Assembly (NCBI RefSeq): GCF_000964085.1
Contig: NZ_JZRB01000001.1
Coordinates: 62,001 to 126,000, forward strand
Source: Luteibacter yeojuensis
GTDB lineage: Bacteria; Pseudomonadota; Gammaproteobacteria; Xanthomonadales; Rhodanobacteraceae
Length of the DNA stretch: 64,000 nt
Direction: 5' to 3'
Position numbers and translations under genes: made by a program
Notes under the pieces: model-generated
Database searches by the model: none
Told to the model about the DNA's origin: nothing
The model's input: only the letters and a program-made list of their open reading frames with translations
Shown: positions 1 through 64,000 of the stretch, one piece after another
Numbering within the stretch: position 1 is the first letter of the stretch
Layout of the letters: each line of letters begins with the position of its first letter

Positions 1-1
1 C

Positions 2-235
2 GATGTGTACGCCAACGAACGCTCCGCCTCCATCTGCCGCGCCATCATCACGCTGGCGCATACGCTGGGCATGGCCGTGGTGGCCGAGGGCGTGGAAAAC
101 GCCGCGCAGCTCGACTGGCTGGCGGCGACGGGATGCGACTTCGTGCAGGGTTACCAGCTGGCGCGGCCCATGGATTTCGATCGCTTGCTTACTTTCCTGC
201 GGCCCGGCGAGGCGGCGGGCGTGGCGGCGCACTGA
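2..235 (+). CDS. EAL-domain c-di-GMP phosphodiesterase, C-terminal end (partial)
   Basis: Only the last 77 codons are in the window; the start lies upstream. The fragment carries the late EAL-domain signature VAEGVEN (about residues 26-32 of the fragment), followed by the usual C-terminal block with GYQLARPM. In complete EAL proteins this part holds the loop-6 to beta-8 region, including the Glu of the EGVE motif that takes part in c-di-GMP hydrolysis to pGpG. The preceding domains cannot be seen, so it could be a stand-alone EAL protein or the end of a GGDEF-EAL hybrid. It converges on the diguanylate cyclase gene that ends 8 bases away on the other strand, so both arms of c-di-GMP turnover lie side by side. 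No terminator hairpin is visible between them. Confidence 0.9.
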   Translation, partial: DVYANERSASICRAIITLAHTLGMAVVAEGVENAAQLDWLAATGCDFVQGYQLARPMDFDRLLTFLRPGEAAGVAAH

Positions 236-242
236 ACGGCCA

Positions 243-2015
243 TTACACGCCGACGAGCCCGTCACCCTGCAGGTCGGTCATGACTCGGTTGCGGCCGGCA
301 CGCTTGGCTCGGTACAGCGCGGCATCGGCTTCGCGCCGCAACCCCTGCACACCGTAGCCGGAGAACATCGTGGAGGCCACGCCTACGCTGGTGGAGTAGG
401 CGACGCTATGGCCGTCTACGTCCACGGGGGTGGCCTCGATGGCCGCACGGATGCAGTTGGCGATGACGATGGCTTGCTCGGGATAACACTCGGGGAGAAG
501 GATGCCGAATTCCTCGCCGCCCAGCCGGCCGAAGATATCGACGGGGCGGATCTGTTGCTTGCACGTGGCCACCGCGCGCTGGAGCACAACGTCGCCCACG
601 ATGTGGCCGTAGGTGTCGTTGACGGCTTTGAAGTGGTCGAGGTCCAACAACACGAGGCAGGCGGGGGCGTTGCGTGATGCCAGTTCATGCAGCTGATGCT
701 CCAGCTCGGCCATGAAATGCTGGTGGTTGAGGATGCCCGTCAGGCCATCATGGCGGGACATCTGCCGGAACCGAAGCTGCGACCGCTTCGTGCGCACAAG
801 CCAGAGGACGACCGCGGCCAGGACGGCGAGCAACAAGGCAATCGAGAGCCTGCTGGCCTCCACCGCCTTGAGGCTCAGCGCCTGTTGCAACTTGAGCATG
901 CCATTCTGCTTCGTAAGCTTGTCGGCTTCGAGCGCCTCGACAAGGGCGCGCTGCCGCACGGTCTCCAAGGCCCTGGTACGCGCACTCGCATCGTTGAGAT
1001 ACGCGCGATCTTGCGTGGCGTACTGCTGGAAATACGAGAGCGCGGCTTCGGCATGGCCTGCCCGCTTCTCCACGTTGTAGAGCACATGGTAGACGTCGCG
1101 AAGGGCTTCATCGATATCGCCAGACTGGAACAGCGCGATGGCCGCCAGGGCGTCCCGGCTCGCCTCGGCATCGCGGCCAAGCTGGTCGTTCGCCATGGCA
1201 CGCAGCCGCAGGGATTGGGCCTGCGCCTGGAAATAGCGCTCATGCGCGATGGATGCGTCGATGCGGTCGAGGATCGCCAGGGCCTGCTGTGGGGCCTGCT
1301 CATAGACCAGCACCTCGGCTTTCATCAGCCACGCCGCGTTGGCGGGCGCCGGCTTGCCACTGGCCACGCACACCTCGATGGCGCGCGCCAGCCCGGCGTC
1401 ATCCGACCGCAACGTTTTCGCCTGGTCCAGCGCCGCCATCTCGAGGAACAGCGGCCCGCACAGCGTCTCGCCCGGCGGCAGGTCGTCGGCCATCATGCGC
1501 GCGTAGCGAATGGCGACATCGGTCTGGTCAGCAAGATAAAGCGCTTGCGAAAGGTTTCTTAGCAGGCTGTAACGCGCGTGCGGATCCTTGACGGACGGCA
1601 GCATGGCGACGCCACGCTCCGCCAGCGCGAAGGCCTCTTCATAGCGACGGGTCAGGCTGTAAAGGGAGAGCAGTTGTGCCGTCGCATAGGCCGCGAGGCC
1701 AGGGTGCCCCGAGCGATGGATGATGTCGTCATACCCACGCTCGGCTTCCGGGTAGTGGCCCGTGAACTGGGCCTCCCACGCGTCCATGTAACGCACCCGC
1801 CACTGGTCAACAGGCGCGATGGCCGGCTGCACCTCGTGGAGGTGCGCAAGCATCGCGGCAAAGCGTGCGTGATCCGTCGTACGCAATTGGTCGGCTTGCT
1901 CGATGTAGGCCGAGGCATTGGGGATGGCTGCCACGGCAGCCATCCCCGGCGCACCGGCGAGAGCCAGCAGGGCCGACAGCAGCCCCCGGGCCTTCCACCG
2001 ATGCAGGGCGCGCAT
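243..2015 (-). CDS. TPR-GGDEF membrane diguanylate cyclase
   Basis: This 590-residue protein starts with a signal-like hydrophobic segment (about 10-30). A long helical sensor region follows, with a TPR-like pattern that I read as a periplasmic tetratricopeptide sensor. One membrane span lies near 390-410 (LSIALLLAVLAAVVLWLV), and a cytoplasmic GGDEF domain ends the protein. The active-site loop reads GGEEF (about 499-503), and RPVD five residues before it matches the RxxD inhibitory site, so an active, product-inhibited cyclase making c-di-GMP from two GTP is predicted. The signal it senses is unknown. The start lies 12 bases after the stop of the small borosin-precursor-like gene on the same strand, so co-transcription with that gene is possible. 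Family assignment is firm; periplasmic placement of the TPR part is inference. Confidence 0.93.
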   Translation of the reverse strand: MRALHRWKARGLLSALLALAGAPGMAAVAAIPNASAYIEQADQLRTTDHARFAAMLAHLHEVQPAIAPVDQWRVRYMDAWEAQFTGHYPEAERGYDDIIHRSGHPGLAAYATAQLLSLYSLTRRYEEAFALAERGVAMLPSVKDPHARYSLLRNLSQALYLADQTDVAIRYARMMADDLPPGETLCGPLFLEMAALDQAKTLRSDDAGLARAIEVCVASGKPAPANAAWLMKAEVLVYEQAPQQALAILDRIDASIAHERYFQAQAQSLRLRAMANDQLGRDAEASRDALAAIALFQSGDIDEALRDVYHVLYNVEKRAGHAEAALSYFQQYATQDRAYLNDASARTRALETVRQRALVEALEADKLTKQNGMLKLQQALSLKAVEASRLSIALLLAVLAAVVLWLVRTKRSQLRFRQMSRHDGLTGILNHQHFMAELEHQLHELASRNAPACLVLLDLDHFKAVNDTYGHIVGDVVLQRAVATCKQQIRPVDIFGRLGGEEFGILLPECYPEQAIVIANCIRAAIEATPVDVDGHSVAYSTSVGVASTMFSGYGVQGLRREADAALYRAKRAGRNRVMTDLQGDGLVGV

Positions 2016-2027
2016 GACGTCGCGGCC

Positions 2028-2330
2028 TCAATCCGCCTCGGGGTCGCGCGGCACCGGCTGATCTTCGCCCTCGCGCTCTCCTTCGCCTTCTTCGTCCTCG
2101 CGGAATGGCGCCTGGATATCGCGGTAGGGCGTCTGGTAGGTCTGGGCGGCCATCATCGAGCGGGCACCGAACTCCCCGGCGAGTGCTCGCGGATCGCCCG
2201 TCGTGGCGGCCTCGGCCAGGGCATCGGTGGCACCGGCCTCGCGCAATGCACTGGCCATGAGGTCGGGTGGCAAGCGCCGAAGCGACGCATCGCGGCCGAC
2301 GGCTTCGAGCAGGTCGATCGAATCAGACAT
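2028..2330 (-). CDS. Putative split-borosin precursor peptide (borosin-binding-like N-terminus)
   Basis: The gene encodes 100 residues. I chose the ATG at 2330 because it follows a GGGGGAA ribosome-binding stretch; an in-frame upstream codon at 2363 has no such support. Residues 4-55 resemble the small helical binding domain of split-borosin precursors such as Shewanella SonA as I recall it: a hydrophobic helix, G-R-D-A-S-L (12-17), then ALREAG, and TTGDPRAL (43-50), comparable to the SonA pattern VMTGDMEKL. After residue 56 comes MMAAQTYQTPYRDIQAPF, then an acidic tail in which 12 of the last 23 residues are Asp or Glu. The methyltransferase of the same system ends 85 bases upstream on the same strand, with a 6-bp hairpin (2352-2357/2367-2372) in the gap. 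The tail does not resemble the hydrophobic cores of known borosins, so core position and modification are inference. Otherwise it is a small acidic protein of unknown role. Confidence 0.68.
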   Translation of the reverse strand: MSDSIDLLEAVGRDASLRRLPPDLMASALREAGATDALAEAATTGDPRALAGEFGARSMMAAQTYQTPYRDIQAPFREDEEGEGEREGEDQPVPRDPEAD

Positions 2331-2415
2331 CTGAGTTTTTCCCCCTGGGCCCCGGGCGGGCATCCGGCCCGGTGGCAGCGGCGGGGATTATGTCACGGTC
2401 ACGATACGGTTGCGC

Positions 2416-3234
2416 TCAGGCATTGGCGGCTGCCGCGTCGAGCGCCCTTACCCGCTCCCACGCCTCGGTATCGGGTTCCATCGGCGTCGCCGGCGGGAGG
2501 ATCACGGTCTCCGTCATCGTCAACGCGGCATGCGGCAGGTCACGCAACCGCACCCGCGATACCTGGGGCTGCTGGATGGGAAGCGTCGCGCAGCGGTAGA
2601 TGATGATCTCGTGGTCAAGCGGGTAGTCCCGGGCCAGCCGGTCGACGAGCACTTGCCGGTAGGCAGGGCCGGTGGAGAACCGTGCCAGGGTGGTGTCGCC
2701 GACCAGGCCCACCTGCCATAACACCACGTATCCCACCGTATCGAGCTGGCGCCGGTAAAGCATCAGCTGGCTGGCTTCGAAGTGCTGGCACCCGACACGG
2801 CCGGGGTCGATGCCCAGGTCGGCGTAGAGGCAGTCTTCGGCCGACACCCCCGGCTCCATGTAGGCGTCGTAGCCCTCGGCCCGGGCGACCTCCACCACCT
2901 TGTGCGGCGACCAGGCGAAGACGCCGGGGTGCCCATAGAACACGGCGCATACGCGCTTGCCCGCGCGCACCTCGGCCATCATCACCTCCACCCATTCGCG
3001 GTAGGTGGTCATGCGCGACTTGCCTTCGGCGTAATAGCCCTGGAGGCTGCGTACATCGGAGTTCATGCGCTTCAGCCACTCCTCCACCAGGTGGTCTGAG
3101 AGGCCCGCGAACACCACGTCGGCCTGCTCGATGGCGCTACGCGAGATGGGGGTGAGGTGGGAGCCAAGCGTCATGCCCATGCCCACCACCGCGATGCTGC
3201 CGCGCGCGGCGGCCTGGCTGTCTGGTGTCGTCAT
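2416..3234 (-). CDS. Borosin-type peptide backbone alpha-N-methyltransferase (SonM-like, tetrapyrrole-methylase fold)
   Basis: This 272-residue SAM-dependent enzyme belongs to the tetrapyrrole methylase fold but lacks fused partners seen in cobalamin or siroheme enzymes. It shows VVGMGMTLG (16-24) at the N-terminus, YGHPGVFA (100-107), MEPGVSAEDCLYADLGIDPG, FEASQLM, and YPLDHEIIIY followed by LPIQQPQVSR. These blocks match the split-borosin methyltransferase SonM from Shewanella as I remember it. The Tyr-Arg-Tyr-Tyr set used in alpha-N-methylation appears conserved as Y68, R74, Y78 and Y100. Members methylate backbone amides of a separately encoded precursor; the candidate precursor follows 85 bases downstream. 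The ATG at 3234 is chosen; a TTG at 3252 would add six residues, and neither has a strong ribosome-binding site. The XRE regulator gene ends 25 bases upstream, so one transcript may cover all four genes. Confidence 0.88.
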   Translation of the reverse strand: MTTPDSQAAARGSIAVVGMGMTLGSHLTPISRSAIEQADVVFAGLSDHLVEEWLKRMNSDVRSLQGYYAEGKSRMTTYREWVEVMMAEVRAGKRVCAVFYGHPGVFAWSPHKVVEVARAEGYDAYMEPGVSAEDCLYADLGIDPGRVGCQHFEASQLMLYRRQLDTVGYVVLWQVGLVGDTTLARFSTGPAYRQVLVDRLARDYPLDHEIIIYRCATLPIQQPQVSRVRLRDLPHAALTMTETVILPPATPMEPDTEAWERVRALDAAAANA

Positions 3235-3259
3235 GCGCGGATCGTAGGGCAAAAGCCGT

Positions 3260-3478
3260 CTAGCCGTCCGTCACCGCGCTGAACAGATCCTCCACCGTGC
3301 AGCCCAGCTCGCGCGCCAGCACCAGCGCCAGCAGGGTCGAGGGCACGAACACCCCGTTCTCCACGGTGTTGATGGTCTTGCGCGACACCCCTGCCCGCTC
3401 GGCCAGTTCGGCCTGGGTGAGGCCCGCATCCGTGCGGCGTTCCTTCAGGCGGCTTTCGAGGCGGAGGCTACTGGTCAC
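3260..3478 (-). CDS. Small XRE-family transcriptional regulator
   Basis: This is a 72-residue protein made almost entirely of a Cro/C1 helix-turn-helix: LESRLKERRTDAGLTQAELAERAG then VSRKTINTVENG, with a short C-terminal helix ending DLFSAV. I start it at the GTG at 3478, which overlaps the stop of the upstream membrane-protein gene and implies translational coupling; a longer open frame upstream reads through that gene in another frame and is not credible. Single-domain regulators of this size often control their own operon together with a small membrane partner. Two 16-bp palindromes just ahead of the operon are the obvious candidate targets. The methyltransferase gene begins 25 bases downstream. 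Confidence 0.88.
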   Translation of the reverse strand: MTSSLRLESRLKERRTDAGLTQAELAERAGVSRKTINTVENGVFVPSTLLALVLARELGCTVEDLFSAVTDG

Positions 3479-3929
3479 GGGACGCCTTGCGCTCGAGGTA
3501 GGCGAAACGGCCCAGGGCGAGCCCGATGCCGACCGACACGACGGAATGCAGGGCGAGGAACACCGGCACCACGTCGAACAGCGCAACGGCGTAGTAAACG
3601 ATGGCCATGGCCATGGCGCCACCGAACCCCCAGCCCAGGGCCTCCCCGCGATGGGCGCGGCTCAGCTCGTCGTTCATCGCCTCACGCACCGCCCGCGGCG
3701 TGGCAAGGAACCCACCGCTCATGACCATGGCCAGCAGGATGGCGGCCCACGCCAGCCAGCTGATGCCGCCGACGCGGTCGACGGTGCGCAGCACCGGGCC
3801 GTCGAAATGGGTAGTGACCCACGTGGCCTGCCACAGGCAGAAGAGGACCGCCTGCGCGGTGAAGAAGCGGATCCGACGCCGCCCGAGGATTTCAGCGGTT
3901 TCATGGATGGAACGGGCTTGCTTGATCAT
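3468..3929 (-). CDS. Four-helix membrane protein, unknown function
   Basis: This 153-residue protein has four predicted membrane segments: about 20-38 (FFTAQAVLFCLWQATWV), 57-75 (WLAWAAILLAMVMSGGFLA), 98-115 (GFGGAMAMAIVYYAVAL) and 120-140. The N-terminus MIKQARSIHETAEILGRRR is charged and cytoplasmic. I do not recognise a named family. The gene overlaps the following XRE regulator by 11 bases, an arrangement common for small membrane proteins co-regulated with their own repressor. It is the first gene of the leftward group that continues into the borosin-type genes. The tandem palindromes 23-56 bases ahead of its start probably control it. No catalytic motif is evident. Confidence 0.8.
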   Translation of the reverse strand: MIKQARSIHETAEILGRRRIRFFTAQAVLFCLWQATWVTTHFDGPVLRTVDRVGGISWLAWAAILLAMVMSGGFLATPRAVREAMNDELSRAHRGEALGWGFGGAMAMAIVYYAVALFDVVPVFLALHSVVSVGIGLALGRFAYLERKASRDQ

Positions 3930-3951
3930 GCGCGGCTCCCTGGTGGGTTAA

Positions 3952-3985
3952 GTAACCTACGGGTTACATGTAACCTCAAGGTTAC
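3952..3985. promoter_or_regulatory. Tandem 16-bp palindromic operators
   Basis: Two perfect inverted repeats of the form GTAACC-N4-GGTTAC lie at 3952-3967 and 3970-3985, separated by two bases, so their centres are 18 bp apart. They sit 23-56 bases upstream of the membrane-protein start at 3929, where a repressor would cover the promoter. By position they most likely bind the small XRE regulator encoded in the same operon. Binding itself is inference; the repeats are plain in the sequence. Confidence 0.7.
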
Positions 3986-4096
3986 CACGGGTGTCAAGCA
4001 TTTTTTTCGCACGGAGGAATGCGGCTTGCGCCCAAGAAAGCTTCATGAAGATGTGCGATAGATGCCCGCCTGCCCTCGGGCCGAAGCGCCTTGCTG

Positions 4097-4133
4097 ATAG
4101 GCAAAGCCTCTCGTCATCATTAGATCAATCAAT
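4097..4133 (+). promoter_or_regulatory. OxyR-like binding site upstream of katG
   Basis: The sequence reads ATAG-N7-CTCT-N7-ATTA-N7-CAAT, matching 13 of the 16 fixed bases of the OxyR consensus ATAG-N7-CTAT-N7-ATAG-N7-CTAT with exact spacing. It ends 100 bases before the katG start, a normal distance for OxyR activation. A CATCAT/ATGATG inverted repeat overlaps its right edge. The rest of the 3986-4233 gap holds the katG promoter region and nothing else I can name. Confidence 0.5.
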
Positions 4134-4209
4134 TTCTGTGATGATGAGGCGACGCCTATGATCCGTCTATTGCGTTAGTCACGAGGCGCGGCCCTGTCCC
4201 CGCCTCTGA

Positions 4210-6480
<2,271 letters not shown>

Positions 6481-6503
6481 CGCCTGGCGTTGTTGATGGA
6501 AGA

Positions 6504-6535
6504 GGCCACCCGCTGCGAGGCGGGTGGCCCTTCTC
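6504..6535 (+). terminator. Rho-independent terminator of katG
   Basis: A perfect 10-bp stem GGCCACCCGC/GCGGGTGGCC (6504-6513 and 6520-6529) with a six-base loop follows the katG stop by 23 bases and is trailed by CTTCTCT. The short T tract is weak. It overlaps the end of the convergent amidase gene region and may stop transcription from both sides. Confidence 0.75.
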
Positions 6536-8073
6536 TATCTACGCGCAGCGGTGCGCCGTGCGCATTGGACCCTGTAAACCGCAGGTTTGGAAACCACGCC
6601 GTCGAAATCCTTCATCCTGACCGTGATTTCGACAGGCGGCTTGTCCAGATCCTCGCGCTTGCACAGGTAGCCAACCTTGTACTTGGCGAGACCGTCGAGG
6701 TTGTAGACGCTCTTCTGGAACGACTCGCACCCCTTCTCGCGCGTGCAGTTCGATTCCTTCGTCCAGATGCCGACGGGGAAGAGCGGGTTACCTCGGATCG
6801 TCACCGGGAACTTCACGTCGATGCCGGGGTTGCCGACGACATCGGGTTGCGCCTCGACGGCGAAATCCTCGCAAGGTTTGTTTTCACGGAAGAGGCGATA
6901 GCCCTTGGCGACGCCTCGCATGGCGAGTTGCTGGAAGTCGTGGTTCTTGAGGTGCTCTGCATCCGACGGATTGGTGTGGAACCCGACCTCGACGATCACG
7001 GATGGCATATCGGCCAGGCCGTTCTCGATGTTATCCGACGCCACCTCGGGCGCACGCTGAACACCGTAAGCCGCAAACTCCTGCTTCGTATGAATGAGCT
7101 CGCGCGCACTGCAGAGCACCGTGCCGGCGAGCCGCTTATCCGCGGCTCGCGGGTGGACGATCACGCGAAGACCCGAGGCCTTGCCGGTGGCTTCCGCATT
7201 GGTGTGGACCTGCAGGAGCGCATCCGCGTTGACGTAATTGGCATAAAGCGGCCTGCTTCGAAGGTCCTCCCGCCGTTCCCTGTCGCGACGCCTGTCGTCC
7301 GGCCTCGAGTTCCAGATCTCGGGCTTGTCAGGCATCTTGGCTTCGAGAAGGTAACGAGCACCCATTTTCCACCACGGGTTGCTACTCGGCTGGTGCATAA
7401 AGACCTGGGAGGTCTCACGCAGGTTGTGGACGCTCACACGATCACGCTCCAAATCCGACGTCAGATGTGCGGCGAGGACGGGAGTGAGCTCGTCTTCAAG
7501 AATGCCGTTGACCGTCTCGCGCTGAGCCCTCCAGTCTTTGTACGTCGAATGGAAATAGATGCCGTGCCCCGGGGACACCACGGCGACAGGCTGCGTCGCT
7601 TCGCGCCTCTTACGCAACGACGACCGCGGCGACTGATCGCCTTTTTGGTTCTCGGGCCAGTGCTCCCGGTCAAAACCCCCGTAGGTGTAGTGGATCCCAG
7701 TAATACCGTCGATTCGATCCAGATGGATGATGACGTGATAGCGGACCAGCTCGGCCAGATCTTGCATGTCGTCACTGAGTGCCTTGGGACCGAGACGTTC
7801 GTCGAGATCGACGACCACGAGGTTGGTGTCGCTATCGAGGCGAATTCTGGCCGTAACCGGAAGGGCATCGTCCTCCGAGAACGACCGACCGCCGAGAGCC
7901 GTAGCGACGGACGTTTCGATATCGTGCAAGAGAGACGTCCGCTCCTCGGCCGACATGTCGCTGATCATCTTGGGGGCGCCGTGCGACGCAAACGACGACG
8001 AATAGGCCGCGAGCAGGCCCGCGAACACCGTCACGCGAACCAGGCCACGACGGCATGCAGTTTTTTCGAGCAT
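6535..8073 (-). CDS. N-acetylmuramoyl-L-alanine amidase (Amidase_3) with Cys-containing C-terminal extension
   Basis: This 512-residue exported zinc amidase would cleave the amide bond between muramic acid and the stem peptide of peptidoglycan. A signal segment (about 10-30) ends near SSSFASHG. The amidase domain shows VVSPGHG (first His), LQVHTNA, and VIVEVGFHTNPSDAEHLKN with the catalytic Glu. About 115 residues before the catalytic domain and 120 after it are extra. The C-terminal part has five Cys (PCEDF, NCTREKGC, YLCK, VQCA), suggesting a disulfide-bonded accessory domain, possibly for wall binding. The ATG follows AAGGAGA. GC content looks lower than in katG, which fits acquisition or a less constrained gene. 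It stands alone, convergent with katG. Confidence 0.85.
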   Translation of the reverse strand: MLEKTACRRGLVRVTVFAGLLAAYSSSFASHGAPKMISDMSAEERTSLLHDIETSVATALGGRSFSEDDALPVTARIRLDSDTNLVVVDLDERLGPKALSDDMQDLAELVRYHVIIHLDRIDGITGIHYTYGGFDREHWPENQKGDQSPRSSLRKRREATQPVAVVSPGHGIYFHSTYKDWRAQRETVNGILEDELTPVLAAHLTSDLERDRVSVHNLRETSQVFMHQPSSNPWWKMGARYLLEAKMPDKPEIWNSRPDDRRRDRERREDLRSRPLYANYVNADALLQVHTNAEATGKASGLRVIVHPRAADKRLAGTVLCSARELIHTKQEFAAYGVQRAPEVASDNIENGLADMPSVIVEVGFHTNPSDAEHLKNHDFQQLAMRGVAKGYRLFRENKPCEDFAVEAQPDVVGNPGIDVKFPVTIRGNPLFPVGIWTKESNCTREKGCESFQKSVYNLDGLAKYKVGYLCKREDLDKPPVEITVRMKDFDGVVSKPAVYRVQCARRTAARR

Positions 8074-8479
8074 GTCTTTCTCCTTAGCCGCTGGATCGCG
8101 GCAAGGAAATGGTCAGTTTTCTTCGATCGCGCTGTTAGGCGGTGGAGGCCGACAGGAAGCGTCGGCGCGAGACGCGCCGTCGAGTAGGTCTGATCTGACA
8201 CTTCACTTGGCCCCCCCCCCAACCTCGCCGATGCCGCCGTTGACCGTCTCGACAGGCGCGGCGACGGAGTTGACGGATGCGGTGGCGGCGGCATGGAGGC
8301 CCAAGAGAAGGGACGGCCGGGAGGCGCACCGCACCCGAGGACCTTGCACGTCCGCCCCCATCCATAGTGCATAAACGGCAAAGCTTCGTGAGGGCCCGGT
8401 CCGTGGCGGTTTGTTCGCAGGATTTTCCCGAGAGAACGTGTCACGCTTCGCCCCAACGACACTCTGATGGGGAGTAGGC
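8074..8479. other. Intergenic region with a 10-base C/G tract
   Basis: No firm gene lies in these 400 bases between the amidase start and the MASE1 gene. A run of ten C (8211-8220; G on the minus strand) is the longest homopolymer I see. On the minus strand a 52-codon frame (8361 to 8203) begins MGADVQGPRVRCAS, continues with a hydrophobic-then-Ala-rich stretch (LLLGLHAAATASVNSVAAPV) and runs straight into the G10 tract, after which it stops within two codons. A one-base length change would extend it. I do not call this a gene. Confidence 0.4.
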
Positions 8480-9406
8480 GTGAACGGACGCGACGCTTAC
8501 AAGGTATCTCTGGGGCAGCAACTGGCTGTCGCGGCCGCCTATGCGGCCTGCTATGAGGTTGCCCGCTATTTCTCCTTCTCCCATTGGATCCTGACGGGCG
8601 GCCTTCGGCTGGCCTGCCTGTTGCTCATGCCGGCCCGGTTCTGGCCGGCGCTGGTGCTGGGGGAGTTCCTGCCCTCGCTGGAAAACGCCCTGCTTCACGA
8701 GGCTGATTTCGGCCCGTGGTGGGCCCTTTCCGCCGCCGTGCCCATGGTCTTGCTGTGGATTCCCATCGTGGCGCCCCTGCGCCGGCGGTGGCCCTTGCAT
8801 ACCGGCCAGGGGGCGCTGCAGACCAGTACGCTGCTCATCGCCACGCTGGGCACGGCCGCCGTGGGCGCCCTTGCCACGGCGCTGGAACTGGAATCCGCCC
8901 TGCTCACGTACCCCGACAAGTGGCCGGAGCTCTCCGCCTTCACCGGCTTCTGGGCTTACCTGCTTGGCGGGTACCTGGGTGCGCTCACGCTGACCCCGGC
9001 GCTCCTTGCGCTGCACGAGCGGGCGACGCAACCGGCCCGCCTTACCTGGGCGGCGGCGTGGCACAGCCGCCTGGGCCGCGATGTGGTGGGCTGGGCGTTG
9101 CCGCTGTGCATCGGCCTGGCGTGGGTGGCTACCGCCGCCGACCAGGATCTGCTGCGCCAGATGGCCCGCATGGCCCTGCTGCTGCCGGTGTTCGCCCTGG
9201 CGCTCCGCCATGGGTGGCATGGCACGGCCATCGGCGGCTTCATCGCCAGTGCCGCGCTGGCCACGACCATCACGGCCCTGCTCGACCCGGCCATGATCCG
9301 CTGCCAGGCGGTGTTGGCGCTGGGTATCTCGGGCACGCTGGTGATCAGCGCATGGTTGCCACGGCGCAAGGCCGTGGTGTCACCGGCCGCTCGCGCGGGC
9401 CGGTGA
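8480..9406 (+). CDS. Stand-alone MASE1-type integral membrane protein
   Basis: This 308-residue protein is almost wholly hydrophobic, with about eight membrane helices. It resembles the MASE1 sensory membrane domain: an early helix pair, a GGLRLACLLLMPARFWPALVLGE block, and later GFWAYLLGGYLGALTLTPALLAL. In most proteins MASE1 is the N-terminal input module of histidine kinases or GGDEF/EAL proteins; here no output domain follows and the frame closes normally. It may act as a sensor without its own output or as a partner of a separate protein. The start is a GTG after GGGGAG. It ends 15 bases before a convergent small gene. Confidence 0.72.
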   Translation: MNGRDAYKVSLGQQLAVAAAYAACYEVARYFSFSHWILTGGLRLACLLLMPARFWPALVLGEFLPSLENALLHEADFGPWWALSAAVPMVLLWIPIVAPLRRRWPLHTGQGALQTSTLLIATLGTAAVGALATALELESALLTYPDKWPELSAFTGFWAYLLGGYLGALTLTPALLALHERATQPARLTWAAAWHSRLGRDVVGWALPLCIGLAWVATAADQDLLRQMARMALLLPVFALALRHGWHGTAIGGFIASAALATTITALLDPAMIRCQAVLALGISGTLVISAWLPRRKAVVSPAARAGR

Positions 9407-9421
9407 CACGCCAGGCGTACC

Positions 9422-9613
9422 TTATTTAACGCTGCATTCCAGCGGGTTCTTGCATTCCACCGGGGCGGCGGCGATCTTCACGCTGCACTCGAGCGGGTTC
9501 TTACAATTCACCGGCACATTCGCGGTAGGCGCGGTGACGGCCATGGCCGACACGGAAGCGAACGACAGGGCGAATGCGACAACAGCGGCGGCCGAACGGA
9601 CGAGGGTACGCAT
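9422..9613 (-). CDS. Small secreted peptide with duplicated CKNPLECSVK motif
   Basis: The product is 63 residues. Residues 1-25 form a clear Sec signal peptide (MRTLVRSAAAVVAFALSFASVSAMA) with cleavage expected after AMA. The remaining 38 residues contain two copies of PV(N/E)CKNPLECSVK, at about 34-46 and 51-63, so each unit carries two Cys four residues apart and the mature peptide has four. At DNA level the two copies differ at six codons, of which five changes are synonymous, so the repeat is kept at protein level rather than being a recent DNA duplication. The ATG follows a CGGAG stretch. I recognise no family. A toxin-like, metal-binding or disulfide-rich extracytoplasmic peptide would fit. 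Confidence 0.72.
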   Translation of the reverse strand: MRTLVRSAAAVVAFALSFASVSAMAVTAPTANVPVNCKNPLECSVKIAAAPVECKNPLECSVK

Positions 9614-9750
9614 GGTGGATCTCCGCAGTGGTGGTTGGAGACCCCAGCCTAGCCCTCGAACTGGTCAAAAAGTGCTCAATCGGGGCCACACCCCATGAGC
9701 GAATTCGGCACGCTAACGCTTTGCGTTCAGGGATAACGTTTTCACTTGCG

Positions 9751-10290
9751 TCAGCGGGTTACAGGCGCGGCCGGCGGGCGGCGAAACGTGAGCCATACGG
9801 CGGACAGCGCGAAGTACAGGCCGCCGAACGCGGCGTACGGTGCCAGCTGCGAAACCTCGGGTGCCGTGCCCATCGAACGCACCACGAACGCGATGCCGGC
9901 GAGGCCCGATTGCGCACCGCTGATCATCATGAAGGCCTGGCCCCCGAGCTTGCGTCGGCGAATGCCCACGGCCAGCTGGAATACGCCCGCGAGAAGGGCC
10001 CACAGGCCAAAGAAGAACACCCCGCCGGCGTTCCCGTGCGTCGCGAAGGCCACGCCCATGCCCAGCGCGGCCAACACGCTGGTGACGGCGTTGAAGCGCT
10101 GGCCCGGATTGGCGGCGAGCCCGCCGTTACGCCGGGCGTCGACGACGTTCGCCACGGCGTCCCACAACGGGTAAAGCACGAGCAACGTGCCGACCACGAG
10201 GGCCGGGTGCCCGCGGGAAGCGATGGCGAGGCCGACCCAGGCGAAGGCGACGACGGCCCGGAGGGCGTAGAAATTGCGGAGGGTATTCAT
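9751..10290 (-). CDS. DUF308/HdeD-like membrane protein
   Basis: This 179-residue protein has about six hydrophobic helices, the typical layout of DUF308 (HdeD-like) proteins: MNTLRNFYALRAVVAFAWVGLAIA, then further helix pairs around 35-55, 70-110 and 120-165. The ATG at 10290 is used because an upstream in-frame extension runs through the operator region. It is divergent from the TetR regulator gene, with one 16-bp operator between 34 and 49 bases upstream of its start, so TetR-mediated repression is likely. HdeD relatives are linked to stress, but the role of this one is unknown. Confidence 0.75.
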   Translation of the reverse strand: MNTLRNFYALRAVVAFAWVGLAIASRGHPALVVGTLLVLYPLWDAVANVVDARRNGGLAANPGQRFNAVTSVLAALGMGVAFATHGNAGGVFFFGLWALLAGVFQLAVGIRRRKLGGQAFMMISGAQSGLAGIAFVVRSMGTAPEVSQLAPYAAFGGLYFALSAVWLTFRRPPAAPVTR

Positions 10291-10323
10291 AGGCGCGGGA
10301 ACTGTGCGTGGAGGAGATGCAAA

Positions 10324-10339
10324 CCTACTAGTTGGTAGG
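10324..10339. promoter_or_regulatory. TetR-type operator, site 1
   Basis: The 16 bases are CCTACTAGTTGGTAGG. The arms CCTAC/GTAGG are perfect inverted repeats around a six-base centre. It lies 34 bases upstream of the DUF308 start and shares its outer bases with site 2, which is 62 bp away. Confidence 0.65.
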
Positions 10340-10385
10340 CATGGGCACAATGTGCCATGCACACATGCGTTCAGCTGTGGTCTAG

Positions 10386-10401
10386 CCTACCAAGTGGTAG
10401 G
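10386..10401. promoter_or_regulatory. TetR-type operator, site 2
   Basis: The 16 bases are CCTACCAAGTGGTAGG, with the same arms as site 1 and a central AAGT. It ends 10 bases before the TetR start codon at 10411, where bound repressor would block transcription start or early elongation. The two near-identical sites flanking the divergent promoters point to autoregulation plus control of the DUF308 gene. Confidence 0.65.
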
Positions 10402-10410
10402 ATGCCAACG

Positions 10411-10983
10411 ATGAGCACCCAGCAGAAACTGATCGACTCCGCCCGCCGCCTGATCCAGACGCGGGGCTACAACGGCTTCAGCTATGCCGATGTGGCGGAG
10501 CAGGTGCAGGTGCGCAAGGCGAGCATCCACCACCACTTCCCCGCCAAGGCCGACCTGGCCCGGGCGGTGGTCGAGGAGTCACGCGCCTTTTTTGTCGAGC
10601 AGGCCCGCACGTTGGCTGGCACAGCCTTCGACCCCGAGGGCCAGTTGCACATGTACACGGGCTACTGGGAGAAGTGCATCGCCGACAACTCCGCGCCGTT
10701 CTGCGTCGCCGGCATGCTGGCGAGCGAGCTACCCACCCTGCCCGATGAGCTTGCCGATAGCGTGCGGGCGCACTTCCGCGACCTGTCGAACTGGCTGGAG
10801 CTGGTGTTGACCCGCGGCGCGCAGACCGGGGCGTTCGCCTTGCAGGGTTCGGCGCGCCAGGAGGCCGAGGCGTTCATGGCCACGGTGTACGGCGCCATGC
10901 TGGCGGCGCGCGCCTTCGGCGAGCCGCGGGTATTTCCGGATATCGTCGCCGGCGCGTTGAAGCGGCTCAGGCCCTGCGCCTAG
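10411..10983 (+). CDS. TetR/AcrR-family regulator (AcuR/NemR-like)
   Basis: This 190-residue protein has an N-terminal DNA-binding domain (about 1-50) with GFSYADVAEQVQVRKASIHHHFPAK. The ligand domain has CVAGMLASELPTLPDEL in the middle, as in the AcuR/NemR-like branch that includes electrophile-sensing members; C97 or nearby may be a sensing residue, which is inference. The ATG at 10411 gives a normal-length N-terminus; ATG 10402 is possible. It is divergent from a DUF308 membrane protein, with matching operators in front of both genes. The stop lies four bases from the convergent end of the tad-operon tail. Confidence 0.85.
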   Translation: MSTQQKLIDSARRLIQTRGYNGFSYADVAEQVQVRKASIHHHFPAKADLARAVVEESRAFFVEQARTLAGTAFDPEGQLHMYTGYWEKCIADNSAPFCVAGMLASELPTLPDELADSVRAHFRDLSNWLELVLTRGAQTGAFALQGSARQEAEAFMATVYGAMLAARAFGEPRVFPDIVAGALKRLRPCA

Positions 10984-10987
10984 CCTG

Positions 10988-11626
10988 TCACTTCACCTTG
11001 GTGCCCGGCTTCATGGTGCCCACCTTGGCGACGTCACTGGGCAGGTCGAACAGGCCATCGGGTATGGCCTCGTACGATACGCGCAGGGCATGCCATTCGT
11101 AGTGCCGGTTGCCCACGTCATCGCCGCGCATCTCGAGGAGTACGCCCGTGTCCTCGTCGATCCATATCGTGCCGTTGTCGGTGCCATCGGGCCCACGGCC
11201 ACCCGCGTGGCGGAACTCCCAACCCACGGCGCGGTGGCCCAGTAGCAACCGCGGCTCGGTGCGGCTACACGTGGCCGACATGGCACGGCACGGCGCGTCC
11301 ACGTCGTAAACGATCGGCTTGGGCATGGCCTTGCCACTCAGCGGCAACGCCACGGGCTGGTCGTTGGCCACCATCCAGCTGCCCTTCTCGTCGCGCCACG
11401 CGGTGCCATGGTGGCTGCCCGCCGTGATATCCATGCGTAAACGATCGCCCTTCTGGCGCACCGTGAACGCCGTGCCGTCCTTGCCTTCTTCTTTGCTCGC
11501 ATAACGGTACCCATCGCCCATGCCGATCGCGGACACCGTATACGATTTTTCCTTGGGCTCATCGGCCGCGACCGCCGCCGACGTGGCCAGGACACTGGCC
11601 AGCGCAATGCACATCACACGCATCAC
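10988..11626 (-). CDS. Exported protein of unknown function, last gene of tad operon
   Basis: This 212-residue protein has a signal peptide (MMRVMCIALASVLATSAAVAA, cleavage near 21) and no further membrane span. The body has the pattern GDRLRMDITAG, TAWRDEKGSWMV, and later GTIWIDEDTGVLLEM with YEWHALRVSYEAIPDGLFDLPS. This resembles the outer-membrane or periplasmic beta-rich fold of DUF4412/LolA-like lipid-binding proteins, but I cannot confirm it. The start overlaps the TadE-like stop by four bases (ATGA), so it is translationally coupled to the pilus genes. Two Cys (PCRAMSATC) may form a disulfide. Confidence 0.7.
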   Translation of the reverse strand: MMRVMCIALASVLATSAAVAADEPKEKSYTVSAIGMGDGYRYASKEEGKDGTAFTVRQKGDRLRMDITAGSHHGTAWRDEKGSWMVANDQPVALPLSGKAMPKPIVYDVDAPCRAMSATCSRTEPRLLLGHRAVGWEFRHAGGRGPDGTDNGTIWIDEDTGVLLEMRGDDVGNRHYEWHALRVSYEAIPDGLFDLPSDVAKVGTMKPGTKVK

Positions 11627-12288
11627 GGGCCCGACGCCAGGTTGTTCGAATCGGTGACCGGTGATTGCAGGCGGACCATGGCGGTCGACTGGATGGGCAA
11701 GCTGTAAACGGTGCGCCCACTGGTGGCCGAGCGGATGAGGTCGCGCTTAGCCGGGCCGCCGAACGTCTGGAACGCCGCCAGCATGCGGTCGATGACCGGC
11801 ACGATGAGCGGGTAATCGTAGGTGACGCGGATCTTGAGCACGTTGGCATCCTGCACCGAGACGCCAGCGGAGGATGCGTCCCGGAAGTACAGGCTATCGT
11901 TGGGCAACGCATCCTTGTTGTCGTACTGCTTCTTGCGCAAGCCATTCCACGCGGCGCGCGTGGGCGCAAGCACCTCGATCTTCGCCATGCCGAGCAACAC
12001 ATCCTTCTTTGCGTCGACGAACGCCAGCGCCGCGCCCGCCTTGCCCGGGTTCGCGGCCGCGGTGGCGTATAGCGGCGCGAGGCCACGGGCAAGGCCATCC
12101 TGCATGCTCGATTTGCTGGCGCCGTGCACGGCACCGGCACGCGCTGCCTCCATCGCCGCGTAATCGACGGCCGACTTGGCGCGGTAGAACAGCAACGCCT
12201 GGAACAAACCAAGCAGCAGCAAACCGAAGCCCAGCATCGTCACCAGGAATTCAGTGATGGATTGGCCGCGCTCGCGCCGGCGGTTCAT
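11623..12288 (-). CDS. TadE-like pseudopilin
   Basis: The 221-residue product starts MNRRRERGQSITEFLVTMLGFG: a short basic leader, Gly at the prepilin-like cleavage site, Glu at +5, and one long hydrophobic helix (about 14-35). The body behind it is extracytoplasmic. This is the TadE-family minor pseudopilin architecture that helps Flp pilus assembly or adhesion. It overlaps the TPR lipoprotein gene before it and the exported-protein gene after it, each by four bases. A second TadE-like protein is encoded at 19695-20561 in the same operon. Confidence 0.85.
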   Translation of the reverse strand: MNRRRERGQSITEFLVTMLGFGLLLLGLFQALLFYRAKSAVDYAAMEAARAGAVHGASKSSMQDGLARGLAPLYATAAANPGKAGAALAFVDAKKDVLLGMAKIEVLAPTRAAWNGLRKKQYDNKDALPNDSLYFRDASSAGVSVQDANVLKIRVTYDYPLIVPVIDRMLAAFQTFGGPAKRDLIRSATSGRTVYSLPIQSTAMVRLQSPVTDSNNLASGP

Positions 12289-12977
12289 GGGCTCTTGCTC
12301 CCAAGCGGAATCACCGTGACGGTCGCCGAACGATGCGTCGACGCATCCGCGCTGGTGTCAGCCGGCATGGTCACGCTGCCTGCGGGTGCGGACGCGGGTG
12401 CAGGTGCAGGTGCAGAAGCGCGTGCGGGTGCGCGTACGGAAGCGGTGGGCGCGGCCGTGGCGGCCGGCGCGGTGACGGCCGGCGCGGTGACGGCCGGCGG
12501 CGACGGCTTGTCGGCGCGGTCGATACCCGCTATGCGCTCGGCGGTCGCGGCGCTCGACGCGCGGAGCGGATCGTTATCCGGCGCGGCCTGCGAGCTCGCG
12601 GTCATCGCCGCCTGCGCCTGCTTCAAACGGATGACGCCCAGGTTGTGCCATGCACGGGCATGCGTCGGGTTCAACTGCAAGGCATGCTCGTAGGCGGCCA
12701 CGGCATCGTCAGGCTGCTGCAGGCGATAGCGCGCGTTGCCCAGGCGGAACCACGATTCGGCATCGTCGGGCATGGCCTTCAGCACCTGGTCGTACAGGGA
12801 GGCAGCTCGCGCCATGTCGCCACTGTCGTACGCCTTGGCCGCATCATCCGCGCTGGCCAGCACCGTGGTCATCTTCTGTCGCGCATGCGTGCCGCCGTTG
12901 TTGGCCGCGCAACCCGCGAGGGCCAACAGGCACGCCAGCGGCAACGCCAGGGGGAGTCGGGTCAGGAGGCTTGCCAT
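12285..12977 (-). CDS. TPR lipoprotein (TadD-like)
   Basis: This 230-residue protein has a lipoprotein signal with lipobox LAGC (lipidated C23). About two and a half tetratricopeptide repeats follow (roughly 45-125; AAKAYDSGDMARAASLYDQVL, ESWFRLGNARYRLQQPDDAVAAYEHAL, ARAWHNLGVIRLKQAQ). The C-terminal 90 residues are Ala/Pro/Thr-rich and of low complexity. In tad systems TadD, a TPR lipoprotein, supports secretin assembly, and position and architecture fit that role. The ATG at 12977 overlaps the DUF192 gene end by 16 bases. Repeated DNA words near 12400-12500 reflect the Ala/Pro-rich tail. Confidence 0.82.
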   Translation of the reverse strand: MASLLTRLPLALPLACLLALAGCAANNGGTHARQKMTTVLASADDAAKAYDSGDMARAASLYDQVLKAMPDDAESWFRLGNARYRLQQPDDAVAAYEHALQLNPTHARAWHNLGVIRLKQAQAAMTASSQAAPDNDPLRASSAATAERIAGIDRADKPSPPAVTAPAVTAPAATAAPTASVRAPARASAPAPAPASAPAGSVTMPADTSADASTHRSATVTVIPLGSKSP

Positions 12978-13309
12978 GTGCACTGGTCTCCGGGGGCAAG
13001 TGACAGCGCCTCCAGGGCGCCGACGGGAAGTTCGAGGGTCTTGCAGGCGCCGCGCGACGCGCGCGCCCGCCACGGGAGCACGCCCGTGCAGGTACGCACC
13101 ACGCGATCGTCCGCATCGAGGAAGGCAAGGTCGATCGGGTAACCCATCCAGAAGGTATGCACGCTGGCGCACGGCTCGATAAGCAGGCCTTCGCCCTGAC
13201 GCAGCGCGGGGCGGCCAAGCAGCCCACGTGCACGCTCCCACCAGCTCGCGGCGCGCCACACGCATGGCACCACGCACTGGTCATCGCGGTAGATGCCGCC
13301 GACCCTCAC
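12962..13309 (-). CDS. DUF192 family protein
   Basis: The product is 115 residues. It shows the DUF192 core: WERARGLLGRPALRQGEGLLI, CASVHTFWMGYPIDLAFLDADDRVVR and the closing ALEALSLAPGDQ. There is no signal peptide in this version, whereas many family members are exported. The biochemical function of DUF192 is not known to me. It is inserted between TadC and the TPR lipoprotein with 4- and 16-base overlaps, so it is made with the pilus machinery. Presence of DUF192 inside tad loci recurs in some Proteobacteria, so a role in assembly is plausible. Confidence 0.85.
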   Translation of the reverse strand: MRVGGIYRDDQCVVPCVWRAASWWERARGLLGRPALRQGEGLLIEPCASVHTFWMGYPIDLAFLDADDRVVRTCTGVLPWRARASRGACKTLELPVGALEALSLAPGDQCTWQAS

Positions 13310-14196
13310 AGGATGCCCTCCTGCTTCATGCGCAGGAAGATGAAGTAGCCGAGGAAAAGGAAGATAAGCGGGAAGAAGAACATCACCAGCGGCAGCATCA
13401 TCTTCACCGGCGCTTCGAGCGCGAGCTTCTCAGCACGCAGGAATCGCTCTTCGCGCCGCTGCGTGGCCTGGGCACGCAAGGCCACGCCCAGGCTCGCACC
13501 CACGCGGTCGGCCTGGATCAGCGTGCCGGTGAAGCTCGACATCTGGCTCATGTCCATGCGGTCGCTCATGCGGCGCAAGGCCTCGGCACGCGGCAAGCCC
13601 GAGCGCAGGTCGCGCAGCAAGCGGTTGAATTCCTGGTTCAGCGGGCCCTGCGGCCCTTTCAGCGTGGCCTGCTCAATGCCACCGGTGATGTTGAGGCCTG
13701 CTTCCACCGACATGATGATGAAGTCGAGGAAGGTGGGCAGGTCGCGGATGACCATGCGCTGGCGCTTCTTGCGGCGTTCGGACAACCACAGGTCGGGGTA
13801 GTACCAGCCGATGGAGAACGCGACGACGAGGAGCAGCAGGATCGGCATGAGCGCCAGTTTGTCGAGCATGAACATCACCAGCAGCCCCGCCGCGGCCACG
13901 ATGAACACCGCGGCCACGCGCAGGCCGTAGAGCTGCTCGGGCGTCAGCACGAAATCCTGTCCTGAGGCCTGCAGCTTCTTGTGCGCTGGCTCCAGCTGCG
14001 TCGGCGTAAGGTGGGGGCCAATGAGGTTCGTGGCGAGGTTCACCAGCGGCCAGATAAGGCGCAGGCCAGAAGGCAGCGGATCCTGGTAGTGGCGATCCTG
14101 CTGCGGCACCTCGCGCATGAAACCGTTGATGCCCCAGAACGCCAGGCCCGCGGCACCGCCCACGCAGATGATGAGGACGACGAGGAGGACGCTCAT
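13306..14196 (-). CDS. tadC: TadC, inner-membrane platform protein of the Flp pilus system
   Basis: This 296-residue type II secretion F-domain protein has N-terminal membrane helix 2-22, another pair around 105-150, and a C-terminal helix near 270-290. The conserved cytoplasmic region reads RDLPTFLDFIIMSVEAGLNITGGIEQA and later GVALRAQATQRREERFLRAEKLALEAPVKMMLPLV. TadC works with TadB as the inner-membrane platform that the CpaF ATPase drives. The ATG at 14196 overlaps the TadB stop by four bases. A much longer open frame that continues into TadB in another frame is not the gene. Confidence 0.92.
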   Translation of the reverse strand: MSVLLVVLIICVGGAAGLAFWGINGFMREVPQQDRHYQDPLPSGLRLIWPLVNLATNLIGPHLTPTQLEPAHKKLQASGQDFVLTPEQLYGLRVAAVFIVAAAGLLVMFMLDKLALMPILLLLVVAFSIGWYYPDLWLSERRKKRQRMVIRDLPTFLDFIIMSVEAGLNITGGIEQATLKGPQGPLNQEFNRLLRDLRSGLPRAEALRRMSDRMDMSQMSSFTGTLIQADRVGASLGVALRAQATQRREERFLRAEKLALEAPVKMMLPLVMFFFPLIFLFLGYFIFLRMKQEGIL

Positions 14197-15047
14197 ATGT
14201 CGATGCTCATGATCTTGCGGCACATGCGGTAGCCGAGGTACTCCATCACCGCCGCCACGGCCATGACGGCCCACCCCATGTACGAGTGGTACAGGTCGTG
14301 CATCGTCTCCGGGTAGGCAAAGCTGAGGAACGCGATGAGGCCTACGGGCAGCATCGCCATGACGATGCCCTGCAGGCGGCCCTGTGCGGTCAGCGCCTTC
14401 ACCTTGCCTTCCATGATGAGGCGGCGGCGCAACGTATCCGACAGCGAAGCCATGCTCTCGGCGAGGTTGCCACCCACTTCGCGTGAAATGCCCACGGCGG
14501 AGACAAACAAGGTCACGTCCTGGATAGGCACGCGCTTGTTGAAGTTCTCCATCGCCTCGTCGGGCTTCACACCCATGCGTTGTTCGCGGAGGATAAGCGC
14601 GAACTCCTGGGCCAACGGCGGGTCGATATCGCGCGCCAGGCCTTCCAGCGAGGGCGCGAAGCCCAGGCCGGCACGCATGCTGCTGGCGACCATCATCAGG
14701 CCATCGGGCAGCTGCTGCTGGATCTGGTCGATGCGGCGCTGGCGCATCAGCGTGTAAAGCTTGCGGGGCAGGAAGATAAGCAGCCCGACCGTGATGACCG
14801 CGAGCAGCAGGTTGTCGGTGGCAAGCCACACCACGGCCGGCAGGATGAACAGCGCCGCCGCGTTCGCGTAGAAGAGCTTCTGCGTGTCCATGAACATGAA
14901 CATGTCAGCCAGGTTGAACCGCGCCTGCTCGGTAAAGGTTTCGCGGTAATGGCCCCAGAACACGACGGAGACGCGCGCCACGACAAAGCCGAGGCACGCT
15001 ACGCCGACGAACACCATCAGGATGACAGGCAGCAGGCCTCCGCTCAC
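14193..15047 (-). CDS. tadB: TadB, inner-membrane platform protein of the Flp pilus system
   Basis: This 284-residue protein with the type II secretion F domain has membrane helices near 5-25, 60-95 and at the C-terminus (about 235-270). The cytoplasmic signature is QQQLPDGLMMVASSMRAGLGFAPSLEGLARDIDPP, followed by EFALILREQRMGVKPDEAMENF. It starts with GTG four bases into the end of cpaF and ends four bases into tadC, so all three are translationally coupled. It forms the membrane platform of the tight-adherence pilus with TadC. Confidence 0.92.
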   Translation of the reverse strand: MSGGLLPVILMVFVGVACLGFVVARVSVVFWGHYRETFTEQARFNLADMFMFMDTQKLFYANAAALFILPAVVWLATDNLLLAVITVGLLIFLPRKLYTLMRQRRIDQIQQQLPDGLMMVASSMRAGLGFAPSLEGLARDIDPPLAQEFALILREQRMGVKPDEAMENFNKRVPIQDVTLFVSAVGISREVGGNLAESMASLSDTLRRRLIMEGKVKALTAQGRLQGIVMAMLPVGLIAFLSFAYPETMHDLYHSYMGWAVMAVAAVMEYLGYRMCRKIMSIDI

Positions 15048-16741
15048 GGCTCCTCCCCGGTGCCGCGGAAGATCGACAGGTCCACGGGCACGCCGCGCTC
15101 CGCCAGCTCTTCGTAGAATTCAGGAACCGCACCCGTGGGCGAAAAGGTGCCTCGCACCTTGCCTTCGGGCCCACCCTGGTCACGCGCGCGGAAGGTGAAG
15201 ATGTCTTGCGTCTGGATCGTTCCCGACTCGATGCCCGTGATCTCGCTGATGTGCGTGATCTTGCGCGAACCGCACGGGAAGCGCCGCTGGTGGACGATGA
15301 GGTCGATGGCCGACGATATCTGCTCGCGAACCACGGTCATCGGCAGGTCCATGCTCGACATGAGCACCATCACTTCGAGGCGCGAAAGCGCGTCACGCGG
15401 GGAATTGGCGTGCGCCGTGGTCATCGAGCCTTCGTGGCCCGTATTCATGGCCTGGAGCATGTCCAGCGCCTCGCCGCCACGGCACTCACCCACGATGATG
15501 CGGTCGGGGCGCATACGCAGGGCGTTGCGCACCAGGTCGCGGATGGTGATGAGGCCCTTGCCCTCGAGGTTGGCGGGGCGTGCTTCCATGCCGACCAGGT
15601 TGGGCTGGTTGAGTTTCAGCTCGGCGGCATCCTCGATCGTGACGATGCGCTCGCGGTCGGGGATGAAGTTCGACAGCACGTTCAGCAGCGTCGTCTTGCC
15701 CGAGCCCGTGCCGCCCGTGACAACCAGGTTGCGGCGCTCGCGCACGGCCACCTGCAGGAACTCCAGCATACGCTCGTCCAACGAGCCGAAGTTCATCAGG
15801 TCCTGGCCCACCAGCTTGCGCTTGGCGAACTTACGAATGGAGATGCTCGGCCCGCGCAAGGCGACCGGCGAGATCACGGCGTTGACGCGGGAGCCGTCCT
15901 TCAGGCGGGCATCGACCATGGGCGAGCTTTCGTCGATGCGCCGGCCCAGCGGGGCGACAATGCGCTCGATGGCGGCAAGCACTGCCTTGTCCGAGGTAAA
16001 CACGACGGGCGATTCCTGCACGCGGCCGGATCGCTCGATGAAGATCTGGTCCGAGCGGTTGACCATGATTTCCGTTACCGAATCGTCGTCGAGCAAGTCT
16101 TCCAGCGGGCCAAGGCCGATCGCCTCGTCAAGCACTTCTTTGGCGAGCCGGCGGCGGTTCACCGTCATGGGCAGGTCGGCGAACTCACGCTCGATGATTT
16201 CATCGATGAGCTCGGATGTTTTCGCACGGAGGTCGTCGTCGCTCATGCCGTGCACATCGACACGGCGCAGGTCCATCTGGCGAACAAGCGACGCGTGGAC
16301 CTGCAGGCGGTACTCCATCATATCGGGCGAGCGTGGCTCCACCGCCATGACTTCGGTGCTTTCGCTGCTGCCCGCCGGAGGAGCCACCGCGGGCGAGTCA
16401 TTGCCCGCCACCTTGCTTGCCCCGGGCGGCGGCGACGCGGCAATGGCCTCGTCCACCAACACGCGCAGCCGATATGCCCCGATCGTGACAATGTCCTCGC
16501 GGTGCAGAGGGCCGTGGCTTTCGCGGACCTTCTCCCCATTCACGATGACGGTGGCACGGCTGCCCACCACCTCGATGAATACCGCCCCGTTGCGAACACG
16601 AAACGCAGCGTGCTCGGCCGCGATGTTCCAGCCTTGCAGCATGACAAGGTTGCCCTCGCTCTTGCCGATGCCGCAGTTATCGTTGAGGCAACGGACGTGG
16701 CGCGTATCGCGGTTCGATGTCTCGATCAGTACTTCAAACAT
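15044..16741 (-). CDS. cpaF: CpaF/TadA pilus ATPase with N-terminal FHA domain
   Basis: This 565-residue secretion ATPase powers Flp pilus extension, and probably retraction, in the cytoplasm. The C-terminal two thirds is canonical: Walker [12 protein letters not shown], an Asp box with VTIEDAAELKLNQPN, and GECRGGEALDMLQAMNTGHEGSMTTAHAN. Before it, about residues 1-110 form an FHA-like beta domain (GIGKSEGNLVM, EHAAF, VFIEVVG, VNGEKV, DIVTIGAYRL) joined by a Pro/Ala-rich linker. FHA domains bind phosphothreonine, but the usual SxxH reads AAEH here, so binding may be altered. The fusion could couple the pilus motor to Ser/Thr kinase signalling. It overlaps tadB by four bases. Confidence 0.95.
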   Translation of the reverse strand: MFEVLIETSNRDTRHVRCLNDNCGIGKSEGNLVMLQGWNIAAEHAAFRVRNGAVFIEVVGSRATVIVNGEKVRESHGPLHREDIVTIGAYRLRVLVDEAIAASPPPGASKVAGNDSPAVAPPAGSSESTEVMAVEPRSPDMMEYRLQVHASLVRQMDLRRVDVHGMSDDDLRAKTSELIDEIIEREFADLPMTVNRRRLAKEVLDEAIGLGPLEDLLDDDSVTEIMVNRSDQIFIERSGRVQESPVVFTSDKAVLAAIERIVAPLGRRIDESSPMVDARLKDGSRVNAVISPVALRGPSISIRKFAKRKLVGQDLMNFGSLDERMLEFLQVAVRERRNLVVTGGTGSGKTTLLNVLSNFIPDRERIVTIEDAAELKLNQPNLVGMEARPANLEGKGLITIRDLVRNALRMRPDRIIVGECRGGEALDMLQAMNTGHEGSMTTAHANSPRDALSRLEVMVLMSSMDLPMTVVREQISSAIDLIVHQRRFPCGSRKITHISEITGIESGTIQTQDIFTFRARDQGGPEGKVRGTFSPTGAVPEFYEELAERGVPVDLSIFRGTGEEP

Positions 16742-16753
16742 GGCTGCCTACCT

Positions 16754-18073
16754 TTAGTCGACGATCTCGCTGCCAGCCGTGTCGCGGAGGTCGCTCTTCA
16801 TCTGCTCGCTTCGCTGGATCATGGCCTTGTTGCGCTCGGAGTCGGGGTCGATCACGTGCGGGGTAAGGAAGATGACAAGCTCGGTGCGATTCGCCTGGAA
16901 GTTACGCGAGCGGAACAAGGCACCAAGGATCGGGATCTGGCCAAGGCCGGGCACCTTGTCGAACTGCTTGGTTGCGTTGGCATCGACCAGTCCCGACAGG
17001 ACGATGGTCTGGCCGTCGTGCACGTTCATCTCCGTGTTGGTGCGACGAGTGAGGAACGCGGGGTTGCCCAGGACGGTGATGGTCGGGTCGATCTTGCTGA
17101 GTTCGGTTTCGATCTTCGTGGAAATGTCGCCGTTGGCGTTGACCACGGGCTCGATGTGCATCTTGATGCCGTACGGCTTGTACTCGACATCGACATTGCC
17201 GAAGCCAGAGGTCGTGGCGACGGGGATTTCGCCGCCCACCAGGAAGTCGGCGGAGCCGCCGCTGCGCGCGCTCAATTGCGGCGTCGCCAGCTCCCAGGCA
17301 TTGCCGGTCTGCATGGCCAGGTTGATGCGCGACGTGATGGCCGTCGCGATGCCGAAGTAGCTCTGCGTTCCCTTCAGGCCCCCGATCTCCGTGAATGGAT
17401 CCTGGCGGATGGCGAAATACGGGTTGGTCTTCCAGTCGCGGATGAGCCCGCCACTGGGGCCGTTGATCTGTGTATCCCACTGGATGCCGATCTCGTCCAT
17501 CGACTTCTTGTCGAACTCCATGATGCGCGTCTCCATCATCACGGTGGGGCGCATCTCAACGGAGTTCTGGGACGCAAAGATCAGTATCTGCGGATACACC
17601 TTTTTCAACTGGGCGAGCTTGTCCATGTCGCCGCTGGAGAAATCGTGGCCGGTGACCACGACGTTACCGCCGACCTCGTTCACGCCCAGCGACGGGATAT
17701 CGCCAAGGATGGCGCGGACGGCATCGGCTACCTGGTTGGTATTGCCCTGGACGATGTGCACGGGCACGGTCTTCTGGGCACCGTCGGCCATCCAGAGCTG
17801 TACCGAGGTATCGCCGGCCGCATTGGCGATCATCACCACTTCACGGGTGCCGAGCACCTTCACGTTGAGCAGGCCACCGCTGCCCACGGCGACACGTTTG
17901 ATGGATCCGGCCACGCTATGCACCACCGCTTGGCCTGCATACAGGTTCAGCGATTCGGGCATGGGGGGTGCATCGGCTGCGAGCGCCATGCCCGCGGCCA
18001 GTCCCATGGCGGCGACGAGGGTGGCACGCGCCTTCCGCGCGGCGACACCTGAGAAACGTAACAAGGCTTCCAT
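16754..18073 (-). CDS. cpaC: CpaC/RcpA outer-membrane secretin
   Basis: This 439-residue protein has a signal peptide ending near MALAADAPP. An N-terminal pilus/secretin domain contains SLNLYAGQAVVHSVAGSIKRVAVGSGGLLNVK, a BON/N1-like part follows, and then the secretin C domain. The conserved block is VPGLGQIPILGALFRSRNFQANRTELVIFLTPHVI, with GQTIVLSGLVD before it. It forms the outer-membrane channel through which the Flp pilus passes. The gene follows cpaB by three bases and precedes cpaF by twelve. The length is normal for this branch. Confidence 0.95.
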   Translation of the reverse strand: MEALLRFSGVAARKARATLVAAMGLAAGMALAADAPPMPESLNLYAGQAVVHSVAGSIKRVAVGSGGLLNVKVLGTREVVMIANAAGDTSVQLWMADGAQKTVPVHIVQGNTNQVADAVRAILGDIPSLGVNEVGGNVVVTGHDFSSGDMDKLAQLKKVYPQILIFASQNSVEMRPTVMMETRIMEFDKKSMDEIGIQWDTQINGPSGGLIRDWKTNPYFAIRQDPFTEIGGLKGTQSYFGIATAITSRINLAMQTGNAWELATPQLSARSGGSADFLVGGEIPVATTSGFGNVDVEYKPYGIKMHIEPVVNANGDISTKIETELSKIDPTITVLGNPAFLTRRTNTEMNVHDGQTIVLSGLVDANATKQFDKVPGLGQIPILGALFRSRNFQANRTELVIFLTPHVIDPDSERNKAMIQRSEQMKSDLRDTAGSEIVD

Positions 18074-18076
18074 GGT

Positions 18077-18850
18077 TTAGCTCTTACCCCCGATGATGTA
18101 CTCGATGCCCGAAGACTTGCGTGCCGGCCGCGAGATGCGGAGCAGGTCGGCCTTGCTGAGCGACGAAAGGTTGAAGGGTTCCTTGCTGTCGGCCTGGCGC
18201 AGGATCACCCTCAGTTCGCCGGCCTTGTTCGCCATGGCCAGGCGCTGCGCATCGTTCGGAGGCAGCTCGAGGGTCAGGTTCGAGAAGTTGGCTCCCTTGC
18301 CTTCTTCCTGCTGCACGCCCTTGGCGTGGTGGCCGGTGGCCAGCACCAGCACATTACCGAGCAGTGGCATGATCCGTTGGTTCTGGTCATCGTTGGTGAC
18401 CATCATCAGGATGTCGACGTGGTCACCCGGCACGATGAGGCCCGACACCGAGTTGTTGTCGTCGACTGAAATGGTGGTCGCGACGTCGCCCGGGTTGATG
18501 ATGTTGGAGAAGTGGTCGGCAACGAGATCGAGCGACGAGACCGTCAGCGGCACGCCCTTGGCCACGGGCGCCCGTAGCTGCTGCCCGATGTATTGAGTGT
18601 ACGACTCCGGGCTCACGGCATCGGCGGGTACGAGGTCTACCGGCACGTTGCGCACGGAGAGGTCATCCTCCCCGACAACCTGGCCCTTCTCGATGTCGCG
18701 GACGGGCACGACGACCGGACGTGTCTTGGCGCCGGCGGGGGTGCGTGCCGCCACCTGGCTATCCACGTACTTCACGGCAAGCATGCTCGCCAGCACGCCA
18801 AGCACGAGGGCGATGGCGACAAAAATGAGGTTCCTGTTGACGCGTACCAT
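18077..18850 (-). CDS. cpaB: CpaB/RcpC pilus assembly protein
   Basis: This 257-residue protein has a single N-terminal membrane anchor (MVRVNRNLIFVAIALVLGVLASMLAVKY). A periplasmic SAF domain begins near TRPVVVPVRDIEKGQVVGEDDLSVR. The RcpC-like region GDVATTISVDDNNSVSGLIVPGDHVDILMMV follows. CpaB/RcpC is thought to help the secretin or pilus contact the periplasm and peptidoglycan. I start it at the ATG at 18850; a longer frame upstream reads through the small pilin gene and is not credible. It lies ten bases after the second prepilin gene and three before cpaC. Confidence 0.92.
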   Translation of the reverse strand: MVRVNRNLIFVAIALVLGVLASMLAVKYVDSQVAARTPAGAKTRPVVVPVRDIEKGQVVGEDDLSVRNVPVDLVPADAVSPESYTQYIGQQLRAPVAKGVPLTVSSLDLVADHFSNIINPGDVATTISVDDNNSVSGLIVPGDHVDILMMVTNDDQNQRIMPLLGNVLVLATGHHAKGVQQEEGKGANFSNLTLELPPNDAQRLAMANKAGELRVILRQADSKEPFNLSSLSKADLLRISRPARKSSGIEYIIGGKS

Positions 18851-18860
18851 CCTCTTTCCT

Positions 18861-19034
18861 CTAGAACCAGGACACGGAGAGCGTGTAGACGAAGCTGGCG
18901 TACGCGTCCCGGAGTGCGTCAGCCAGCTGCTTGATGACATTGGGGTCGGCGACGAGCACCAGCACGATGAGCATGCCGACGATGGCGTACTCGACCATGG
19001 CGCTGCCGCGCTGTTTGCGGGGGGATGTGATCAT
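18861..19034 (-). CDS. Second Flp/TadE-type prepilin-like peptide
   Basis: The product is 57 residues: a basic leader MITSPRKQRG, cleavage expected after Gly10, then SAMVEYAIVGMLIVLVLVA with Glu at +5 of the mature form. A single hydrophobic helix is followed by about 25 polar residues (PNVIKQLADALRDAYASFVYTLSVSWF). This is the class IVb Flp-pilin layout, but it lacks the poly-Ala-Ile helix of the main pilin at 23092-23379. Minor pilin or priming subunit are both possible. It overlaps the preceding exported-protein gene by four bases (ATGA). Confidence 0.82.
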   Translation of the reverse strand: MITSPRKQRGSAMVEYAIVGMLIVLVLVADPNVIKQLADALRDAYASFVYTLSVSWF

Positions 19035-19708
19035 TTGTCCTCCGCGATGTTGGCGACGATATTGGTGCCTGCAGGCCCCGCGGTAATGGCGATCATCATC
19101 GCCCTCCCCGCCTTCTCGTAGGCCAGCACGCAACCTCTCGCACCTTCCTGGCACGTATTGGCTTCCGCAGGCCGCCAGCCTTCGGCGGCCATGTGATCGC
19201 GGTACCACGAGCTGTTCTGGTTCACTGTCAGTTTGTTGGCCAAGGCCAGCGTACGGACGTTGTGCGGATCGTCCGGGTAGCTGATGTCGTTAATGACCGT
19301 GGTTTCCGCCGGGCGCGCGAAGCCCACGCCGATGGGCGCGGGGCGCGTGCCTTTGGGTGGGATGCGGGTGATGCCCACGTCGCCGCGGCTGCCGTCGCCT
19401 TCGGGCCGCACTTGCACGGTGATGTAATAGTCGCCGTCCTTGTGACCCAGCACGTCCCAACCGTTCACCTTGTCACGCACCCAGTCGTCATGCCACGACT
19501 GCTTCAGCCAAGCCGTGAGCGCATCCGGCTTCATATCGGTGCGAAAGACTTCGGTATGCATCTCGGTACCGTTGAAGACCATCCGCGGCGCCGTCTCGGC
19601 CAGCTGCGCACCCGCCGGCATGGCCACGTCAGGCCACCCGGACGCCCGCACGCCACCCGCCATCACGGCGAGCACAGCGGCCGCGGCGATTCGCTCAACG
19701 CCGCGCAT
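19031..19708 (-). CDS. Exported protein of the tad operon, unknown function
   Basis: The product is 225 residues with a signal peptide (about 1-22, ending GGVRASG). The mature part starts WPDVAMPAGAQLAETAPRMVFNGTEMHTEVFRTDMKPDALTAWLKQSW, reminiscent of small domains that occur in envelope proteins. Two Cys in NTCQEGARGCVLAYEKAGR may pair. I recognise no family. It is coupled by overlap to the TadE-like gene upstream (14 bases) and the small prepilin gene downstream (4 bases), so a role in pilus biogenesis or as an accessory envelope factor is inferred from position only. Confidence 0.75.
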   Translation of the reverse strand: MRGVERIAAAAVLAVMAGGVRASGWPDVAMPAGAQLAETAPRMVFNGTEMHTEVFRTDMKPDALTAWLKQSWHDDWVRDKVNGWDVLGHKDGDYYITVQVRPEGDGSRGDVGITRIPPKGTRPAPIGVGFARPAETTVINDISYPDDPHNVRTLALANKLTVNQNSSWYRDHMAAEGWRPAEANTCQEGARGCVLAYEKAGRAMMIAITAGPAGTNIVANIAEDK

Positions 19709-20561
19709 CTTTCACCAGTCGGTCGGCGGGCACGATGTCAGGCGCGGTCTTGCCTGGCACCCAGTCGTTGATGCCAAAGACGGTACCGATCAGTGGGATC
19801 TTGTCGATGATGTTCGTGGCGTCGTGGATGCCATCGAGCAGACCATCGGGCAACGCCGCACTGGGCGATAGCGGCTTGATCGTGTGGCGTACGGTGCGCG
19901 GTACATCCCTCTCGCCTTCGCCGTCCGCATTTTCGCCGGAGCCCTTCGCATCCCACGTATCGGCCAGAAGTACCGTCTTCCCATGGAAATCGAGGTCTAT
20001 GCGGTCGAGCGGATCTAGGAAGTCGAGCGCCTGTCCCTCCTTGCTGCGGATGCGCTCGGATCGCGTGTTTACTTCGGCGGTGATGTAGCCACGCTTGTCA
20101 GGCGGGATGCCGTCCAGGCCGATCGCATCGCCCAGCCCGCCCAGCTTGTCGAGCAGTTTGGTCGCGGGCGCGGGCGATTCGTCGTTTCGGTAGGCGGTGA
20201 GCTTCACGTTGGAGGCCAGCACGAGCTCTCGGCCTGCGAACGTGCGCAACATGGGGTCGCTGAGCTTCGACGGCGACGACTCGCTGGTACGCAGGTTTTC
20301 GCTGCCGTCGCCGTAGGCATGCAGCCGCATCCTCGCCTCTTCGACGTTGCGCGACGGCAGGCCACCCTCGGATTGCACGAGCTTCGGGCTCACAGCGGCA
20401 TCCCAAGCGGCCGAACGTGCCGATACCTGTGCCTCGTGGCGTACGTGCATGTACTTTCCGAGCAGGCTGATCATCAGGAACATGGGCACGACGACGATGC
20501 ATGCGATCGCCATCTCGGTGAGGCTCTGGCCACGCTGTTGATGCCGCGATGTCCGGATCAT
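19695..20561 (-). CDS. TadE/TadG-like pseudopilin
   Basis: This 288-residue protein begins MIRTSRHQQRGQSLTEMAIACIVVVPMFLMISLLGKYMHVRHEAQVSARSAAWDAAV: a basic leader, prepilin-like Gly, Glu at +5 and one membrane helix. The long hydrophilic extracytoplasmic region is rich in charged residues (roughly 60-280) and contains LDFLDPLDRIDLDFHGKTVLLADTWDAKGSGENADGEGE. It is larger than a typical TadE and lacks the von Willebrand domain of classical TadG, so I call it TadE/G-like. It overlaps the following exported-protein gene by 14 bases. Confidence 0.82.
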   Translation of the reverse strand: MIRTSRHQQRGQSLTEMAIACIVVVPMFLMISLLGKYMHVRHEAQVSARSAAWDAAVSPKLVQSEGGLPSRNVEEARMRLHAYGDGSENLRTSESSPSKLSDPMLRTFAGRELVLASNVKLTAYRNDESPAPATKLLDKLGGLGDAIGLDGIPPDKRGYITAEVNTRSERIRSKEGQALDFLDPLDRIDLDFHGKTVLLADTWDAKGSGENADGEGERDVPRTVRHTIKPLSPSAALPDGLLDGIHDATNIIDKIPLIGTVFGINDWVPGKTAPDIVPADRLVKDARR

Positions 20562-20573
20562 GCCGATGGCTCC

Positions 20574-21374
20574 TCAGTTCGATGCTATGCGCGCATTGGG
20601 CGGCACCGCGAACGTCGAAGCGTCCGCCGCCTTGCCCACGGTGAATTGATCGGTCTTGACGTTCCAGCCGAAGCCGGCCGCAGGCGGTGTGGCCTGCAGC
20701 ACGATCGCGCTATCGGAGGTGAGGCCGTCCCCATCGAGCGCATTGATGCCGGCCTGCGAGAAGCCCCACTTCGTGCCGCCGGTCCAGACACAGTACTGAT
20801 CGCCCGTAGGAGCCACCCAGGTTTCGCAGGCAGCGCCCTGCACGTTGCCCTTGCCGCCCCGGGTCCACTTCGCGGCCTTTGCCTGGGCGTCGAGATCGCC
20901 ATCGTCCACCGCTTCGCGCGGCGCGGGCTGGCCCGATGCCTGCACATCGCCTTCGTTTGTGGCGAGGTCAACGTGGTAAGCCTTGCCATCGGCGGTCTGG
21001 ATATCCTGCGACCCCTCGTGCACAAGCTTGAACTGGCACGGCGCCGCGGCCTCGAGCTTCCATGCATCCACGCGGCGGCTCGAGCGGTTGGCCTCGATGG
21101 TTTCGGTCAGCTTCTTGCGGCCGATGCGCTGGACATCACCCGCCGCCACCGGCGTGGTCGGCGTACCTGCCGCGGCACAGTCCGCCAGCATCTTGTGGTA
21201 CGCGGTCTCCTCCTGAGGCTTGCCGCTGGATTCCATGTAGATGGTCTGCTCGAGGTGCACCGATGGCATGTCGCCCGACGACGCCGTGTCGCCACCACCG
21301 CCCGAAGACGACGAGCAGGCGGCGGGCGCGACCGCGAGGATGGCGGCAAAAGTCGTGGCGAAGCGGTTTTGCAT
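20574..21374 (-). CDS. Lipoprotein of the tad operon, unknown function
   Basis: The product is 266 residues with a lipoprotein signal: MQNRFATTFAAILAVAPAAC, lipidated Cys20, followed by a Ser/Gly linker (SSSSGGGG). The mature domain has Cys pairs (LADCAAAG, PCQFK, AACETW, QYCVW). I recognise no family. The C-terminal part (GFGWNVKTDQFTVGKAADASTFAVPPNARI) resembles the end of small periplasmic proteins with an outer-membrane-targeting fold, but this is weak. Neighbours are the TadG-like and TadE-like genes, at 15- and 12-base spacing. It may be an outer-membrane accessory factor for the pilus. Confidence 0.75.
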   Translation of the reverse strand: MQNRFATTFAAILAVAPAACSSSSGGGGDTASSGDMPSVHLEQTIYMESSGKPQEETAYHKMLADCAAAGTPTTPVAAGDVQRIGRKKLTETIEANRSSRRVDAWKLEAAAPCQFKLVHEGSQDIQTADGKAYHVDLATNEGDVQASGQPAPREAVDDGDLDAQAKAAKWTRGGKGNVQGAACETWVAPTGDQYCVWTGGTKWGFSQAGINALDGDGLTSDSAIVLQATPPAAGFGWNVKTDQFTVGKAADASTFAVPPNARIASN

Positions 21375-21389
21375 GGAGTGAAGCCTCTC

Positions 21390-22964
21390 TCAGGGGATCA
21401 TGTCGGCGCCAAAGACTTCCGCCCTTGCGGTGGCGGGGGTATCGACCAGGCGCGCCTGCCAGTAGGGACTGAACAGGCTGCCCAGTTCGCGGTAGTCGTT
21501 GTCGCTCGTGCGGGGAAACAGTTCGCGCGGCCGGCTGAAGAACACCTGCGCCGACGCGAGCGCCGTCATCTTGTCGTTCTGCGCTTTGTCCGGGGCGCTG
21601 ATGTCGACGAAGCTACCGTCGTGCGGGCCACCCATGCGGGTGTGGTCGCTGGTGTCCACGTCAGCCATCTTCTGCTCGACGAGCACCGTGAAGTACGGGC
21701 CGACGTGCAGGTCGACGCTGTCGTTGTCGTACGTGCGCGAGGCGTACTGCTTCGTCTTGTCGTTGTTGACGTCGTCGTAGCTTTGCAGGCCGTTGTAGCC
21801 GCGCAGTATCGCTGCGCTGGCGTTCGGCGTCGCGGGCTCCTCCTTCGCTTTCCATCCGCTGATCGAGTCGTCAATCGCGCCGCCGTAAGCGGCGTGCGTC
21901 GCGTGGTCGGAGGGGTACGGGGCTTTCCACGGCCGCTTGGGCTGCACCAGCGACGAGAACCTGGTGGTCATCCCGTTCTTGATCGCGGCCGCGCCACCCC
22001 ACGCCAACGGCGCCTGGACACCGGGGAGAAGCCCCAGCGAAAAATCGAGGCTCAGCACATCGGCGCCCACCCAGCGGTTATAGCCCTCCATGTCCGTGCC
22101 GCCCTTGCGCTTCAGGAAGAACAGATCGTGGCTACGATCCTTCGAGAACCCGTCGCGGGCCTCCATCACCACGTTCTTGAATCGGTCGGCATCCGCCGTG
22201 GTACGAACGCCCGTGCTGCTGGTGTTGGGCACGCGGTAGCGCTTGACGAACGACTGCGCGGTAAGCATCTGGGATTCCAATAGCACCAGCGACTTTGCGC
22301 TGAGCGACGCCTCCTTGTCATTACTGGTCCCCGTGCCCTTTGTGTTCGCCTTGATCACGGAATTCACGACGATGGGGATTTCCGCCTTCTGTTCGAGCAA
22401 CAGGAATTCACTCGCGCCCGAGTAAGCCACGTTGGCCCCGCTCAGTAGCGTGATCAGGCCAGTAAATCCCCCTTGCATGGCATCGCGGACGCCCTCGAGG
22501 ACATCCTTCACTTCGTTCAGTGCCGTGACGGCCTCCTGCAACGCTGCGCCGACTTCTGCGCCCACGATAGTCAGGTCCGCGACGATGCCGATCACCTGGA
22601 TCGTGTCCGCGGAGTTGCGGGCGCCAGTGATCACGTAATTCATGTAGGAATGCAGGCTCACCATCTGCGCGATGGCCACTTCGTTGGCCACCTGCGCGCG
22701 GTTGAGGTACGCGACCATGTTGTAGGCGCGCGCCTGCTGCACGGCTGCGCTATAAGCCGCGGCGTCAGCGGTGTTGTTGAGCTGGACCTTCTTGTTCACC
22801 ACCTGGCCGGTGTTGAACAGCACGAGCACGCCCACGCAGAACACCAGCATGGCCAGGCACGCCAGGATCAGGGCTTGCCCCTTCGACTGCCAGGGCCAAC
22901 GACGGAGCGCACTTCTCGTTCCCGGGCCGGTCGCCCCGGCCAGGGTGGAATCCTTCGACTGCAT
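21390..22964 (-). CDS. TadG-like pilus-assembly protein
   Basis: This is a 524-residue protein. After a basic N-terminus it has a single membrane helix (about 30-52, GQALILACLAMLVFCVGVLVLFNTGQ), followed by the Flp pilus TadE/G signature VVNKKVQLNNTADAAAYSAAVQQARAYNMVAYLNRAQVANEVAIAQ. The remaining 430 residues are extracytoplasmic and polar. TadG proteins are pseudopilin-related adhesion and assembly factors. It lies 127 bases after the main pilin gene, across two hairpins that may reduce its expression relative to the pilin. Confidence 0.85.
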   Translation of the reverse strand: MQSKDSTLAGATGPGTRSALRRWPWQSKGQALILACLAMLVFCVGVLVLFNTGQVVNKKVQLNNTADAAAYSAAVQQARAYNMVAYLNRAQVANEVAIAQMVSLHSYMNYVITGARNSADTIQVIGIVADLTIVGAEVGAALQEAVTALNEVKDVLEGVRDAMQGGFTGLITLLSGANVAYSGASEFLLLEQKAEIPIVVNSVIKANTKGTGTSNDKEASLSAKSLVLLESQMLTAQSFVKRYRVPNTSSTGVRTTADADRFKNVVMEARDGFSKDRSHDLFFLKRKGGTDMEGYNRWVGADVLSLDFSLGLLPGVQAPLAWGGAAAIKNGMTTRFSSLVQPKRPWKAPYPSDHATHAAYGGAIDDSISGWKAKEEPATPNASAAILRGYNGLQSYDDVNNDKTKQYASRTYDNDSVDLHVGPYFTVLVEQKMADVDTSDHTRMGGPHDGSFVDISAPDKAQNDKMTALASAQVFFSRPRELFPRTSDNDYRELGSLFSPYWQARLVDTPATARAEVFGADMIP

Positions 22965-23052
22965 GGGAAGTCCCTCGCACTTCGACCGGGACCGGGGCTA
23001 CCCCCGCGGCAGCGCACCGGCCCCCACCAAGGCCCGCCGACGGGTGCTAGCA

Positions 23053-23089
23053 GGCACCACGCCGGGGGCGTGCCAAATGCACGTTTGGC
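23053..23089 (-). terminator. Two overlapping hairpins after the major pilin (attenuator-like)
   Basis: Just beyond the pilin stop, reading leftward, there is a hairpin with 6-bp arms GCCAAA/TTTGGC (23072-23077 and 23084-23089). A second, longer one has arms GGCAC(C)ACGCC/GGCGTGCC (23053-23063 and 23067-23074). They share bases 23072-23074 and so exclude each other. No T tract follows. A partial terminator or transcript-stabilising structure that favours pilin mRNA over downstream tad genes is a reasonable guess. Confidence 0.4.
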
Positions 23090-23091
23090 GT

Positions 23092-23379
23092 TTACTTCGC
23101 GGTGGAGTTGTCGTAGTTGGCGAGGCCCTTCTGGTTGCCGGCCTTGCCTTCGGACGCGGCCTTGCCGGCCGACGACTCAGCATCACCCTCGCTTGCCGTC
23201 GCCTTGTGGCCCGAGAGTTCCTGGGCCATGCCGCCCACCTGGGCGCGAACGGTGCCGCCAAAGTACGTCACGGCCGCGATGGCCGCGATGGCGATAAGGG
23301 CGGTGATGATGATGTATTCGGTCATGCCCTGACCGCGCTGGCGAACACGAACCCCGTGACGAACCATCTGCTTCTTCAT
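23092..23379 (-). CDS. flp: Major Flp-type pilin
   Basis: The product is 95 residues. The leader MKKQMVRHGVRVRQRG is cut after Gly16, and the mature form starts QGMTEYIIITALIAIAAIAAVTYFGG, with Glu at +5 and Tyr at +6. This is the conserved class IVb pilin start recognised by TadV/CpaA-type peptidases. The C-terminal half is hydrophilic and Ser/Ala/Gly/Glu-rich (GHKATASEGDAESSAGKAASEGKAG), longer than most Flp pilins. It is the first gene of the leftward tad operon. The start codon is preceded by GGGAG. No prepilin peptidase gene is in the window. Confidence 0.93.
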   Translation of the reverse strand: MKKQMVRHGVRVRQRGQGMTEYIIITALIAIAAIAAVTYFGGTVRAQVGGMAQELSGHKATASEGDAESSAGKAASEGKAGNQKGLANYDNSTAK

Positions 23380-23788
23380 GCTGCGTTTGCTCCCTACGTT
23401 GGATGAACCCCTTATGGGCTCTGGTGTTGATATCGCTATCTCCAGAGTGACCGTCCCCCTGTAGGACTAAGCCCTCCACGCCACCCAACGGGTTCCGAAA
23501 TAACTCCTACTGCCCCCGGAACCACGGCCCTGACCCTACGAGAACTTTCGTCATCACAGGTGACACACATAGGTAAATATTCAGTATGTCTTCAGTTACG
23601 TGAGCAGTTCGCTGAACAGTGAGATTTGTCTCAAAATAATTTCTGTACTGTGGTTGGTGACTTAGAAAACGCCGATTCGTCCGTGTAGAAAAAGTCAACC
23701 CTTCCGAGCAGTCGGAAAGAAATTTGCGATTCAGGTCACATCGGGCATGGTTTTGCGACCAAATCGCTCGCCAACGGACGCTTAAAAC
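23380..23788. other. Intergenic region between the flp operon and the OmpA-family gene
   Basis: These 409 bases carry the divergent promoters of the pilus operon and the OmpA-family gene. The central 23520-23760 part is clearly more A/T-rich than the flanks. I see no strong sigma-70, sigma-54 or repeat motif and no small gene with a ribosome-binding site, so nothing more specific is claimed. Confidence 0.5.
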
Positions 23789-24748
23789 ATGCGTAAGCTC
23801 GTTTGTGTTGCCGCAATGCTCAGCCTGGGTGTGACGCAGGTCACGTTTTCTGCCGATCTCGCGGGCGCGAAAGACCACCCATTGGTATCTCGTTTCAGAG
23901 GGGCCGACGCCGTCGGTTACGGCCAGGCCGACTTTGGGAATGCGCGGCTCCCGTCCGGAGCGAATGGCAAGCACACCGATGCCGCTGGCCGCCTCACGGA
24001 CATCGTGTACCGCGCACCGCCCGGCAAACGCGCTGCGGAAGTGTTCGAGAACTACCGCCAGGCGTTGGCTGGCGCGGGGTTTGCGATTTCCTGGCAATGC
24101 GGTCCGGGTACGCGTGATGATGGTTGCGGCGGCTTTCGCTTTGCAGGTGATCTCGCCGACCCGGTGATCGCGACGCTGAAGGGCGACAGCAGCGAGATGA
24201 TCAAGCTGCTGGACGCCACCAATAACAATGTGAGCTACCTGATCGCCACGCTGGTAAAGAACGGCCAGACATCCACGGTCGCCTTGATGGTGTCGCAGGA
24301 CGATGAGCGCCCCACGGGCGTGCTACTGCGGGTGATCGACGCCGCGCCCATGGCGCAGGGCCAGGTCACGGTGGACGCCGCGGCCATGGCGAAGGGCCTG
24401 GCAGCGGAAGGCAAGATCACCCTCTATGGCCTGCATTTCGCCACCGATAGCGCGACGCTCACGCCCGATTCGAAGCAGACACTGGATGAAATGGCCAAGG
24501 CGCTGAAGGCCGCGCCCGCGCTGAAGGTCTACATCGTGGGCCACACTGACAACACAGGCGCGCTGGCCCATAACGAGAAGCTCTCGCAGGACCGCGCGGC
24601 GGCCGTGGTGAAGGCGCTCACCACCACTTACGGCATCGCGGCCAACCGCCTCGCCGCCAAGGGCCTGGCGTCGTATTCGCCCGTCGCGGCCAATACCAGT
24701 GAACCCGGCAAGGCGAAGAACCGACGCGTCGAGATGGTGGCCCAATAA
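23789..24748 (+). CDS. OmpA-family outer-membrane protein with DUF4892-like N-terminal domain
   Basis: The 319-residue product has a signal peptide (MRKLVCVAAMLSLGVTQVTFSA). An N-terminal domain of about 180 residues begins KDHPLVSRFRGADAV and resembles DUF4892. A C-terminal OmpA peptidoglycan-binding domain (about 205-319) carries LHFATDSATLTPDSKQTLDEMAKAL, IVGHTDNTGA and RLAAKGLASYSPVAANTSEPGKAKNRRVE. It should link the outer membrane to peptidoglycan. The ribosome-binding site is weak. The next gene starts 17 bases downstream after AAGGAG, so they may form a two-gene unit. It is divergent from the flp operon. Confidence 0.88.
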   Translation: MRKLVCVAAMLSLGVTQVTFSADLAGAKDHPLVSRFRGADAVGYGQADFGNARLPSGANGKHTDAAGRLTDIVYRAPPGKRAAEVFENYRQALAGAGFAISWQCGPGTRDDGCGGFRFAGDLADPVIATLKGDSSEMIKLLDATNNNVSYLIATLVKNGQTSTVALMVSQDDERPTGVLLRVIDAAPMAQGQVTVDAAAMAKGLAAEGKITLYGLHFATDSATLTPDSKQTLDEMAKALKAAPALKVYIVGHTDNTGALAHNEKLSQDRAAAVVKALTTTYGIAANRLAAKGLASYSPVAANTSEPGKAKNRRVEMVAQ

Positions 24749-24765
24749 CCTAAGGAGCGCCCGCG

Positions 24766-25569
24766 ATGCCGCTGTTCGATGTTTTCAGGAAGAAGCCCCC
24801 TGCACTGCTCACCGTGCGCGTGGACGATAGCGATATCTGCACCATCACCGAGGCGCAACTACCCATCGAGCTCACCCCCTCGGCGAAGGTCCGCGCGGGG
24901 TCCACGGTGGTGTTCATCGCCAGTGACGGCACGGCCCACGCGCACGGCCTGGCCGGCAAGGCGGGCTGGGCGCATTTTTCGGTGCGCGTGCATGCCAGCA
25001 AGGCCTGCCAGGCCGATTGCGTCATCAGCGATTCGCCCACCTTCGACCCGGCCGCGGTGATGCAGGGCAAGGCTACCGGTATTCGCTTCCAGCCGTTTTT
25101 CCTCCCCGGCGGCCCGGTGGACAACGCATCGATGGCGGGCAAAGGCCTGTTCCAGCGTGGCATGCATTTCAGCGGCAACATCACGCCCGGCAATATCCTG
25201 CTCTCGTGCGAGTGCGATGCGTGCCATCGCGCGTTCCTTATCCAGTCGTACCACGCGGGCTTCAGCCATGCGGGGTATTTCTACTCAGGGTCGGGGCGCT
25301 TCACGATGACAGTAGGCACGCAGGTGCCCGGCAGCCCCGCCCCGCTCTCGACGCCCGAGCCGGCCGCCCTGCTCGCGCTGGAGGCATCGCTACCCCCGGC
25401 GCCCGATGGCACGCGCTTCGCGTACCTCAACCCGTTCAGGTGCCCGCATTGCCATGCGCCCTACATCGATTTCGAGGCGAACCCGGGGTCGCGCGAGCAG
25501 GAGTACTACGGCAATTACTTCGTGGGCGCCGAGCTGCTTCGTTACGATCCCGTCAGCCCACCGATGTGA
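24766..25569 (+). CDS. Uncharacterised protein with paired-Cys motifs
   Basis: This 267-residue protein has no signal peptide or membrane helix. Two Cys/His clusters stand out: CECDACHRAFL near 145-156 and CPHCHAPYIDF near 225-235. The latter looks like a zinc-ribbon knuckle, so zinc binding is plausible. The N-terminus MPLFDVFRKKPPALLTVRVDDSDICTI is followed by a region rich in beta-strand pattern. The paragraph GRFTMTVGTQVPGSPAPLSTPEPAALLALEASLP joins the two clusters. I recognise no family. The start is supported by AAGGAG and lies 17 bases after the OmpA-family gene. Confidence 0.72.
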   Translation: MPLFDVFRKKPPALLTVRVDDSDICTITEAQLPIELTPSAKVRAGSTVVFIASDGTAHAHGLAGKAGWAHFSVRVHASKACQADCVISDSPTFDPAAVMQGKATGIRFQPFFLPGGPVDNASMAGKGLFQRGMHFSGNITPGNILLSCECDACHRAFLIQSYHAGFSHAGYFYSGSGRFTMTVGTQVPGSPAPLSTPEPAALLALEASLPPAPDGTRFAYLNPFRCPHCHAPYIDFEANPGSREQEYYGNYFVGAELLRYDPVSPPM

Positions 25570-25855
25570 ACTGCTGCCACGCGCCTACAGCGATCAGCAC
25601 GAGGCCCGCGGCAGCCACGGCTCTCTCGAGCACCGATGTGCGGAATTGCCCGGCGAGCATGCGCTGGGGGATGTCCCTTACCGCCGCCCTCAGCGGCATG
25701 CCGGGCACGAACGCCATGTGCCAGGCGAGCAGCAGGCCGCCCGACATCATCAGCAAATGGGGGCGCGTGGGCGAAGCAATAATGTCCGCGATGGCGATCA
25801 TCGCCAGGTAGAACGCGAAGATGCTTCGCCACGTATAAGCAAAACGTTTGGACAT
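25553..25855 (-). CDS. Small membrane protein, unknown function
   Basis: The product is 100 residues with about three membrane helices (MSKRFAYTWRSIFAFYLAMIAIADIIA, LLMMSGGLLLAWHMAFVPGM, and VLERAVAAAGLVLIAVGAW). I start at the ATG at 25855, though an alternative TTG sits right before it and GGAGG lies about 15 bases upstream. The 3' end overlaps the convergent Cys-motif gene by 17 bases. No family is recognised. Confidence 0.6.
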   Translation of the reverse strand: MSKRFAYTWRSIFAFYLAMIAIADIIASPTRPHLLMMSGGLLLAWHMAFVPGMPLRAAVRDIPQRMLAGQFRTSVLERAVAAAGLVLIAVGAWQQFTSVG

Positions 25856-26177
25856 CAAGACGCCACTGGTCCTCCAACCCGGCCCACTGTCTAACACGCG
25901 AAACATGTTGCAGCAAGGCGGAAACCCGTCGCACCGTGCGCTTCGATAGCTCAAAAACCGGGTACAGCCAATACGTTGGGCCTTGATACCCCACTACTGA
26001 AGATGCGTAACGAGAAACGTGAATGGGTGGGCTTCCACGCGCTGTCATCTCCCTGACGCAGGTATTTGCGACTGACATCACACATGCGTTGTGCCACGCC
26101 ACCCAAGAATGCGTGGACAGGGGGCCGCGATGTGACGCGCTATGCGCATCCATCAATCCATAACGCAAGAGGGGAGC
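25856..26177. other. Intergenic region, promoter side of the protease gene
   Basis: These 322 bases separate the divergent small membrane-protein and protease genes. Apart from the expected promoters I see no strong motif. The words TGACATCACACA near 26070 resemble half of a CRP/Clp-type site, but the other half does not match. No small gene is supported. Confidence 0.4.
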
Positions 26178-27965
26178 ATGATGCTCGCACGCACGTCGTT
26201 ATACCTGGCCCTCGCGGCCAGCGCGCTCGCGGTGCCGGTCGCCCAGGCGGCAACCACCGACATCGCACCGGCCAGCGCCACCAGCGCATCACAGCCGGTC
26301 AAGACCGATCCGCTCTACACCTATCAGTGGCACCTGATGAACTATGGCCAGAAGGCCATCGGTGATACGCGGCCTGTCTCAGGCATCGACCTCAAGATCG
26401 ACAGCCTGCATACGCAGAACGTGCGCGGCAAGGGCGTCAAGGTGGCCGTCGTCGACGATGGCCTGGAGATTCGCCACGCCGACCTCCTCAAGAATGTGGT
26501 CATCGGCGGCTCAAAGAATTTCGTCGACGGCTCGAACGACCCGACGCCCGCCAACACGTCCGATGAGCACGGTACGTCGGTATCCGGCATCATCGGCGCC
26601 GTCGGCTGGAATGGGATCGGTGGCCGCGGCGTGGCGCCCGAGGCGAGCCTCAAGGGCTTCAACTTCCTCTCGTCCGACGTGGATGGCCTGGAGAACGACC
26701 AGGACACGAATATCCGCTACTCGTGGGGTAATGGCCGCGAAGCGAAAGATGCCGAGGTGTTCAACAACAGCTGGGGTTCGGCCGCGTGGTACTACCCCGC
26801 CGTCGATCCGCTCGAGACGGCGTCGTGGGAAAAGTTGATGTCGTCCACGCGCAACGGCAAGGGTGGCGTGTACCTCAAGGCCGCGGGCAACAGCTTCAAG
26901 ACGCTTTCGTTGTTCGGCATCTTCGAACTGTGCGAACAGGATACGCGCGACCTCAACATCGGCTGCTCGCTCGCGAACACCGATTCGCTCAATAACCTGT
27001 TCACCACCATCGTCGTGGCATCGGTGAACGCGAGCGGCAAGCGCGCCTCGTACTCAAGCCCCGGTTCGGCCGTGTGGATCTCCGGCCTGGGCGGTGAGTT
27101 CGGCTTCCAGAAGAAGTACTACCCCGATACCTCGAACATCGTGGACTGGGCCAAGGCCACGTTCTATGACCCGGCCATCGTCACCACCGACCTCACCGGG
27201 TGCGGCGCCGGCGCCAACGCCGATCGCGACGATGGCACGATCGAGAACGCGCTCGATACCAGCGCATCGCCCCTCGACAAGAGCTGCGATTACTGGGGCG
27301 GCATGAACGGCACCTCCGCCGCCACGCCAACGGTCGCTGGTGTTGTCGCGCTGATGCTTGGCGTGAACCCGAACCTCAGCGCGCGCGACGTGAAGCACAT
27401 CCTCGCGCATTCGGCTCGCCAGGTGGATCCGCTGCAGCCGAAGGCCATCTACAAGGGCGCTATCCAGGACCCGGGCTGGATCACCAATGCCGCGGGCCTG
27501 CATTACAGCAACTGGTACGGTTTCGGCCTTGTCGACGCCACGGCCGCCGTCCGCGCGGCAAGCAACTTCCAGTCGCTGCCCGCGCAACACGATACGGGCT
27601 GGCTCACCTCCGCTGACAAGGCCGTCGCCATCGAAGGCGTCGGTTCGCAGGCCAGCAAGCTCACCGTGAACGTCGCCGATAACCTCAAGGTCGAAGGCGT
27701 GCAGCTGGGCTTCACCACCACGCATGAACACCCGCGCCAGCTACGCGTCATCCTTACCTCGCCCAGCGGCACCAAGAGCTACGTGATGCCGGCCTTCTCC
27801 ACCCTCACCGACACGACGGGTGGCTTCGCGGTCGACCTGACCTCGAGCAACGCGTTCCTCGACGAGAAGTCGGCGGGCAACTGGACCCTCCAGGTGCTCG
27901 ACATGGCCGATAGCTCCGCCACGGCGCAGCTGCAGACCTTCAACCTCCGCGTGGTGGGCCACTAA
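26178..27965 (+). CDS. Secreted kexin-like S8 serine protease with C-terminal P domain
   Basis: This 595-residue protein (counting from 26178; ATG 26181 is equally possible because the AGGGGAGC ribosome-binding site sits close) has a signal peptide ending VAQAA. The subtilase catalytic triad is D93 (VAVVDDG), H131 (DEHGTSVSG) and S380 (NGTSAATPTVAG), with the oxyanion N239 in AAGN. The C-terminal 115 residues form a P/Homo-B domain, which makes this the kexin/proprotein-convertase branch, as in Aeromonas ASP. Processing at paired basic residues is inferred from family. The next gene starts two bases after the stop and probably encodes its chaperone. Confidence 0.92.
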   Translation: MMLARTSLYLALAASALAVPVAQAATTDIAPASATSASQPVKTDPLYTYQWHLMNYGQKAIGDTRPVSGIDLKIDSLHTQNVRGKGVKVAVVDDGLEIRHADLLKNVVIGGSKNFVDGSNDPTPANTSDEHGTSVSGIIGAVGWNGIGGRGVAPEASLKGFNFLSSDVDGLENDQDTNIRYSWGNGREAKDAEVFNNSWGSAAWYYPAVDPLETASWEKLMSSTRNGKGGVYLKAAGNSFKTLSLFGIFELCEQDTRDLNIGCSLANTDSLNNLFTTIVVASVNASGKRASYSSPGSAVWISGLGGEFGFQKKYYPDTSNIVDWAKATFYDPAIVTTDLTGCGAGANADRDDGTIENALDTSASPLDKSCDYWGGMNGTSAATPTVAGVVALMLGVNPNLSARDVKHILAHSARQVDPLQPKAIYKGAIQDPGWITNAAGLHYSNWYGFGLVDATAAVRAASNFQSLPAQHDTGWLTSADKAVAIEGVGSQASKLTVNVADNLKVEGVQLGFTTTHEHPRQLRVILTSPSGTKSYVMPAFSTLTDTTGGFAVDLTSSNAFLDEKSAGNWTLQVLDMADSSATAQLQTFNLRVVGH

Positions 27966-27967
27966 TC

Positions 27968-28600
27968 ATGAAGACGAAGATCCTGACCATGACCCTGCTG
28001 GCCGCGCTGGCCGCACCGCTCGCCCAGGCGGCTGACAACACCAGCCTGCTCAGCGTCGCCACCGGTTCGCAGTTCAACGTGGGCAGCACGGCCTTTCGCA
28101 TGGTGCCGGGCGTAGCCCTGCAGAAGAATCCTTCCGCGAGCGAACAGTCGCCGGTGCTGAAGAAGAACGAGGCCACCGCCCGCGCGGCGGCCAGCACGTC
28201 GTCGGATGTGCTTGGCACGGTGGGCCCGTACCAGATCGTGCCAAAGCCGGCGGGCGCGGCCGCGGCCGCCAAGGTGTCGAAAGCCTCGGCCGCCGCGCTA
28301 TCGGTCAATCCCGGCCACGTGGAAGTACAGGAACTGGGTGTGGCCGTGAACACGCGCTCCGGCCAGCCCGTGGCGGTGGCACCACGCCTGAAGGTGTACG
28401 CCGCCAAGGCCAGCGACATCGCCGCGGCGGCGACGCAGGCTGGCGGCACGCTCGTCTACGCCTCCGACACCGACGGCAGCGGCCTCATCCGCTTCGCCTC
28501 GGTGGACGCGGCGCAGGCCGCGCTCGCCAACATCCGCAAGGCACCCGGCGTGCAAGGCGCCAGCGTGGATGTGATCGAGCAGTTCAGGCAGAAGATGTAA
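27968..28600 (+). CDS. Probable external chaperone of the kexin-like protease (ASP-ORF2 type)
   Basis: The product is 210 residues with a signal peptide (MKTKILTMTLLAALAAPLAQAA). The N-terminal part (about 25-100) is low-complexity and Ala/Ser-rich; the C-terminal 100 residues (HVEVQELGVAVNTRSGQPVAV... to QFRQKM) have a compact alpha-beta pattern like a propeptide-type inhibitor fold. In Aeromonas sobria the kexin-like protease ASP needs a small exported protein, ORF2, encoded directly downstream to reach its active form. The two-base spacing and secretion signal here match that arrangement. I inferred the role from context; sequence similarity to ORF2 was not measured. Confidence 0.62.
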   Translation: MKTKILTMTLLAALAAPLAQAADNTSLLSVATGSQFNVGSTAFRMVPGVALQKNPSASEQSPVLKKNEATARAAASTSSDVLGTVGPYQIVPKPAGAAAAAKVSKASAAALSVNPGHVEVQELGVAVNTRSGQPVAVAPRLKVYAAKASDIAAAATQAGGTLVYASDTDGSGLIRFASVDAAQAALANIRKAPGVQGASVDVIEQFRQKM

Positions 28601-28616
28601 CGGCACGGCATGGCGA

Positions 28617-28646
28617 GGGCAGGCGGGGAACCGCCTGCCCTTTTTT
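28617..28646 (+). terminator. Rho-independent terminator after the protease-chaperone pair
   Basis: A perfect 10-bp stem GGGCAGGCGG/CCGCCTGCCC with loop GGAA is followed by six T. It lies 16 bases after the chaperone stop and is the strongest plus-strand terminator in this part of the window. Confidence 0.93.
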
Positions 28647-28741
28647 CGTGCAAAAGGTGAGAAAGGTCTGCGTTGACCTAAGCGGCTTCACGTTCCACGA
28701 TCGCTTCCGAAGAATCAGTCCACGCAAGGTCGAATGACGTG

Positions 28742-28912
28742 ATGCACGAAAGCGAATCCCCTCCTTCGGAGAACGCGAACGACGAGCTCGGTACCGCCAT
28801 CCTTCAACGCATTGAAGCCGTCGGCGCCCACTTGCCTGGTGGTTTCCGTTTCTGCCGCGCCGAGGCGAACGAGCGAAAGGCTGAAGTCGCGCAGCTGCTA
28901 CGGAATTCCTGA
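28742..28912 (+). CDS. Possible 56-residue small protein
   Basis: An ATG-to-TGA frame encodes MHESESPPSENANDELGTAI followed by LQRIEAVGAHLPGG, then an FRFCRAEANERKAEV helix. The composition is natural, with an acidic start and a basic amphipathic second half, unlike the shadow frames around it. The ribosome-binding site is weak (AAGG at about 12 bases). It lies between the terminator of the protease unit and a convergent exported-protein gene. No family is recognised. I list it as possible only. Confidence 0.4.
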   Translation: MHESESPPSENANDELGTAILQRIEAVGAHLPGGFRFCRAEANERKAEVAQLLRNS

Positions 28913-28921
28913 TTCCCCCGA

Positions 28922-29578
28922 TTATTCCGACGGCGGCGCCCGCACCACCGCACCTTCCGACGGCACCCACTGGGATACCAGCGAAAACTGCCGGTGGATG
29001 AAGAACAGTGCGCGGATGTTCGCATTGGCCGTGGCATCCGTCGCCACCATGGTGGCGCCGTCAGCGGAAGGCGTGAAACCGTACGCCAGGTCCATGGCCT
29101 TGATGCGACCCACCATGGGCCCCGTGGCGTGGCGCATGTGCAACTGGAGGTGGCTGACATAGGGCTTGCCATGCCCATCACGCACCACATCGGCCGTGCC
29201 GTCGAACTCCATGTCGTCGTCATCGTCCTGGATCTTCACGCCCTTCGGCTGCTTCGTGCCCTGCGGCACCTTCCGCGTGCGGAAGTGGTAGCGCGAACGG
29301 CCGCCTTCCGACGACACCAGCTCGGCTTTCATGCCGACCACGTCTTTCAGTTCATCGTAGGAGGCGAAGGCTTCGTCCGGCTTCGCCGTGAGGTCGATGC
29401 GCTCGTGCTCGACCTCGGGCTCCTTGCCACCCGAAAGCGTGTTTGTGGAGAGTATGTAGCCGCCAGCCCCTTTCGGCTGCGCGGGCCGCGCCAAGGCCTC
29501 ATCCAGTAGCGCATCGTTAGCCATCACAGGCAGCGCCGGCAGCAGCGCCAGCAGCGCGACGAGTACACGTTCCTTCAT
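28922..29578 (-). CDS. Exported protein of unknown function
   Basis: The product is 218 residues with a signal peptide (MKERVLVALLALLPALPVMA, cleavage after about 21). The mature part is polar, with an Asp run (DDDDDMEFDGTADVVRDG) and the recurring form GKPYVSHLQLHMRHATGPMVG and later ALFFIHRQFSLVSQWVPSEG. It looks like a periplasmic beta-rich protein and resembles in style the other exported unknowns of this window, but I recognise no family. I start at the ATG at 29578, where the signal begins; the longer frame has no such signal. It is convergent with the possible 56-residue gene. Confidence 0.72.
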   Translation of the reverse strand: MKERVLVALLALLPALPVMANDALLDEALARPAQPKGAGGYILSTNTLSGGKEPEVEHERIDLTAKPDEAFASYDELKDVVGMKAELVSSEGGRSRYHFRTRKVPQGTKQPKGVKIQDDDDDMEFDGTADVVRDGHGKPYVSHLQLHMRHATGPMVGRIKAMDLAYGFTPSADGATMVATDATANANIRALFFIHRQFSLVSQWVPSEGAVVRAPPSE

Positions 29579-29717
29579 GGTGAACCCCTTCCCGCACGGC
29601 ATCCCCGCGCCATGGGAGCCACGCTACCGTTTGGCCGCCCATCCATGCGTGGGCCAGAGGTCATAACCGTGGTACGTTCCCCCGGGCAGGGGGACCACGC
29701 ATCGTGAGGGATGGCCA

Positions 29718-31508
29718 ATGGCTGCCACGCTTGGGTTGGGCCGCAATTTATTGCGGGTAATGGCTGCACTCGTTTTGCCTTCGATCGCCCCGCTGGCCGC
29801 CTCCGCGGCCACGGCCCCCGGTTTCACGCCAGGCTCGCCCAACGTCGCCGTAGCCGACCCGGTCGTGCCCCGGCCGCCCGGCCGCGCGTGCGTGGTGCCG
29901 CTGTTCAACGGGTTCCAGTTCACCGATTTCTCGAACCACCCCTATACCTACGCCCCACCCACCGGTTGCGGCCGTGCATGGTCGAAGGTGGTGCTGGAGG
30001 CCGACTTCAACGTCACGGCAGGCCGCCAGTTCGACCGCACCGCCTCGTTCTGGCTGGGCGGCGCCAACATCTACTTCGGCACCACGCAGGAACCCTCGGC
30101 CACGGTGGCGCCCAGCTGGCACGTCGAGCGCGATGTCAGCGACTTCGCCAGCCTGCTGGCCAACCCGCAAACCGGCCAGGCGATCCTGGGCAACATCGTC
30201 GATGGCACGTACACCGGCGTCATCAGCGGCTCGGCGCGCCTGGTCTTCTACCCCGCGAACGTGCTGGCGCCAAAGGTAGATGCCCCCGATGCGGTCTACC
30301 CGCTCTCCGACGGCACGGCCGGCGGCCCGGTGGCACTGAATACCGGCACCGATACGCTCTCGCGCACGTTCACCCTGCCGACGAACGTGGAGCGCGCCTA
30401 CCTCGACGTGTTCGCGCAAGGCCAGGGCGGCGATGAATTCTGGTACTCCTGCGTGCCGAACGACTTCGCTGGCGAACTGCAGAGCTGCGGGGGCGGCTCG
30501 TACCGCGAGACGCAGGTATCGATCGACGGGCAGGCGGCCGGCGTGGCGCCCGTGTACCCGTGGATCTTCACTGGCGGCATCGACCCCTACATGTGGCGCC
30601 CCACGCCGGGCGTGCAAACGCTCAACTTCGTGCCCTACCGCGTCGACCTGACGCCGTTCGCCGCCCTGCTCAACGACGGCGCGCCGCACACCGTGGCGGT
30701 GACCGTCACGGGGGCGAATGGCTACTTCTCGGTCACCGGCAACCTGTTCGTGTACCAGGACCACGGCAAGAAGAAGCTGACCGGGGCGGTGACGACGAAC
30801 ACGCTGCAGGGCCAGGCACCCAACGCCACCATCGGCAGCACGGTGACGGACGTGGATGGCGTGGTCGGCGGCGGTGTCACGACGAAGGCCTCGCGCACGT
30901 TCCGCACCGCGGGCTATGTCGATACCTCGCACGGCCGCATCACCACCGACGTATCGCAAACGGTGACCTTCGCCAACACGCAGGACTTCACCATCGACGC
31001 CACGCAGTACGTGCAGGCGATCGACCAGCGCACCACGGTGGATAGCACGACGAAGACGCGGCAGGGACCGTTCGGCATCGGTACGACCAACACGGTGGCC
31101 TACGACTTCCCGCTGACGGCGAAGTTCGCGTACACGTTCGATACCGACGGCAACATACTCACGTCGCCGAGCCAGGTCACCCAGGGCTTCACGCGGCACT
31201 TCACGAAGAAGCTTGGCGCGCTGACGCTATACCGCAGTGACGTGGACAACCACATCAGCACCAGCGATACGCTGGCTTTCACCAACAACGCGGTGACGGG
31301 CCATTCGAACCAGGCCAGCACGCAGCAATTCCGTTTCAGCGACAACCTGGGCAGCTGCTACGGCCGCGACGTGGTGACCACCACTGGCACGCTCACCTCC
31401 GCGACCGATGGCGCCGGTTGCTCCGGTGGCCGCAACCGCCTGCTGTGGTTCACGCACCCCGACGGCTCGTCGGATACGTCGCGGACGGAAGACCCGGGCA
31501 CGTGGTGA
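29718..31508 (+). CDS. Secreted peptide-N4-asparagine amidase, PNGase A type
   Basis: This 596-residue protein has a signal peptide ending near SAATAPG, then the PNGase A core: RACVVPLFNGFQFTDFSNHPYTYAPP, WSKVVLEADFNVTAGRQFDRTASFWLGGANIYFGTTQEPS and later GTYTGVISGSARLVFYPA. Enzymes of this type remove N-linked glycans from glycoproteins, including core-fucosylated plant glycans. The domain is followed by about 250 residues of repetitive beta-rich sequence (TVTDVDGVVGG, QTVTFANTQDF) that may bind substrate. In a soil or plant-associated bacterium it could release sugars from host glycoproteins. The start codon is ATG with a weak site; the signal peptide fits it. Confidence 0.83.
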   Translation: MAATLGLGRNLLRVMAALVLPSIAPLAASAATAPGFTPGSPNVAVADPVVPRPPGRACVVPLFNGFQFTDFSNHPYTYAPPTGCGRAWSKVVLEADFNVTAGRQFDRTASFWLGGANIYFGTTQEPSATVAPSWHVERDVSDFASLLANPQTGQAILGNIVDGTYTGVISGSARLVFYPANVLAPKVDAPDAVYPLSDGTAGGPVALNTGTDTLSRTFTLPTNVERAYLDVFAQGQGGDEFWYSCVPNDFAGELQSCGGGSYRETQVSIDGQAAGVAPVYPWIFTGGIDPYMWRPTPGVQTLNFVPYRVDLTPFAALLNDGAPHTVAVTVTGANGYFSVTGNLFVYQDHGKKKLTGAVTTNTLQGQAPNATIGSTVTDVDGVVGGGVTTKASRTFRTAGYVDTSHGRITTDVSQTVTFANTQDFTIDATQYVQAIDQRTTVDSTTKTRQGPFGIGTTNTVAYDFPLTAKFAYTFDTDGNILTSPSQVTQGFTRHFTKKLGALTLYRSDVDNHISTSDTLAFTNNAVTGHSNQASTQQFRFSDNLGSCYGRDVVTTTGTLTSATDGAGCSGGRNRLLWFTHPDGSSDTSRTEDPGTW

Positions 31509-31528
31509 CCCGCACGGTGCCGTGAAAA

Positions 31529-31557
31529 AAACCCCGGGGCGTTGCGCCCCGGGGTTT
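31529..31557. terminator. Bidirectional terminator between PNGase A and an exported-protein gene
   Basis: A 13-bp perfect stem AAACCCCGGGGCG/CGCCCCGGGGTTT with loop TTG lies between two convergent genes. On the minus strand it is followed by seven T, so it is strongest for the leftward gene at 31575; on the plus strand only TTT follows. Confidence 0.92.
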
Positions 31558-31574
31558 CCACGATGCGTCGTGGC

Positions 31575-32633
31575 TTAGTTGCTCTCGACGAAGCTGATGT
31601 GCGGCGTGCTGCCGCCCGTCGCCGTGCAGGTACCCAGGGTCAGGTTGTTCTGCTCGTACGTGGTACCGGCGTTGCCCAGGCAGCTCGGTGCCGCGGTGCT
31701 GCCGGAGTTCGGGGCCACGTTCACGGTGACCTTCGAACCGCGGTTGAACGACACCACCGGGTTGTCGCTGCCATTGCCGAAGATGTTGAACTCCGACTGA
31801 TGCCAGATGCGGTTGATGTTGAGCGTGGTGGCGCTCTGGCTCACGCTCTTGGCCGAGCCATTGACCGAGAAGGTCACCGCATCGACGCCGCCCGACGTGG
31901 CCGAGCCCGTGAGGCGGATGGTGCCGATGTTCTTCACCTGCACCAGCGGCACGGTCACCGCGTTGCTGTTGCGGTAGCAGGCCAGCTGATCGGGATAGGA
32001 ATACCAGCCCGAGGGGCAGCCCACGGAGTTGTACTGTGACTGGCTGCCGGCGAAGAACCAGTCCTGGATGAACGCGACGGGCGTACGACCGTTGCTCGCA
32101 TCGCCATCGCTATCGGTGGAGTAGATGAACTGCTCCCACGTCTGGCAAGAGGAATAGCCGAACTGCGAGCACGTGGTGGGGTTGCTGCCGATGTCGGTGT
32201 TGATCTGCAGCGAGTAATCCGCCGTGCCCGTGGTGACGCCGGTCACGGTCGGGAACGTGCCCACGGCCGACTTGGTCAGGCCACTGGTGCGGGCGGCGTA
32301 GTCGCTACCATTGCCCACCGTGAAAACGCTATTGCTGCGCGCGGCGGTGGTCAGCCCGTTGCCATTGGGGTTCGGCGGCACGGAGACGAACGCCGGCGGG
32401 GCCTGGCACTGTTCCGCCTGCCAGCCATTGCTCGGGAACGTGGCGTGGAAACAGCCCTCCACGTTCGGTGCCTGCTCTTTGATCGTGTCGTTCCACGACG
32501 ACACCGCCTGCGCGTGCGCCGCGGCGGCGATATCGAATGATTGCTCCGCCGCCGACGCCATCGTCAGCGAACCAGCACTCATCAACGCTACAAGGATGCC
32601 CGTAGTTACCAAGTACTTCTTCGTAGAAGCCAT
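31575..32633 (-). CDS. Secreted Cys-containing protein, unknown function
   Basis: This 352-residue protein has a signal peptide (about 1-28, SLTMASAAEQ). The mature N-terminus includes VEGCFHATFPSNGWQAEQC, followed by APPAFVSVPPNP. Further Cys occur in TTCSQFGYSSCQTW, GCPSGW, ACYRN, SCLGN and GTCTATGG, enough for several disulfides. Regions after 100 are Ser/Thr/Asn/Gly-rich beta structure, with a segment WEQFIYSTDSDGDASNGRTPVAFIQDWFF. It resembles secreted enzymes or adhesins of environmental Xanthomonadales, but I do not recognise the family. It is convergent with the PNGase A gene and ends with a strong terminator. Confidence 0.78.
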   Translation of the reverse strand: MASTKKYLVTTGILVALMSAGSLTMASAAEQSFDIAAAAHAQAVSSWNDTIKEQAPNVEGCFHATFPSNGWQAEQCQAPPAFVSVPPNPNGNGLTTAARSNSVFTVGNGSDYAARTSGLTKSAVGTFPTVTGVTTGTADYSLQINTDIGSNPTTCSQFGYSSCQTWEQFIYSTDSDGDASNGRTPVAFIQDWFFAGSQSQYNSVGCPSGWYSYPDQLACYRNSNAVTVPLVQVKNIGTIRLTGSATSGGVDAVTFSVNGSAKSVSQSATTLNINRIWHQSEFNIFGNGSDNPVVSFNRGSKVTVNVAPNSGSTAAPSCLGNAGTTYEQNNLTLGTCTATGGSTPHISFVESN

Positions 32634-32725
32634 GCAACTCCCCTTCCTGAAAGGTTGAGTGCGGCCAGCCTCGATTCCCTTACTTGTGTAATAGCACTGA
32701 GAAATTTCTCAAGTAACGATTGGGG

Positions 32726-33376
32726 TCACACTTTGGACGCCGCGTTGCGTTGTGCATCTGCCGCATTGAAGAAGGCGATCTGGTCGCCTTGCGCCTTGAG
32801 AAACGCGGGCCGCGCGGTGATTCGTGCCACATAGGCCTCGCTTGCGGGCCGCGCGCCGAATTCGCGCACTTTGGGAATGCGAAGCACATCGGCCATCAGC
32901 AAGTCGGCGACGGTGAAGCGCCCTGCGGCCAGCCATTCCCTTTCGCTGAGCACGCGTTCCATGTGCTCCAGGCGCTGCGTGAACCAGCCGGTGAGTGCAG
33001 CGTTGTCTTCACCCGAGAGGGAGAAGAACCACCAGGGCACGCTCACCATCTCGATCGAGTTCAATGCGGCCAGCGCCCATTGCATGGTTTCGGCTTCGCC
33101 GCGCGCATCGCGGGGCATCAGGGCTTCGCTCTTGCGCGCGAGGTGGAGAAGGCAGGCGCCGCTTTCGAACAGCTGTACGTCGCCGTCGTCGAGAAAGGGC
33201 ACCTGGCCGAAAGGCTGGCGGCCCAGGTGATTGGTCTGGCGGTCGTCGAAGGCGACGGTCTTCACGGTGTAGGGCAAGCCTGCTTCTTCACACGCCCAGC
33301 GCAGGCGAAGGTCGCGGACGAATCCGCGGGGGCCTTCGGGGACCCAATTCAGAGTCCAAATGGTGAGGTCGGTCAT
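32726..33376 (-). CDS. Glutathione S-transferase family protein
   Basis: This 216-residue protein has the N-terminal thioredoxin-like half (MTDLTIWTLNWVPEGPRGFVRDLRLRWACEEAGLPYTVK) and GQVPFLDDGDVQLFESGACLLHLA, the cis-Pro and Glu-Ser pair that bind glutathione. The helical C-terminal half ends with RFTVADLLMADVLRIPKV, the N-capping box. The usual catalytic Ser/Tyr is not plain (the N-terminus reads NWVPEGPRGFVRD), so substrate and mechanism are open. The ATG at 33376 gives the normal start. Neighbours do not suggest a pathway. Confidence 0.87.
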   Translation of the reverse strand: MTDLTIWTLNWVPEGPRGFVRDLRLRWACEEAGLPYTVKTVAFDDRQTNHLGRQPFGQVPFLDDGDVQLFESGACLLHLARKSEALMPRDARGEAETMQWALAALNSIEMVSVPWWFFSLSGEDNAALTGWFTQRLEHMERVLSEREWLAAGRFTVADLLMADVLRIPKVREFGARPASEAYVARITARPAFLKAQGDQIAFFNAADAQRNAASKV

Positions 33377-33482
33377 TGCATAGCCTCCCTTAGCGGCATC
33401 CATCGTAACCGACCCAGACAACTAGAGTTAGCTTCAAATACTCAAGGATCTGAAGCTGTCATCTGAAAGCAATCCACACGGT

Positions 33483-34127
33483 TTACCGCGTCGCCGCGCG
33501 CGCCTGCGTACCCATTGACGATCCAAAGTGCTGCCTTACTTCGCTAATCGTTAACCTACGCGCCACTGACCGCTTCCGGATGTCAACAACATACCCCGAG
33601 GCTGCACCCATGTCAGCGCAACGAGACACATCGGGGACTTGCTCAACAGCCAGTACTTGCGTACCGCCCTCCAGCCAAGTCACCGCTCCAACGTTAACGG
33701 GTGAACAGTCCGATCCGAGCTTGCTCACCTGACGTATGACGTCGCCGACATCCAGCTGCTCGAAACCTCGCGCTGTTCTTGTAAAGACGAGCGCGTGCCA
33801 CGTGCCACTGGAACCGCCGTCACTGATGTTCACAAATACCCGATCGCCTTGTGGGGACCAAGAAATTTCCACAAGATCAGGACTGCTCACGTAGTCAGGC
33901 AGCTTTCCTATCTGCACTCCGCGCACATCGCGGAACACGTACGCATCACCTGTAAACGCCAGTGAAGCAGCGCGATCGGGTGACACGATTTCAGGATAAT
34001 TCCCGCGCTTGTCCTCACGAAACTGGAGTGCATAGCGAGCCCATACCCCAGAAACTGTGGAAGCTGCGCCAGCAGAAAGAGATTCCGTCGCGAGTATAAC
34101 GGCCAAAACCAGACCAAAGATCTTCAT
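33483..34127 (-). CDS. Exported protein, unknown function, lower GC
   Basis: The product is 214 residues with a signal peptide (MKIFGLVLAVILATESLSAGAA). The body has SGVWARYALQFREDKRGNYPEIVSPDRAASL, then SPDLVEISWSPQGDRVFVNISDGGSSGTW, which looks like WD/beta-propeller-type strands, but no family is recognised. Two Cys (SDCSPV, SRCADMG) may pair. GC content is clearly lower than in neighbouring genes, consistent with recent acquisition. It is one of several small unrecognised genes between the GST gene and tRNA-Gly. Confidence 0.7.
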   Translation of the reverse strand: MKIFGLVLAVILATESLSAGAASTVSGVWARYALQFREDKRGNYPEIVSPDRAASLAFTGDAYVFRDVRGVQIGKLPDYVSSPDLVEISWSPQGDRVFVNISDGGSSGTWHALVFTRTARGFEQLDVGDVIRQVSKLGSDCSPVNVGAVTWLEGGTQVLAVEQVPDVSRCADMGAASGYVVDIRKRSVARRLTISEVRQHFGSSMGTQARAATR

Positions 34128-34270
34128 TTCTGCTCCTCAAATCCTTCTGGGCACGAAAAATCATCAGGCAAATTGCTTATTACAGTGGGCGCTTCCTGGA
34201 TCCCGAACGCGTTAGCCGATTTGCGTTGCCGCCCTTTCTGGAATAGTTCGATATGCGCGGAGAATCCCGT

Positions 34271-34780
34271 TCAGTCGCCCGTCGTGACAACACGGTATGT
34301 CGTCTTCTCAAGCGGCTTGCCAGGCTCCGTCGCTGGTGCGATCGAGCGCCCGGTCACCCGCGCCCGATCAAAGTCCAGGGTGGCGATATAGGCCTCTGAC
34401 GCATCACCACCGTTAAGCGTGAGCGACGATGTCGCGCCGGCCCCCGACACCGTCGCGCTGGTCACGTCGGCGAGGCCCAGATAGGCGCCTTTGGGAACCC
34501 ATATGCGCTCGCCTTGAACGCGGATGTCGATATCGTCGACGAGGGAGCACGGCGCCCGGCTACCCGTGCAGGCGCGAGCGGGCATTTGTGCCAGCCGTGC
34601 CGCGCCTGGCCCATCCAGGGCATGGGCGGTAATCCGGACGACAACGTGTGCACCGCCGACGGTGGCCTCCACGGTCGTCACCCCACTCGCCGCGACATAC
34701 GTCCGCGGTTGATCGCGGGCGAACGCAGGTGACACGAAGGCCCACACCGCCAGGCCGCACATCATGAGCCATTTACTCAT
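34271..34780 (-). CDS. Exported small protein, unknown function
   Basis: The product is 169 residues with a signal peptide (about 1-22, AFVSPAFARDQ). The body begins PRTYVAASGVTTVEATVGGAHVVVRITAHALDGPGAARLAQMPARACTGSRAPCSLVDD. The two Cys in that stretch (about 70-76) could form a disulfide. The remainder is beta-rich with TSSLTLNGGDASEAYIATLDFDRARV. No family is recognised. It ends 143 bases from the previous gene and begins three bases before the stop of the DUF4288-like gene, so the latter two may be co-transcribed. Confidence 0.65.
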   Translation of the reverse strand: MSKWLMMCGLAVWAFVSPAFARDQPRTYVAASGVTTVEATVGGAHVVVRITAHALDGPGAARLAQMPARACTGSRAPCSLVDDIDIRVQGERIWVPKGAYLGLADVTSATVSGAGATSSLTLNGGDASEAYIATLDFDRARVTGRSIAPATEPGKPLEKTTYRVVTTGD

Positions 34781-34783
34781 TGG

Positions 34784-35197
34784 CTACCTTGGGTGGATGA
34801 TTTGAATGCGTCGTTCCCGCTCAAGCCTTATCGCCGAGAGTTCGCTTTTCCTTGGTATCAAATCAGCTTTCCTGGCCATGGGATCCTTCATCCGCCGGAT
34901 GTCGTACCACACCTCATCATCTTCAACTTCGGGACCGAGGTGCATGAGATCGACAACGCCAACGTACTCGATATGGACGCGATGACCGGCATCATTGAGG
35001 TAGGTCGACCTGCCCAGCCGTCCGCGCTTCTGTGCCGCCTGGTAGGCCGCCTCCCCGCTCGGCGCATGGATGAGCACGATGCGCTCCTCGACCGTCCGGA
35101 ACCCTCCGGTTACGTCGTCGTCGAACCTCATCTGAAACACGAGCTTCGCCGCGTATCGTTCGTCCGGCGACAGGTGGGCATCTCTCACTGGCGGCAT
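34784..35197 (-). CDS. DUF4288-like protein
   Basis: The product is 137 residues. The block RYAAKLVFQMRFDDDV, TVEERIVLIHAPSGEAAYQAAQKRGRLGRSTYLNDAGHRVHIEYVGVVDLMHL is the DUF4288 pattern: an aromatic/Ala start, the immunity-like EERIVLI strand, YLN and the closing VGVVD. DUF4288 proteins are small and often occur beside effector or immunity genes, but the function is unknown. The start is uncertain: ATG 35197 has a site that overlaps it, while GTG 35188 has GCGAGG at the normal distance. The next gene follows after three bases. Confidence 0.7.
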   Translation of the reverse strand: MPPVRDAHLSPDERYAAKLVFQMRFDDDVTGGFRTVEERIVLIHAPSGEAAYQAAQKRGRLGRSTYLNDAGHRVHIEYVGVVDLMHLGPEVEDDEVWYDIRRMKDPMARKADLIPRKSELSAIRLERERRIQIIHPR

Positions 35198-35286
35198 CCT
35201 CGCTTTCGCCGGATTCAACCTACTTAGTACGTGACAAGCCGGGGCGCATTCTTTGTTTGGTGCCGCATGGAGCCCGACCGCTTCGC

Positions 35287-35604
35287 CTAACGCCCCTGGA
35301 ACTGGAGGACGAACGAGCCCACGAGGCACACGAATGCCGTGGCGTTGACCATCCGGCCAACGCGGTCAGCCGGCCAGCGGTTTTCGCGATAACCCTGGTA
35401 GATCTCACCGAGCCTCATGCGCACCGAGGGCCGCCGGAACGACAGGTCATACCACGCCCACAGCAGCGCGCCACACAGGAAGAGCCAGGTGCTGGGCCGG
35501 GGGTCCGTGGCTACGCGGATGAGCCCGACGAGAACGAAAATCGCAGCCATGACTTTCTGGGCGGTCGGAATCGGTGTGCGCTTTGTCACGTCCTTACTCA
35601 CCAC
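35287..35604 (-). CDS. Small two-helix membrane protein, unknown function
   Basis: The product is 105 residues with two membrane segments (KVMAAIFVLVGLIRVATD plus WLFLCGALLWAWYDLSF, and a C-terminal FVCLVGSFVLQF). I start at the GTG at 35604, preceded by AGAGGA; a longer in-frame ATG at 35622 is possible. No family is recognised. The gene lies 89 bases upstream of the DUF4288-like gene on the same strand, next to a terminator-like hairpin and tRNA-Gly. Confidence 0.6.
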   Translation of the reverse strand: MVSKDVTKRTPIPTAQKVMAAIFVLVGLIRVATDPRPSTWLFLCGALLWAWYDLSFRRPSVRMRLGEIYQGYRENRWPADRVGRMVNATAFVCLVGSFVLQFQGR

Positions 35605-35716
35605 CCGTTGTCCTCTCTGCATCCTAGTACTGAACGAAGGCCTGTGCGGTGTCACGGTCAACGCGCGTGGCGGAATGCGTGACGGGATAGCCAAATGGTC
35701 CGCCCGGTATGAAACG

Positions 35717-35750
35717 AAAAAAGCCCCGCCATTAGGCAAGGGCTTTTTTT
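35717..35750. terminator. Bidirectional hairpin beside tRNA-Gly
   Basis: Arms AAAAAAGCCC (35717-35726) and GGGCTTTTTT (35740-35749) form a symmetric hairpin with a T run in both directions. It lies 63 bases beyond the end of the leftward tRNA-Gly and so is probably its terminator. Confidence 0.75.
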
Positions 35751-35812
35751 AGCATTTACCCCCTGAGTGAGCCTACGTAGGCGAACAAACCCGGGTGGCA
35801 CGTGGTCCAAAC

Positions 35813-35886
35813 TGGAGCGGGTGAAGGGAATCGAACCCTCGTCAGTAGCTTGGGAAGCTACAGCTCTACCATTGAGCTACACCCGC
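35813..35886 (-). tRNA. tRNA-Gly (anticodon CCC)
   Basis: Read leftward from 35886, the 74 bases fold into a complete cloverleaf. The acceptor arm is GCGGGTG/CACCCGC, the D arm contains GTAGCTCAATGGTAGAGC, the anticodon stem GTAGC/GCTAC encloses loop TTCCCAA, and the T arm is GAGGGTTCGATTCCCTT. The anticodon CCC reads GGG codons. The discriminator is U and CCA is encoded (35813-35815). Flanking genes show no integrase or repeat of the tRNA 3' end. Confidence 0.97.
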
Positions 35887-36022
35887 ATCAGGCGGCGATG
35901 GTAATACGACTGCGGCGGGTCGCGAAAGGTGGCGGCCGCCTGAACGGTGCCAGCGGGCCTCACGCGGGGCGCAGGAAGGCGGCGCATAATCGGGCCGGGG
36001 AATGCCTACGAGGACCGCCGCC

Positions 36023-36766
36023 ATGCGCCTTGCCACCGTATCCATCGCTGTCGTCGCGCTGCTCGGTGCCGGTTCGGCGCTGGCGCAGTCGCGCACCGTG
36101 TCCACTGCCAACATGCCGAAGCCCGGGGTGAGCTACATCTCAGGGCCGAGCGCACCCGAGCGGCGCGAGACCGTCAGCACGGGCACCCTGCCCGTGCCGC
36201 CCCGGCTCATCGTGGGCGGCCAGGTGCAGTCGACGAGTGGTTATGTCAGCGGCAGCTACGCCGATGGCGGGTACGCGAGCGATGGCTACGGTTACGGTGG
36301 CGGCGGGTACTACGGCGGGTACCCGGGCAACGGATACCCCGGCAACGGCTACCCCGGCCACGACCGCCCCGGCGGCGGGTACGGCGGCGACCACGACCAT
36401 GGTCATGGCCGCCCGGGTGACAACCGCGATGGCACCACCAACACCGTCGGCTATACCAAGGGTGGCAAGCCGGACGGGTCGCCGGCCTTCGGCGTGGCGC
36501 CGCCCCGCGACAACAACGGCCGCGACCGCCACGACCACGACCACGGCGGCTGGAACAACAACGGCTACGGCAACGGGTATGGCAATGGCTACGGAAACGG
36601 CTACGGCAATGGTTTCAACAACCCGGGCGCCCCGCGCCCCAGCATCAACGAGCCCCCGCCGCGCACCTATAACCCGGTAACCGGCCAGGGCCGCGGCACG
36701 GCCCCGGGCACGGGCGCGCCGCCGCCGGTGGCCCCTGGCCAGAGCACCCTGCGCCGCGGCTACTAG
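36023..36766 (+). CDS. Secreted Gly/Asn/Tyr-rich low-complexity protein
   Basis: The product is 247 residues with a signal peptide (MRLATVSIAVVALLGAGSALAQ). The middle and end are highly repetitive: GYGYGGGGYYGGYPGNGYPGNG near 90-110, DHDHGHGRPGDNRDG, and four GNGY units in NGYGNGYGNGYGNGYGNGF near 185-205. It resembles structural or matrix-like secreted proteins, and the aspartate/histidine segments could bind metal. I start at ATG 36023, where the signal begins, rather than the upstream ATG at 36002. No family beyond low complexity is recognised. It precedes thiS by 24 bases, but a shared function is unlikely. Confidence 0.75.
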   Translation: MRLATVSIAVVALLGAGSALAQSRTVSTANMPKPGVSYISGPSAPERRETVSTGTLPVPPRLIVGGQVQSTSGYVSGSYADGGYASDGYGYGGGGYYGGYPGNGYPGNGYPGHDRPGGGYGGDHDHGHGRPGDNRDGTTNTVGYTKGGKPDGSPAFGVAPPRDNNGRDRHDHDHGGWNNNGYGNGYGNGYGNGYGNGFNNPGAPRPSINEPPPRTYNPVTGQGRGTAPGTGAPPPVAPGQSTLRRGY

Positions 36767-36790
36767 CCGCCTTCCGGCTACAATGGCCGG

Positions 36791-36991
36791 ATGCACATCA
36801 CTCTTAATGGCGAAGCGCGCCCCTGCGCGCCCGGCACCTCGGTGTCGTCCCTGCTCGACGCGGCTGGCTACGCGGGCAAGCGGGTGGCGGTGGAGGTGAA
36901 CCTTGAGATCGTGCCGCGCAGCGCGCACGCCACCCACCTGCTCGCCGAGGGCGACGCGGTGGAGATCGTCCACGCCATCGGCGGCGGCTGA
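36791..36991 (+). CDS. thiS: ThiS, sulfur carrier for thiamine synthesis
   Basis: The product is 66 residues of ubiquitin-like fold (MHITLNGEARPCAPGTSVSSLL) ending GGG, so the terminal Gly-Gly pair can be adenylated and converted to thiocarboxylate. It donates sulfur to the thiazole ring made by ThiG. The gene is followed 27 bases later by thiG, the usual pair. The length is normal. It does not follow a visible TPP riboswitch; only 24 bases separate it from the preceding gene. Confidence 0.96.
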   Translation: MHITLNGEARPCAPGTSVSSLLDAAGYAGKRVAVEVNLEIVPRSAHATHLLAEGDAVEIVHAIGGG

Positions 36992-37018
36992 GCCGCGCCC
37001 CTCGACGGAAGACCCCGC

Positions 37019-37819
37019 ATGACTCATTTCTCCCCCGCTGGTGACGATGCCCTGGTCGTGGCTGGCCGCACGTTCCAGTCGCGCCTGCTCACGGGCACCG
37101 GCAAGTACAAGGACCTGGACGAAACGCGCCGCGCCACCGAGGCCGCGGGCGCGCAGATCGTCACCCTGGCCATCCGCCGGGTGAACATCGGCCAGGATGC
37201 CAGCCAGCCCAACCTGCTCGATGCACTGCCGCCCGATCGCTACACGCTGCTGCCGAACACGGCCGGCTGCTACACGGCCGACGACGCCGTACGCACCTGC
37301 CGCCTCGCGCGCGAGCTGCTCGACGGCCACAACCTGGTGAAGCTGGAGGTGCTTGGCGACGAGCGCACGCTGTACCCCGACGTGGTGCAGACCCTCATCG
37401 CCGCGGAGATGCTCGTGGCCGAGGGCTTCGACGTCATGGTGTATACCTCCGACGACCCGATCCTGGCGCGCCGCCTCGAGGATATCGGCTGCGCCGCCAT
37501 CATGCCGCTGGCCGCGCCGATCGGCTCGGGCCTGGGCATCCAGAACCGCTACAACCTGCTCGAGATCGTCGAGAACGCCAAGGTGCCGGTCATCGTCGAT
37601 GCCGGCGTGGGCACGGCCTCCGACGCCGCCATCGCCATGGAGCTGGGCTGCCACGGCGTGCTGATGAACACCGCCATCGCCGGCGCCAAGGATCCAGTGC
37701 TGATGGCACACGCGATGAAGCTGGCGGTGGAAGCGGGCCGTGCCGCGTTCCGCGCGGGCCGCATCCCGCGCAAGCGCTTCGCTTCCGCATCGAGCCCCGT
37801 CGACGGGCTGGTGGGCTGA
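37019..37819 (+). CDS. thiG: ThiG, thiazole synthase
   Basis: This 266-residue TIM-barrel enzyme forms the thiazole phosphate from 1-deoxyxylulose 5-phosphate, dehydroglycine and ThiS thiocarboxylate. Characteristic stretches are [12 protein letters not shown] near the start (Lys in GTGKY), [28 protein letters not shown] with the Schiff-base Lys, and [37 protein letters not shown], which binds the phosphate. The trmB start follows after one base, so translational coupling is likely. The length matches the family. Confidence 0.97.
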
Positions 37820-37820
37820 C

Positions 37821-38531
37821 ATGGCACACGACGACGAGACCCCGGGCGGCACCCCGTTCCAGCGCCGCATCCGCAGCTTCGTGCTGCGCGAGGGCCGCAT
37901 GACCCCGGCGCAGCAGCGCGCCTTCGACGAGCACTGGGCACGGTTCGGCCTGGATTACACGGGTGCCGCGCGCGACCTGCCCGGCACCTTCGGGCGCGAG
38001 GCGCCGCGGGTGCTGGAGATCGGCTTCGGCAACGGCGAGGCACTGGCCTGGGCGTCGGAGCACGACCTGGCGCGCGACTACATCGGCGTGGAAGTGCACG
38101 GCCCCGGCGTGGGCCGGCTCATGAACGCGCTGGCCGCGCGCGATGCCAGCAACGTGCGCCTTTACAAGCACGATGCCGTCGAGGTGCTGGAAAACGAGAT
38201 CCCGCCGGGTAGCCTCAATGAGGTGCGCATCTGGTTCCCGGACCCCTGGCACAAGAAGCGCCACAACAAGCGCCGCCTGGTGCAGCCGGCCTTCGTGGCC
38301 CTGCTGGCCTCGCGCATGGCGCCGGGCGGCCTGCTGCACCTGGCCACCGACTGGGAGGCCTACGCCGAGCACATGCGCGAGGTGATGGAAGCCGCCCCGG
38401 GCTGGCGCAACCGCGTGGGGCCGGGTGCCGTGGCCGAGCGGCCGGCGTGGCGCATCGAGACCCACTTCGAGCGCCGCGGCATGCGCCTGGGCCACGGTGT
38501 GTGGGATTTCCTCTACGAATGGCACGGTTAG
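37821..38531 (+). CDS. trmB: TrmB, tRNA (guanine-N7-)-methyltransferase
   Basis: This 236-residue SAM-dependent enzyme methylates G46 in the variable loop of tRNAs. It shows [14 protein letters not shown] as the SAM-binding glycine loop, [16 protein letters not shown], and [22 protein letters not shown], the hallmark of the family. I start at ATG 37821, one base after thiG; an upstream frame inside thiG is not the gene. The thiS-thiG-trmB order is common in Xanthomonadales and closely related groups. Confidence 0.97.
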
Positions 38532-38592
38532 ACAAGCCGTAGACCGTGGGCTGGGCATAGTGGGCCTTCGTGCCCACCCACGGAGCCTGCGC

Positions 38593-40326
38593 ATGCCCAT
38601 TTCCACCCTGGCCGACCTGTTCGCGGAAACCCTGGAACAGGCCGGCGTCCGCCGCATCTACGGCGTGGTCGGCGATAGCCTGAATGCCATCACCGAATCG
38701 CTCCGCCAGCGCCAGCACATCGACTGGGTGCATGTCAGGCATGAGGAAGCCGCTGCCTTCGCGGCCGGTGGCGAGGCCCAGGTGACGGGCGAGCTGGCGG
38801 TCTGCGCGGGCAGCTGCGGCCCCGGCAACCTCCACCTCATCAATGGCCTCTTCGACTGCCACCGCACGCGGGCACCGGTGCTGGCCATCGCCGCGCACAT
38901 CCCCAGCGCCGAGATCGGCAGCGGGTACTTCCAGGAAACGCACCCGGTGGAGCTGTTCCGCGAGTGCAGCGTCTATTGCGAGATGGTCTCCGACCCGGCA
39001 CAGATGCCCCATGTGCTCGACTCGGCCATCCGTGCCGCGGTGGGCCAGCGCGGCGTGGCCGTAGTGGTCATCCCGGGCGACGTGGCCATGCGCAAGGCCG
39101 TGGTGAAGCAGGTGACGCCCTCGGCGGGCCTGCTGCCGCCGACACCCAAGGTGGTGCCCGCCGAGCGCGAGCTGGATGCGCTGGCCGCGTTGCTCAACGC
39201 GGGCAAGCGGGTCACGCTGCTTTGCGGCCGCGGCACCGCGGGTGCGCACGCCGAGCTCATCGCGCTAGCCGATGCGTTGAAGTCGCCCATCGTCCACGCC
39301 CTGGGCGGCAAGGAATTCGTGGAGTACGACAACCCCTTCGACGTGGGCATGACCGGCCTGATCGGTTTCAGCTCGGGCTACTACGCGATGGAGGATTGCG
39401 ACACGCTGCTCATGCTGGGCACCGACTTCCCCTACCGGCAGTTCTACCCCGAGGAAGCGAAGATCGCCCAGGTGGACCTGCGCCCGGAGAACATCGGCCG
39501 CCGCTGCCGTGTCGACCTCGGCGTGGTGGGCGACGTGGGCGAGACGCTGCGCGCCCTGCTGCCCCGCATCGAGCCCAAGCGCGTGCGCGGGCACCTCGAT
39601 CGCTGCCTCACGCACTACGAGCGCGCCCGCGCCGAGCTCGATGAGCTGGCGGAAATCCGCCCGGGCCATGAGCTGATCCACCCGCAGCAGGTGACGAAGC
39701 TGGTGAGCGAGCTGGCCGAGGACGACGCCGTGTTCACCTGTGACGTGGGCACGCCCACGATATGGGCGGCGCGGTACCTGCAGATGAATGGCAAGCGCCG
39801 GCTACTGGGCTCGTTCGTCCATGGTTCCATGGCCAACGCCATGCCCCAGGCCATCGGCGTGCAGGCGGCCTACCCGCACCGGCAGGTCATCTCGCTTTCC
39901 GGCGATGGCGGCTTCAGCATGCTGATGGGCGATTTCATCACCCTGGCCCAGGAGGGCTTGCCAGTGAAGGTCATCGTCCTCAACAACGGTACGCTGGGCT
40001 TCGTCGAGCTGGAGATGAAGGCCGCCGGGCTCATCGAGACGGGCGTGGAGCTGCGCAACCCCGACTTTGCCGCGATGGCCAACGCCATGGGCATCCATGG
40101 CCGCCAGGTGGCCCGTGCCTCGGACCTGCCGGCCGCCATCGCCGAGGTGCTCTCGCACGAGGGGCCGGCCCTGCTCGACGTGGTCAGCAACCGGCTTGAG
40201 CTCTCCATCCCGCCGAAGATCAGCGGCGAGCAGGTGAAGGGCTTTAGCCTGTATGCGTTGAAGGCGGTGATGAGCGGGCGGGGGGATTCGATCGTGGACC
40301 TGGCGCTTTCGAACCTGAGCCGGTAA
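38593..40326 (+). CDS. poxB: Pyruvate dehydrogenase (quinone), PoxB type
   Basis: This 577-residue thiamine-diphosphate and FAD enzyme decarboxylates pyruvate to acetate and CO2 and passes electrons to ubiquinone at the membrane. The N-terminal half has [33 protein letters not shown] (Glu that activates ThDP) and [17 protein letters not shown]. The C-terminal half has [39 protein letters not shown], the ThDP/Mg motif. The very C-terminal helix needed for membrane binding appears present ([10 protein letters not shown]). A perfect 46-bp palindrome follows 24 bases after the stop. Confidence 0.93.
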
Positions 40327-40349
40327 GGGATCGTGTGGGGGACGGATCA

Positions 40350-40395
40350 TGTGGGAGCGCGCTTGCGCGCGATCGCGCGCAAGCGCGCTCCCACA
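40350..40395. repeat. Perfect 46-bp REP-like palindrome (GTGGGAGC type)
   Basis: Each arm is 23 bases beginning TGTGGGAGCGCGCTTG, with no loop. It sits between poxB and the transporter gene and matches the arms of the repeat at 42378-42444. Such elements are scattered in Pseudomonas and Xanthomonadales genomes and are moved by RAYT transposases elsewhere in the genome. It could also act as a terminator for poxB. Confidence 0.9.
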
Positions 40396-40515
40396 ATGAC
40401 AGGTGTTGTTTAGCCGCGAGCCACCCCCAGCGCGTATACTCGTTCGCCATCGACAGCAGCCTGGCGCGCCAATGCCACCGCATGCCCCCATCGACCGGAA
40501 CGGGATCGCCGGCTA

Positions 40516-42357
40516 GTGGCACTCACACTCACGCCTGAAATGATCCTCGTGCTGGGCCTGGTGGGCTTCACCATGCTCATGCTCGTGCTGGAGTGGATCC
40601 GCGCCGACATGGTGGCGCTGCTCGTGGTGGTCACCATCGGCCTCACGGGGCTGATCCCGGGCGAGCAGGTGTTCAACGGCTTCGCCGGCAACGCCGTCAT
40701 CGCCATCATCGCCATCATGATCATGGGCGCGGGGCTCGACCGCGCCGGCGTGCTCAACCTCACCGCCAGCTTCGTCATGCGCATGGCGCGTGGCATGGAA
40801 TCGCGCCTGGGCGTGGTGGTGAACAGCGTCACCAGCCTGTTCAGCGCGGTGATCCCCAGCCAGGCGCTGGCGGCCCTGATGATCCCGGTCACCTCGCGCC
40901 TCTCGGCGCGCACGGGCGTGCCCATGTCGCGGCTGCTGCTGCCCATGGCGTTCTGCATCCTCACGGCCACGAACACCACGCTCATCGCCAACTCGCCGCT
41001 GATCGTCCTCAACGACCTCATCGCCAGCGCCAACAGCAACCTGCCGCCGGGCGCGCACACCATCCCCAAGTTCGGCCTCTTCAGCGTCACGCCCGTGGGC
41101 CTGGTCCTCGCCCTTGTCGGCATCGCGTTCTTCTGGCTGTTCTCGAAGAAACTGCTGCCCGAGCGCGAGGACGAGCGCCTGAAGGTCACCCCCGGCCGCA
41201 CGGAAAGCTACTTCGCCGATACGTACGGCATCGCCGGCGAGACGGCCGAGCTCACCGTCACCGCCGAGAGCCCCCTGGTGGGCATGAGCATCGGCGAGGT
41301 GGAGCAACTGCACGGCGCGCCGCTCATCCTCGCCATCAAGAACGGCAACGAAAGCCGCGTGGCCCCGCCCTCCGACCAGATGATCTGGGTGGGCACGGTG
41401 CTGGGCGTGCTGGCGCCCAAGGACGCCATCAACGCGTTTGCCAACAACCAGCTATGCCGCGTCTCCATGCGCATGCGCCAGCTGGGCGAGCAGTTCAACA
41501 CTACCCGGGCCGGTATTTCCGAAGCCGTGGTGCCGCCCAGCTCGCGCTTCATCAAGCAGACCGTGGGCGAGCTGCGCCTGCGCAAGCGGTTCGGCATCTC
41601 GGTGCTGGCGGTGAACCGCGGCGACGAGGTGTTCCGCGAGGATGTCCGCGCAGTGGCCCTGCGCGCGGGCGATACGCTCGTGCTGCACAGCAAGTGGCGC
41701 GACCTCATGCTGGCCGAGGAAGACCGCGATATCGTCGTGGTCACCGATATCCCGAAGGAAGAACAGCGCCCCGGCAAGATCTGGCAGGCCGTGGGCTTCT
41801 TTGTCCTGGCCAAGTGCCTGGCCCTGTTCACCCACCTCGACCTTTCCGTGGCCATGATGACCGGCGCCGTGGGCATGCTGCTCACGGGCGTGCTGAACAT
41901 GGACGAGGCCTACAAGGCCATCAACTGGAAGACCATTTTCGTCACCGCCTGCCTCATCCCCCTGGGCTGGTCGATGGATTCCACGGGCACCGCCAGCTGG
42001 CTGGCGCAGGAGGTGCTGGCCATACTCGGCCATGCGCCGCAGTGGGCGCTGCAGTTGTCCATCGCCGTGCTCACCCTGCTGTTCTCGCAGGTCATGTCGA
42101 ACGTGGGCGCCACGGTCATGATGGTGCCCATCGCCATCAGCGTGGCCGTCACCACCGGCGGCAACCCGTCGGCCTACGCGCTGATCGTGGCCGTGTCGTC
42201 GTCGAACACCTTCCTGCTGTCCTCGGGCCACCCGGCCCTGATGATGGTGGCCGGCCCCGGCGGCTACCGGGGCAAGGACTTCCTGCGGGTGGGCCTGCCA
42301 CTCACGGTGGTGGTGCTGGCGATCACGCTGGTCACCATCAACCTGATGTACCGCTAA
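40516..42357 (+). CDS. SLC13/DASS-family anion transporter with TrkA-C domains
   Basis: This 613-residue membrane protein has helix-rich halves (about 8-200 and 420-613) of the ArsB/NhaD-DASS fold. Between them lie two RCK-C/TrkA-C-like cytoplasmic domains (SPLVGMSIGEVEQLHGAPLILAIKNGNE and QTVGELRLRKRFGISVLAVNRGDEVF). Signatures include ILTATNTTLIANSPLIVLNDL and MSNVGATVMMVPIAIS. It probably takes up dicarboxylate, sulfate or similar anions with sodium, but the substrate is not visible. The start is GTG 40516 with a weak ribosome-binding site; ATG 40540 is possible. It is flanked by two GTGGGAGC-type palindromes. Confidence 0.87.
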   Translation: MALTLTPEMILVLGLVGFTMLMLVLEWIRADMVALLVVVTIGLTGLIPGEQVFNGFAGNAVIAIIAIMIMGAGLDRAGVLNLTASFVMRMARGMESRLGVVVNSVTSLFSAVIPSQALAALMIPVTSRLSARTGVPMSRLLLPMAFCILTATNTTLIANSPLIVLNDLIASANSNLPPGAHTIPKFGLFSVTPVGLVLALVGIAFFWLFSKKLLPEREDERLKVTPGRTESYFADTYGIAGETAELTVTAESPLVGMSIGEVEQLHGAPLILAIKNGNESRVAPPSDQMIWVGTVLGVLAPKDAINAFANNQLCRVSMRMRQLGEQFNTTRAGISEAVVPPSSRFIKQTVGELRLRKRFGISVLAVNRGDEVFREDVRAVALRAGDTLVLHSKWRDLMLAEEDRDIVVVTDIPKEEQRPGKIWQAVGFFVLAKCLALFTHLDLSVAMMTGAVGMLLTGVLNMDEAYKAINWKTIFVTACLIPLGWSMDSTGTASWLAQEVLAILGHAPQWALQLSIAVLTLLFSQVMSNVGATVMMVPIAISVAVTTGGNPSAYALIVAVSSSNTFLLSSGHPALMMVAGPGGYRGKDFLRVGLPLTVVVLAITLVTINLMYR

Positions 42358-42377
42358 GCCCCCGCTTGTGCTCCTCC

Positions 42378-42444
42378 TGTGGGAGCGCGCTTGCGCGCGA
42401 TTTGGGGTTGCCACGAGTACATCGCGCGCAAGCGCGCTCCCACA
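42378..42444. repeat. REP-like inverted repeat (GTGGGAGC type) with 19-base loop
   Basis: The arms 42378-42401 and 42421-42444 are 24 bases each and perfect inverse complements, beginning TGTGGGAGCGCGCTTGCGCG. They match the arms of the palindrome at 40350-40395. It follows the transporter stop by 20 bases and may double as its terminator. Confidence 0.9.
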
Positions 42445-42463
42445 TGGCTCCCCAAGATAATTC

Positions 42464-42805
42464 TCAGGCCAGATAGACCGACCCGGCATCGACCGTCACC
42501 GGCACGCCGCGCAGGCGGTCGCCGCGGCAGGGGCCGGTCTGGCAGTTGCCGTCGGCCGCCGTGAAGGTGGCGCCGTGGGCCGCGCAGATGATGAGCCCGT
42601 TGCGGACGAGGAAGCGGCCCGGGGCGTAGTCCAGCCGGCGGCCGGCATGGGGGCAGACGTTGTAGAAGGCACTGACCATCTCACCCGCGCGGTAGACGAG
42701 GAGCGACTCGGGTTCGCCCGCGACCATGGCTTCCACTTCGATGGCGTTGCCATCGGGGATATCGTTGAGCTGGCACAGGGGGGGGGTATCGGCGGTAGTC
42801 GTCAT
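42464..42805 (-). CDS. Rieske [2Fe-2S] ferredoxin-like protein
   Basis: The product is 113 residues with the Rieske cluster ligands C51 and H53 (NVCPHAG) and C74 and H77 (IICAAHGATF). The rest is compact beta structure. Proteins of this size serve as electron-transfer partners of oxygenases or nitrite reductases, but no oxygenase is nearby. Codons 7-9 run through a nine-base C tract (42778-42786), a potential slippage point. It is convergent with the transporter gene and divergent from the next membrane protein. Confidence 0.92.
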   Translation of the reverse strand: MTTTADTPPLCQLNDIPDGNAIEVEAMVAGEPESLLVYRAGEMVSAFYNVCPHAGRRLDYAPGRFLVRNGLIICAAHGATFTAADGNCQTGPCRGDRLRGVPVTVDAGSVYLA

Positions 42806-42885
42806 GGCACTTGTCTATGAGGATGGGATGCCCCAAGGTAAAGAGGCTCCAACGCATGTCATTGTGCCATACGGATTTTTAACCA

Positions 42886-43179
42886 ATGCGCTTCGTCTTC
42901 CCGCCCGTCCGCCGCTCGCGTAACCCGCTGGTCCGCGCCCTGTCCCTCGTGGCTGGCCTGGCCCTGCTCGGCGTGCTGCTCGTTTTCGGCGTGGTCGTGC
43001 TCGGCGTGCTGGTGGCCGGTGGCCTGGTGTTCTTCGCCGTGCGCCAGTGGAAGCTCGCCGCCGCCCGGGCCAACGGTGCGGTGGGCCCGCAGCCGCAGGC
43101 CGCCCGCCCGAAGGATCCGGACGTGCTCGAAGGCGAGTTCGTCGTCATCCAGCAGGGCCGCCCGGTCCACCACCACTAA
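42886..43179 (+). CDS. Small membrane protein, unknown function
   Basis: The product is 97 residues. After MRFVFPPVRRSRNPLVR there is one long hydrophobic region (about 20-52, SLVAGLALLGVLLVFGVVVLGVLVAGGLVFFAV) that may form two close helices. A hydrophilic tail follows, ending VLEGEFVVIQQGRPVHHH. The form is typical of a group of small conserved Xanthomonadales proteins. Function is unknown. It stands between a Rieske ferredoxin gene on the other strand and the Ada-like gene. Confidence 0.72.
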   Translation: MRFVFPPVRRSRNPLVRALSLVAGLALLGVLLVFGVVVLGVLVAGGLVFFAVRQWKLAAARANGAVGPQPQAARPKDPDVLEGEFVVIQQGRPVHHH

Positions 43180-43248
43180 GCGGCGCAAGCCCCGGATAGC
43201 CCGGCCACGGCGGCCGCCCTACGCTGGTCTCCCATGAAGGAGGCCACC

Positions 43249-44130
43249 ATGAACCGTCCCGCGCCCGCCATGCCGACGACCCCCACCGACGATGCCCTGG
43301 AACGCGTACGCCTGGCGCTCGAGCGCGACGACACGCCCGCCGACCTGGCCAGCCTCGCCGCCATCGCGGGCCTCAGCCCCACCCACCTGCAACGCGTGTT
43401 CCGCCGCCGCTACGGCGTCAGCCCCGCGGAGTACGCGCGTGCACGCCGCTTCGGCCACCTGCGCCAGGCCCTGCGCAGCGGCTCGGCTGTCACCGACGCC
43501 GTTTACGATGCCGGCTTCGGTTCGGGTAGCCGCGTGTACGAGGAAAGCGACCGCCGCCTGGGCATGACGCCCGCCAGCTACCGCGCGGGCGGCGCGGGCG
43601 CATCCATCCGCTACACCACCACCGACACGCCCCTGGGCCAGTTGCTGGTCGCCACCACGGCGCGCGGCATCTGCTCGGTGACCCTGGGCCGCGACGACGA
43701 TGAACTGGAAGCGCGGCTGGCGGACGAATTCCCGCTGGCCGCGCGCGAGCGCGTCGACGCGGGCCGTGAGGAATGGCTCGATGCCGTGATCGCCCGCGTG
43801 GCGCACGAGCTCGGCTGGAGCGACCGCGATGCGCCGGCCATGCCACCGCTCGACATCGCGGCCACCGCGTTCCAGTGGCGGGTGTGGGACGCCCTCACCC
43901 GCATACCGCGCGGTGAGACGCTCAGCTACGGCGAACTCGCCGCGAAGCTTGGCGTGCCCAAGGCCGCCCGCGCCATCGGCCGCGCCTGCGGCAGCAACAA
44001 GCTGGCGCTGCTGGTGCCGTGCCACCGCATCATCCGCGAGGACGGCAGCCTGGGCGGCTGGCGCTGGGGCATGGCGATCAAGCAGCAGCTGCTCGCCACC
44101 GAGCGTGCCATGAACGCCGCTCAAGGCTGA
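43249..44130 (+). CDS. Ada-like fusion: AraC-type HTH and O6-alkylguanine-DNA methyltransferase
   Basis: The product is 293 residues from the ATG at 43249, which follows an excellent AAGGAGG site. Residues about 25-110 form an AraC-type double helix-turn-helix (LSPTHLQRVFRRRYGVSPAEYARARR, SAVTDAVYDAGFGSGSRVYEES). The rest is the O6-methylguanine-DNA methyltransferase domain with the active-site PCHR (LLVPCHRIIRE), GETLSYGELA and AIGRACGSNKLALL. The N-terminal zinc-binding Cys domain of E. coli Ada, which senses methylphosphotriesters, is missing, so this is a two-domain variant that repairs alkyl damage and may sense it only through the active-site Cys. Confidence 0.93.
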   Translation: MNRPAPAMPTTPTDDALERVRLALERDDTPADLASLAAIAGLSPTHLQRVFRRRYGVSPAEYARARRFGHLRQALRSGSAVTDAVYDAGFGSGSRVYEESDRRLGMTPASYRAGGAGASIRYTTTDTPLGQLLVATTARGICSVTLGRDDDELEARLADEFPLAARERVDAGREEWLDAVIARVAHELGWSDRDAPAMPPLDIAATAFQWRVWDALTRIPRGETLSYGELAAKLGVPKAARAIGRACGSNKLALLVPCHRIIREDGSLGGWRWGMAIKQQLLATERAMNAAQG

Positions 44131-44200
44131 CCCGCGAAGGTTTCGCTGCTGCGTTGCGCGCGGCGGCGATATCCTCACGGTTCACTGCCCTGGTCCAGCT

Positions 44201-45115
44201 ATGTCAGACGCCGCCTGCCCCTCCCCTTCCACGTCCACCGGCGCCGATGCGTCGCGCTGGCTCGTGCCGCTGTCGCTGTTCGCCCTGTATGTGATCTGGG
44301 GCTCCACCTACCTCGGCATCCGCTATGCGCTGGTGAGCTACCCGCCGTTCCTGCTGGCCGCGCTGCGCTTCGCCATCGCGGGCATCCTCTTGATGGCCGT
44401 GCTGTGCGTGCGCGGCGCCACGCTGCCCACCGCCCGGCAATGGCGCAACGCGGCCATCGTCGGCACCTTGCTGCTCGCTGGCGGCAATGGGCTGGTGTGC
44501 TACGCCGAGCAATCGGTGAGCTCGGGCATCGCCGCCGTGGCGGTCGCCAGCATGCCGCTGTTCGCCGCGGTGTTTGGCGGCATGTATGGCGAGTGGCCGT
44601 CGCGCGCGGAAACCGCGGGCCTGGTGCTCGGCTTCGTCGGGGTGATCGTGCTGAACCTGGGCGCCGGCCTGTCCGGCTCGCCGCTGGGCGCCATCGCACT
44701 CATCGTGGCGGCCTCGTGCTGGGCGTTTGGCTCGGTGTGGTCGAAGCGCCAGGACATGCCCAAGGGCCCGATGAACACCGCCGCGCAGATGCTCTGCGCC
44801 AGTGTCTCGCTCGGCATCCTGGCGCTGCTGCACGGTGAGCGGCTGCCCGCGCACCCGCAGGCGTCGGCCACGGCGGCCCTGCTCTACCTCGTGGTGTTCG
44901 GCTCGCTCATCGCGTTCAGCGCGTACCTCTACGTGCTGAAGACGGTGCGCCCCGCGCTGGCCACCAGCTACGCCTACGTGAACCCACCCGTGGCCGTGCT
45001 GTTCGGCGTGGCGCTGGCGGGCGAGCATGTCGGCCCGTTCGATCTGGCGGGCATGGCCATCATCCTCGTGGGCGTGGGCATTATCACGATGATGCGCCAG
45101 CGCAAGGTGGCCTGA
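44201..45115 (+). CDS. yedA: EamA/DMT-family exporter, YedA-like
   Basis: This 304-residue protein has ten predicted membrane helices in two EamA repeats (about 25-150 and 160-290). Typical marks are YVIWGSTYLGIRYALVSYPPFLLAALRFAIAGILL in the first repeat, LVGFVGVIVLNLG, and YVNPPVAVLFGVALAGEHVGPFDLAGMAIILVGVGII in the second. It probably exports a small metabolite or drug. The start ATG follows the previous gene by 70 bases. YedA is the best-matching named branch, but substrate assignment would be inference. Confidence 0.87.
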   Translation: MSDAACPSPSTSTGADASRWLVPLSLFALYVIWGSTYLGIRYALVSYPPFLLAALRFAIAGILLMAVLCVRGATLPTARQWRNAAIVGTLLLAGGNGLVCYAEQSVSSGIAAVAVASMPLFAAVFGGMYGEWPSRAETAGLVLGFVGVIVLNLGAGLSGSPLGAIALIVAASCWAFGSVWSKRQDMPKGPMNTAAQMLCASVSLGILALLHGERLPAHPQASATAALLYLVVFGSLIAFSAYLYVLKTVRPALATSYAYVNPPVAVLFGVALAGEHVGPFDLAGMAIILVGVGIITMMRQRKVA

Positions 45116-45201
45116 CCGGTGATGTGACGGCCGTCGCACTCTGCGCGGCCTTCACCTTTTTTCAGAATTATCCAATGTGCGAGGCCCACGGGCCGCCCCT
45201 A

Positions 45202-45230
45202 GGCTCTCCTGCCGTCCCCGCAGGAGAGCC
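45202..45230 (+). promoter_or_regulatory. Hairpin covering the ribosome binding site of a tiny ORF
   Basis: The arms GGCTCTCCTGC (45202-45212) and GCAGGAGAGCC (45220-45230) pair perfectly around a seven-base loop. The right arm contains the AGGAGAG ribosome binding site of the 39-codon frame that begins at 45233. In RNA this would hide the site. No T run follows, so it is not a typical terminator for the exporter gene 90 bases upstream. Confidence 0.5.
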
Positions 45231-45232
45231 CC

Positions 45233-45352
45233 TTGGAAGGCGCCCACCTCGCTCGCATACGCCGCCTCCGTCACTGCGGCGCGCGCCTGGCCATGCTGCT
45301 GTGGCTCGGCATCGCCGCGCTGGCATCCTGCCAGCCTTTTCCCGCTAACTAG
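45233..45352 (+). CDS. Possible 39-residue lipoprotein peptide
   Basis: A TTG start 3 bases after AGGAGAG opens a 39-codon frame. The product is basic, then hydrophobic (RLAMLLWLGIAALASC), with lipobox ALASC, so lipidation would leave a seven-residue CQPFPAN. The match between ribosome site, charged N-region, hydrophobic core and lipobox is better than chance in this GC-rich frame. It overlaps the last codons of the convergent permease gene by four bases. The 11-bp hairpin upstream overlies the ribosome site. No family is recognised. Confidence 0.4.
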   Translation: MEGAHLARIRRLRHCGARLAMLLWLGIAALASCQPFPAN

Positions 45353-46671
45353 AGTTCGCGCAGGGCCGTCGTGACCGGCACGCGGGCCGCGCGCAGCGCC
45401 GGGAACAGGCCGCCGATGAAGCCGATGGCCAGCGCCCACTTCAGGCCCGTCCAGAGCAGGCCGGGGCCGACCTGGAACTGGAATACCACCTGGCTGAAGT
45501 TCGCGCCCAGCGTCGACGCGGTGTAGTTGTGGAAGATGAGCCAGACGATGCCCGCGCCGATCACGCCGCCGAGCAGGGCCAGGAGCATGGTCTCGAGCAT
45601 CACCGACACCACCACGGGCACGCCGCGGAAGCCGATGGCGCGCAGCGTGGCGATCTCCCGTGCACGGGCCTGGATGGCGGCGAACATGGTGTTCAGCGCG
45701 CCGAACACGGCGCCGATGGCCATGATGATGCCGACGGTGATGCCCACGATGCGCAGCGTCTTCGTCAGCGCCTCGGATTGCTTGCTGAAATAGGCCTGCG
45801 TCGTGGTCACGTCCACCTTCAGGCGCGGGTCGGCCGCCAGGTTCGCCTTGAACGCGTCGAACGCCTTGGGTGAATCCAGCAGCACCGTCACCGACTGCAC
45901 GCTACTGCCACGCCGGTAGGCCGAGGCGACGCTCTGTGTATCGCCCCACAGCTCGGACTCCAGCGCATCGTGCGACGCGAACGTGCCCACCACCGTCCAG
46001 GTCTGGCCCGCGAGGCGGATGGCCTTGCCCACGTCCAGGCCCGCGAACTGGCCCTTGGCACCCTTGCCGACGATGAGCTCGCGCAGGCCCGGCTTGAAAG
46101 TGCGCCCCTCGATGATCTTCACGTTATCGCGCAGCGCCCATACATCGTTGCTCACGCCGCGGATGGGTACGTTCGAATCGCTGTTGGGGTCGCTCTTGCG
46201 CGGCAGGTTGGCCACCACGACGAGCTCGCCCGAGGCGATGGGCCGGCCCTGCGCGTTCTTCTTCACCCCCGGCGCCTGCATCACCACGTTGGCGCTGTCG
46301 CGGTCCAGGATGGAATTGAGCTCGGCCTGCGAGCCACCGCGCAGCACGATGGCGGTGTGGTCGTTACCTGAGGCGCGAAGGGTTTCGGCGAAGCCTTCGC
46401 TCATGGCGAGCATCGCCACCAGCACGCCGACGACGCCGGCAATGCCGACCACGACCACCGACGACGAGCCCAGCCGCTGCGTGACGGTAGAGAGCCCCAC
46501 GCGCGTGACCTGCCACGTCTGCCGGCCCCGCCGCGTCAACGCCATCCACAGCGCGACCAGCACGGCGAGCGCCACGACGCCCTGCCACGGCAGCATCGTC
46601 CACAGGGTGAGGAACACCGCGATGATGGCGAGCATCATCACGCCGTAGAGGAACTTCTTGAAAGTTTTCAT
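45349..46671 (-). CDS. MacB-type ABC transporter permease (second subunit)
   Basis: The product is 440 residues. After an N-terminal pair of helices (about 8-50), it has the MacB periplasmic core and FtsX-like helices, with [28 protein letters not shown] at the first helix and [22 protein letters not shown] and [21 protein letters not shown] at the end. It is the last gene of the leftward unit with another permease, the ATPase and the adaptor. Permeases of this type work with a cytoplasmic ATPase to export or drive out substrates without a periplasmic binding protein. Its extra N-terminal helices distinguish it from the other permease. ATG 46671 is chosen. Confidence 0.85.
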
Positions 46672-46681
46672 GTGCGGTTCC

Positions 46682-47848
46682 TCAGCGCCCGGCGAGCGCG
46701 TCGACGATTTTGAGGCGCATGGCGCGCAGGGCGGGCAACGCGCCCACGACGGCGCCGATGACCAGCATGAGCACGAAACCAAGCACCCAGGTCTGCGTGC
46801 CCACGGGTGGCAGGTTGAGCATGCCCCCGCTGCCCTTCGCCACGATGGGCACGATGACGCCCGCGAGGCCCAGGCCCAGCACGCCGCCGAGCACCAGCAG
46901 CAGCACGCTCTCCGCCAGCACCATGTAAAGCACGCTGTGGCTGGAGAAGCCGATGGTCTTCAGCACTGCCAGCTCGCTGGTGCGCTCGCGCACCGCCTGC
47001 GCCATGGTGTTGCCGGTGAGCAGGATCAGCGTGAAGAACACGGCGCCCATGATCGCGGTGACGATGAGGCCGATGTCGCCGATCTGTTTGGCGAACGACG
47101 CGTTGAAGGCCTGCTCGGTCTGCGTCTTCGTCTCGTGGTCGGAGTTGGCCGAGAGCGCGTCGACGGCCTTCGCCACGCGGTCGGCATCCTGCGGCGAGGC
47201 AAGGCGCAGCACGTACCAGCCCACCGTGGTGCCGATGCTCTGGAACGCGTTGGCGTCCTCGAAATACTTGTGGTGGAAAAAGAACTGCTGGTCGGTGCCA
47301 TTGGCCGCGCCCGGTGCGGCCGTGTAGATGCCGACGATGTCGAAGGGCCACGTCTTGTCGCCGTTGCGCTGTGGGAAGATGGTGGACTGCAGCGGCACCT
47401 TGTCACCCACCTTCCAGCCAAACCGTTTCGCCAGCGCCGCGCCGACAATGGCGCCCGTGCGCGTGGCCTCGTACGCCTTGCGCTGTTCGGGGGCCAGCTG
47501 TATCTCGTGGAAGATATCGAAGTAGTTATCGCTGACGGCGAAGCTCAGCACGAAGTTTTTCGGATCCTGGTAGATGCCGCCAAACCAGTTCGAGTAGCCC
47601 ACGTCCTTCACGCCCGGGATGGCTTTCATCTGCAGCGTGAGGCTGGCGGGCAGCGACTGGATGATGGAGTAGCGCGACGTGGTGACGAGGCGGTCCACGC
47701 CGATGACGTTGTTGCCCGAGTCGAATGCGGAGCGCGTGGCGTCCAGCATGCCAAACAACAGGAACGCGGCCAGGATGGAGATGAGCGTGAAGAACGTGCG
47801 CGCCTTGCGCCGAAACAGCGCGGCCCAGATGAGGTGGAAGTATTTCAT
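46682..47848 (-). CDS. MacB-type ABC transporter permease (first subunit)
   Basis: The product is 388 residues with the MacB-like pattern: N-terminal helix ([35 protein letters not shown]), a large periplasmic domain (about 45-270) and a C-terminal FtsX domain with three helices ([40 protein letters not shown] to [16 protein letters not shown]). It is encoded ten bases before the second permease. The two probably form a heterodimer. Substrate is unknown. Confidence 0.87.
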
Positions 47849-47862
47849 GGCGGTGCCCCCGG

Positions 47863-48549
47863 TCAGGCCGACGCCTGCTCGACGAGGGTGCCCTTGTCGA
47901 GGTGCAGCGTGTGGTTGGCGTACTCCGCCGCCTTCGGGTCATGCGTGACCATGACGATGGTCTTGCCATGTTCGCGGTTGAGCTCGCGCAGCAGGCCCAG
48001 GATGTCCTCGGCCGATTGGCGGTCGAGGTCGCCGGTGGGCTCGTCGCACACCAGCAGCGTGGGGTCGGAGACGATGGCGCGGGCGATCGCCACGCGCTGC
48101 TGCTGGCCGCCGGAAAGCTCCGATGGCTTGTGCGCCGCGCGGTCAGCCAGGCCGACGAGCTGGAGCGCGATGGCCGCGTTCTGCGCGCGCTGCTTCGCCG
48201 AAAGCCTGGTCAGCAGCAGGGGCAGCTCGACGTTGCGCTGCGCGCTCAGCATGGGCATGAGGTTGTAGAACTGGAACACGAAGCCCACGTGCGCGGCGCG
48301 CCATCGGGCCAGTGCGCCGGCGCCGAGCTGGTCGATGCGCTCGCCTGCCACCGTGAGGCTGCCGCCGGTCGGCGTGTCCAAGCCGCCGATGAGGTTCAGC
48401 AGCGTCGTCTTGCCCGAGCCGGAGGGGCCCATCAGCGCGAGGAAGTCGCCCTCGGCGATCTTCAGGTCCACGCCGTGCAGCACTTCGACCTTCTGGCGGC
48501 CGCGTTCGTAAACCTTCGAGAGATCCTGGATATCGATCAGGGTGGCCAT
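47863..48549 (-). CDS. ABC transporter ATP-binding protein, MacB/LolD type
   Basis: This 228-residue ATPase has Walker [18 protein letters not shown], signature [15 protein letters not shown], and Walker [13 protein letters not shown]. The D loop and H switch ([13 protein letters not shown]) are present. It lies between the adaptor and the first permease with 19- and 14-base spacing. It energises the two MacB-type permeases. The length is normal. Confidence 0.93.
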
Positions 48550-48568
48550 GCGTGTGTCTCCGGAAAAC

Positions 48569-49816
48569 TCAGGGCGTGGGCGGGGTCACGTGGACGGCGG
48601 TGCCATCGGTGACGGTGTCGGGGGGCGTGGTGATGACGGTGTCGCCGGCGGCTAGGCCCGCGGTGACCAGGCGCAGGTCGTTCACGGCATCTTTCGCCGC
48701 GGTGACCTCGTGGCGGTGCGCCTTGTCGTCGTCGACGGTGAACGCCACTTCCTTGCCATCGCGCGGCACGATGGCGCTGGCGGGCACCATCACGCCCTTG
48801 GGCGCAGCGGTGGCCGCGGCCTCGCGGCGCTCGAGGAAGCTCACGCGCACGCCCATGTCGGGGACGATACGCGCGTCCTTGCTCTCCAGCGCGACGCGTA
48901 CCTTCACCGTGGCCTTGCCGCGGTCGGCGGCCGGCACGATGGCGATGACGTGCGCGGGGATGCGCCAGTCGGGGTAGGCGTCGAGCACGGCCTCGGCCGC
49001 CATCGCGGGCTGCACGCGGCCGATGTAGGCCTCGTTGACGTCCACGTCGATCTCGAGCGAATCCATGTCGACGATGGTGCCGACACCGGTGCGGGTGAAG
49101 CCGCCACCGGCGGAAAGCGGCGACACGATCTCGCCCACCTGCGCGGCCTTGTCGGTGATCACGCCATCGAAGGGCGCGCGCACCACGGTGTAGTCGAGGT
49201 TCACCTGCGAAACGCCCACCTGCGAGTCCGCCGCCTGCGCCTGGCGGCGGGCCGTATTGAGCTGCGCGCGGTAGGTGTTGGCCTGGGTCCGGGCCTGCTC
49301 GGCCAGTTGCTTCGAGACCAGCCCGCGGCCCACCAGCGCTTCCTGGCGCGTGGCATCGCGCAGCGCCTGGTCGAGCTGTGCCTCCGCCTGCGCCACGCTG
49401 GCGTGCGCGGCGGCCGCGTTGGCCTGGGTGGACTGCAGGCTGGCGCGCAGGGCGTTGTCCTCGAGCCGGGCCAGCACCTGGCCTTTCTTCACCCGGTCGC
49501 CTTCCTCGATCAGCACCTCGGTGAGCGTGCCGGTGATCTGGGCCGAGACCGTGGCCTGGCGGCGTGCCGTGACATAGCCGGTGGCCTGCAGCACGGCGCC
49601 CGCCTGGCTGGCCGAGGCGGGCGCGACGGCGGTAGCCGTCTGGACATCCACGGGGCGGTGGCCGAAGGCGACCCACGCCCCGCCGGCCAGGGCGAGCACC
49701 AGCACCACGGCGCCACCGATGGCGGCGATGCGCCCCCAAGGCGGGCCACCGCCCGGGGCGTCCTTGTGCTGTTTGTCGATCTTCAGCTGCCGGAGCAGCT
49801 CGGCGTTCGAATTCAT
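48569..49816 (-). CDS. HlyD-type periplasmic adaptor of the ABC export system
   Basis: This 415-residue membrane-fusion protein has an N-terminal anchor (about 32-50, IAAIGGAVVLVLALAGGAWVAF), then a lipoyl/barrel-sandwich half (QATVSAQITGTLTEVLIEEGDRVKKGQVLARLEDN), a coiled-coil hairpin (about 130-215) and beta-barrel parts (VVRAPFDGVITDKAAQVGEIVSPL). I start at ATG 49816. It would bridge the ABC permeases to an outer-membrane channel encoded elsewhere. It is the first gene of a four-gene leftward operon and shares a short divergent promoter with the FAH-family gene. Confidence 0.92.
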   Translation of the reverse strand: MNSNAELLRQLKIDKQHKDAPGGGPPWGRIAAIGGAVVLVLALAGGAWVAFGHRPVDVQTATAVAPASASQAGAVLQATGYVTARRQATVSAQITGTLTEVLIEEGDRVKKGQVLARLEDNALRASLQSTQANAAAAHASVAQAEAQLDQALRDATRQEALVGRGLVSKQLAEQARTQANTYRAQLNTARRQAQAADSQVGVSQVNLDYTVVRAPFDGVITDKAAQVGEIVSPLSAGGGFTRTGVGTIVDMDSLEIDVDVNEAYIGRVQPAMAAEAVLDAYPDWRIPAHVIAIVPAADRGKATVKVRVALESKDARIVPDMGVRVSFLERREAAATAAPKGVMVPASAIVPRDGKEVAFTVDDDKAHRHEVTAAKDAVNDLRLVTAGLAAGDTVITTPPDTVTDGTAVHVTPPTP

Positions 49817-49904
49817 GGCCCCTCGCGTTCCCCGATGCGTTGCACAGGCAAGATCATGCGAACCCCGGCGACCGTGCGCCATTCGGCGGCATCAGTCATC
49901 TGCC

Positions 49905-49918
49905 GTGACAGGTGTCAC
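49905..49918. promoter_or_regulatory. 14-bp palindrome in the divergent promoter
   Basis: GTGACA-GG-TGTCAC is a perfect palindrome 17 bases before the FAH-family start and 89 bases before the ABC adaptor start. Such a site would suit a TetR, GntR or similar dimer, but no regulator gene is adjacent. Function is inferred from form and position. Confidence 0.4.
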
Positions 49919-49935
49919 CTGATAGGCTTGCGGGC

Positions 49936-50634
49936 ATGACGACCCAGACCCCCACCGTAATCCCCGCGCCGGCCCCGCCGAGCATCCCCGTCGCCGGCCA
50001 GGCCGGCCGCTTCCCCGTCCGCCGCATCTTCTGCATCGGCCGCAACTACGCCGACCATGCGAAGGAGATGGGCGCCAGCGTGGACAAGTCGAACCCGATG
50101 TTCTTCACCAAGCCGGCCGATGCGATCGTGACCGACGGCGCCGACGTACCCTACCCCTCCGCCACGAGCGACCTGCACCACGAGGTGGAGATGGTGGTGG
50201 CCCTGGGCGCGGGCGGCCGCGACCTGACGGCCGACGCGGCGCGCGAGCTGGTCTGGGGCTATGGCGTGGGCCTGGACCTCACCCGCCGCGACCTGCAGGC
50301 GCAGGCCAAGGCCAAGGGCGCGCCGTGGGACGTGGCCAAGGCCTTCGACCACTCGGCCCCCGTCTCGGCGCTGGTGCCGGCCACCCAGGCCACGCCCACG
50401 GCCGCCACGCGCATCACGCTCGAGGTCAACGGCCAGGTGCGCCAGCAGGCCACGCTGGGCGAGATGGTGCTCGACGTGGGCGAGATCCTCGCGGCACTAT
50501 CCACGTTGTTCGAGCTGAAGGCGGGCGACCTCGTCTTCACGGGCACGCCGGCGGGTGTATCCGCCTTGCAAAAGGGCGATGCGTTCCGTGCGTCACTGGA
50601 AGGCATCGCGGCGTTCGAGGGGCGCATAGCGTGA
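49936..50634 (+). CDS. FAH-family hydrolase (fumarylpyruvate hydrolase-like)
   Basis: This 232-residue enzyme has the fold of fumarylacetoacetate hydrolase. Metal ligands are E83 and E85 (HHEVEMV) and D114 (GVGLDLTRRDLQ). NYADHAKEMG and NPMFFTKP near the start, and LVFTGTPAGVSALQKGD near the end, are conserved. Members split C-C bonds of fumarylpyruvate or acylpyruvates, or decarboxylate oxaloacetate. ATG 49936 is used. It is divergent from the ABC adaptor gene. The specific substrate is not known. Confidence 0.9.
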   Translation: MTTQTPTVIPAPAPPSIPVAGQAGRFPVRRIFCIGRNYADHAKEMGASVDKSNPMFFTKPADAIVTDGADVPYPSATSDLHHEVEMVVALGAGGRDLTADAARELVWGYGVGLDLTRRDLQAQAKAKGAPWDVAKAFDHSAPVSALVPATQATPTAATRITLEVNGQVRQQATLGEMVLDVGEILAALSTLFELKAGDLVFTGTPAGVSALQKGDAFRASLEGIAAFEGRIA

Positions 50635-50704
50635 ATTCGCGCAATCCTTACACACGGGTCGCTAGGTTCGTACGTTCGACACGACGCAACGAGGAGTCCA
50701 TTCG

Positions 50705-51112
50705 ATGAGCATGATCGAAGAATTCAAGAAATTCGCCCTGCGCGGCAACGTGATCGACCTCGCGGTCGGTGTGGTCATCGGCGCTGCTTTTGGCAAGATC
50801 GTCACGTCGCTTGTCGACAACATCATCATGCCGCCCATCGGCATGCTGATAGGCGGCATCGATTTTTCCGACTGGAAGTGGGTATTGAAGCCCGCGGATG
50901 CGGCGACCAAGACGGCCGAAGTGGCCATCCAGTACGGCGTGTTCATCAATGTGCTGATCCAGTTCATCATCGTCGCCATCGCGATCTTCCTGGTGGTGAA
51001 GGCCATCAACAAGCTCACCCGCCACGAAGAGAAGGCCGCCGCCACGCCGGCCGACGTGGTGCTGCTGCAGGAAATCCGCGACCTGCTGAAGCAGAAGAAC
51101 AACACGCCCTGA
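50705..51112 (+). CDS. mscL: MscL, large-conductance mechanosensitive channel
   Basis: This 135-residue protein has the family's helices: N-terminal [43 protein letters not shown] (first transmembrane helix lining the pore) and [25 protein letters not shown] (second). The C-terminal cytoplasmic helix (about 115-130, [13 protein letters not shown]) completes the pentameric channel. It opens under membrane tension to release solutes during osmotic downshock. It is a single gene with a GAGG-like site. A REP half-copy follows. Confidence 0.97.
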
Positions 51113-51135
51113 TAAACAAGCTCTTCTCGCATTAC

Positions 51136-51160
51136 GATCGCCAGCAAGCTGGCTCCTACC
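51136..51160 (+). repeat. Single arm of a GTAGGAGC-type REP element
   Basis: The 25 bases start GATCGCCAGCAAG and finish GGCTCCTACC, the reverse of a GTAGGAGCC-type repeat arm. No opposite arm is nearby, so it is a half copy. It lies 24 bases after mscL and close to a terminator for the convergent TonB receptor gene. Confidence 0.65.
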
Positions 51161-51169
51161 AGAACAACG

Positions 51170-51204
51170 AAAAAAAGGCCGCTGGTCGGGAAGAGCCAGC
51201 GGCC
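51170..51204 (-). terminator. Rho-independent terminator of the TonB-dependent receptor gene
   Basis: A nine-base stem GGCCGCTGG/CCAGCGGCC (51177-51185 and 51196-51204) is preceded on the plus strand by seven A (51170-51176). Read leftward it is a strong stem followed by seven T, 82 bases after the end of the receptor gene. Confidence 0.9.
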
Positions 51205-51285
51205 GATCTGGGGAGGGTGGCGCCAGGGAGATGAGCCTCACGGCTCGGGCGCCTTATTGTTGGTATGCGGTGCCGCGCGTGCGGC

Positions 51286-54200
51286 TTAGAAGTCGTACGT
51301 GATGCCGAAGCGGGCGTAACGCGGCGTGCTGTAGTACGTGACGCGGCCGTAGTTCGTGTTCGGCGACGCCGTGGTGCCATAACGCACGTAGCTGGCCGTG
51401 GCCTTCGACTCGTTCAGCACGTTGTAGACCATCACGTTGAACGCGAGCTTCTGGCCGGCCCACATCGGGCGGTATTCCGCCGACAGCGACACGATGTGCT
51501 GCCACGGCTGGCGGCCGGCGGAGCCCGGGGGCGAGGGCTGGCCACCGCAGTAGTGGTAGTAGCTGCCGTAACCCACCGGGTTGCTCTGGTCGGCGCCGTA
51601 GTAACCCAGGCAGGTCTTCGGCGTGCCCGACATCACCAGGATGTTGCCCGAGAGCATCCACTCCGGCGCCACCTGCCACGATCCGTAGGCCTTGAACTGG
51701 TGCTTGCGGTCGTTCGAGAGCAGGCCGTTGGAATATTCCATGAGCTTGCCGAAATCCCAGTCCACGGTGGCCGAGACGTCGGTCTGGCCGATATCCGAAC
51801 GCACCTGGCCCTCGGTGTTGCCGTAGCTCTTCGAGTACAGGTAATCGATCTTGCCGGTCCACGTGCCGTCGAACGGGTGCTCGAGGTAGCTCTCCAGCGC
51901 GTAGTAGCTGCGCTTGGCATGCGGCATGCCGAAGTCGGCGGCGGTGACGGTCACGCTGTCGTAGCCGCCGGCGCCGTTCGCCACGCGGTAGGTGTTGGCA
52001 CGGCCGGGGTTCGACAGGTAGCAACCGTTGAGGCTCGTGGCATCCACGTCATAGCCGAGCGACGCGGCCTTGGCGGCGATGGTGTCGGTGTCGCAGATAT
52101 CGTCCAGGATATTGCGCAGCTTGCGCACCTGCGCCTTCATGCCCCAAACGATATCGGTGTTCACCTGGTGGTCGAAGCCGAGCTGGTACTCGTCCTGGTA
52201 TTCCGACTTGATGTTGCTGGCCGCCACCGTCTTCGCGTCCGGCGATACACCGTATTCGTTGTTGGCCGACACCGCGCCGCCCGTCGACGAAGCCAGTGCC
52301 GTCAGGCCGGTCGGGTAGCCGTTCGCATCGATGCCCGTATAGGTGTAGTACTGGTTCGTGTACAGCGAGCCCGCGGCGGCGCGCAGCGCCACCGAGGCCG
52401 GCATGGCGAGGTAGTAGCGGCCCGCGTTGGCGTACACCTTCAGCGACGAATCACCGTTCACATCCCACGCGGCACCCAGGCGCGGTGCCCACTGCGGCTT
52501 GGTCAGGCGCAGGAAGGCATCGCCACTGGGGTTGTAGTTGGTGAACTGGTCATTGCGGATACCCAGCTTCACCAGCCAGCGGTCGCTGACCTGCCAGCTG
52601 TCTTCCAGGTACTGCGCACGCTGCTTCACGCGCACCGAGGCCGAGGTGCTGTAGAGGTACTTGTTGACGTAGTAGCCCGTCTCGCCGCCCGCGCCCGTGT
52701 TCGGCGCCGCCACGAAGGGGAAATCGCTGATGGCCGTGGCGGCATCCCCGTAGCCGTACTGCCACGCCGTCGCGGTCTCGCCATCGTCCACGTCATGCGA
52801 ATCGAGGTTGTCGATACCGCCGGTGATGGTGTGGTCGCCAAGCTTCCACGACAGGTCGATGCGCAGGTTGCGCGTGGTGGCCTCGTGGTTGGGGTTGGCG
52901 ATGGTCAGCGCCGACTGCGCGTTGTTGATGCTGCTGCCACCCGTGATCGCCGGGTTCTGGTTTTCCGGGTTCAGGATGTAGGTAAGCGACGGGTCGTACC
53001 CCGGCGTCTCGCTGTAATACGTCATCTTCTGCTTGCCGTACATGGCGGTCAGCGTGATGTCGTCGGTGATGTAACTGGTGTACTTGGCGATGTAGACGCG
53101 GGCGTCGTTCTTGGTCGAGGTATCCTGGCTGTTCAGCGCGCCGGTTTCGCCCGTATCGTAGTCGTAATCGTAGTAGTTACCCTTGTACTGGGTCTTGCTG
53201 CCGGCGCCCGTCAGTTCGAGGATGTTGTTGTCGTTGATGTTCCAGTCGACCTTCGCGTACCACTTCGGGTCGTGGTACTCGTACTTGTTGTTGTACGAGG
53301 TGGTCACATCGGTGACCGAATTGGAGTGCTGTTTCTCCTGCTCCACGGCGGCGAAGAAGAACAGCTTGTCCTTGATCAGCGGGCCGCCCACGTAGGCGCT
53401 CTCGGTGGCCGTCCACGAGTTGTTCTGCGAATAGCGGCGGTAGATGTCGCCGGCGTTGGCACCACTGACGTAGTACGAGCTCGGGCTGGTACCCCGGGCG
53501 AACGCCGGCTGCCAGAGCAGCTGCGCACCGAAGTGCCACTCGTTGGTGCCGCGCTTGCCGCTCTGGCTGATCACGCCGCCATCGGAGCGGCCATAGGCTG
53601 CGCCGTAGCCACCACCCAGGATTTCCTGCTGGTCGATCGCGCCATACGGCAGCGTGATGCCGCCGAAGCCGCTAAGCGGGTCGGTGGTGTTGAAGCCGTT
53701 GAGGTAGTACGCGTTCTCCGTCACCGACGAACCGCCGATGGAGACGAGCGAATTGCTGTTGGTGGTACCACTGAAGCCGCTGTAGCCGGGCACGACGCCG
53801 GGCGCGAGCAGCGCGATGGCTTCGGCGCTACGGGCGAGCGGCAGCTTCGCCAGCTGTTCGGAGGTGATCACGGTGCGCGAGTCGACGCTGGATACGTCCA
53901 CCGGCGGCAACGCGTTGGCCGAGACGGTGACCGAGCCCAGGCTGGTCGCCTCGGTAGCAGCCACGGCACCGGCGAACGACACTTCCGTACCCGAGCCGAC
54001 GCGCAAGCCCACGTCGTTGCGGCTGTCGACGGGCTGGCCACCCTTCATCAGCGTGACGGTATACGAGCCGAGCGGCAGCGAACCGATGGTATAGCGGCCG
54101 TCGGCACCGACAGCCACCTCGCGCGATACGCCGGTGCCGCTGCGCGCCACGACGCTTTCGCCCTCGGCGACGGGGGCCTGGCCGAAGATGCTGCCGGTGG

Positions 54201-54294
54201 TGGACTGGGCGAACGCGGCACCCGAGCCCAGCGCAAGGGCGAGCGCAAGACTGATCCGGCTCAGCCGGACCGAGGAATAAACATGCTTGGACAC
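51286..54294 (-). CDS. Oar-like TonB-dependent outer-membrane receptor
   Basis: The product is 1002 residues from the GTG at 54294, which follows GGGGAG; the signal peptide continues SLALALALGSGAAFAQ. An N-terminal carboxypeptidase-regulatory-like beta domain (about 30-100) precedes a plug (SLGSVTVSANALPPVDVSSVDSRTVITSEQLAKLPLARSAEAIALLAPGV, then GGSSVTENAYYLNGFN). A 22-strand-type barrel ends in ARFGITYDF with the aromatic C-terminus needed for insertion. Oar-like receptors take up large ligands such as peptides or other macromolecules; the substrate here is unknown. An AraC regulator gene ends 133 bases upstream on the same strand. Confidence 0.93.
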   Translation of the reverse strand: MSKHVYSSVRLSRISLALALALGSGAAFAQSTTGSIFGQAPVAEGESVVARSGTGVSREVAVGADGRYTIGSLPLGSYTVTLMKGGQPVDSRNDVGLRVGSGTEVSFAGAVAATEATSLGSVTVSANALPPVDVSSVDSRTVITSEQLAKLPLARSAEAIALLAPGVVPGYSGFSGTTNSNSLVSIGGSSVTENAYYLNGFNTTDPLSGFGGITLPYGAIDQQEILGGGYGAAYGRSDGGVISQSGKRGTNEWHFGAQLLWQPAFARGTSPSSYYVSGANAGDIYRRYSQNNSWTATESAYVGGPLIKDKLFFFAAVEQEKQHSNSVTDVTTSYNNKYEYHDPKWYAKVDWNINDNNILELTGAGSKTQYKGNYYDYDYDTGETGALNSQDTSTKNDARVYIAKYTSYITDDITLTAMYGKQKMTYYSETPGYDPSLTYILNPENQNPAITGGSSINNAQSALTIANPNHEATTRNLRIDLSWKLGDHTITGGIDNLDSHDVDDGETATAWQYGYGDAATAISDFPFVAAPNTGAGGETGYYVNKYLYSTSASVRVKQRAQYLEDSWQVSDRWLVKLGIRNDQFTNYNPSGDAFLRLTKPQWAPRLGAAWDVNGDSSLKVYANAGRYYLAMPASVALRAAAGSLYTNQYYTYTGIDANGYPTGLTALASSTGGAVSANNEYGVSPDAKTVAASNIKSEYQDEYQLGFDHQVNTDIVWGMKAQVRKLRNILDDICDTDTIAAKAASLGYDVDATSLNGCYLSNPGRANTYRVANGAGGYDSVTVTAADFGMPHAKRSYYALESYLEHPFDGTWTGKIDYLYSKSYGNTEGQVRSDIGQTDVSATVDWDFGKLMEYSNGLLSNDRKHQFKAYGSWQVAPEWMLSGNILVMSGTPKTCLGYYGADQSNPVGYGSYYHYCGGQPSPPGSAGRQPWQHIVSLSAEYRPMWAGQKLAFNVMVYNVLNESKATASYVRYGTTASPNTNYGRVTYYSTPRYARFGITYDF

Positions 54295-54427
54295 AACGGG
54301 ACTCCCCAAATGGACTAAGAAGGCCAACCGCCGGCGCAACGCCTGGCGTTGCGCCATCCCCACTGCACCGGAGGCTGGCTAGCGTGCGCCGCGTTTCGTA
54401 CGCGATGGCCGCACAGCCAATGTAGTG

Positions 54428-55453
54428 TTAAATCCGCGTGGCCACGTGGGCCGGAACTGCACCATCGCTCGGCGATTCCTTGGCCGTATGGACGGCCATG
54501 CGCGAGGCTTGCCGCCACGATCGCGGCGAAAGCCCATACGCCTCGCGGAAACTGCGGCCGAAGTGCGTCATGTCGCCAAACCCCCACGCCTGGGCGATCT
54601 GCGCGATGCTGCGGTAGCGCAGCGCAGGGTCGGCGAGCTCGCGGCGGCAACGTGCCAGCCGCTCGGCTCGCACCCAGCGCATGAGGGTCACCTCCTCGTC
54701 GGCGAAAAGTTCGAAGAGGTAGCTGGTGGAAAGGCCCACGCCCTTGCCGATCATCTCCGCGCACAGCGCGGGGTCGGGCAGGTGCTCCCGCACGTAGCGT
54801 CGCACCTGCTCCTTGTGGTGCCGGCGCAGCTGCGACGGTGGCGGCATCAGGTCGCCCACGGTGGCCGTGGCGGCGGCCAGCATATGCGGTATCGCTTCGA
54901 CGAGCCGGTCGGCCACGTCCTCGGTCATGTCCTCGGCGTGGTCGAACAGCTCGCGATACAGGCTGCGCAGGAACGTGGCCGATGCCACGTGCCCGCGCAC
55001 GCCAATGGCCGCCACCTGCTCAAGACGGGGCACGGCGTCGCGCAGGACGGAGAGTGGCAGGTAGGCCGCCTGCACCAGCGAACGGCCGGTCTCGACGCGG
55101 AACGGCCGCGACAGGTCGATGAGGCAGAAGTCACCGGGCATGATGTCGCTGCGGCGGCCGTGCTGCTCCACGCGGCTCTCGCCCTCGAGCTGGAGTACGA
55201 GCAGGGCCGCATGGCGGTGTTCGCGCGGCAGCTGGTCGCTGCTGAACACGTGTGGCTTGTGGCTGAAGGTGGCGAAACGCAGCCGGTGCCCGGCATAGCC
55301 ATCGAGCAGCACGGTGTTGCCGGTTTGGCGCGCCGGTCCTTGGCGGAAATCGTCCCAGAAGCGCTGTGCGATGGCCAGGTGCTCGCGGGGTGCGGGCAGC
55401 GGCGGCGAGGTGCGCAGGGCGGTCAGCGGCGTGGGCACGTCGGGTCTCCTCAA
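54428..55453 (-). CDS. AraC-family transcriptional regulator
   Basis: This 341-residue protein has an N-terminal cupin-like ligand domain (FATFSHKPHVFSSDQLPREHRHAALLVLQLEGESRVEQHGRRSDIMPGDFCLIDLSRPF, about 55-125) and a C-terminal AraC double helix-turn-helix (about 225-325, LSTSYLFELFADEEVTLMRWVRAERLARCRREL and SIAQIAQAWGFGDMTHFGRSFREAYGLSPRSWR). It probably activates the downstream TonB receptor gene, with a 133-base gap that could hold its binding site. The start overlaps the end of the small exported-protein gene by four bases. Confidence 0.92.
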   Translation of the reverse strand: MRRPDVPTPLTALRTSPPLPAPREHLAIAQRFWDDFRQGPARQTGNTVLLDGYAGHRLRFATFSHKPHVFSSDQLPREHRHAALLVLQLEGESRVEQHGRRSDIMPGDFCLIDLSRPFRVETGRSLVQAAYLPLSVLRDAVPRLEQVAAIGVRGHVASATFLRSLYRELFDHAEDMTEDVADRLVEAIPHMLAAATATVGDLMPPPSQLRRHHKEQVRRYVREHLPDPALCAEMIGKGVGLSTSYLFELFADEEVTLMRWVRAERLARCRRELADPALRYRSIAQIAQAWGFGDMTHFGRSFREAYGLSPRSWRQASRMAVHTAKESPSDGAVPAHVATRI

Positions 55454-55728
55454 GGGCCGGGGTACGGATCGAAATCGTCGTCATCGCCGTCCGGTGCCAT
55501 GGCATGCGGCGGGAACCCCTTCGATGCCATGCATTCGTCCATCATGTCCTGCGGCACCGGGTCGTCGGCTTCGCCGTCGTAATCCACCCAGCATGCGTCG
55601 AGGGCGGCCTCGAACGCGGGATCGCGCGGCGGGTGGCGGGGGGCGTCGCGGTCCTGCGCATAAGCGGCCGCGGCGGCCGTCATCGCGAAGGCGAACAACG
55701 TGGTGCTCCAGCGGGGGAAGACGAGCAT
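55450..55728 (-). CDS. Small exported protein, unknown function
   Basis: The product is 92 residues with a signal peptide (MLVFPRWSTTLFAFAMTAAAAAYAQ). The mature part is short, acidic and contains Cys-Trp and Cys (DACWVDYDGEADDPVPQDMMDECMASKGFPPHAMA), ending DGDDDDFDPYPGP. The CxxxxxxxC-like arrangement and acidic tail suggest a metal- or envelope-related small protein, but no family is recognised. It is coupled by a four-base overlap to the AraC gene. Confidence 0.7.
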   Translation of the reverse strand: MLVFPRWSTTLFAFAMTAAAAAYAQDRDAPRHPPRDPAFEAALDACWVDYDGEADDPVPQDMMDECMASKGFPPHAMAPDGDDDDFDPYPGP

Positions 55729-55867
55729 GGAAGGGCCTGCGTGGCTGCGGTTGCCATGCAGGCTAGCCCCCGCGCGTCACCCGGCGTTGTCGCCGTGTGT
55801 CGGGTTTGTTTCAAGTGATGACAGGGCCGACACGCGCCGCGGGCCGGTTTCTGCTATCAAAAGCGCC

Positions 55868-56587
55868 ATGGTCATGGATACCCACGCCCTCATCCTGGTC
55901 GTCGACGACGACCCTGAACTTCGCGACCTGATCGCCGGCTTCCTCGGCGGGCATGGCTTTCGCGTGCAAACGGCCGAAAGCGCCGCGCAGATGGACCGCA
56001 CCATCGCCCGCGAGCGCCCCGACCTGGTGGTGCTCGACGTGATGATGCCGGGCGAGGACGGCCTCTCCGCCGCGCGGCGGCTGGCGGCGGAAAAAGGCCC
56101 GCCCGTCATCATCCTCAGCGCACTGGGTGGCGATACCGACCGCATCATCGGCCTGGAGGTGGGCGCGGACGATTACCTGCCCAAGCCGTGCAACCCGCGC
56201 GAGTTGCTGGCGCGCGTGCGCGCCGTGCTGCGCCGCGTGGCCCCGGGCGACGCGGTGGCGCCCGACGAGGCCCGCCCCTATCTCTTCGCGGGGTGGCGGC
56301 TGGATGTCACGCGCCGCGACCTGCGCGACCCCACCGGCATCTTCATCAATCTCTCCGATGGCGAGTTCGCCCTGCTGCGGGCGTTCGTCGACCACCCCCA
56401 GCGCATCCTCAGCCGCGACCAGCTGCTGGATCTCGTGCACGGCGGCCGCACGGAGGTCTTCGACCGCGCGATCGACACGCAGATCAGCCGGCTGCGGCGC
56501 AAGCTCAACGACCGTGCCGCCATGGAGATGATCCGCACCGTGCGCAACGAGGGCTACATGCTGGTGCCAAAGGTGGCGCGCGCATGA
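55868..56587 (+). CDS. OmpR-family response regulator
   Basis: This 239-residue protein has a receiver domain with D13-D15 (VVDDDPEL), phosphoacceptor D57 (VVLDVMM) and the conserved Lys in LPKPCNPRE. The winged-helix output domain (about 145-235) contains LSDGEFALLRAFVDHPQRILSRDQLLDLVHGG and DTQISRLRRKL. ATG 55868 is used; ATG 55874 is equally possible. It overlaps the histidine kinase start by four bases, so the two are made together. Its phosphorylation by that kinase is expected. Confidence 0.95.
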   Translation: MVMDTHALILVVDDDPELRDLIAGFLGGHGFRVQTAESAAQMDRTIARERPDLVVLDVMMPGEDGLSAARRLAAEKGPPVIILSALGGDTDRIIGLEVGADDYLPKPCNPRELLARVRAVLRRVAPGDAVAPDEARPYLFAGWRLDVTRRDLRDPTGIFINLSDGEFALLRAFVDHPQRILSRDQLLDLVHGGRTEVFDRAIDTQISRLRRKLNDRAAMEMIRTVRNEGYMLVPKVARA

Positions 56588-57957
56588 TCCGCCTGCCCCG
56601 CCTGTCGATCTTCGCGCGCAGCTTCCTCATGATGGCGTGCGCCTTGCTGGTGGCCGAGGCCGTCGGCTTCCTCGTCTTCACCATGCGCCCGCCCCGGCCG
56701 GCGCCTTCGGCTGGCCTGTTCGACATCGTGACCGCGCTGCGCCCCGACCTGCAGGCGTTTGGCCATCCCTTCGACAGTGGCCGGCCGCCCGGCGACATGG
56801 GCGCGCAGGGTGGCTTCGGCCCACCGCGCTCGGTGGACCTTGACGTGGCAACGGCCAAGGCGCCGCCGTCGATGCCACGCGACGTCGACACGGGCGCCTC
56901 GACGCGCCTCGCCGACCGCCTCGCGGGCATGCTCGCGACGCCCCCCGACCAGCTGCGCGTTTACGCCACGAAGGATGCCTTCGGGCCGATGGCCGGCCCC
57001 ATGCGCGCCGTGGCGGGTGCGGGTTCCGTCATCGCGCTGCGCCAGGACGACGGCACGTGGCGCGTCGTGACGGTGCCCGGGACGCCATTCGCCGATACCG
57101 TCGTCGCGCGGCTGCTGTGGATGCTGGGCCTTGGCATCCTGGTCATGCTGCCATTGGCCGGCGTGTTCGCGCGCGCGCTGTCCGCGCCCATACGCCGCTT
57201 CGCCGACGCCGCGCACCGCCTCGGCGGCGATACGAACGCGCCCCCCGTGCCGCGCGAGGGCCCCACCGAAATGCGCCAGGCGGTCGACGCGTTCAACGCC
57301 ATGCAGGCACGCATGAACCGCATGATGCAGGAGCGCACGCACATGATCGCGGCCATCGCGCACGACCTGCGCACGCCGCTCACGCGCCTGTCGTTCCGCC
57401 TCGATGGCCTGCCACCGCCCTTGGGCGAGAAAGTGGACGGCGATATCCGCGAGATGAAGACGATGATCTCGGCCGCTCTGGATTTCATCCGCGACCGCTC
57501 GTCGGGGCCGCATCGCCAGCCGCTCGACCTGCGCCTGCTGGTGGAAAGCGTGGCCGACGACCTCGTCGATGTCGGCCACGATGTCTCGCTGCAGGCCGGC
57601 GAGGCCATCACGGTGGACGGCGACCCCGTGGCCCTGCGCCGCGCCGTGGTGAACCTCGTGGAGAACGGGCTGAAATACGGTGACCGCGTGCGCATGCGCC
57701 TGCGCTTCCAAAACCACGCGTGCGTGCTGGAGATCGACGACGACGGCCCCGGCATCCCCGAGCCGATGCAGCGCCAGGTGTTCGAGCCGTTCTTCCGCCT
57801 GGAGGCATCACGCAACCGGGATACCGGCGGGATCGGCCTGGGGCTCGCCAGCGTGCGCGCCATCGTGTCGGAGCACGGCGGCCAGGTGGAGCTGCGCAAC
57901 CGCCGCGAAGGCGGCCTGCGGGCATCGCTTACGCTGCCGGCGCGCCGCCATGCATGA
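56584..57957 (+). CDS. Sensor histidine kinase, EnvZ/OmpB-like
   Basis: This 457-residue protein has two membrane helices (about 13-35 and 182-205) enclosing a periplasmic sensor with Gly/Pro-rich sequence, then a HAMP segment (ALSAPIRRFADAAHRLGGD) and a DHp domain with AHDLRTPLTRLSFRLDGL (phosphorylated His). The ATPase domain has LVENGLKYG (N box), DDDGPGIPEPMQRQVFEPF (G1/F) and GGIGLGLASVRAIV (G2). It probably phosphorylates the response regulator encoded just upstream. The signal is unknown. The downstream M28 peptidase gene is 68 bases away. Confidence 0.95.
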   Translation: MIRLPRLSIFARSFLMMACALLVAEAVGFLVFTMRPPRPAPSAGLFDIVTALRPDLQAFGHPFDSGRPPGDMGAQGGFGPPRSVDLDVATAKAPPSMPRDVDTGASTRLADRLAGMLATPPDQLRVYATKDAFGPMAGPMRAVAGAGSVIALRQDDGTWRVVTVPGTPFADTVVARLLWMLGLGILVMLPLAGVFARALSAPIRRFADAAHRLGGDTNAPPVPREGPTEMRQAVDAFNAMQARMNRMMQERTHMIAAIAHDLRTPLTRLSFRLDGLPPPLGEKVDGDIREMKTMISAALDFIRDRSSGPHRQPLDLRLLVESVADDLVDVGHDVSLQAGEAITVDGDPVALRRAVVNLVENGLKYGDRVRMRLRFQNHACVLEIDDDGPGIPEPMQRQVFEPFFRLEASRNRDTGGIGLGLASVRAIVSEHGGQVELRNRREGGLRASLTLPARRHA

Positions 57958-58025
57958 CTTCCTACCTACGCGCTGGCCCGGGGTCACGGGTCCATAATCG
58001 GGTCTTTCCGTCCCCGGGGGTCCCC

Positions 58026-59468
58026 ATGCGTCCTGCTCTTCGTCTCCACGCGCTCGCCGCGTGCATCGCCCTTGCCTGCCCCGCTTTCGCCGCCGAGAAG
58101 GCCACCACGATCCCCGCGAAGGCCGTGGAAGCCGCCACCGCGCTGCGCGACAAGGCCATGGCCGACAACACCGGCTACGAATTCGTCAGCGGCCTTACCA
58201 CCGAAGTGGGCCCGCGCCTCGCCGGTAGCGCCGCCGACAAGCGCGGCGTCGAATGGACCGTCGCGAAGTTCAAGGCCATGGGCTTCGACAAGGTGTACAC
58301 CGAAAAGGTGAGCTACCCGCTGTGGGAGCGCCGCAGCGAGCACGCCGCCATCGTGGCGCCCTACCCGCAGAACCTCTTCGTCACCGCCCTGGGCTATTCC
58401 GCCGGCACGCCGGCCGGCGGCCTCACCGCCGACGTGGTGGCGTTCGATACGCTCGATGCGCTGAAGGCGGCCGACCCCGCCACGGTGAAGGGCAAGATCG
58501 TCTACGTCAGCACCCACATGCAGCAGCAGAAGGACGGCCACGACTACGGCATGGGCTCTGCCACGCGCACGCGCGGCCCGGTGCTTGCCGCGAAGATGGG
58601 CGCCGTCGGCTACCTGCTGCGCTCCGCCGGCACCGACCCGCATAGCCGCACCCCGCACACGGGCGTCACGGGCTTCACCAAACCCGAAGACGCCATCCCC
58701 GCCGGCGCGCTGTCGCTGCCCGATGCCGACCAGCTAGAGCGCGTGCTGAAGGAAGGCAAGCCGGTCACCATCAAGCTCGACCTCGACGTGGGCTTCAAGG
58801 GTACCTACGAGGGCGAAAACGTCATCGCCGAAGTCACCGGCCGCAAGAAGCCCAACGAAGTGGTCGCCATCGGTGGCCACCTCGATTCGTGGGACCTGGG
58901 CACGGGTGCCATCGACGATGGCGCGGGCGTGGCCATCGCCGCCGCGGCCGCCAAGCTCATCAAGGACATGCCACTGCGCCCCGATCGCACCATTCGCGTC
59001 ATCGCTTTCGCGAACGAGGAAATGGGGCTGTGGGGTGGCCGCGCATATGCCGAAGCGCACGCGAAGGATGTTGCAAAGTTCCAGCTGGGCACCGAGTCGG
59101 ATTTCGGCGCCGGCCGCATCTGGCGCATGACGGCGTCGGTGAAGCCCGGGGCGCGCGGCGCCATCGAGCAGATCGCCAAGGTGATCGAGCCCATCGGCGT
59201 GGCCTACGACCCGAACAAGCCGGGCGGCGGTGGTTCCGACCTGTCGCAGATGCACGCGAAGGGCATGGCCGCGCTGTCGCTGACGCAGGATGGCACCGAC
59301 TATTTCGACTACCACCACAACGCCAACGACACGCTCGACAAGATCGACCCGAAGGCCCTGGCGCAGAACGTCGCGGTCTATGCCACGTTCGCCTACATGG
59401 CCGCGCAGGCCGACGGCAACTTCGGCTCGGCCCCGGATGCGTTCAAGGGCGACGGCGCGCACGACTGA
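58026..59468 (+). CDS. Secreted M28-family zinc metallopeptidase
   Basis: This 480-residue protein has a signal peptide (LHALAACIALACPAFA). The protease-associated domain sits roughly at 120-260 (KIVYVSTHMQQQKDG). The catalytic M28 domain holds zinc ligands in AIGGHLDSWDLGTGAIDDGAGVAI (His, Asp), FANEEMGLWG (Glu pair) and later DYHHNANDT. It removes N-terminal residues from peptides in the periplasm or outside. ATG 58026 gives the full signal. A GTAGGAGC-type repeat follows the stop. It may be controlled by the two-component system just upstream, but this is inference. Confidence 0.93.
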   Translation: MRPALRLHALAACIALACPAFAAEKATTIPAKAVEAATALRDKAMADNTGYEFVSGLTTEVGPRLAGSAADKRGVEWTVAKFKAMGFDKVYTEKVSYPLWERRSEHAAIVAPYPQNLFVTALGYSAGTPAGGLTADVVAFDTLDALKAADPATVKGKIVYVSTHMQQQKDGHDYGMGSATRTRGPVLAAKMGAVGYLLRSAGTDPHSRTPHTGVTGFTKPEDAIPAGALSLPDADQLERVLKEGKPVTIKLDLDVGFKGTYEGENVIAEVTGRKKPNEVVAIGGHLDSWDLGTGAIDDGAGVAIAAAAAKLIKDMPLRPDRTIRVIAFANEEMGLWGGRAYAEAHAKDVAKFQLGTESDFGAGRIWRMTASVKPGARGAIEQIAKVIEPIGVAYDPNKPGGGGSDLSQMHAKGMAALSLTQDGTDYFDYHHNANDTLDKIDPKALAQNVAVYATFAYMAAQADGNFGSAPDAFKGDGAHD

Positions 59469-59500
59469 CGCCCGGCGGCCCGCCGCCTACGAGGTGCTGT

Positions 59501-59578
59501 TGTAGGAGCCCACACCCGTGGGCGACAGCTTCTCGCGTCGTCGCCAAAAGCAGTCGCCCACAGGTGTGGGCTCCTACA
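59501..59578. repeat. REP-like inverted repeat (GTAGGAGC type)
   Basis: The arms begin TGTAGGAGCCCACACC (59501-59530) and close AGTCGCCCACAGGTGTGGG...(59552-59578), giving an imperfect 27-30 bp stem with about 20 bases between. The flanks TGTAGGAGCC/GGCTCCTACA are the hallmark of this family. It lies between the convergent M28 peptidase and RND transporter genes and may aid termination. Confidence 0.85.
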
Positions 59579-59590
59579 GGAGCGGCGAGC

Positions 59591-62500
59591 CTAGTGCGCC
59601 ACGGGCTCGCCGCTTTCGATCTGCTTGGGCGCCACGCGCTCCTGCAGGCGGTTCATGTACAGGTAGATGACGGGCGTGAGATACAGGGTAAGGATCTGGG
59701 ATACCACCAGGCCACCCACCACCGCCAGGCCCAGCGGGCGCCGCGTCTCGGCGCCCGCACCGATGCCCAGGGCGATCGGCAGCGTGCCCGCGAACGCGGC
59801 CATCGTCGTCATCATGATGGGGCGGAAACGCACGCGGCAGGCTTCGAAAATGGCATCGAACGGCGCCATGGCTTCCTCGCGCTGACGCTCGAGTGCGAAG
59901 TCGATCATCATGATCGCGTTCTTCTTCACGATGCCCACCAGCATCACGATGCCGACGAACGCGAACAGGTCGAGCGAGGCATTGAACACGACAAGGGTAA
60001 GCAGCGCGCCCACGCCCGCCGCCGGCAGGCCGGAGAGGATGGTGAGCGGATGGATGAAGCTCTCGTACAAAATGCCCAGCACCAGGTAGATCACGAACAC
60101 GGCCAGCAGCAGCAGCAGGCCCATGCCCTTGATGGAATCCTGGAACGCCTGCGCCGTGCCCTGCACGCTGCCGCTCAGCGTGGCCGGCAGTTTCAGTTCG
60201 GTGGTGGCGCGGTCGATGCTGGCCACCGCATCACTGAGTGATACACCGGGCGCAAGGTTGAACGAAACCGTTACGGCAGGCAGCTGGCCCTGGTGGTTCA
60301 CGGTCAGCACCTGCGGCTTGCGCTCGAAATGCGCCACGGTGCTGAGCGGGATGAGCTTGCCCGCGTCGGAGGTGACATACAGCTTCGAGAGCACCGCGGG
60401 GTCGTCCTGCATGCGCCGCTCCACCTGCAGGATGACCCAATACTGGGTGGCCGAGCCGTAGATCGTCGAGATCTGGTTCTCGCCGAACGCCGTGCCCAGC
60501 GCGGTCTGCACCTGGTCCATCGTGAGGCCCAGCGGCGCCAGCTTGTCGCGGTTCACCTGCACGATCATCGAGGGGCTGTTGAGGTCGAGGTCGGTGGTGA
60601 CATCCTGGAAGCCGGGCAGCTTCTGGAACGCATTCACCAGCTTGCCCGACCAGTCATAAAGCGCGTTCAGGTCGGTGCTTTGCACGGTGTACTGGTACTG
60701 CGCCTTCGACTGGCGCCCACCCACCTGGATCGCGGGCGGGTTCTGGATGTACGTGCGGATGCCCGGCACCGTGGCGAACTTCTTGCGCAGTTCCTGGATG
60801 ATCTCGTCCGGCGTGGTGTGGCCGCGGGCGCCCGCGTCCTTCAGGCGCAGCAGGATCGACCCCGCATTGGCGGTGGCACGTGCGCCGCCGGCGCCCACCG
60901 TGGACATATAACCCTCGATGTTCGGATCATTGCCCGCGATCTCGGCCAGCCGTTGCTGGCGGGCCGACATGGCGGTGAACGAGATATCGGTGGGGCCTTC
61001 GGTGGTGACACGCAGCTGGCCGCTATCGCCGGCAGGGATGAAATCCTTGGGCACCACGTAGAACAGCAGCCCGGTGGCCAGGAGGCTCAGCGCGAACACA
61101 CCCACGACGCTGCGCGGGTGGCGCATGCACCACGCCAGCGTGCGCGTGTAGCGGTTGGTCAGCGCGCCGAAGCCGCGGTCGAACCATACGACGATGAAGC
61201 TGCGCTTTGAGTGGTCGTGGGCCTTGACGAAACGGCTGCACAGCATCGGGGTCAGCGTGATCGACACGAAGCCCGAGATGAGGATGGAGACGCTGATCAC
61301 CACGGCGAACTCGTGGAACAGGCGGCCCACGATGCCGCCCATGAACATCACGGGGATGAACACGGCCACCAGCGACAGCGTCATCGAGAAGATGGTGAAG
61401 CCGATCTCGTTGGCACCCTTCACCGCCGCGTCGAACGGCCGCTCGCCCAGCTCGATGTGGCGCATGATGTTCTCGAGCATCACGATGGCATCGTCCACCA
61501 CGAAGCCCACGGCCAGCGTCAGCGCCAGCAGTGACAGGTTGTCGAGGCTGTAGCCCAGCGCGAACATGGCCCCGAACGTGCCCAGCACCGAGATGGGCAA
61601 GGCCACCGCGGGGATGAGCGTGGCCGATGCGTTGCCAAGGAACAGGTAGATCACCAGCACCACGAGGATGCCCGCGAGCACCAGCGTGAACTGCACGTCG
61701 TGCACCGATTCGCGAATGGACACCGAGCGGTCGTACATCACGTCGAGCTTCACCGAGGGTGGCAGCGTGGCCTCGAACCCGGGGACCAGGCCCAGGATGC
61801 GATCCACGGTTTCCACCGTGTTCGCGCCCGGCTGCCGCTGGATGGCCAGCGTGATGGCACGGTTGCCGTTGAACCAGCTGGCCTTCTGGTCGTCCTGCAC
61901 GCTGTCGCGCGGCGTGGCGATGTCGGAAAGCCGCACGGGTGCGCCGTTGCGGTACGCCACCACCACCTGGTTGTAGTCGGCGGCGCGCATGAGCTGGCCG
62001 TCGGAACGGATGGACAGCAACTGGCGGCTGCCGTTGAGCGAGCCGGTGGCCTTGTTGACGTTGGCGGCGGCGATGGCCGTGGCCATCTGGTCGACGCCGA
62101 TGCCGGTGGCGGCAAGGCGATCGGGGTCCACCGCCACGCGCACGGCGTACTTCTGCGAGCCGTAGACGTTCACCTGCGCCACGCCCTCCACCATCGACAG
62201 GCGCTGCGCCAGCTCGGTTTCCGCGTAGTCGTCCACGGTGGAAAGCGGCAGCGTGGACGAGGCCATGGTGAGGAACAGGATGGGTGCGTCGGCCGGGTTC
62301 ACCTTGCGGTAGGTGGGCGGCGTGGGCATGTCCTGCGGCAGCTGGCGTTGCGCGGCCGAGATGGCGGCCTGCACATCCTGCGCGGCGCCGTCGATGCTGC
62401 GGTCGAGCGCGAAGGTGACGGTGATGGTGGTGCTGCCCAGCGCGCTCGTCGAGGTCATCGAATCGATGCCCGCGATGGTGGAGAGCTGCGCTTCGAGCGG

Positions 62501-62695
62501 CGTGGCCACCGATGACGCCATCGTCTCGGGCGACGCGCCCGGCAGGCTCGCGCTGATGTTGATGGTGGGGAAATCGACGTTCGGCAGTTCGTTGACCGGC
62601 AGCTTGGGGTACGCGGCGATACCGAAGATGACCAGCGCCGCCATCAGCAGCGTCGTCATCACGGGGCGGCGGATGCAGAGTTCTGGCAGGTTCAT
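59591..62695 (-). CDS. RND multidrug efflux transporter (MdtC/MuxC-like)
   Basis: This 1034-residue proton-driven pump has 12 transmembrane helices and two large periplasmic domains. Key features are LPVNELPNVDFPTINISASLPGASPETM at the start, GYSLDNLSLLALTLAVGFVVDDAIVMLENIMRH (proton-relay Asp pair in helix 4), and the repeated GGIVGRLFHEF and SGLPAAGVGALLTLVVFNASLDLFAFVGIVMLVGIVKKNAIMMIDFA blocks. The adaptor gene ends 11 bases upstream. No outer-membrane factor is present in the window, so an outside TolC-like protein is needed. The branch suggests bile-acid, novobiocin or aromatic efflux, but the substrate is not known. Confidence 0.95.
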   Translation of the reverse strand: MNLPELCIRRPVMTTLLMAALVIFGIAAYPKLPVNELPNVDFPTINISASLPGASPETMASSVATPLEAQLSTIAGIDSMTSTSALGSTTITVTFALDRSIDGAAQDVQAAISAAQRQLPQDMPTPPTYRKVNPADAPILFLTMASSTLPLSTVDDYAETELAQRLSMVEGVAQVNVYGSQKYAVRVAVDPDRLAATGIGVDQMATAIAAANVNKATGSLNGSRQLLSIRSDGQLMRAADYNQVVVAYRNGAPVRLSDIATPRDSVQDDQKASWFNGNRAITLAIQRQPGANTVETVDRILGLVPGFEATLPPSVKLDVMYDRSVSIRESVHDVQFTLVLAGILVVLVIYLFLGNASATLIPAVALPISVLGTFGAMFALGYSLDNLSLLALTLAVGFVVDDAIVMLENIMRHIELGERPFDAAVKGANEIGFTIFSMTLSLVAVFIPVMFMGGIVGRLFHEFAVVISVSILISGFVSITLTPMLCSRFVKAHDHSKRSFIVVWFDRGFGALTNRYTRTLAWCMRHPRSVVGVFALSLLATGLLFYVVPKDFIPAGDSGQLRVTTEGPTDISFTAMSARQQRLAEIAGNDPNIEGYMSTVGAGGARATANAGSILLRLKDAGARGHTTPDEIIQELRKKFATVPGIRTYIQNPPAIQVGGRQSKAQYQYTVQSTDLNALYDWSGKLVNAFQKLPGFQDVTTDLDLNSPSMIVQVNRDKLAPLGLTMDQVQTALGTAFGENQISTIYGSATQYWVILQVERRMQDDPAVLSKLYVTSDAGKLIPLSTVAHFERKPQVLTVNHQGQLPAVTVSFNLAPGVSLSDAVASIDRATTELKLPATLSGSVQGTAQAFQDSIKGMGLLLLLAVFVIYLVLGILYESFIHPLTILSGLPAAGVGALLTLVVFNASLDLFAFVGIVMLVGIVKKNAIMMIDFALERQREEAMAPFDAIFEACRVRFRPIMMTTMAAFAGTLPIALGIGAGAETRRPLGLAVVGGLVVSQILTLYLTPVIYLYMNRLQERVAPKQIESGEPVAH

Positions 62696-62706
62696 GCCGC
62701 GCCCCG

Positions 62707-63849
62707 TCAGCTCTTGTCGACGCGCACGCGCGCGCCGTCGACGAGCAGCATCTGGCCCTCGGTGACCACGCGCTCGCCTTCGGCGAGGCCCTTGTCGACG
62801 ACGACGCGCGATGCCGTCGTGGCGCCCGTGGTGACGTTACGCTGCTCCACCGTGTTATCGGCCTTCACCACGAACACGAAGGTGCCGGCCGTGGAACTCT
62901 GCAGCGCGATCACTGGGATGCTCACCGCATCGGCCAGGCGGGTGGTCGGCAGGGTTACCTCGGCGAACTGGCCCGGCGTGAGGCGGCCATCGGCGTTGGC
63001 AAAGCGCCCCTTCAGCACGATGGTGCCGGTGGTGGCGTCCACCGCGTTGTCGACGAATTCCAGCTCGCCCTTCAGCGGGCCACCGGTATCGCCCGGGATC
63101 TTCGCTTCCACCGGCAGCGCGCCGCGGCGCTGGCTGGCACGCACGGCCGAGAGGCTGTCCTCGGGGATGGCAAACGCCACGCGGATGGGGTCCATCTCGT
63201 TCAGCACCACGATATCGGTGGTATCGGCCGTGAGCGTGGCGCCCGGGTACGCCAGCGGCGCGCCGGTGATGCCGTCGAACGGCGCACTGATGGTGGTGAA
63301 GTCGAGCTGCACCTGCGCGGCGCGCGCGGCGGCGCGGTCGCTTTCCAGCGCGGCGCGCGCCACGCCGAGGTTGGCCTTGTAGAGGTCGAAATCGGCGCGG
63401 CTGACGAAGCCCTTGCCGAGCATGTTCTGGTAGCGCGACAGGTCGGCCTCGGCTTTCACCAGCTGGGCCTGGTCGCTGGCGACCTTGCCCTGGGCTTCGT
63501 CGAGCGCAGCCTTGAGGGGGCGCGGGTCGACCCGGGCGAGCAGGTCGCCCTTCTTCACATGGCTGCCCGGCGTGAAGGCCAGCGACTCGAGCTGGCCATT
63601 GACGCGCGAGCGGATGTTCACCGTGGAATAGGCCTCGGCGCGGCCGATGATCTTGAGCGAGAGGTCGATCTCGCCGCGTGTCGCGACGGCGGTCGTGACA
63701 GGCGTGGCGTTGTTGGCCGCGGCGGCCTTTTTCGAGGCCGGCTGCGCATCCTTGCCATCGGCACCGTGCCGCAGTACGCCGACGCCGATGGCGGCGACAG
63801 CGACGAGGCCGACGATGATGGCGAGTTTCTTCCCTGGGGATCGTTGCAT
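62707..63849 (-). CDS. RND periplasmic adaptor protein
   Basis: This 380-residue membrane-fusion protein has an N-terminal anchor (KLAIIVGLVAVAAIGVGVL, about 8-26). The lipoyl domain (VRGEIDLSLKIIGRAEAYSTVNIRSRVNGQLESLAFTPGSHVKKGDLLARVDPRP), a helical hairpin (about 100-165), and the beta-barrel follow (FTTISAPFDGITGAPLAYPGATL, IPEDSLSAVRASQ). The VNIRSRVNGQL and DPRPL stretches place it with MdtA-type adaptors. It is the first gene of the pump operon. I start at ATG 63849, where the anchor begins. Confidence 0.93.
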   Translation of the reverse strand: MQRSPGKKLAIIVGLVAVAAIGVGVLRHGADGKDAQPASKKAAAANNATPVTTAVATRGEIDLSLKIIGRAEAYSTVNIRSRVNGQLESLAFTPGSHVKKGDLLARVDPRPLKAALDEAQGKVASDQAQLVKAEADLSRYQNMLGKGFVSRADFDLYKANLGVARAALESDRAAARAAQVQLDFTTISAPFDGITGAPLAYPGATLTADTTDIVVLNEMDPIRVAFAIPEDSLSAVRASQRRGALPVEAKIPGDTGGPLKGELEFVDNAVDATTGTIVLKGRFANADGRLTPGQFAEVTLPTTRLADAVSIPVIALQSSTAGTFVFVVKADNTVEQRNVTTGATTASRVVVDKGLAEGERVVTEGQMLLVDGARVRVDKS

Positions 63850-63915
63850 GGGGGCTCCGGCCGGGACCGCGGGTCCGGTCACCGCGCGGGGGGAACGCGC
63901 GGCCATGGGTTCGTT

Positions 63916-63927
63916 ACGGACATCCGT
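63916..63927. promoter_or_regulatory. 12-bp palindrome in the RND operon promoter
   Basis: ACGGA-CA-TCCGT lies 67 bases before the adaptor start, inside the larger TTAC...GTAA frame at 63914-63934. It is compatible with a TetR-type operator, but the neighbouring regulator, if any, is outside the window. Confidence 0.3.
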
Positions 63928-64000
63928 GTTGTAAACGCACGTGCCGTGGATCGGTTGACCGGGCGTTTAGCCTGCCTCGCCGGGGCCGTCGAGCGCCTGG

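Follow-up and report, generated by a model that had tools for sequence, protein, structure and literature searches.

The window, i.e., the whole stretch of 64,000 nucleotides of Luteibacter yeojuensis DNA analysed here, carries three consecutive genes on its minus strand. They encode a SonM-type borosin alpha-N-methyltransferase of 272 amino acids (2416–3234, ATG start at 3234) and a borosin precursor of 100 amino acids (2028–2330, ATG start at 2330), both read from their translations, and a sensor diguanylate cyclase of 590 amino acids (243–2015), assigned from its Pfam GGDEF match, an AF2 model and VIA-align. The precursor lies downstream of the methyltransferase at a distance of 85 nt (2331–2415), and the sensor gene begins 12 nt past the precursor stop. 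The first-pass annotation had correctly placed the first two reading frames, with their strand, lengths and spacing, but its interval of 2028–3234 was one gene too short, since 243–2015 is part of the unit. Of its overall reading, the split borosin pair and the polar core stood; the acidic tail is not the unusual feature it was taken for, and the TPR-GGDEF gene had been overlooked. In our reading, the genes for methyltransferase, precursor and TPR-sensor diguanylate cyclase would form one operon that encodes a split borosin system (type IV-like). We consider this reading, taken as a whole with the signalling role proposed below, evenly balanced between right and wrong; the three genes would be co-transcribed. 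Searches for RNA families and for sigma-70 promoter and terminator patterns at the locus gave nothing above threshold. Of the three genes, that of the sensor tells most about the locus.

The best PDB match of the methyltransferase was SonM (7ltc; phmmer E = 2.1e-69, residues 12–253), while the dbOphM, MroMA and OphA entries matched at E = 1.3e-48 to 5.6e-45 and the top non-borosin sequence reached only E = 1.4e-4; Pfam TP_methylase scored 74.7 bits. The sequence blocks quoted in the first-pass annotation (YGHPGVFA, MEPGVSAEDCLYADLGIDPG, FEASQLM and LPIQQPQV) are present in the translation, and each member of the Y68/R74/Y78/Y100 set that it had named aligned with its SonM counterpart (Y58, R67, Y71 and Y93), leaving the catalytic set intact. 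Passages of the SonM/SonA paper (PMC8429565) assign Y58, R67 and Y71 to catalysis and Y93 to the SAM site. Two SonM contact residues are changed in the window enzyme (E173 to D180 and Q178 to R185). A phylogenetic tree that omitted the distant rows L183 and L188 separated 51 borosin-type rows (95/99) from an outgroup on very long branches, made up of E. coli CysG and the RsmI-like protein of this genome; the grouping with non-borosin tetrapyrrole methylases, which had been named beforehand as evidence against a borosin enzyme, was not seen. Membership in the SonM-type borosin family is therefore, on sequence comparison, well supported, and SonM homology, catalytic residues, tree and the profile match to SonA described below bear out the proposed split pair. 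OphMA/dbOphMA and the type III borosins share this methyltransferase homology (dbOphM, E = 1.3e-48) and differ in that enzyme and core are fused there and separate here, according to excerpts of PMC11395268, which also describe type III cores in which acidic residues alternate with others.

Searched on its own sequence, the precursor matched nothing in the PDB, Pfam or NCBIfam. The profile A1, built from 90 precursors with that of the window among them, placed seven SonA sequences at the top of the PDB (E = 7e-4 to 3e-3, next match 0.24), and its alignment with SonA was ungapped over positions 1–64 (best E = 7.4e-4). The AF2 model predicted five helices (residues 2–13, 15–19, 22–31, 36–44 and 47–54) and an unstructured remainder, with a mean pLDDT of 70.9; the ten best Foldseek matches of this model were all SonM-SonA structures, at non-significant E-values of 0.91 or more. 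L8, G12, A15 and L50 were invariant across the 90 precursors. Thus, the suggestion that the first 55 residues follow a SonA-like binding pattern gains from both the profile, which finds SonA first in the PDB, and the five-helix model, and we describe residues 1–55 (2166–2330) as a borosin-binding-domain-like leader on the basis of the model and the invariant residues. The profile-SonA alignment predicts a core at residues 56–77 (ARSMMAAQTYQTPYRDIQAPFR; 2100–2165), in which Q63 and Y65, counted from the leader end, would occupy the places of the methylated L63 and I65 of SonA, sites that we take from portions of PMC8429565. The remaining residues, 78–100 (2031–2099), form the acidic tail EDEEGEGEREGEDQPVPRDPEAD, with 12 D/E in 23 residues, exactly as had been counted; among 17,638 stretches of 23 residues from 48 mechanically picked window ORFs of at least 150 aa, none reached 12 D/E. 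The precursor opens straight into its helical leader, with no export signal seen, and its neighbours include no recognised transporter or protease gene. Both enzyme and precursor count as new split-borosin members with a polar, acidic-tailed core, which would be N-methylated, cleaved and exported.

The third protein consists of a hydrophobic N-terminus, a TPR-type superhelix, a hydrophobic segment and a GGEEF domain (Pfam GGDEF, 4.7e-40) preceded by RPVD, which we take to be an I-site motif. GGEEF (residues 499–503) was invariant in 57 sensors, as were C186 and C216. The AF2 model had a mean pLDDT of 88.9 and placed helical repeats at residues 34–319. VIA-align superposed residues 30–353 on 8jal_A with Z = 25.8, an rmsd of 3.8 and 317 aligned residues; by its title, this chain belongs to a peptide-degron receptor structure of APPBP2. 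The TPR rows among which it stood are non-exhaustive, as VIA-align re-scored Foldseek's list, mostly GGDEF domains. Pfam TPR_14 matched the window sensor weakly (0.45) and 28 of the 57 sensors at 0.001. As modelled, the repeat part is a TPR superhelix, and the hydrophobic N-terminus, the hydrophobic segment before GGDEF and the invariant C186/C216 suggest that it may be extracytoplasmic, i.e., periplasmic.

In the window's family, the Rhodanobacteraceae, 128/197 genomes had a methyltransferase relative (E = 1e-20) and 124/197 a precursor relative (E = 0.001). We gathered loci by methyltransferase similarity, not by their neighbours, and obtained 91 unique methyltransferases (the window enzyme among them), mostly from Rhodanobacteraceae with a few unclassified bins. 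For 86 of them, a pattern search located a precursor no more than 2.2 kb downstream; among the five others, L065 and L070 lie at contig ends, L062 and L082 each carry a precursor-like ORF not caught by the pattern, and L068 has none. At 87/91 loci, the window's included, a sensor homologue followed downstream, at most 6 kb away and on the strand of the methyltransferase, a count that contains some sensors cut by a contig end and a second L003 locus with a GGDEF fragment only. L065 and L070 end after 121 and 309 nt, leaving L068 and L072 as true misses, and L068 has a sensor homologue upstream. Across 72 triads, the median gap between precursor and sensor was 11 nt to the first possible start and 14 nt to the first ATG, and that between methyltransferase and precursor 142.5 nt.

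Outside the family, relatives were found with SonM as query in 61/247 genomes of another gammaproteobacterial order, and the window enzyme had a match in 4/4 genomes of a further family. In a wider sample, matches occurred in 15/398 genomes of the phylum and 10/369 of the class, so that the system is patchy. We then analysed 30 regions, hand-chosen to span nine other gammaproteobacterial families. A sensor stood beside the methyltransferase on the same strand in 28 and on the opposite strand in L239; L253 was the sole locus of the 30 in which no TPR sensor was seen. Pfam classified the 29 sensors as 20 GGDEF proteins, eight histidine kinases and one truncated at a contig end, of which only the TPR part is present (L252), and recognised TPRs in 25 of them (not in L227, L232, L238 and L239) at E = 0.001 or 0.01, with many calls below Pfam's own cut-offs. 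A precursor-like ORF lay directly 5' of the sensor in 29/30 loci, at −60 to 130 nt in 28 and at 173 nt in L234; 23 of these 29 ORFs matched profile A1 in their locus at E = 0.01 or better and six (L235, L242, L243, L244, L250 and L252) were judged by eye. The position of the methyltransferase varied in these loci, as it came after the precursor-sensor unit in L229, L231, L236, L241, L245, L246, L248, L254 and L255, while the precursor was constantly 5' of the sensor. L226, whose enzyme is 93% identical to SonM, encodes SonM, SonA and a TPR-GGDEF protein, with 0 bases between the SonA stop and the sensor ORF as called. Moreover, three loci (L303–L305), one of them from another family of the window's order, had a precursor match followed by a GGDEF gene, and in L181 and L182, TPR-kinase and TPR-GGDEF genes had a precursor or a methyltransferase as neighbour. 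The conserved unit is thus precursor plus sensor, with a methyltransferase that is usually adjacent and may also act from elsewhere.

Several loci had other features. In the distant loci L183–L188, no TPR sensor was detected by tblastn with the window sensor or by eye, a search that a farther kinase-type sensor could escape. Three of these have a small ORF just 5' of the methyltransferase (L185, 5730–5942; L186, 3504–3737; L187, 7146–7331), L185 and L186 with transporter-like genes just after it, and seem to represent another borosin architecture, one that lacks TPR sensors. L302, from another class of the phylum, encodes a fused borosin-type protein of 1174 aa (3340–6864, minus strand), in which a methyltransferase near the N-terminus is followed by a long repeat-like stretch and an acidic C-terminal part, and has no GGDEF gene beside it. 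An HD-GYP-type gene (DUF3391 + HD_5; 3999–5255, minus strand) lies near the methyltransferase of L253; HD-GYP-type proteins are c-di-GMP phosphodiesterases. The SonA-type precursor of L226 (6522–6734) weakly matched two NCBIfam models below their cut-offs (IniB_NTERM, 5.7e-7; Os1348 NHLP-clan, 2.7e-4), a possible distant tie between the borosin leader and other leader families.

The recurrence of the same precursor-sensor arrangement in relatives suggests that the peptide may be the sensor's signal, and we put the borosin product as a peptide signal for the TPR sensor at roughly equal chances of being true or false. In this proposal, the methyltransferase would bind the helical leader of the precursor and N-methylate backbone amides of the core just past it, at about residues 60–72, as SonM does on SonA. 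The modified core would be freed and would then reach the periplasm, where the TPR superhelix of the neighbouring membrane protein would sense it; this would change the cytoplasmic GGDEF output and hence the c-di-GMP level. Methylation would serve stability and passage, and co-variation of core and TPR would keep each peptide private to its own sensor.

We next considered how cores and tails vary among the relatives. The post-leader region had on average 41.6 residues, 10.1 of them acidic (73 loci, last precursor of each locus only). Core and tail are unlike known borosins, as the first-pass annotation had held, when set against SonA, but not within the family. The tail is found again in relatives and, beyond the family, in further gammaproteobacterial families, so that it is a family trait and can be ruled out as a single-gene oddity. 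Core classes comprised the polar PQ..Q type to which the window belongs, a histidine/asparagine-rich type and a hydrophobic type, e.g., CC[LM][LM]VP. The precursors of L061 (6978–7253) and L066 (5451–5750) have Asn/Gly/His/Asp-rich tails (NHVNNNVGGG-like, then D/H runs) that look capable of metal binding. Luteibacter-type loci can carry arrays of precursors ahead of one sensor, with 11 in tandem in L191 (G196, C1:1818000–1830000) and seven in L192, in which only the last precursor has the long acidic tail and the others end in short PQ..Q-type cores. The L192 genome, G178, is of the same genus as the window genome, and its array reads as that of Luteibacter sp. dw_328 (L028).

With up to 11 precursors per sensor, these arrays strain a one-to-one pairing. 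Many precursors with one sensor also resemble product diversification, and the founding borosin, omphalotin A, is described in excerpts of PMC11285071 as nematocidal. Both points would fit an ordinary borosin natural product acting outside the cell (e.g., as a metal binder or antagonist), whose production the cyclase would tie to the biofilm/motile switch without binding the peptide. We consider this rather unlikely, as it predicts neither precursor-sensor pairs that persist without an adjacent methyltransferase, nor an output that is a cyclase at some loci and a histidine kinase at others, nor a core that co-varies, as described below, with the TPR domain and with neither leader nor GGDEF.

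One such pair exists in the window genome itself. A single further precursor relative was found in this genome, on contig C59 (109 aa, acidic-tailed, E = 4e-10), directly before another TPR-GGDEF homologue. Its core is more hydrophobic than that of the window (RFIASQMP). A decayed methyltransferase beside it was sought and rejected, the best tblastn match being only E = 0.17. The two other full-length sensor homologues of the four in the genome (C60 and C87) had no recognisable precursor. Among 21 orthologues of the C59-type sensor in the genus (identity of 62% or more, window genome included), 17 had a precursor in front and four did not, and a methyltransferase was nearby in three, within a stretch that spans about 1.5 kb on each side. 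As the genome has a single methyltransferase of this kind, this enzyme probably serves both precursor-sensor pairs and would then also modify the C59 precursor.

The first-pass annotation had allowed that the target of the enzyme may be elsewhere, and the C59 precursor, with no methyltransferase beside it, is indeed a second possible target. Taken further, the window precursor could be a poor or former substrate whose polar core stays unmethylated, the real substrate being the C59 precursor or another protein; the polar window core (SMMAAQTYQTPYRD), set beside the hydrophobic core of SonA and the more hydrophobic one of C59, speaks for this. Against it stand the 86/91 unique methyltransferases with a precursor within 2.2 kb and the conserved leader residues. 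Together with the weak correlation between core and enzyme reported below, these findings make a discarded window substrate very unlikely in our judgement.

We compared distance matrices for 73 triads, taking as core the 18 residues from the leader end. Core distances correlated with TPR distances at 0.71 and with those of methyltransferase, leader and GGDEF at 0.59–0.60. In partial rank correlations, with the other parts held constant by rank and quadratic terms and 199 permutations (p floor 0.005), the core-TPR correlation was 0.31 (N = 73, p = 0.005), as opposed to 0.00 for core-GGDEF and 0.04 for both core-methyltransferase and core-leader, in a permutation test that leaves shared ancestry partly in the core-TPR values. 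The core-TPR correlation persisted in class A, i.e., the 73 triads minus 12 hydrophobic-core loci (0.30, N = 61, p = 0.005), in thinned class A (0.37, N = 40, p = 0.005) and in PQ cores (0.26, N = 34, p = 0.015), while core-GGDEF and core-leader values were near zero or negative in all three subsets. Since the leader shares its ORF with the core yet gives no signal, whereas the TPR domain, encoded by the next gene, does, linkage alone hardly explains the result. The partial core-methyltransferase correlation was 0.15 (p = 0.01) in class A, 0.14 (p = 0.06) when thinned and 0.24 (p = 0.01) in PQ cores; the class A value argues against a core that the enzyme no longer modifies. The idea that the acidic tail docks electrostatically on the TPR domain was rejected, as the net charges of tail and TPR were uncorrelated (rho = −0.12, p = 0.33, N = 73; rho = −0.15, p = 0.51, N = 21).

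The tight coupling of precursor and sensor genes also fits regulation of the sensor by the small protein itself rather than by a released peptide, with methylation tuning the contact. There is a precedent in Vibrio vulnificus, where, according to passages of PMC12282931, the TPR domain of RcbB represses its diguanylate cyclase and RcbA, the product of a neighbouring gene, de-represses it. The window system resembles this pair in having a TPR domain fused to a diguanylate cyclase, with regulation by a neighbouring gene's product; it differs in that RcbA is itself a TPR protein, and those passages of PMC12282931 mention no borosin genes. A protein partner of this kind sits poorly with a TPR domain that looks extracytoplasmic and a precursor that has no export signal, and with co-variation that involves the core and not the leader, and we regard it as improbable. 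The peptide-signal proposal remains the one that we favour. Several observations nevertheless count against it, i.e., the precursor arrays, the sensor homologues that lack a recognisable precursor (C60, C87 and four of the 21 C59-type orthologues), the loci with no sensor downstream, the two altered SonM contact residues, the uncorrelated charges of tail and TPR, the weak core-methyltransferase correlation, and a precursor with no recognised transporter or protease gene next to it.

Some methyltransferase neighbours could bear on maturation. Genes for pepsin-like aspartyl proteases lie upstream of the methyltransferase in L233 (4091–5374, Pfam Asp), L243 (3943–5289) and L249 (3758–5194), the latter two called by eye, and are candidates for core release at these loci. 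Shewasin A, a protease of Shewanella, reportedly acts on a borosin precursor. When the L233 protease was used as a protein query, its source genome (G605) gave a match and six other genomes, the window's included, gave none; a pepsin-like (shewasin-like) protease was therefore discarded as the maturation enzyme of the window system. A GNAT-type acetyltransferase gene adjoins the methyltransferase in L227, L230, L232, L233, L234, L239, L243, L249 and L251, as well as in L064 and L075 (called by Pfam Acetyltransf_3 in L232 and otherwise by eye), a possible second modification.

The closest described system is SonM/SonA of Shewanella oneidensis (PDB 7LTC series), which, going by portions of PMC8429565, shares with the window a homologous enzyme with the same catalytic set, a separate precursor with a helical leader and adjacent genes; the SonM-like locus L226 likewise has a TPR-GGDEF gene next to SonA. 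The window precursor differs in its length (100 aa versus 71 for SonA), its polar core (SYLVIS in SonA) and its long acidic tail. The word GGDEF appears 0 times in the main text of that paper (PMC8429565). In the open-licence PMC literature, no paper joined 'borosin' with 'diguanylate cyclase' or 'tetratricopeptide', and broader searches there listed no borosin paper. The novelty of the neighbourhood is provisional, as surveys of bacterial borosins (Imani 2022, Lee 2024, Cho 2022) may already report TPR/GGDEF neighbours.

In the RRNPPA systems of Gram-positive bacteria, a small peptide gene lies beside the gene of a TPR receptor, which is cytoplasmic and HTH- or phosphatase-like, and the peptide is exported unmodified. 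The window locus shares the small peptide gene adjoining a TPR receptor gene. It differs in its membrane sensor, of the cyclase or kinase kind, and its RiPP-type precursor; the GGDEF output domain and the helical leader with which the precursor starts both set it outside the RRNPPA definition.

To our knowledge, bacterial split borosins have enzymes and structures but no established product function. A precursor fixed before the sensor across ten or more families, together with the co-variation of core and receptor, leads to a direct question, i.e., whether the peptide binds and switches the sensor. More broadly, and with somewhat less than even confidence, we suggest that gammaproteobacterial split borosins, SonA included, are a signalling class, in which a backbone-methylated ribosomal peptide would bind a periplasmic TPR receptor of its own, whose output is a c-di-GMP cyclase or a histidine kinase. 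The polar, acidic-tailed core class is in any case on offer for the engineering of N-methylated peptides. If true, the proposal would give backbone N-methylation a role in signalling and would add to Gram-negative biology a peptide-to-c-di-GMP circuit, i.e., a peptide-signalling system built on a RiPP.
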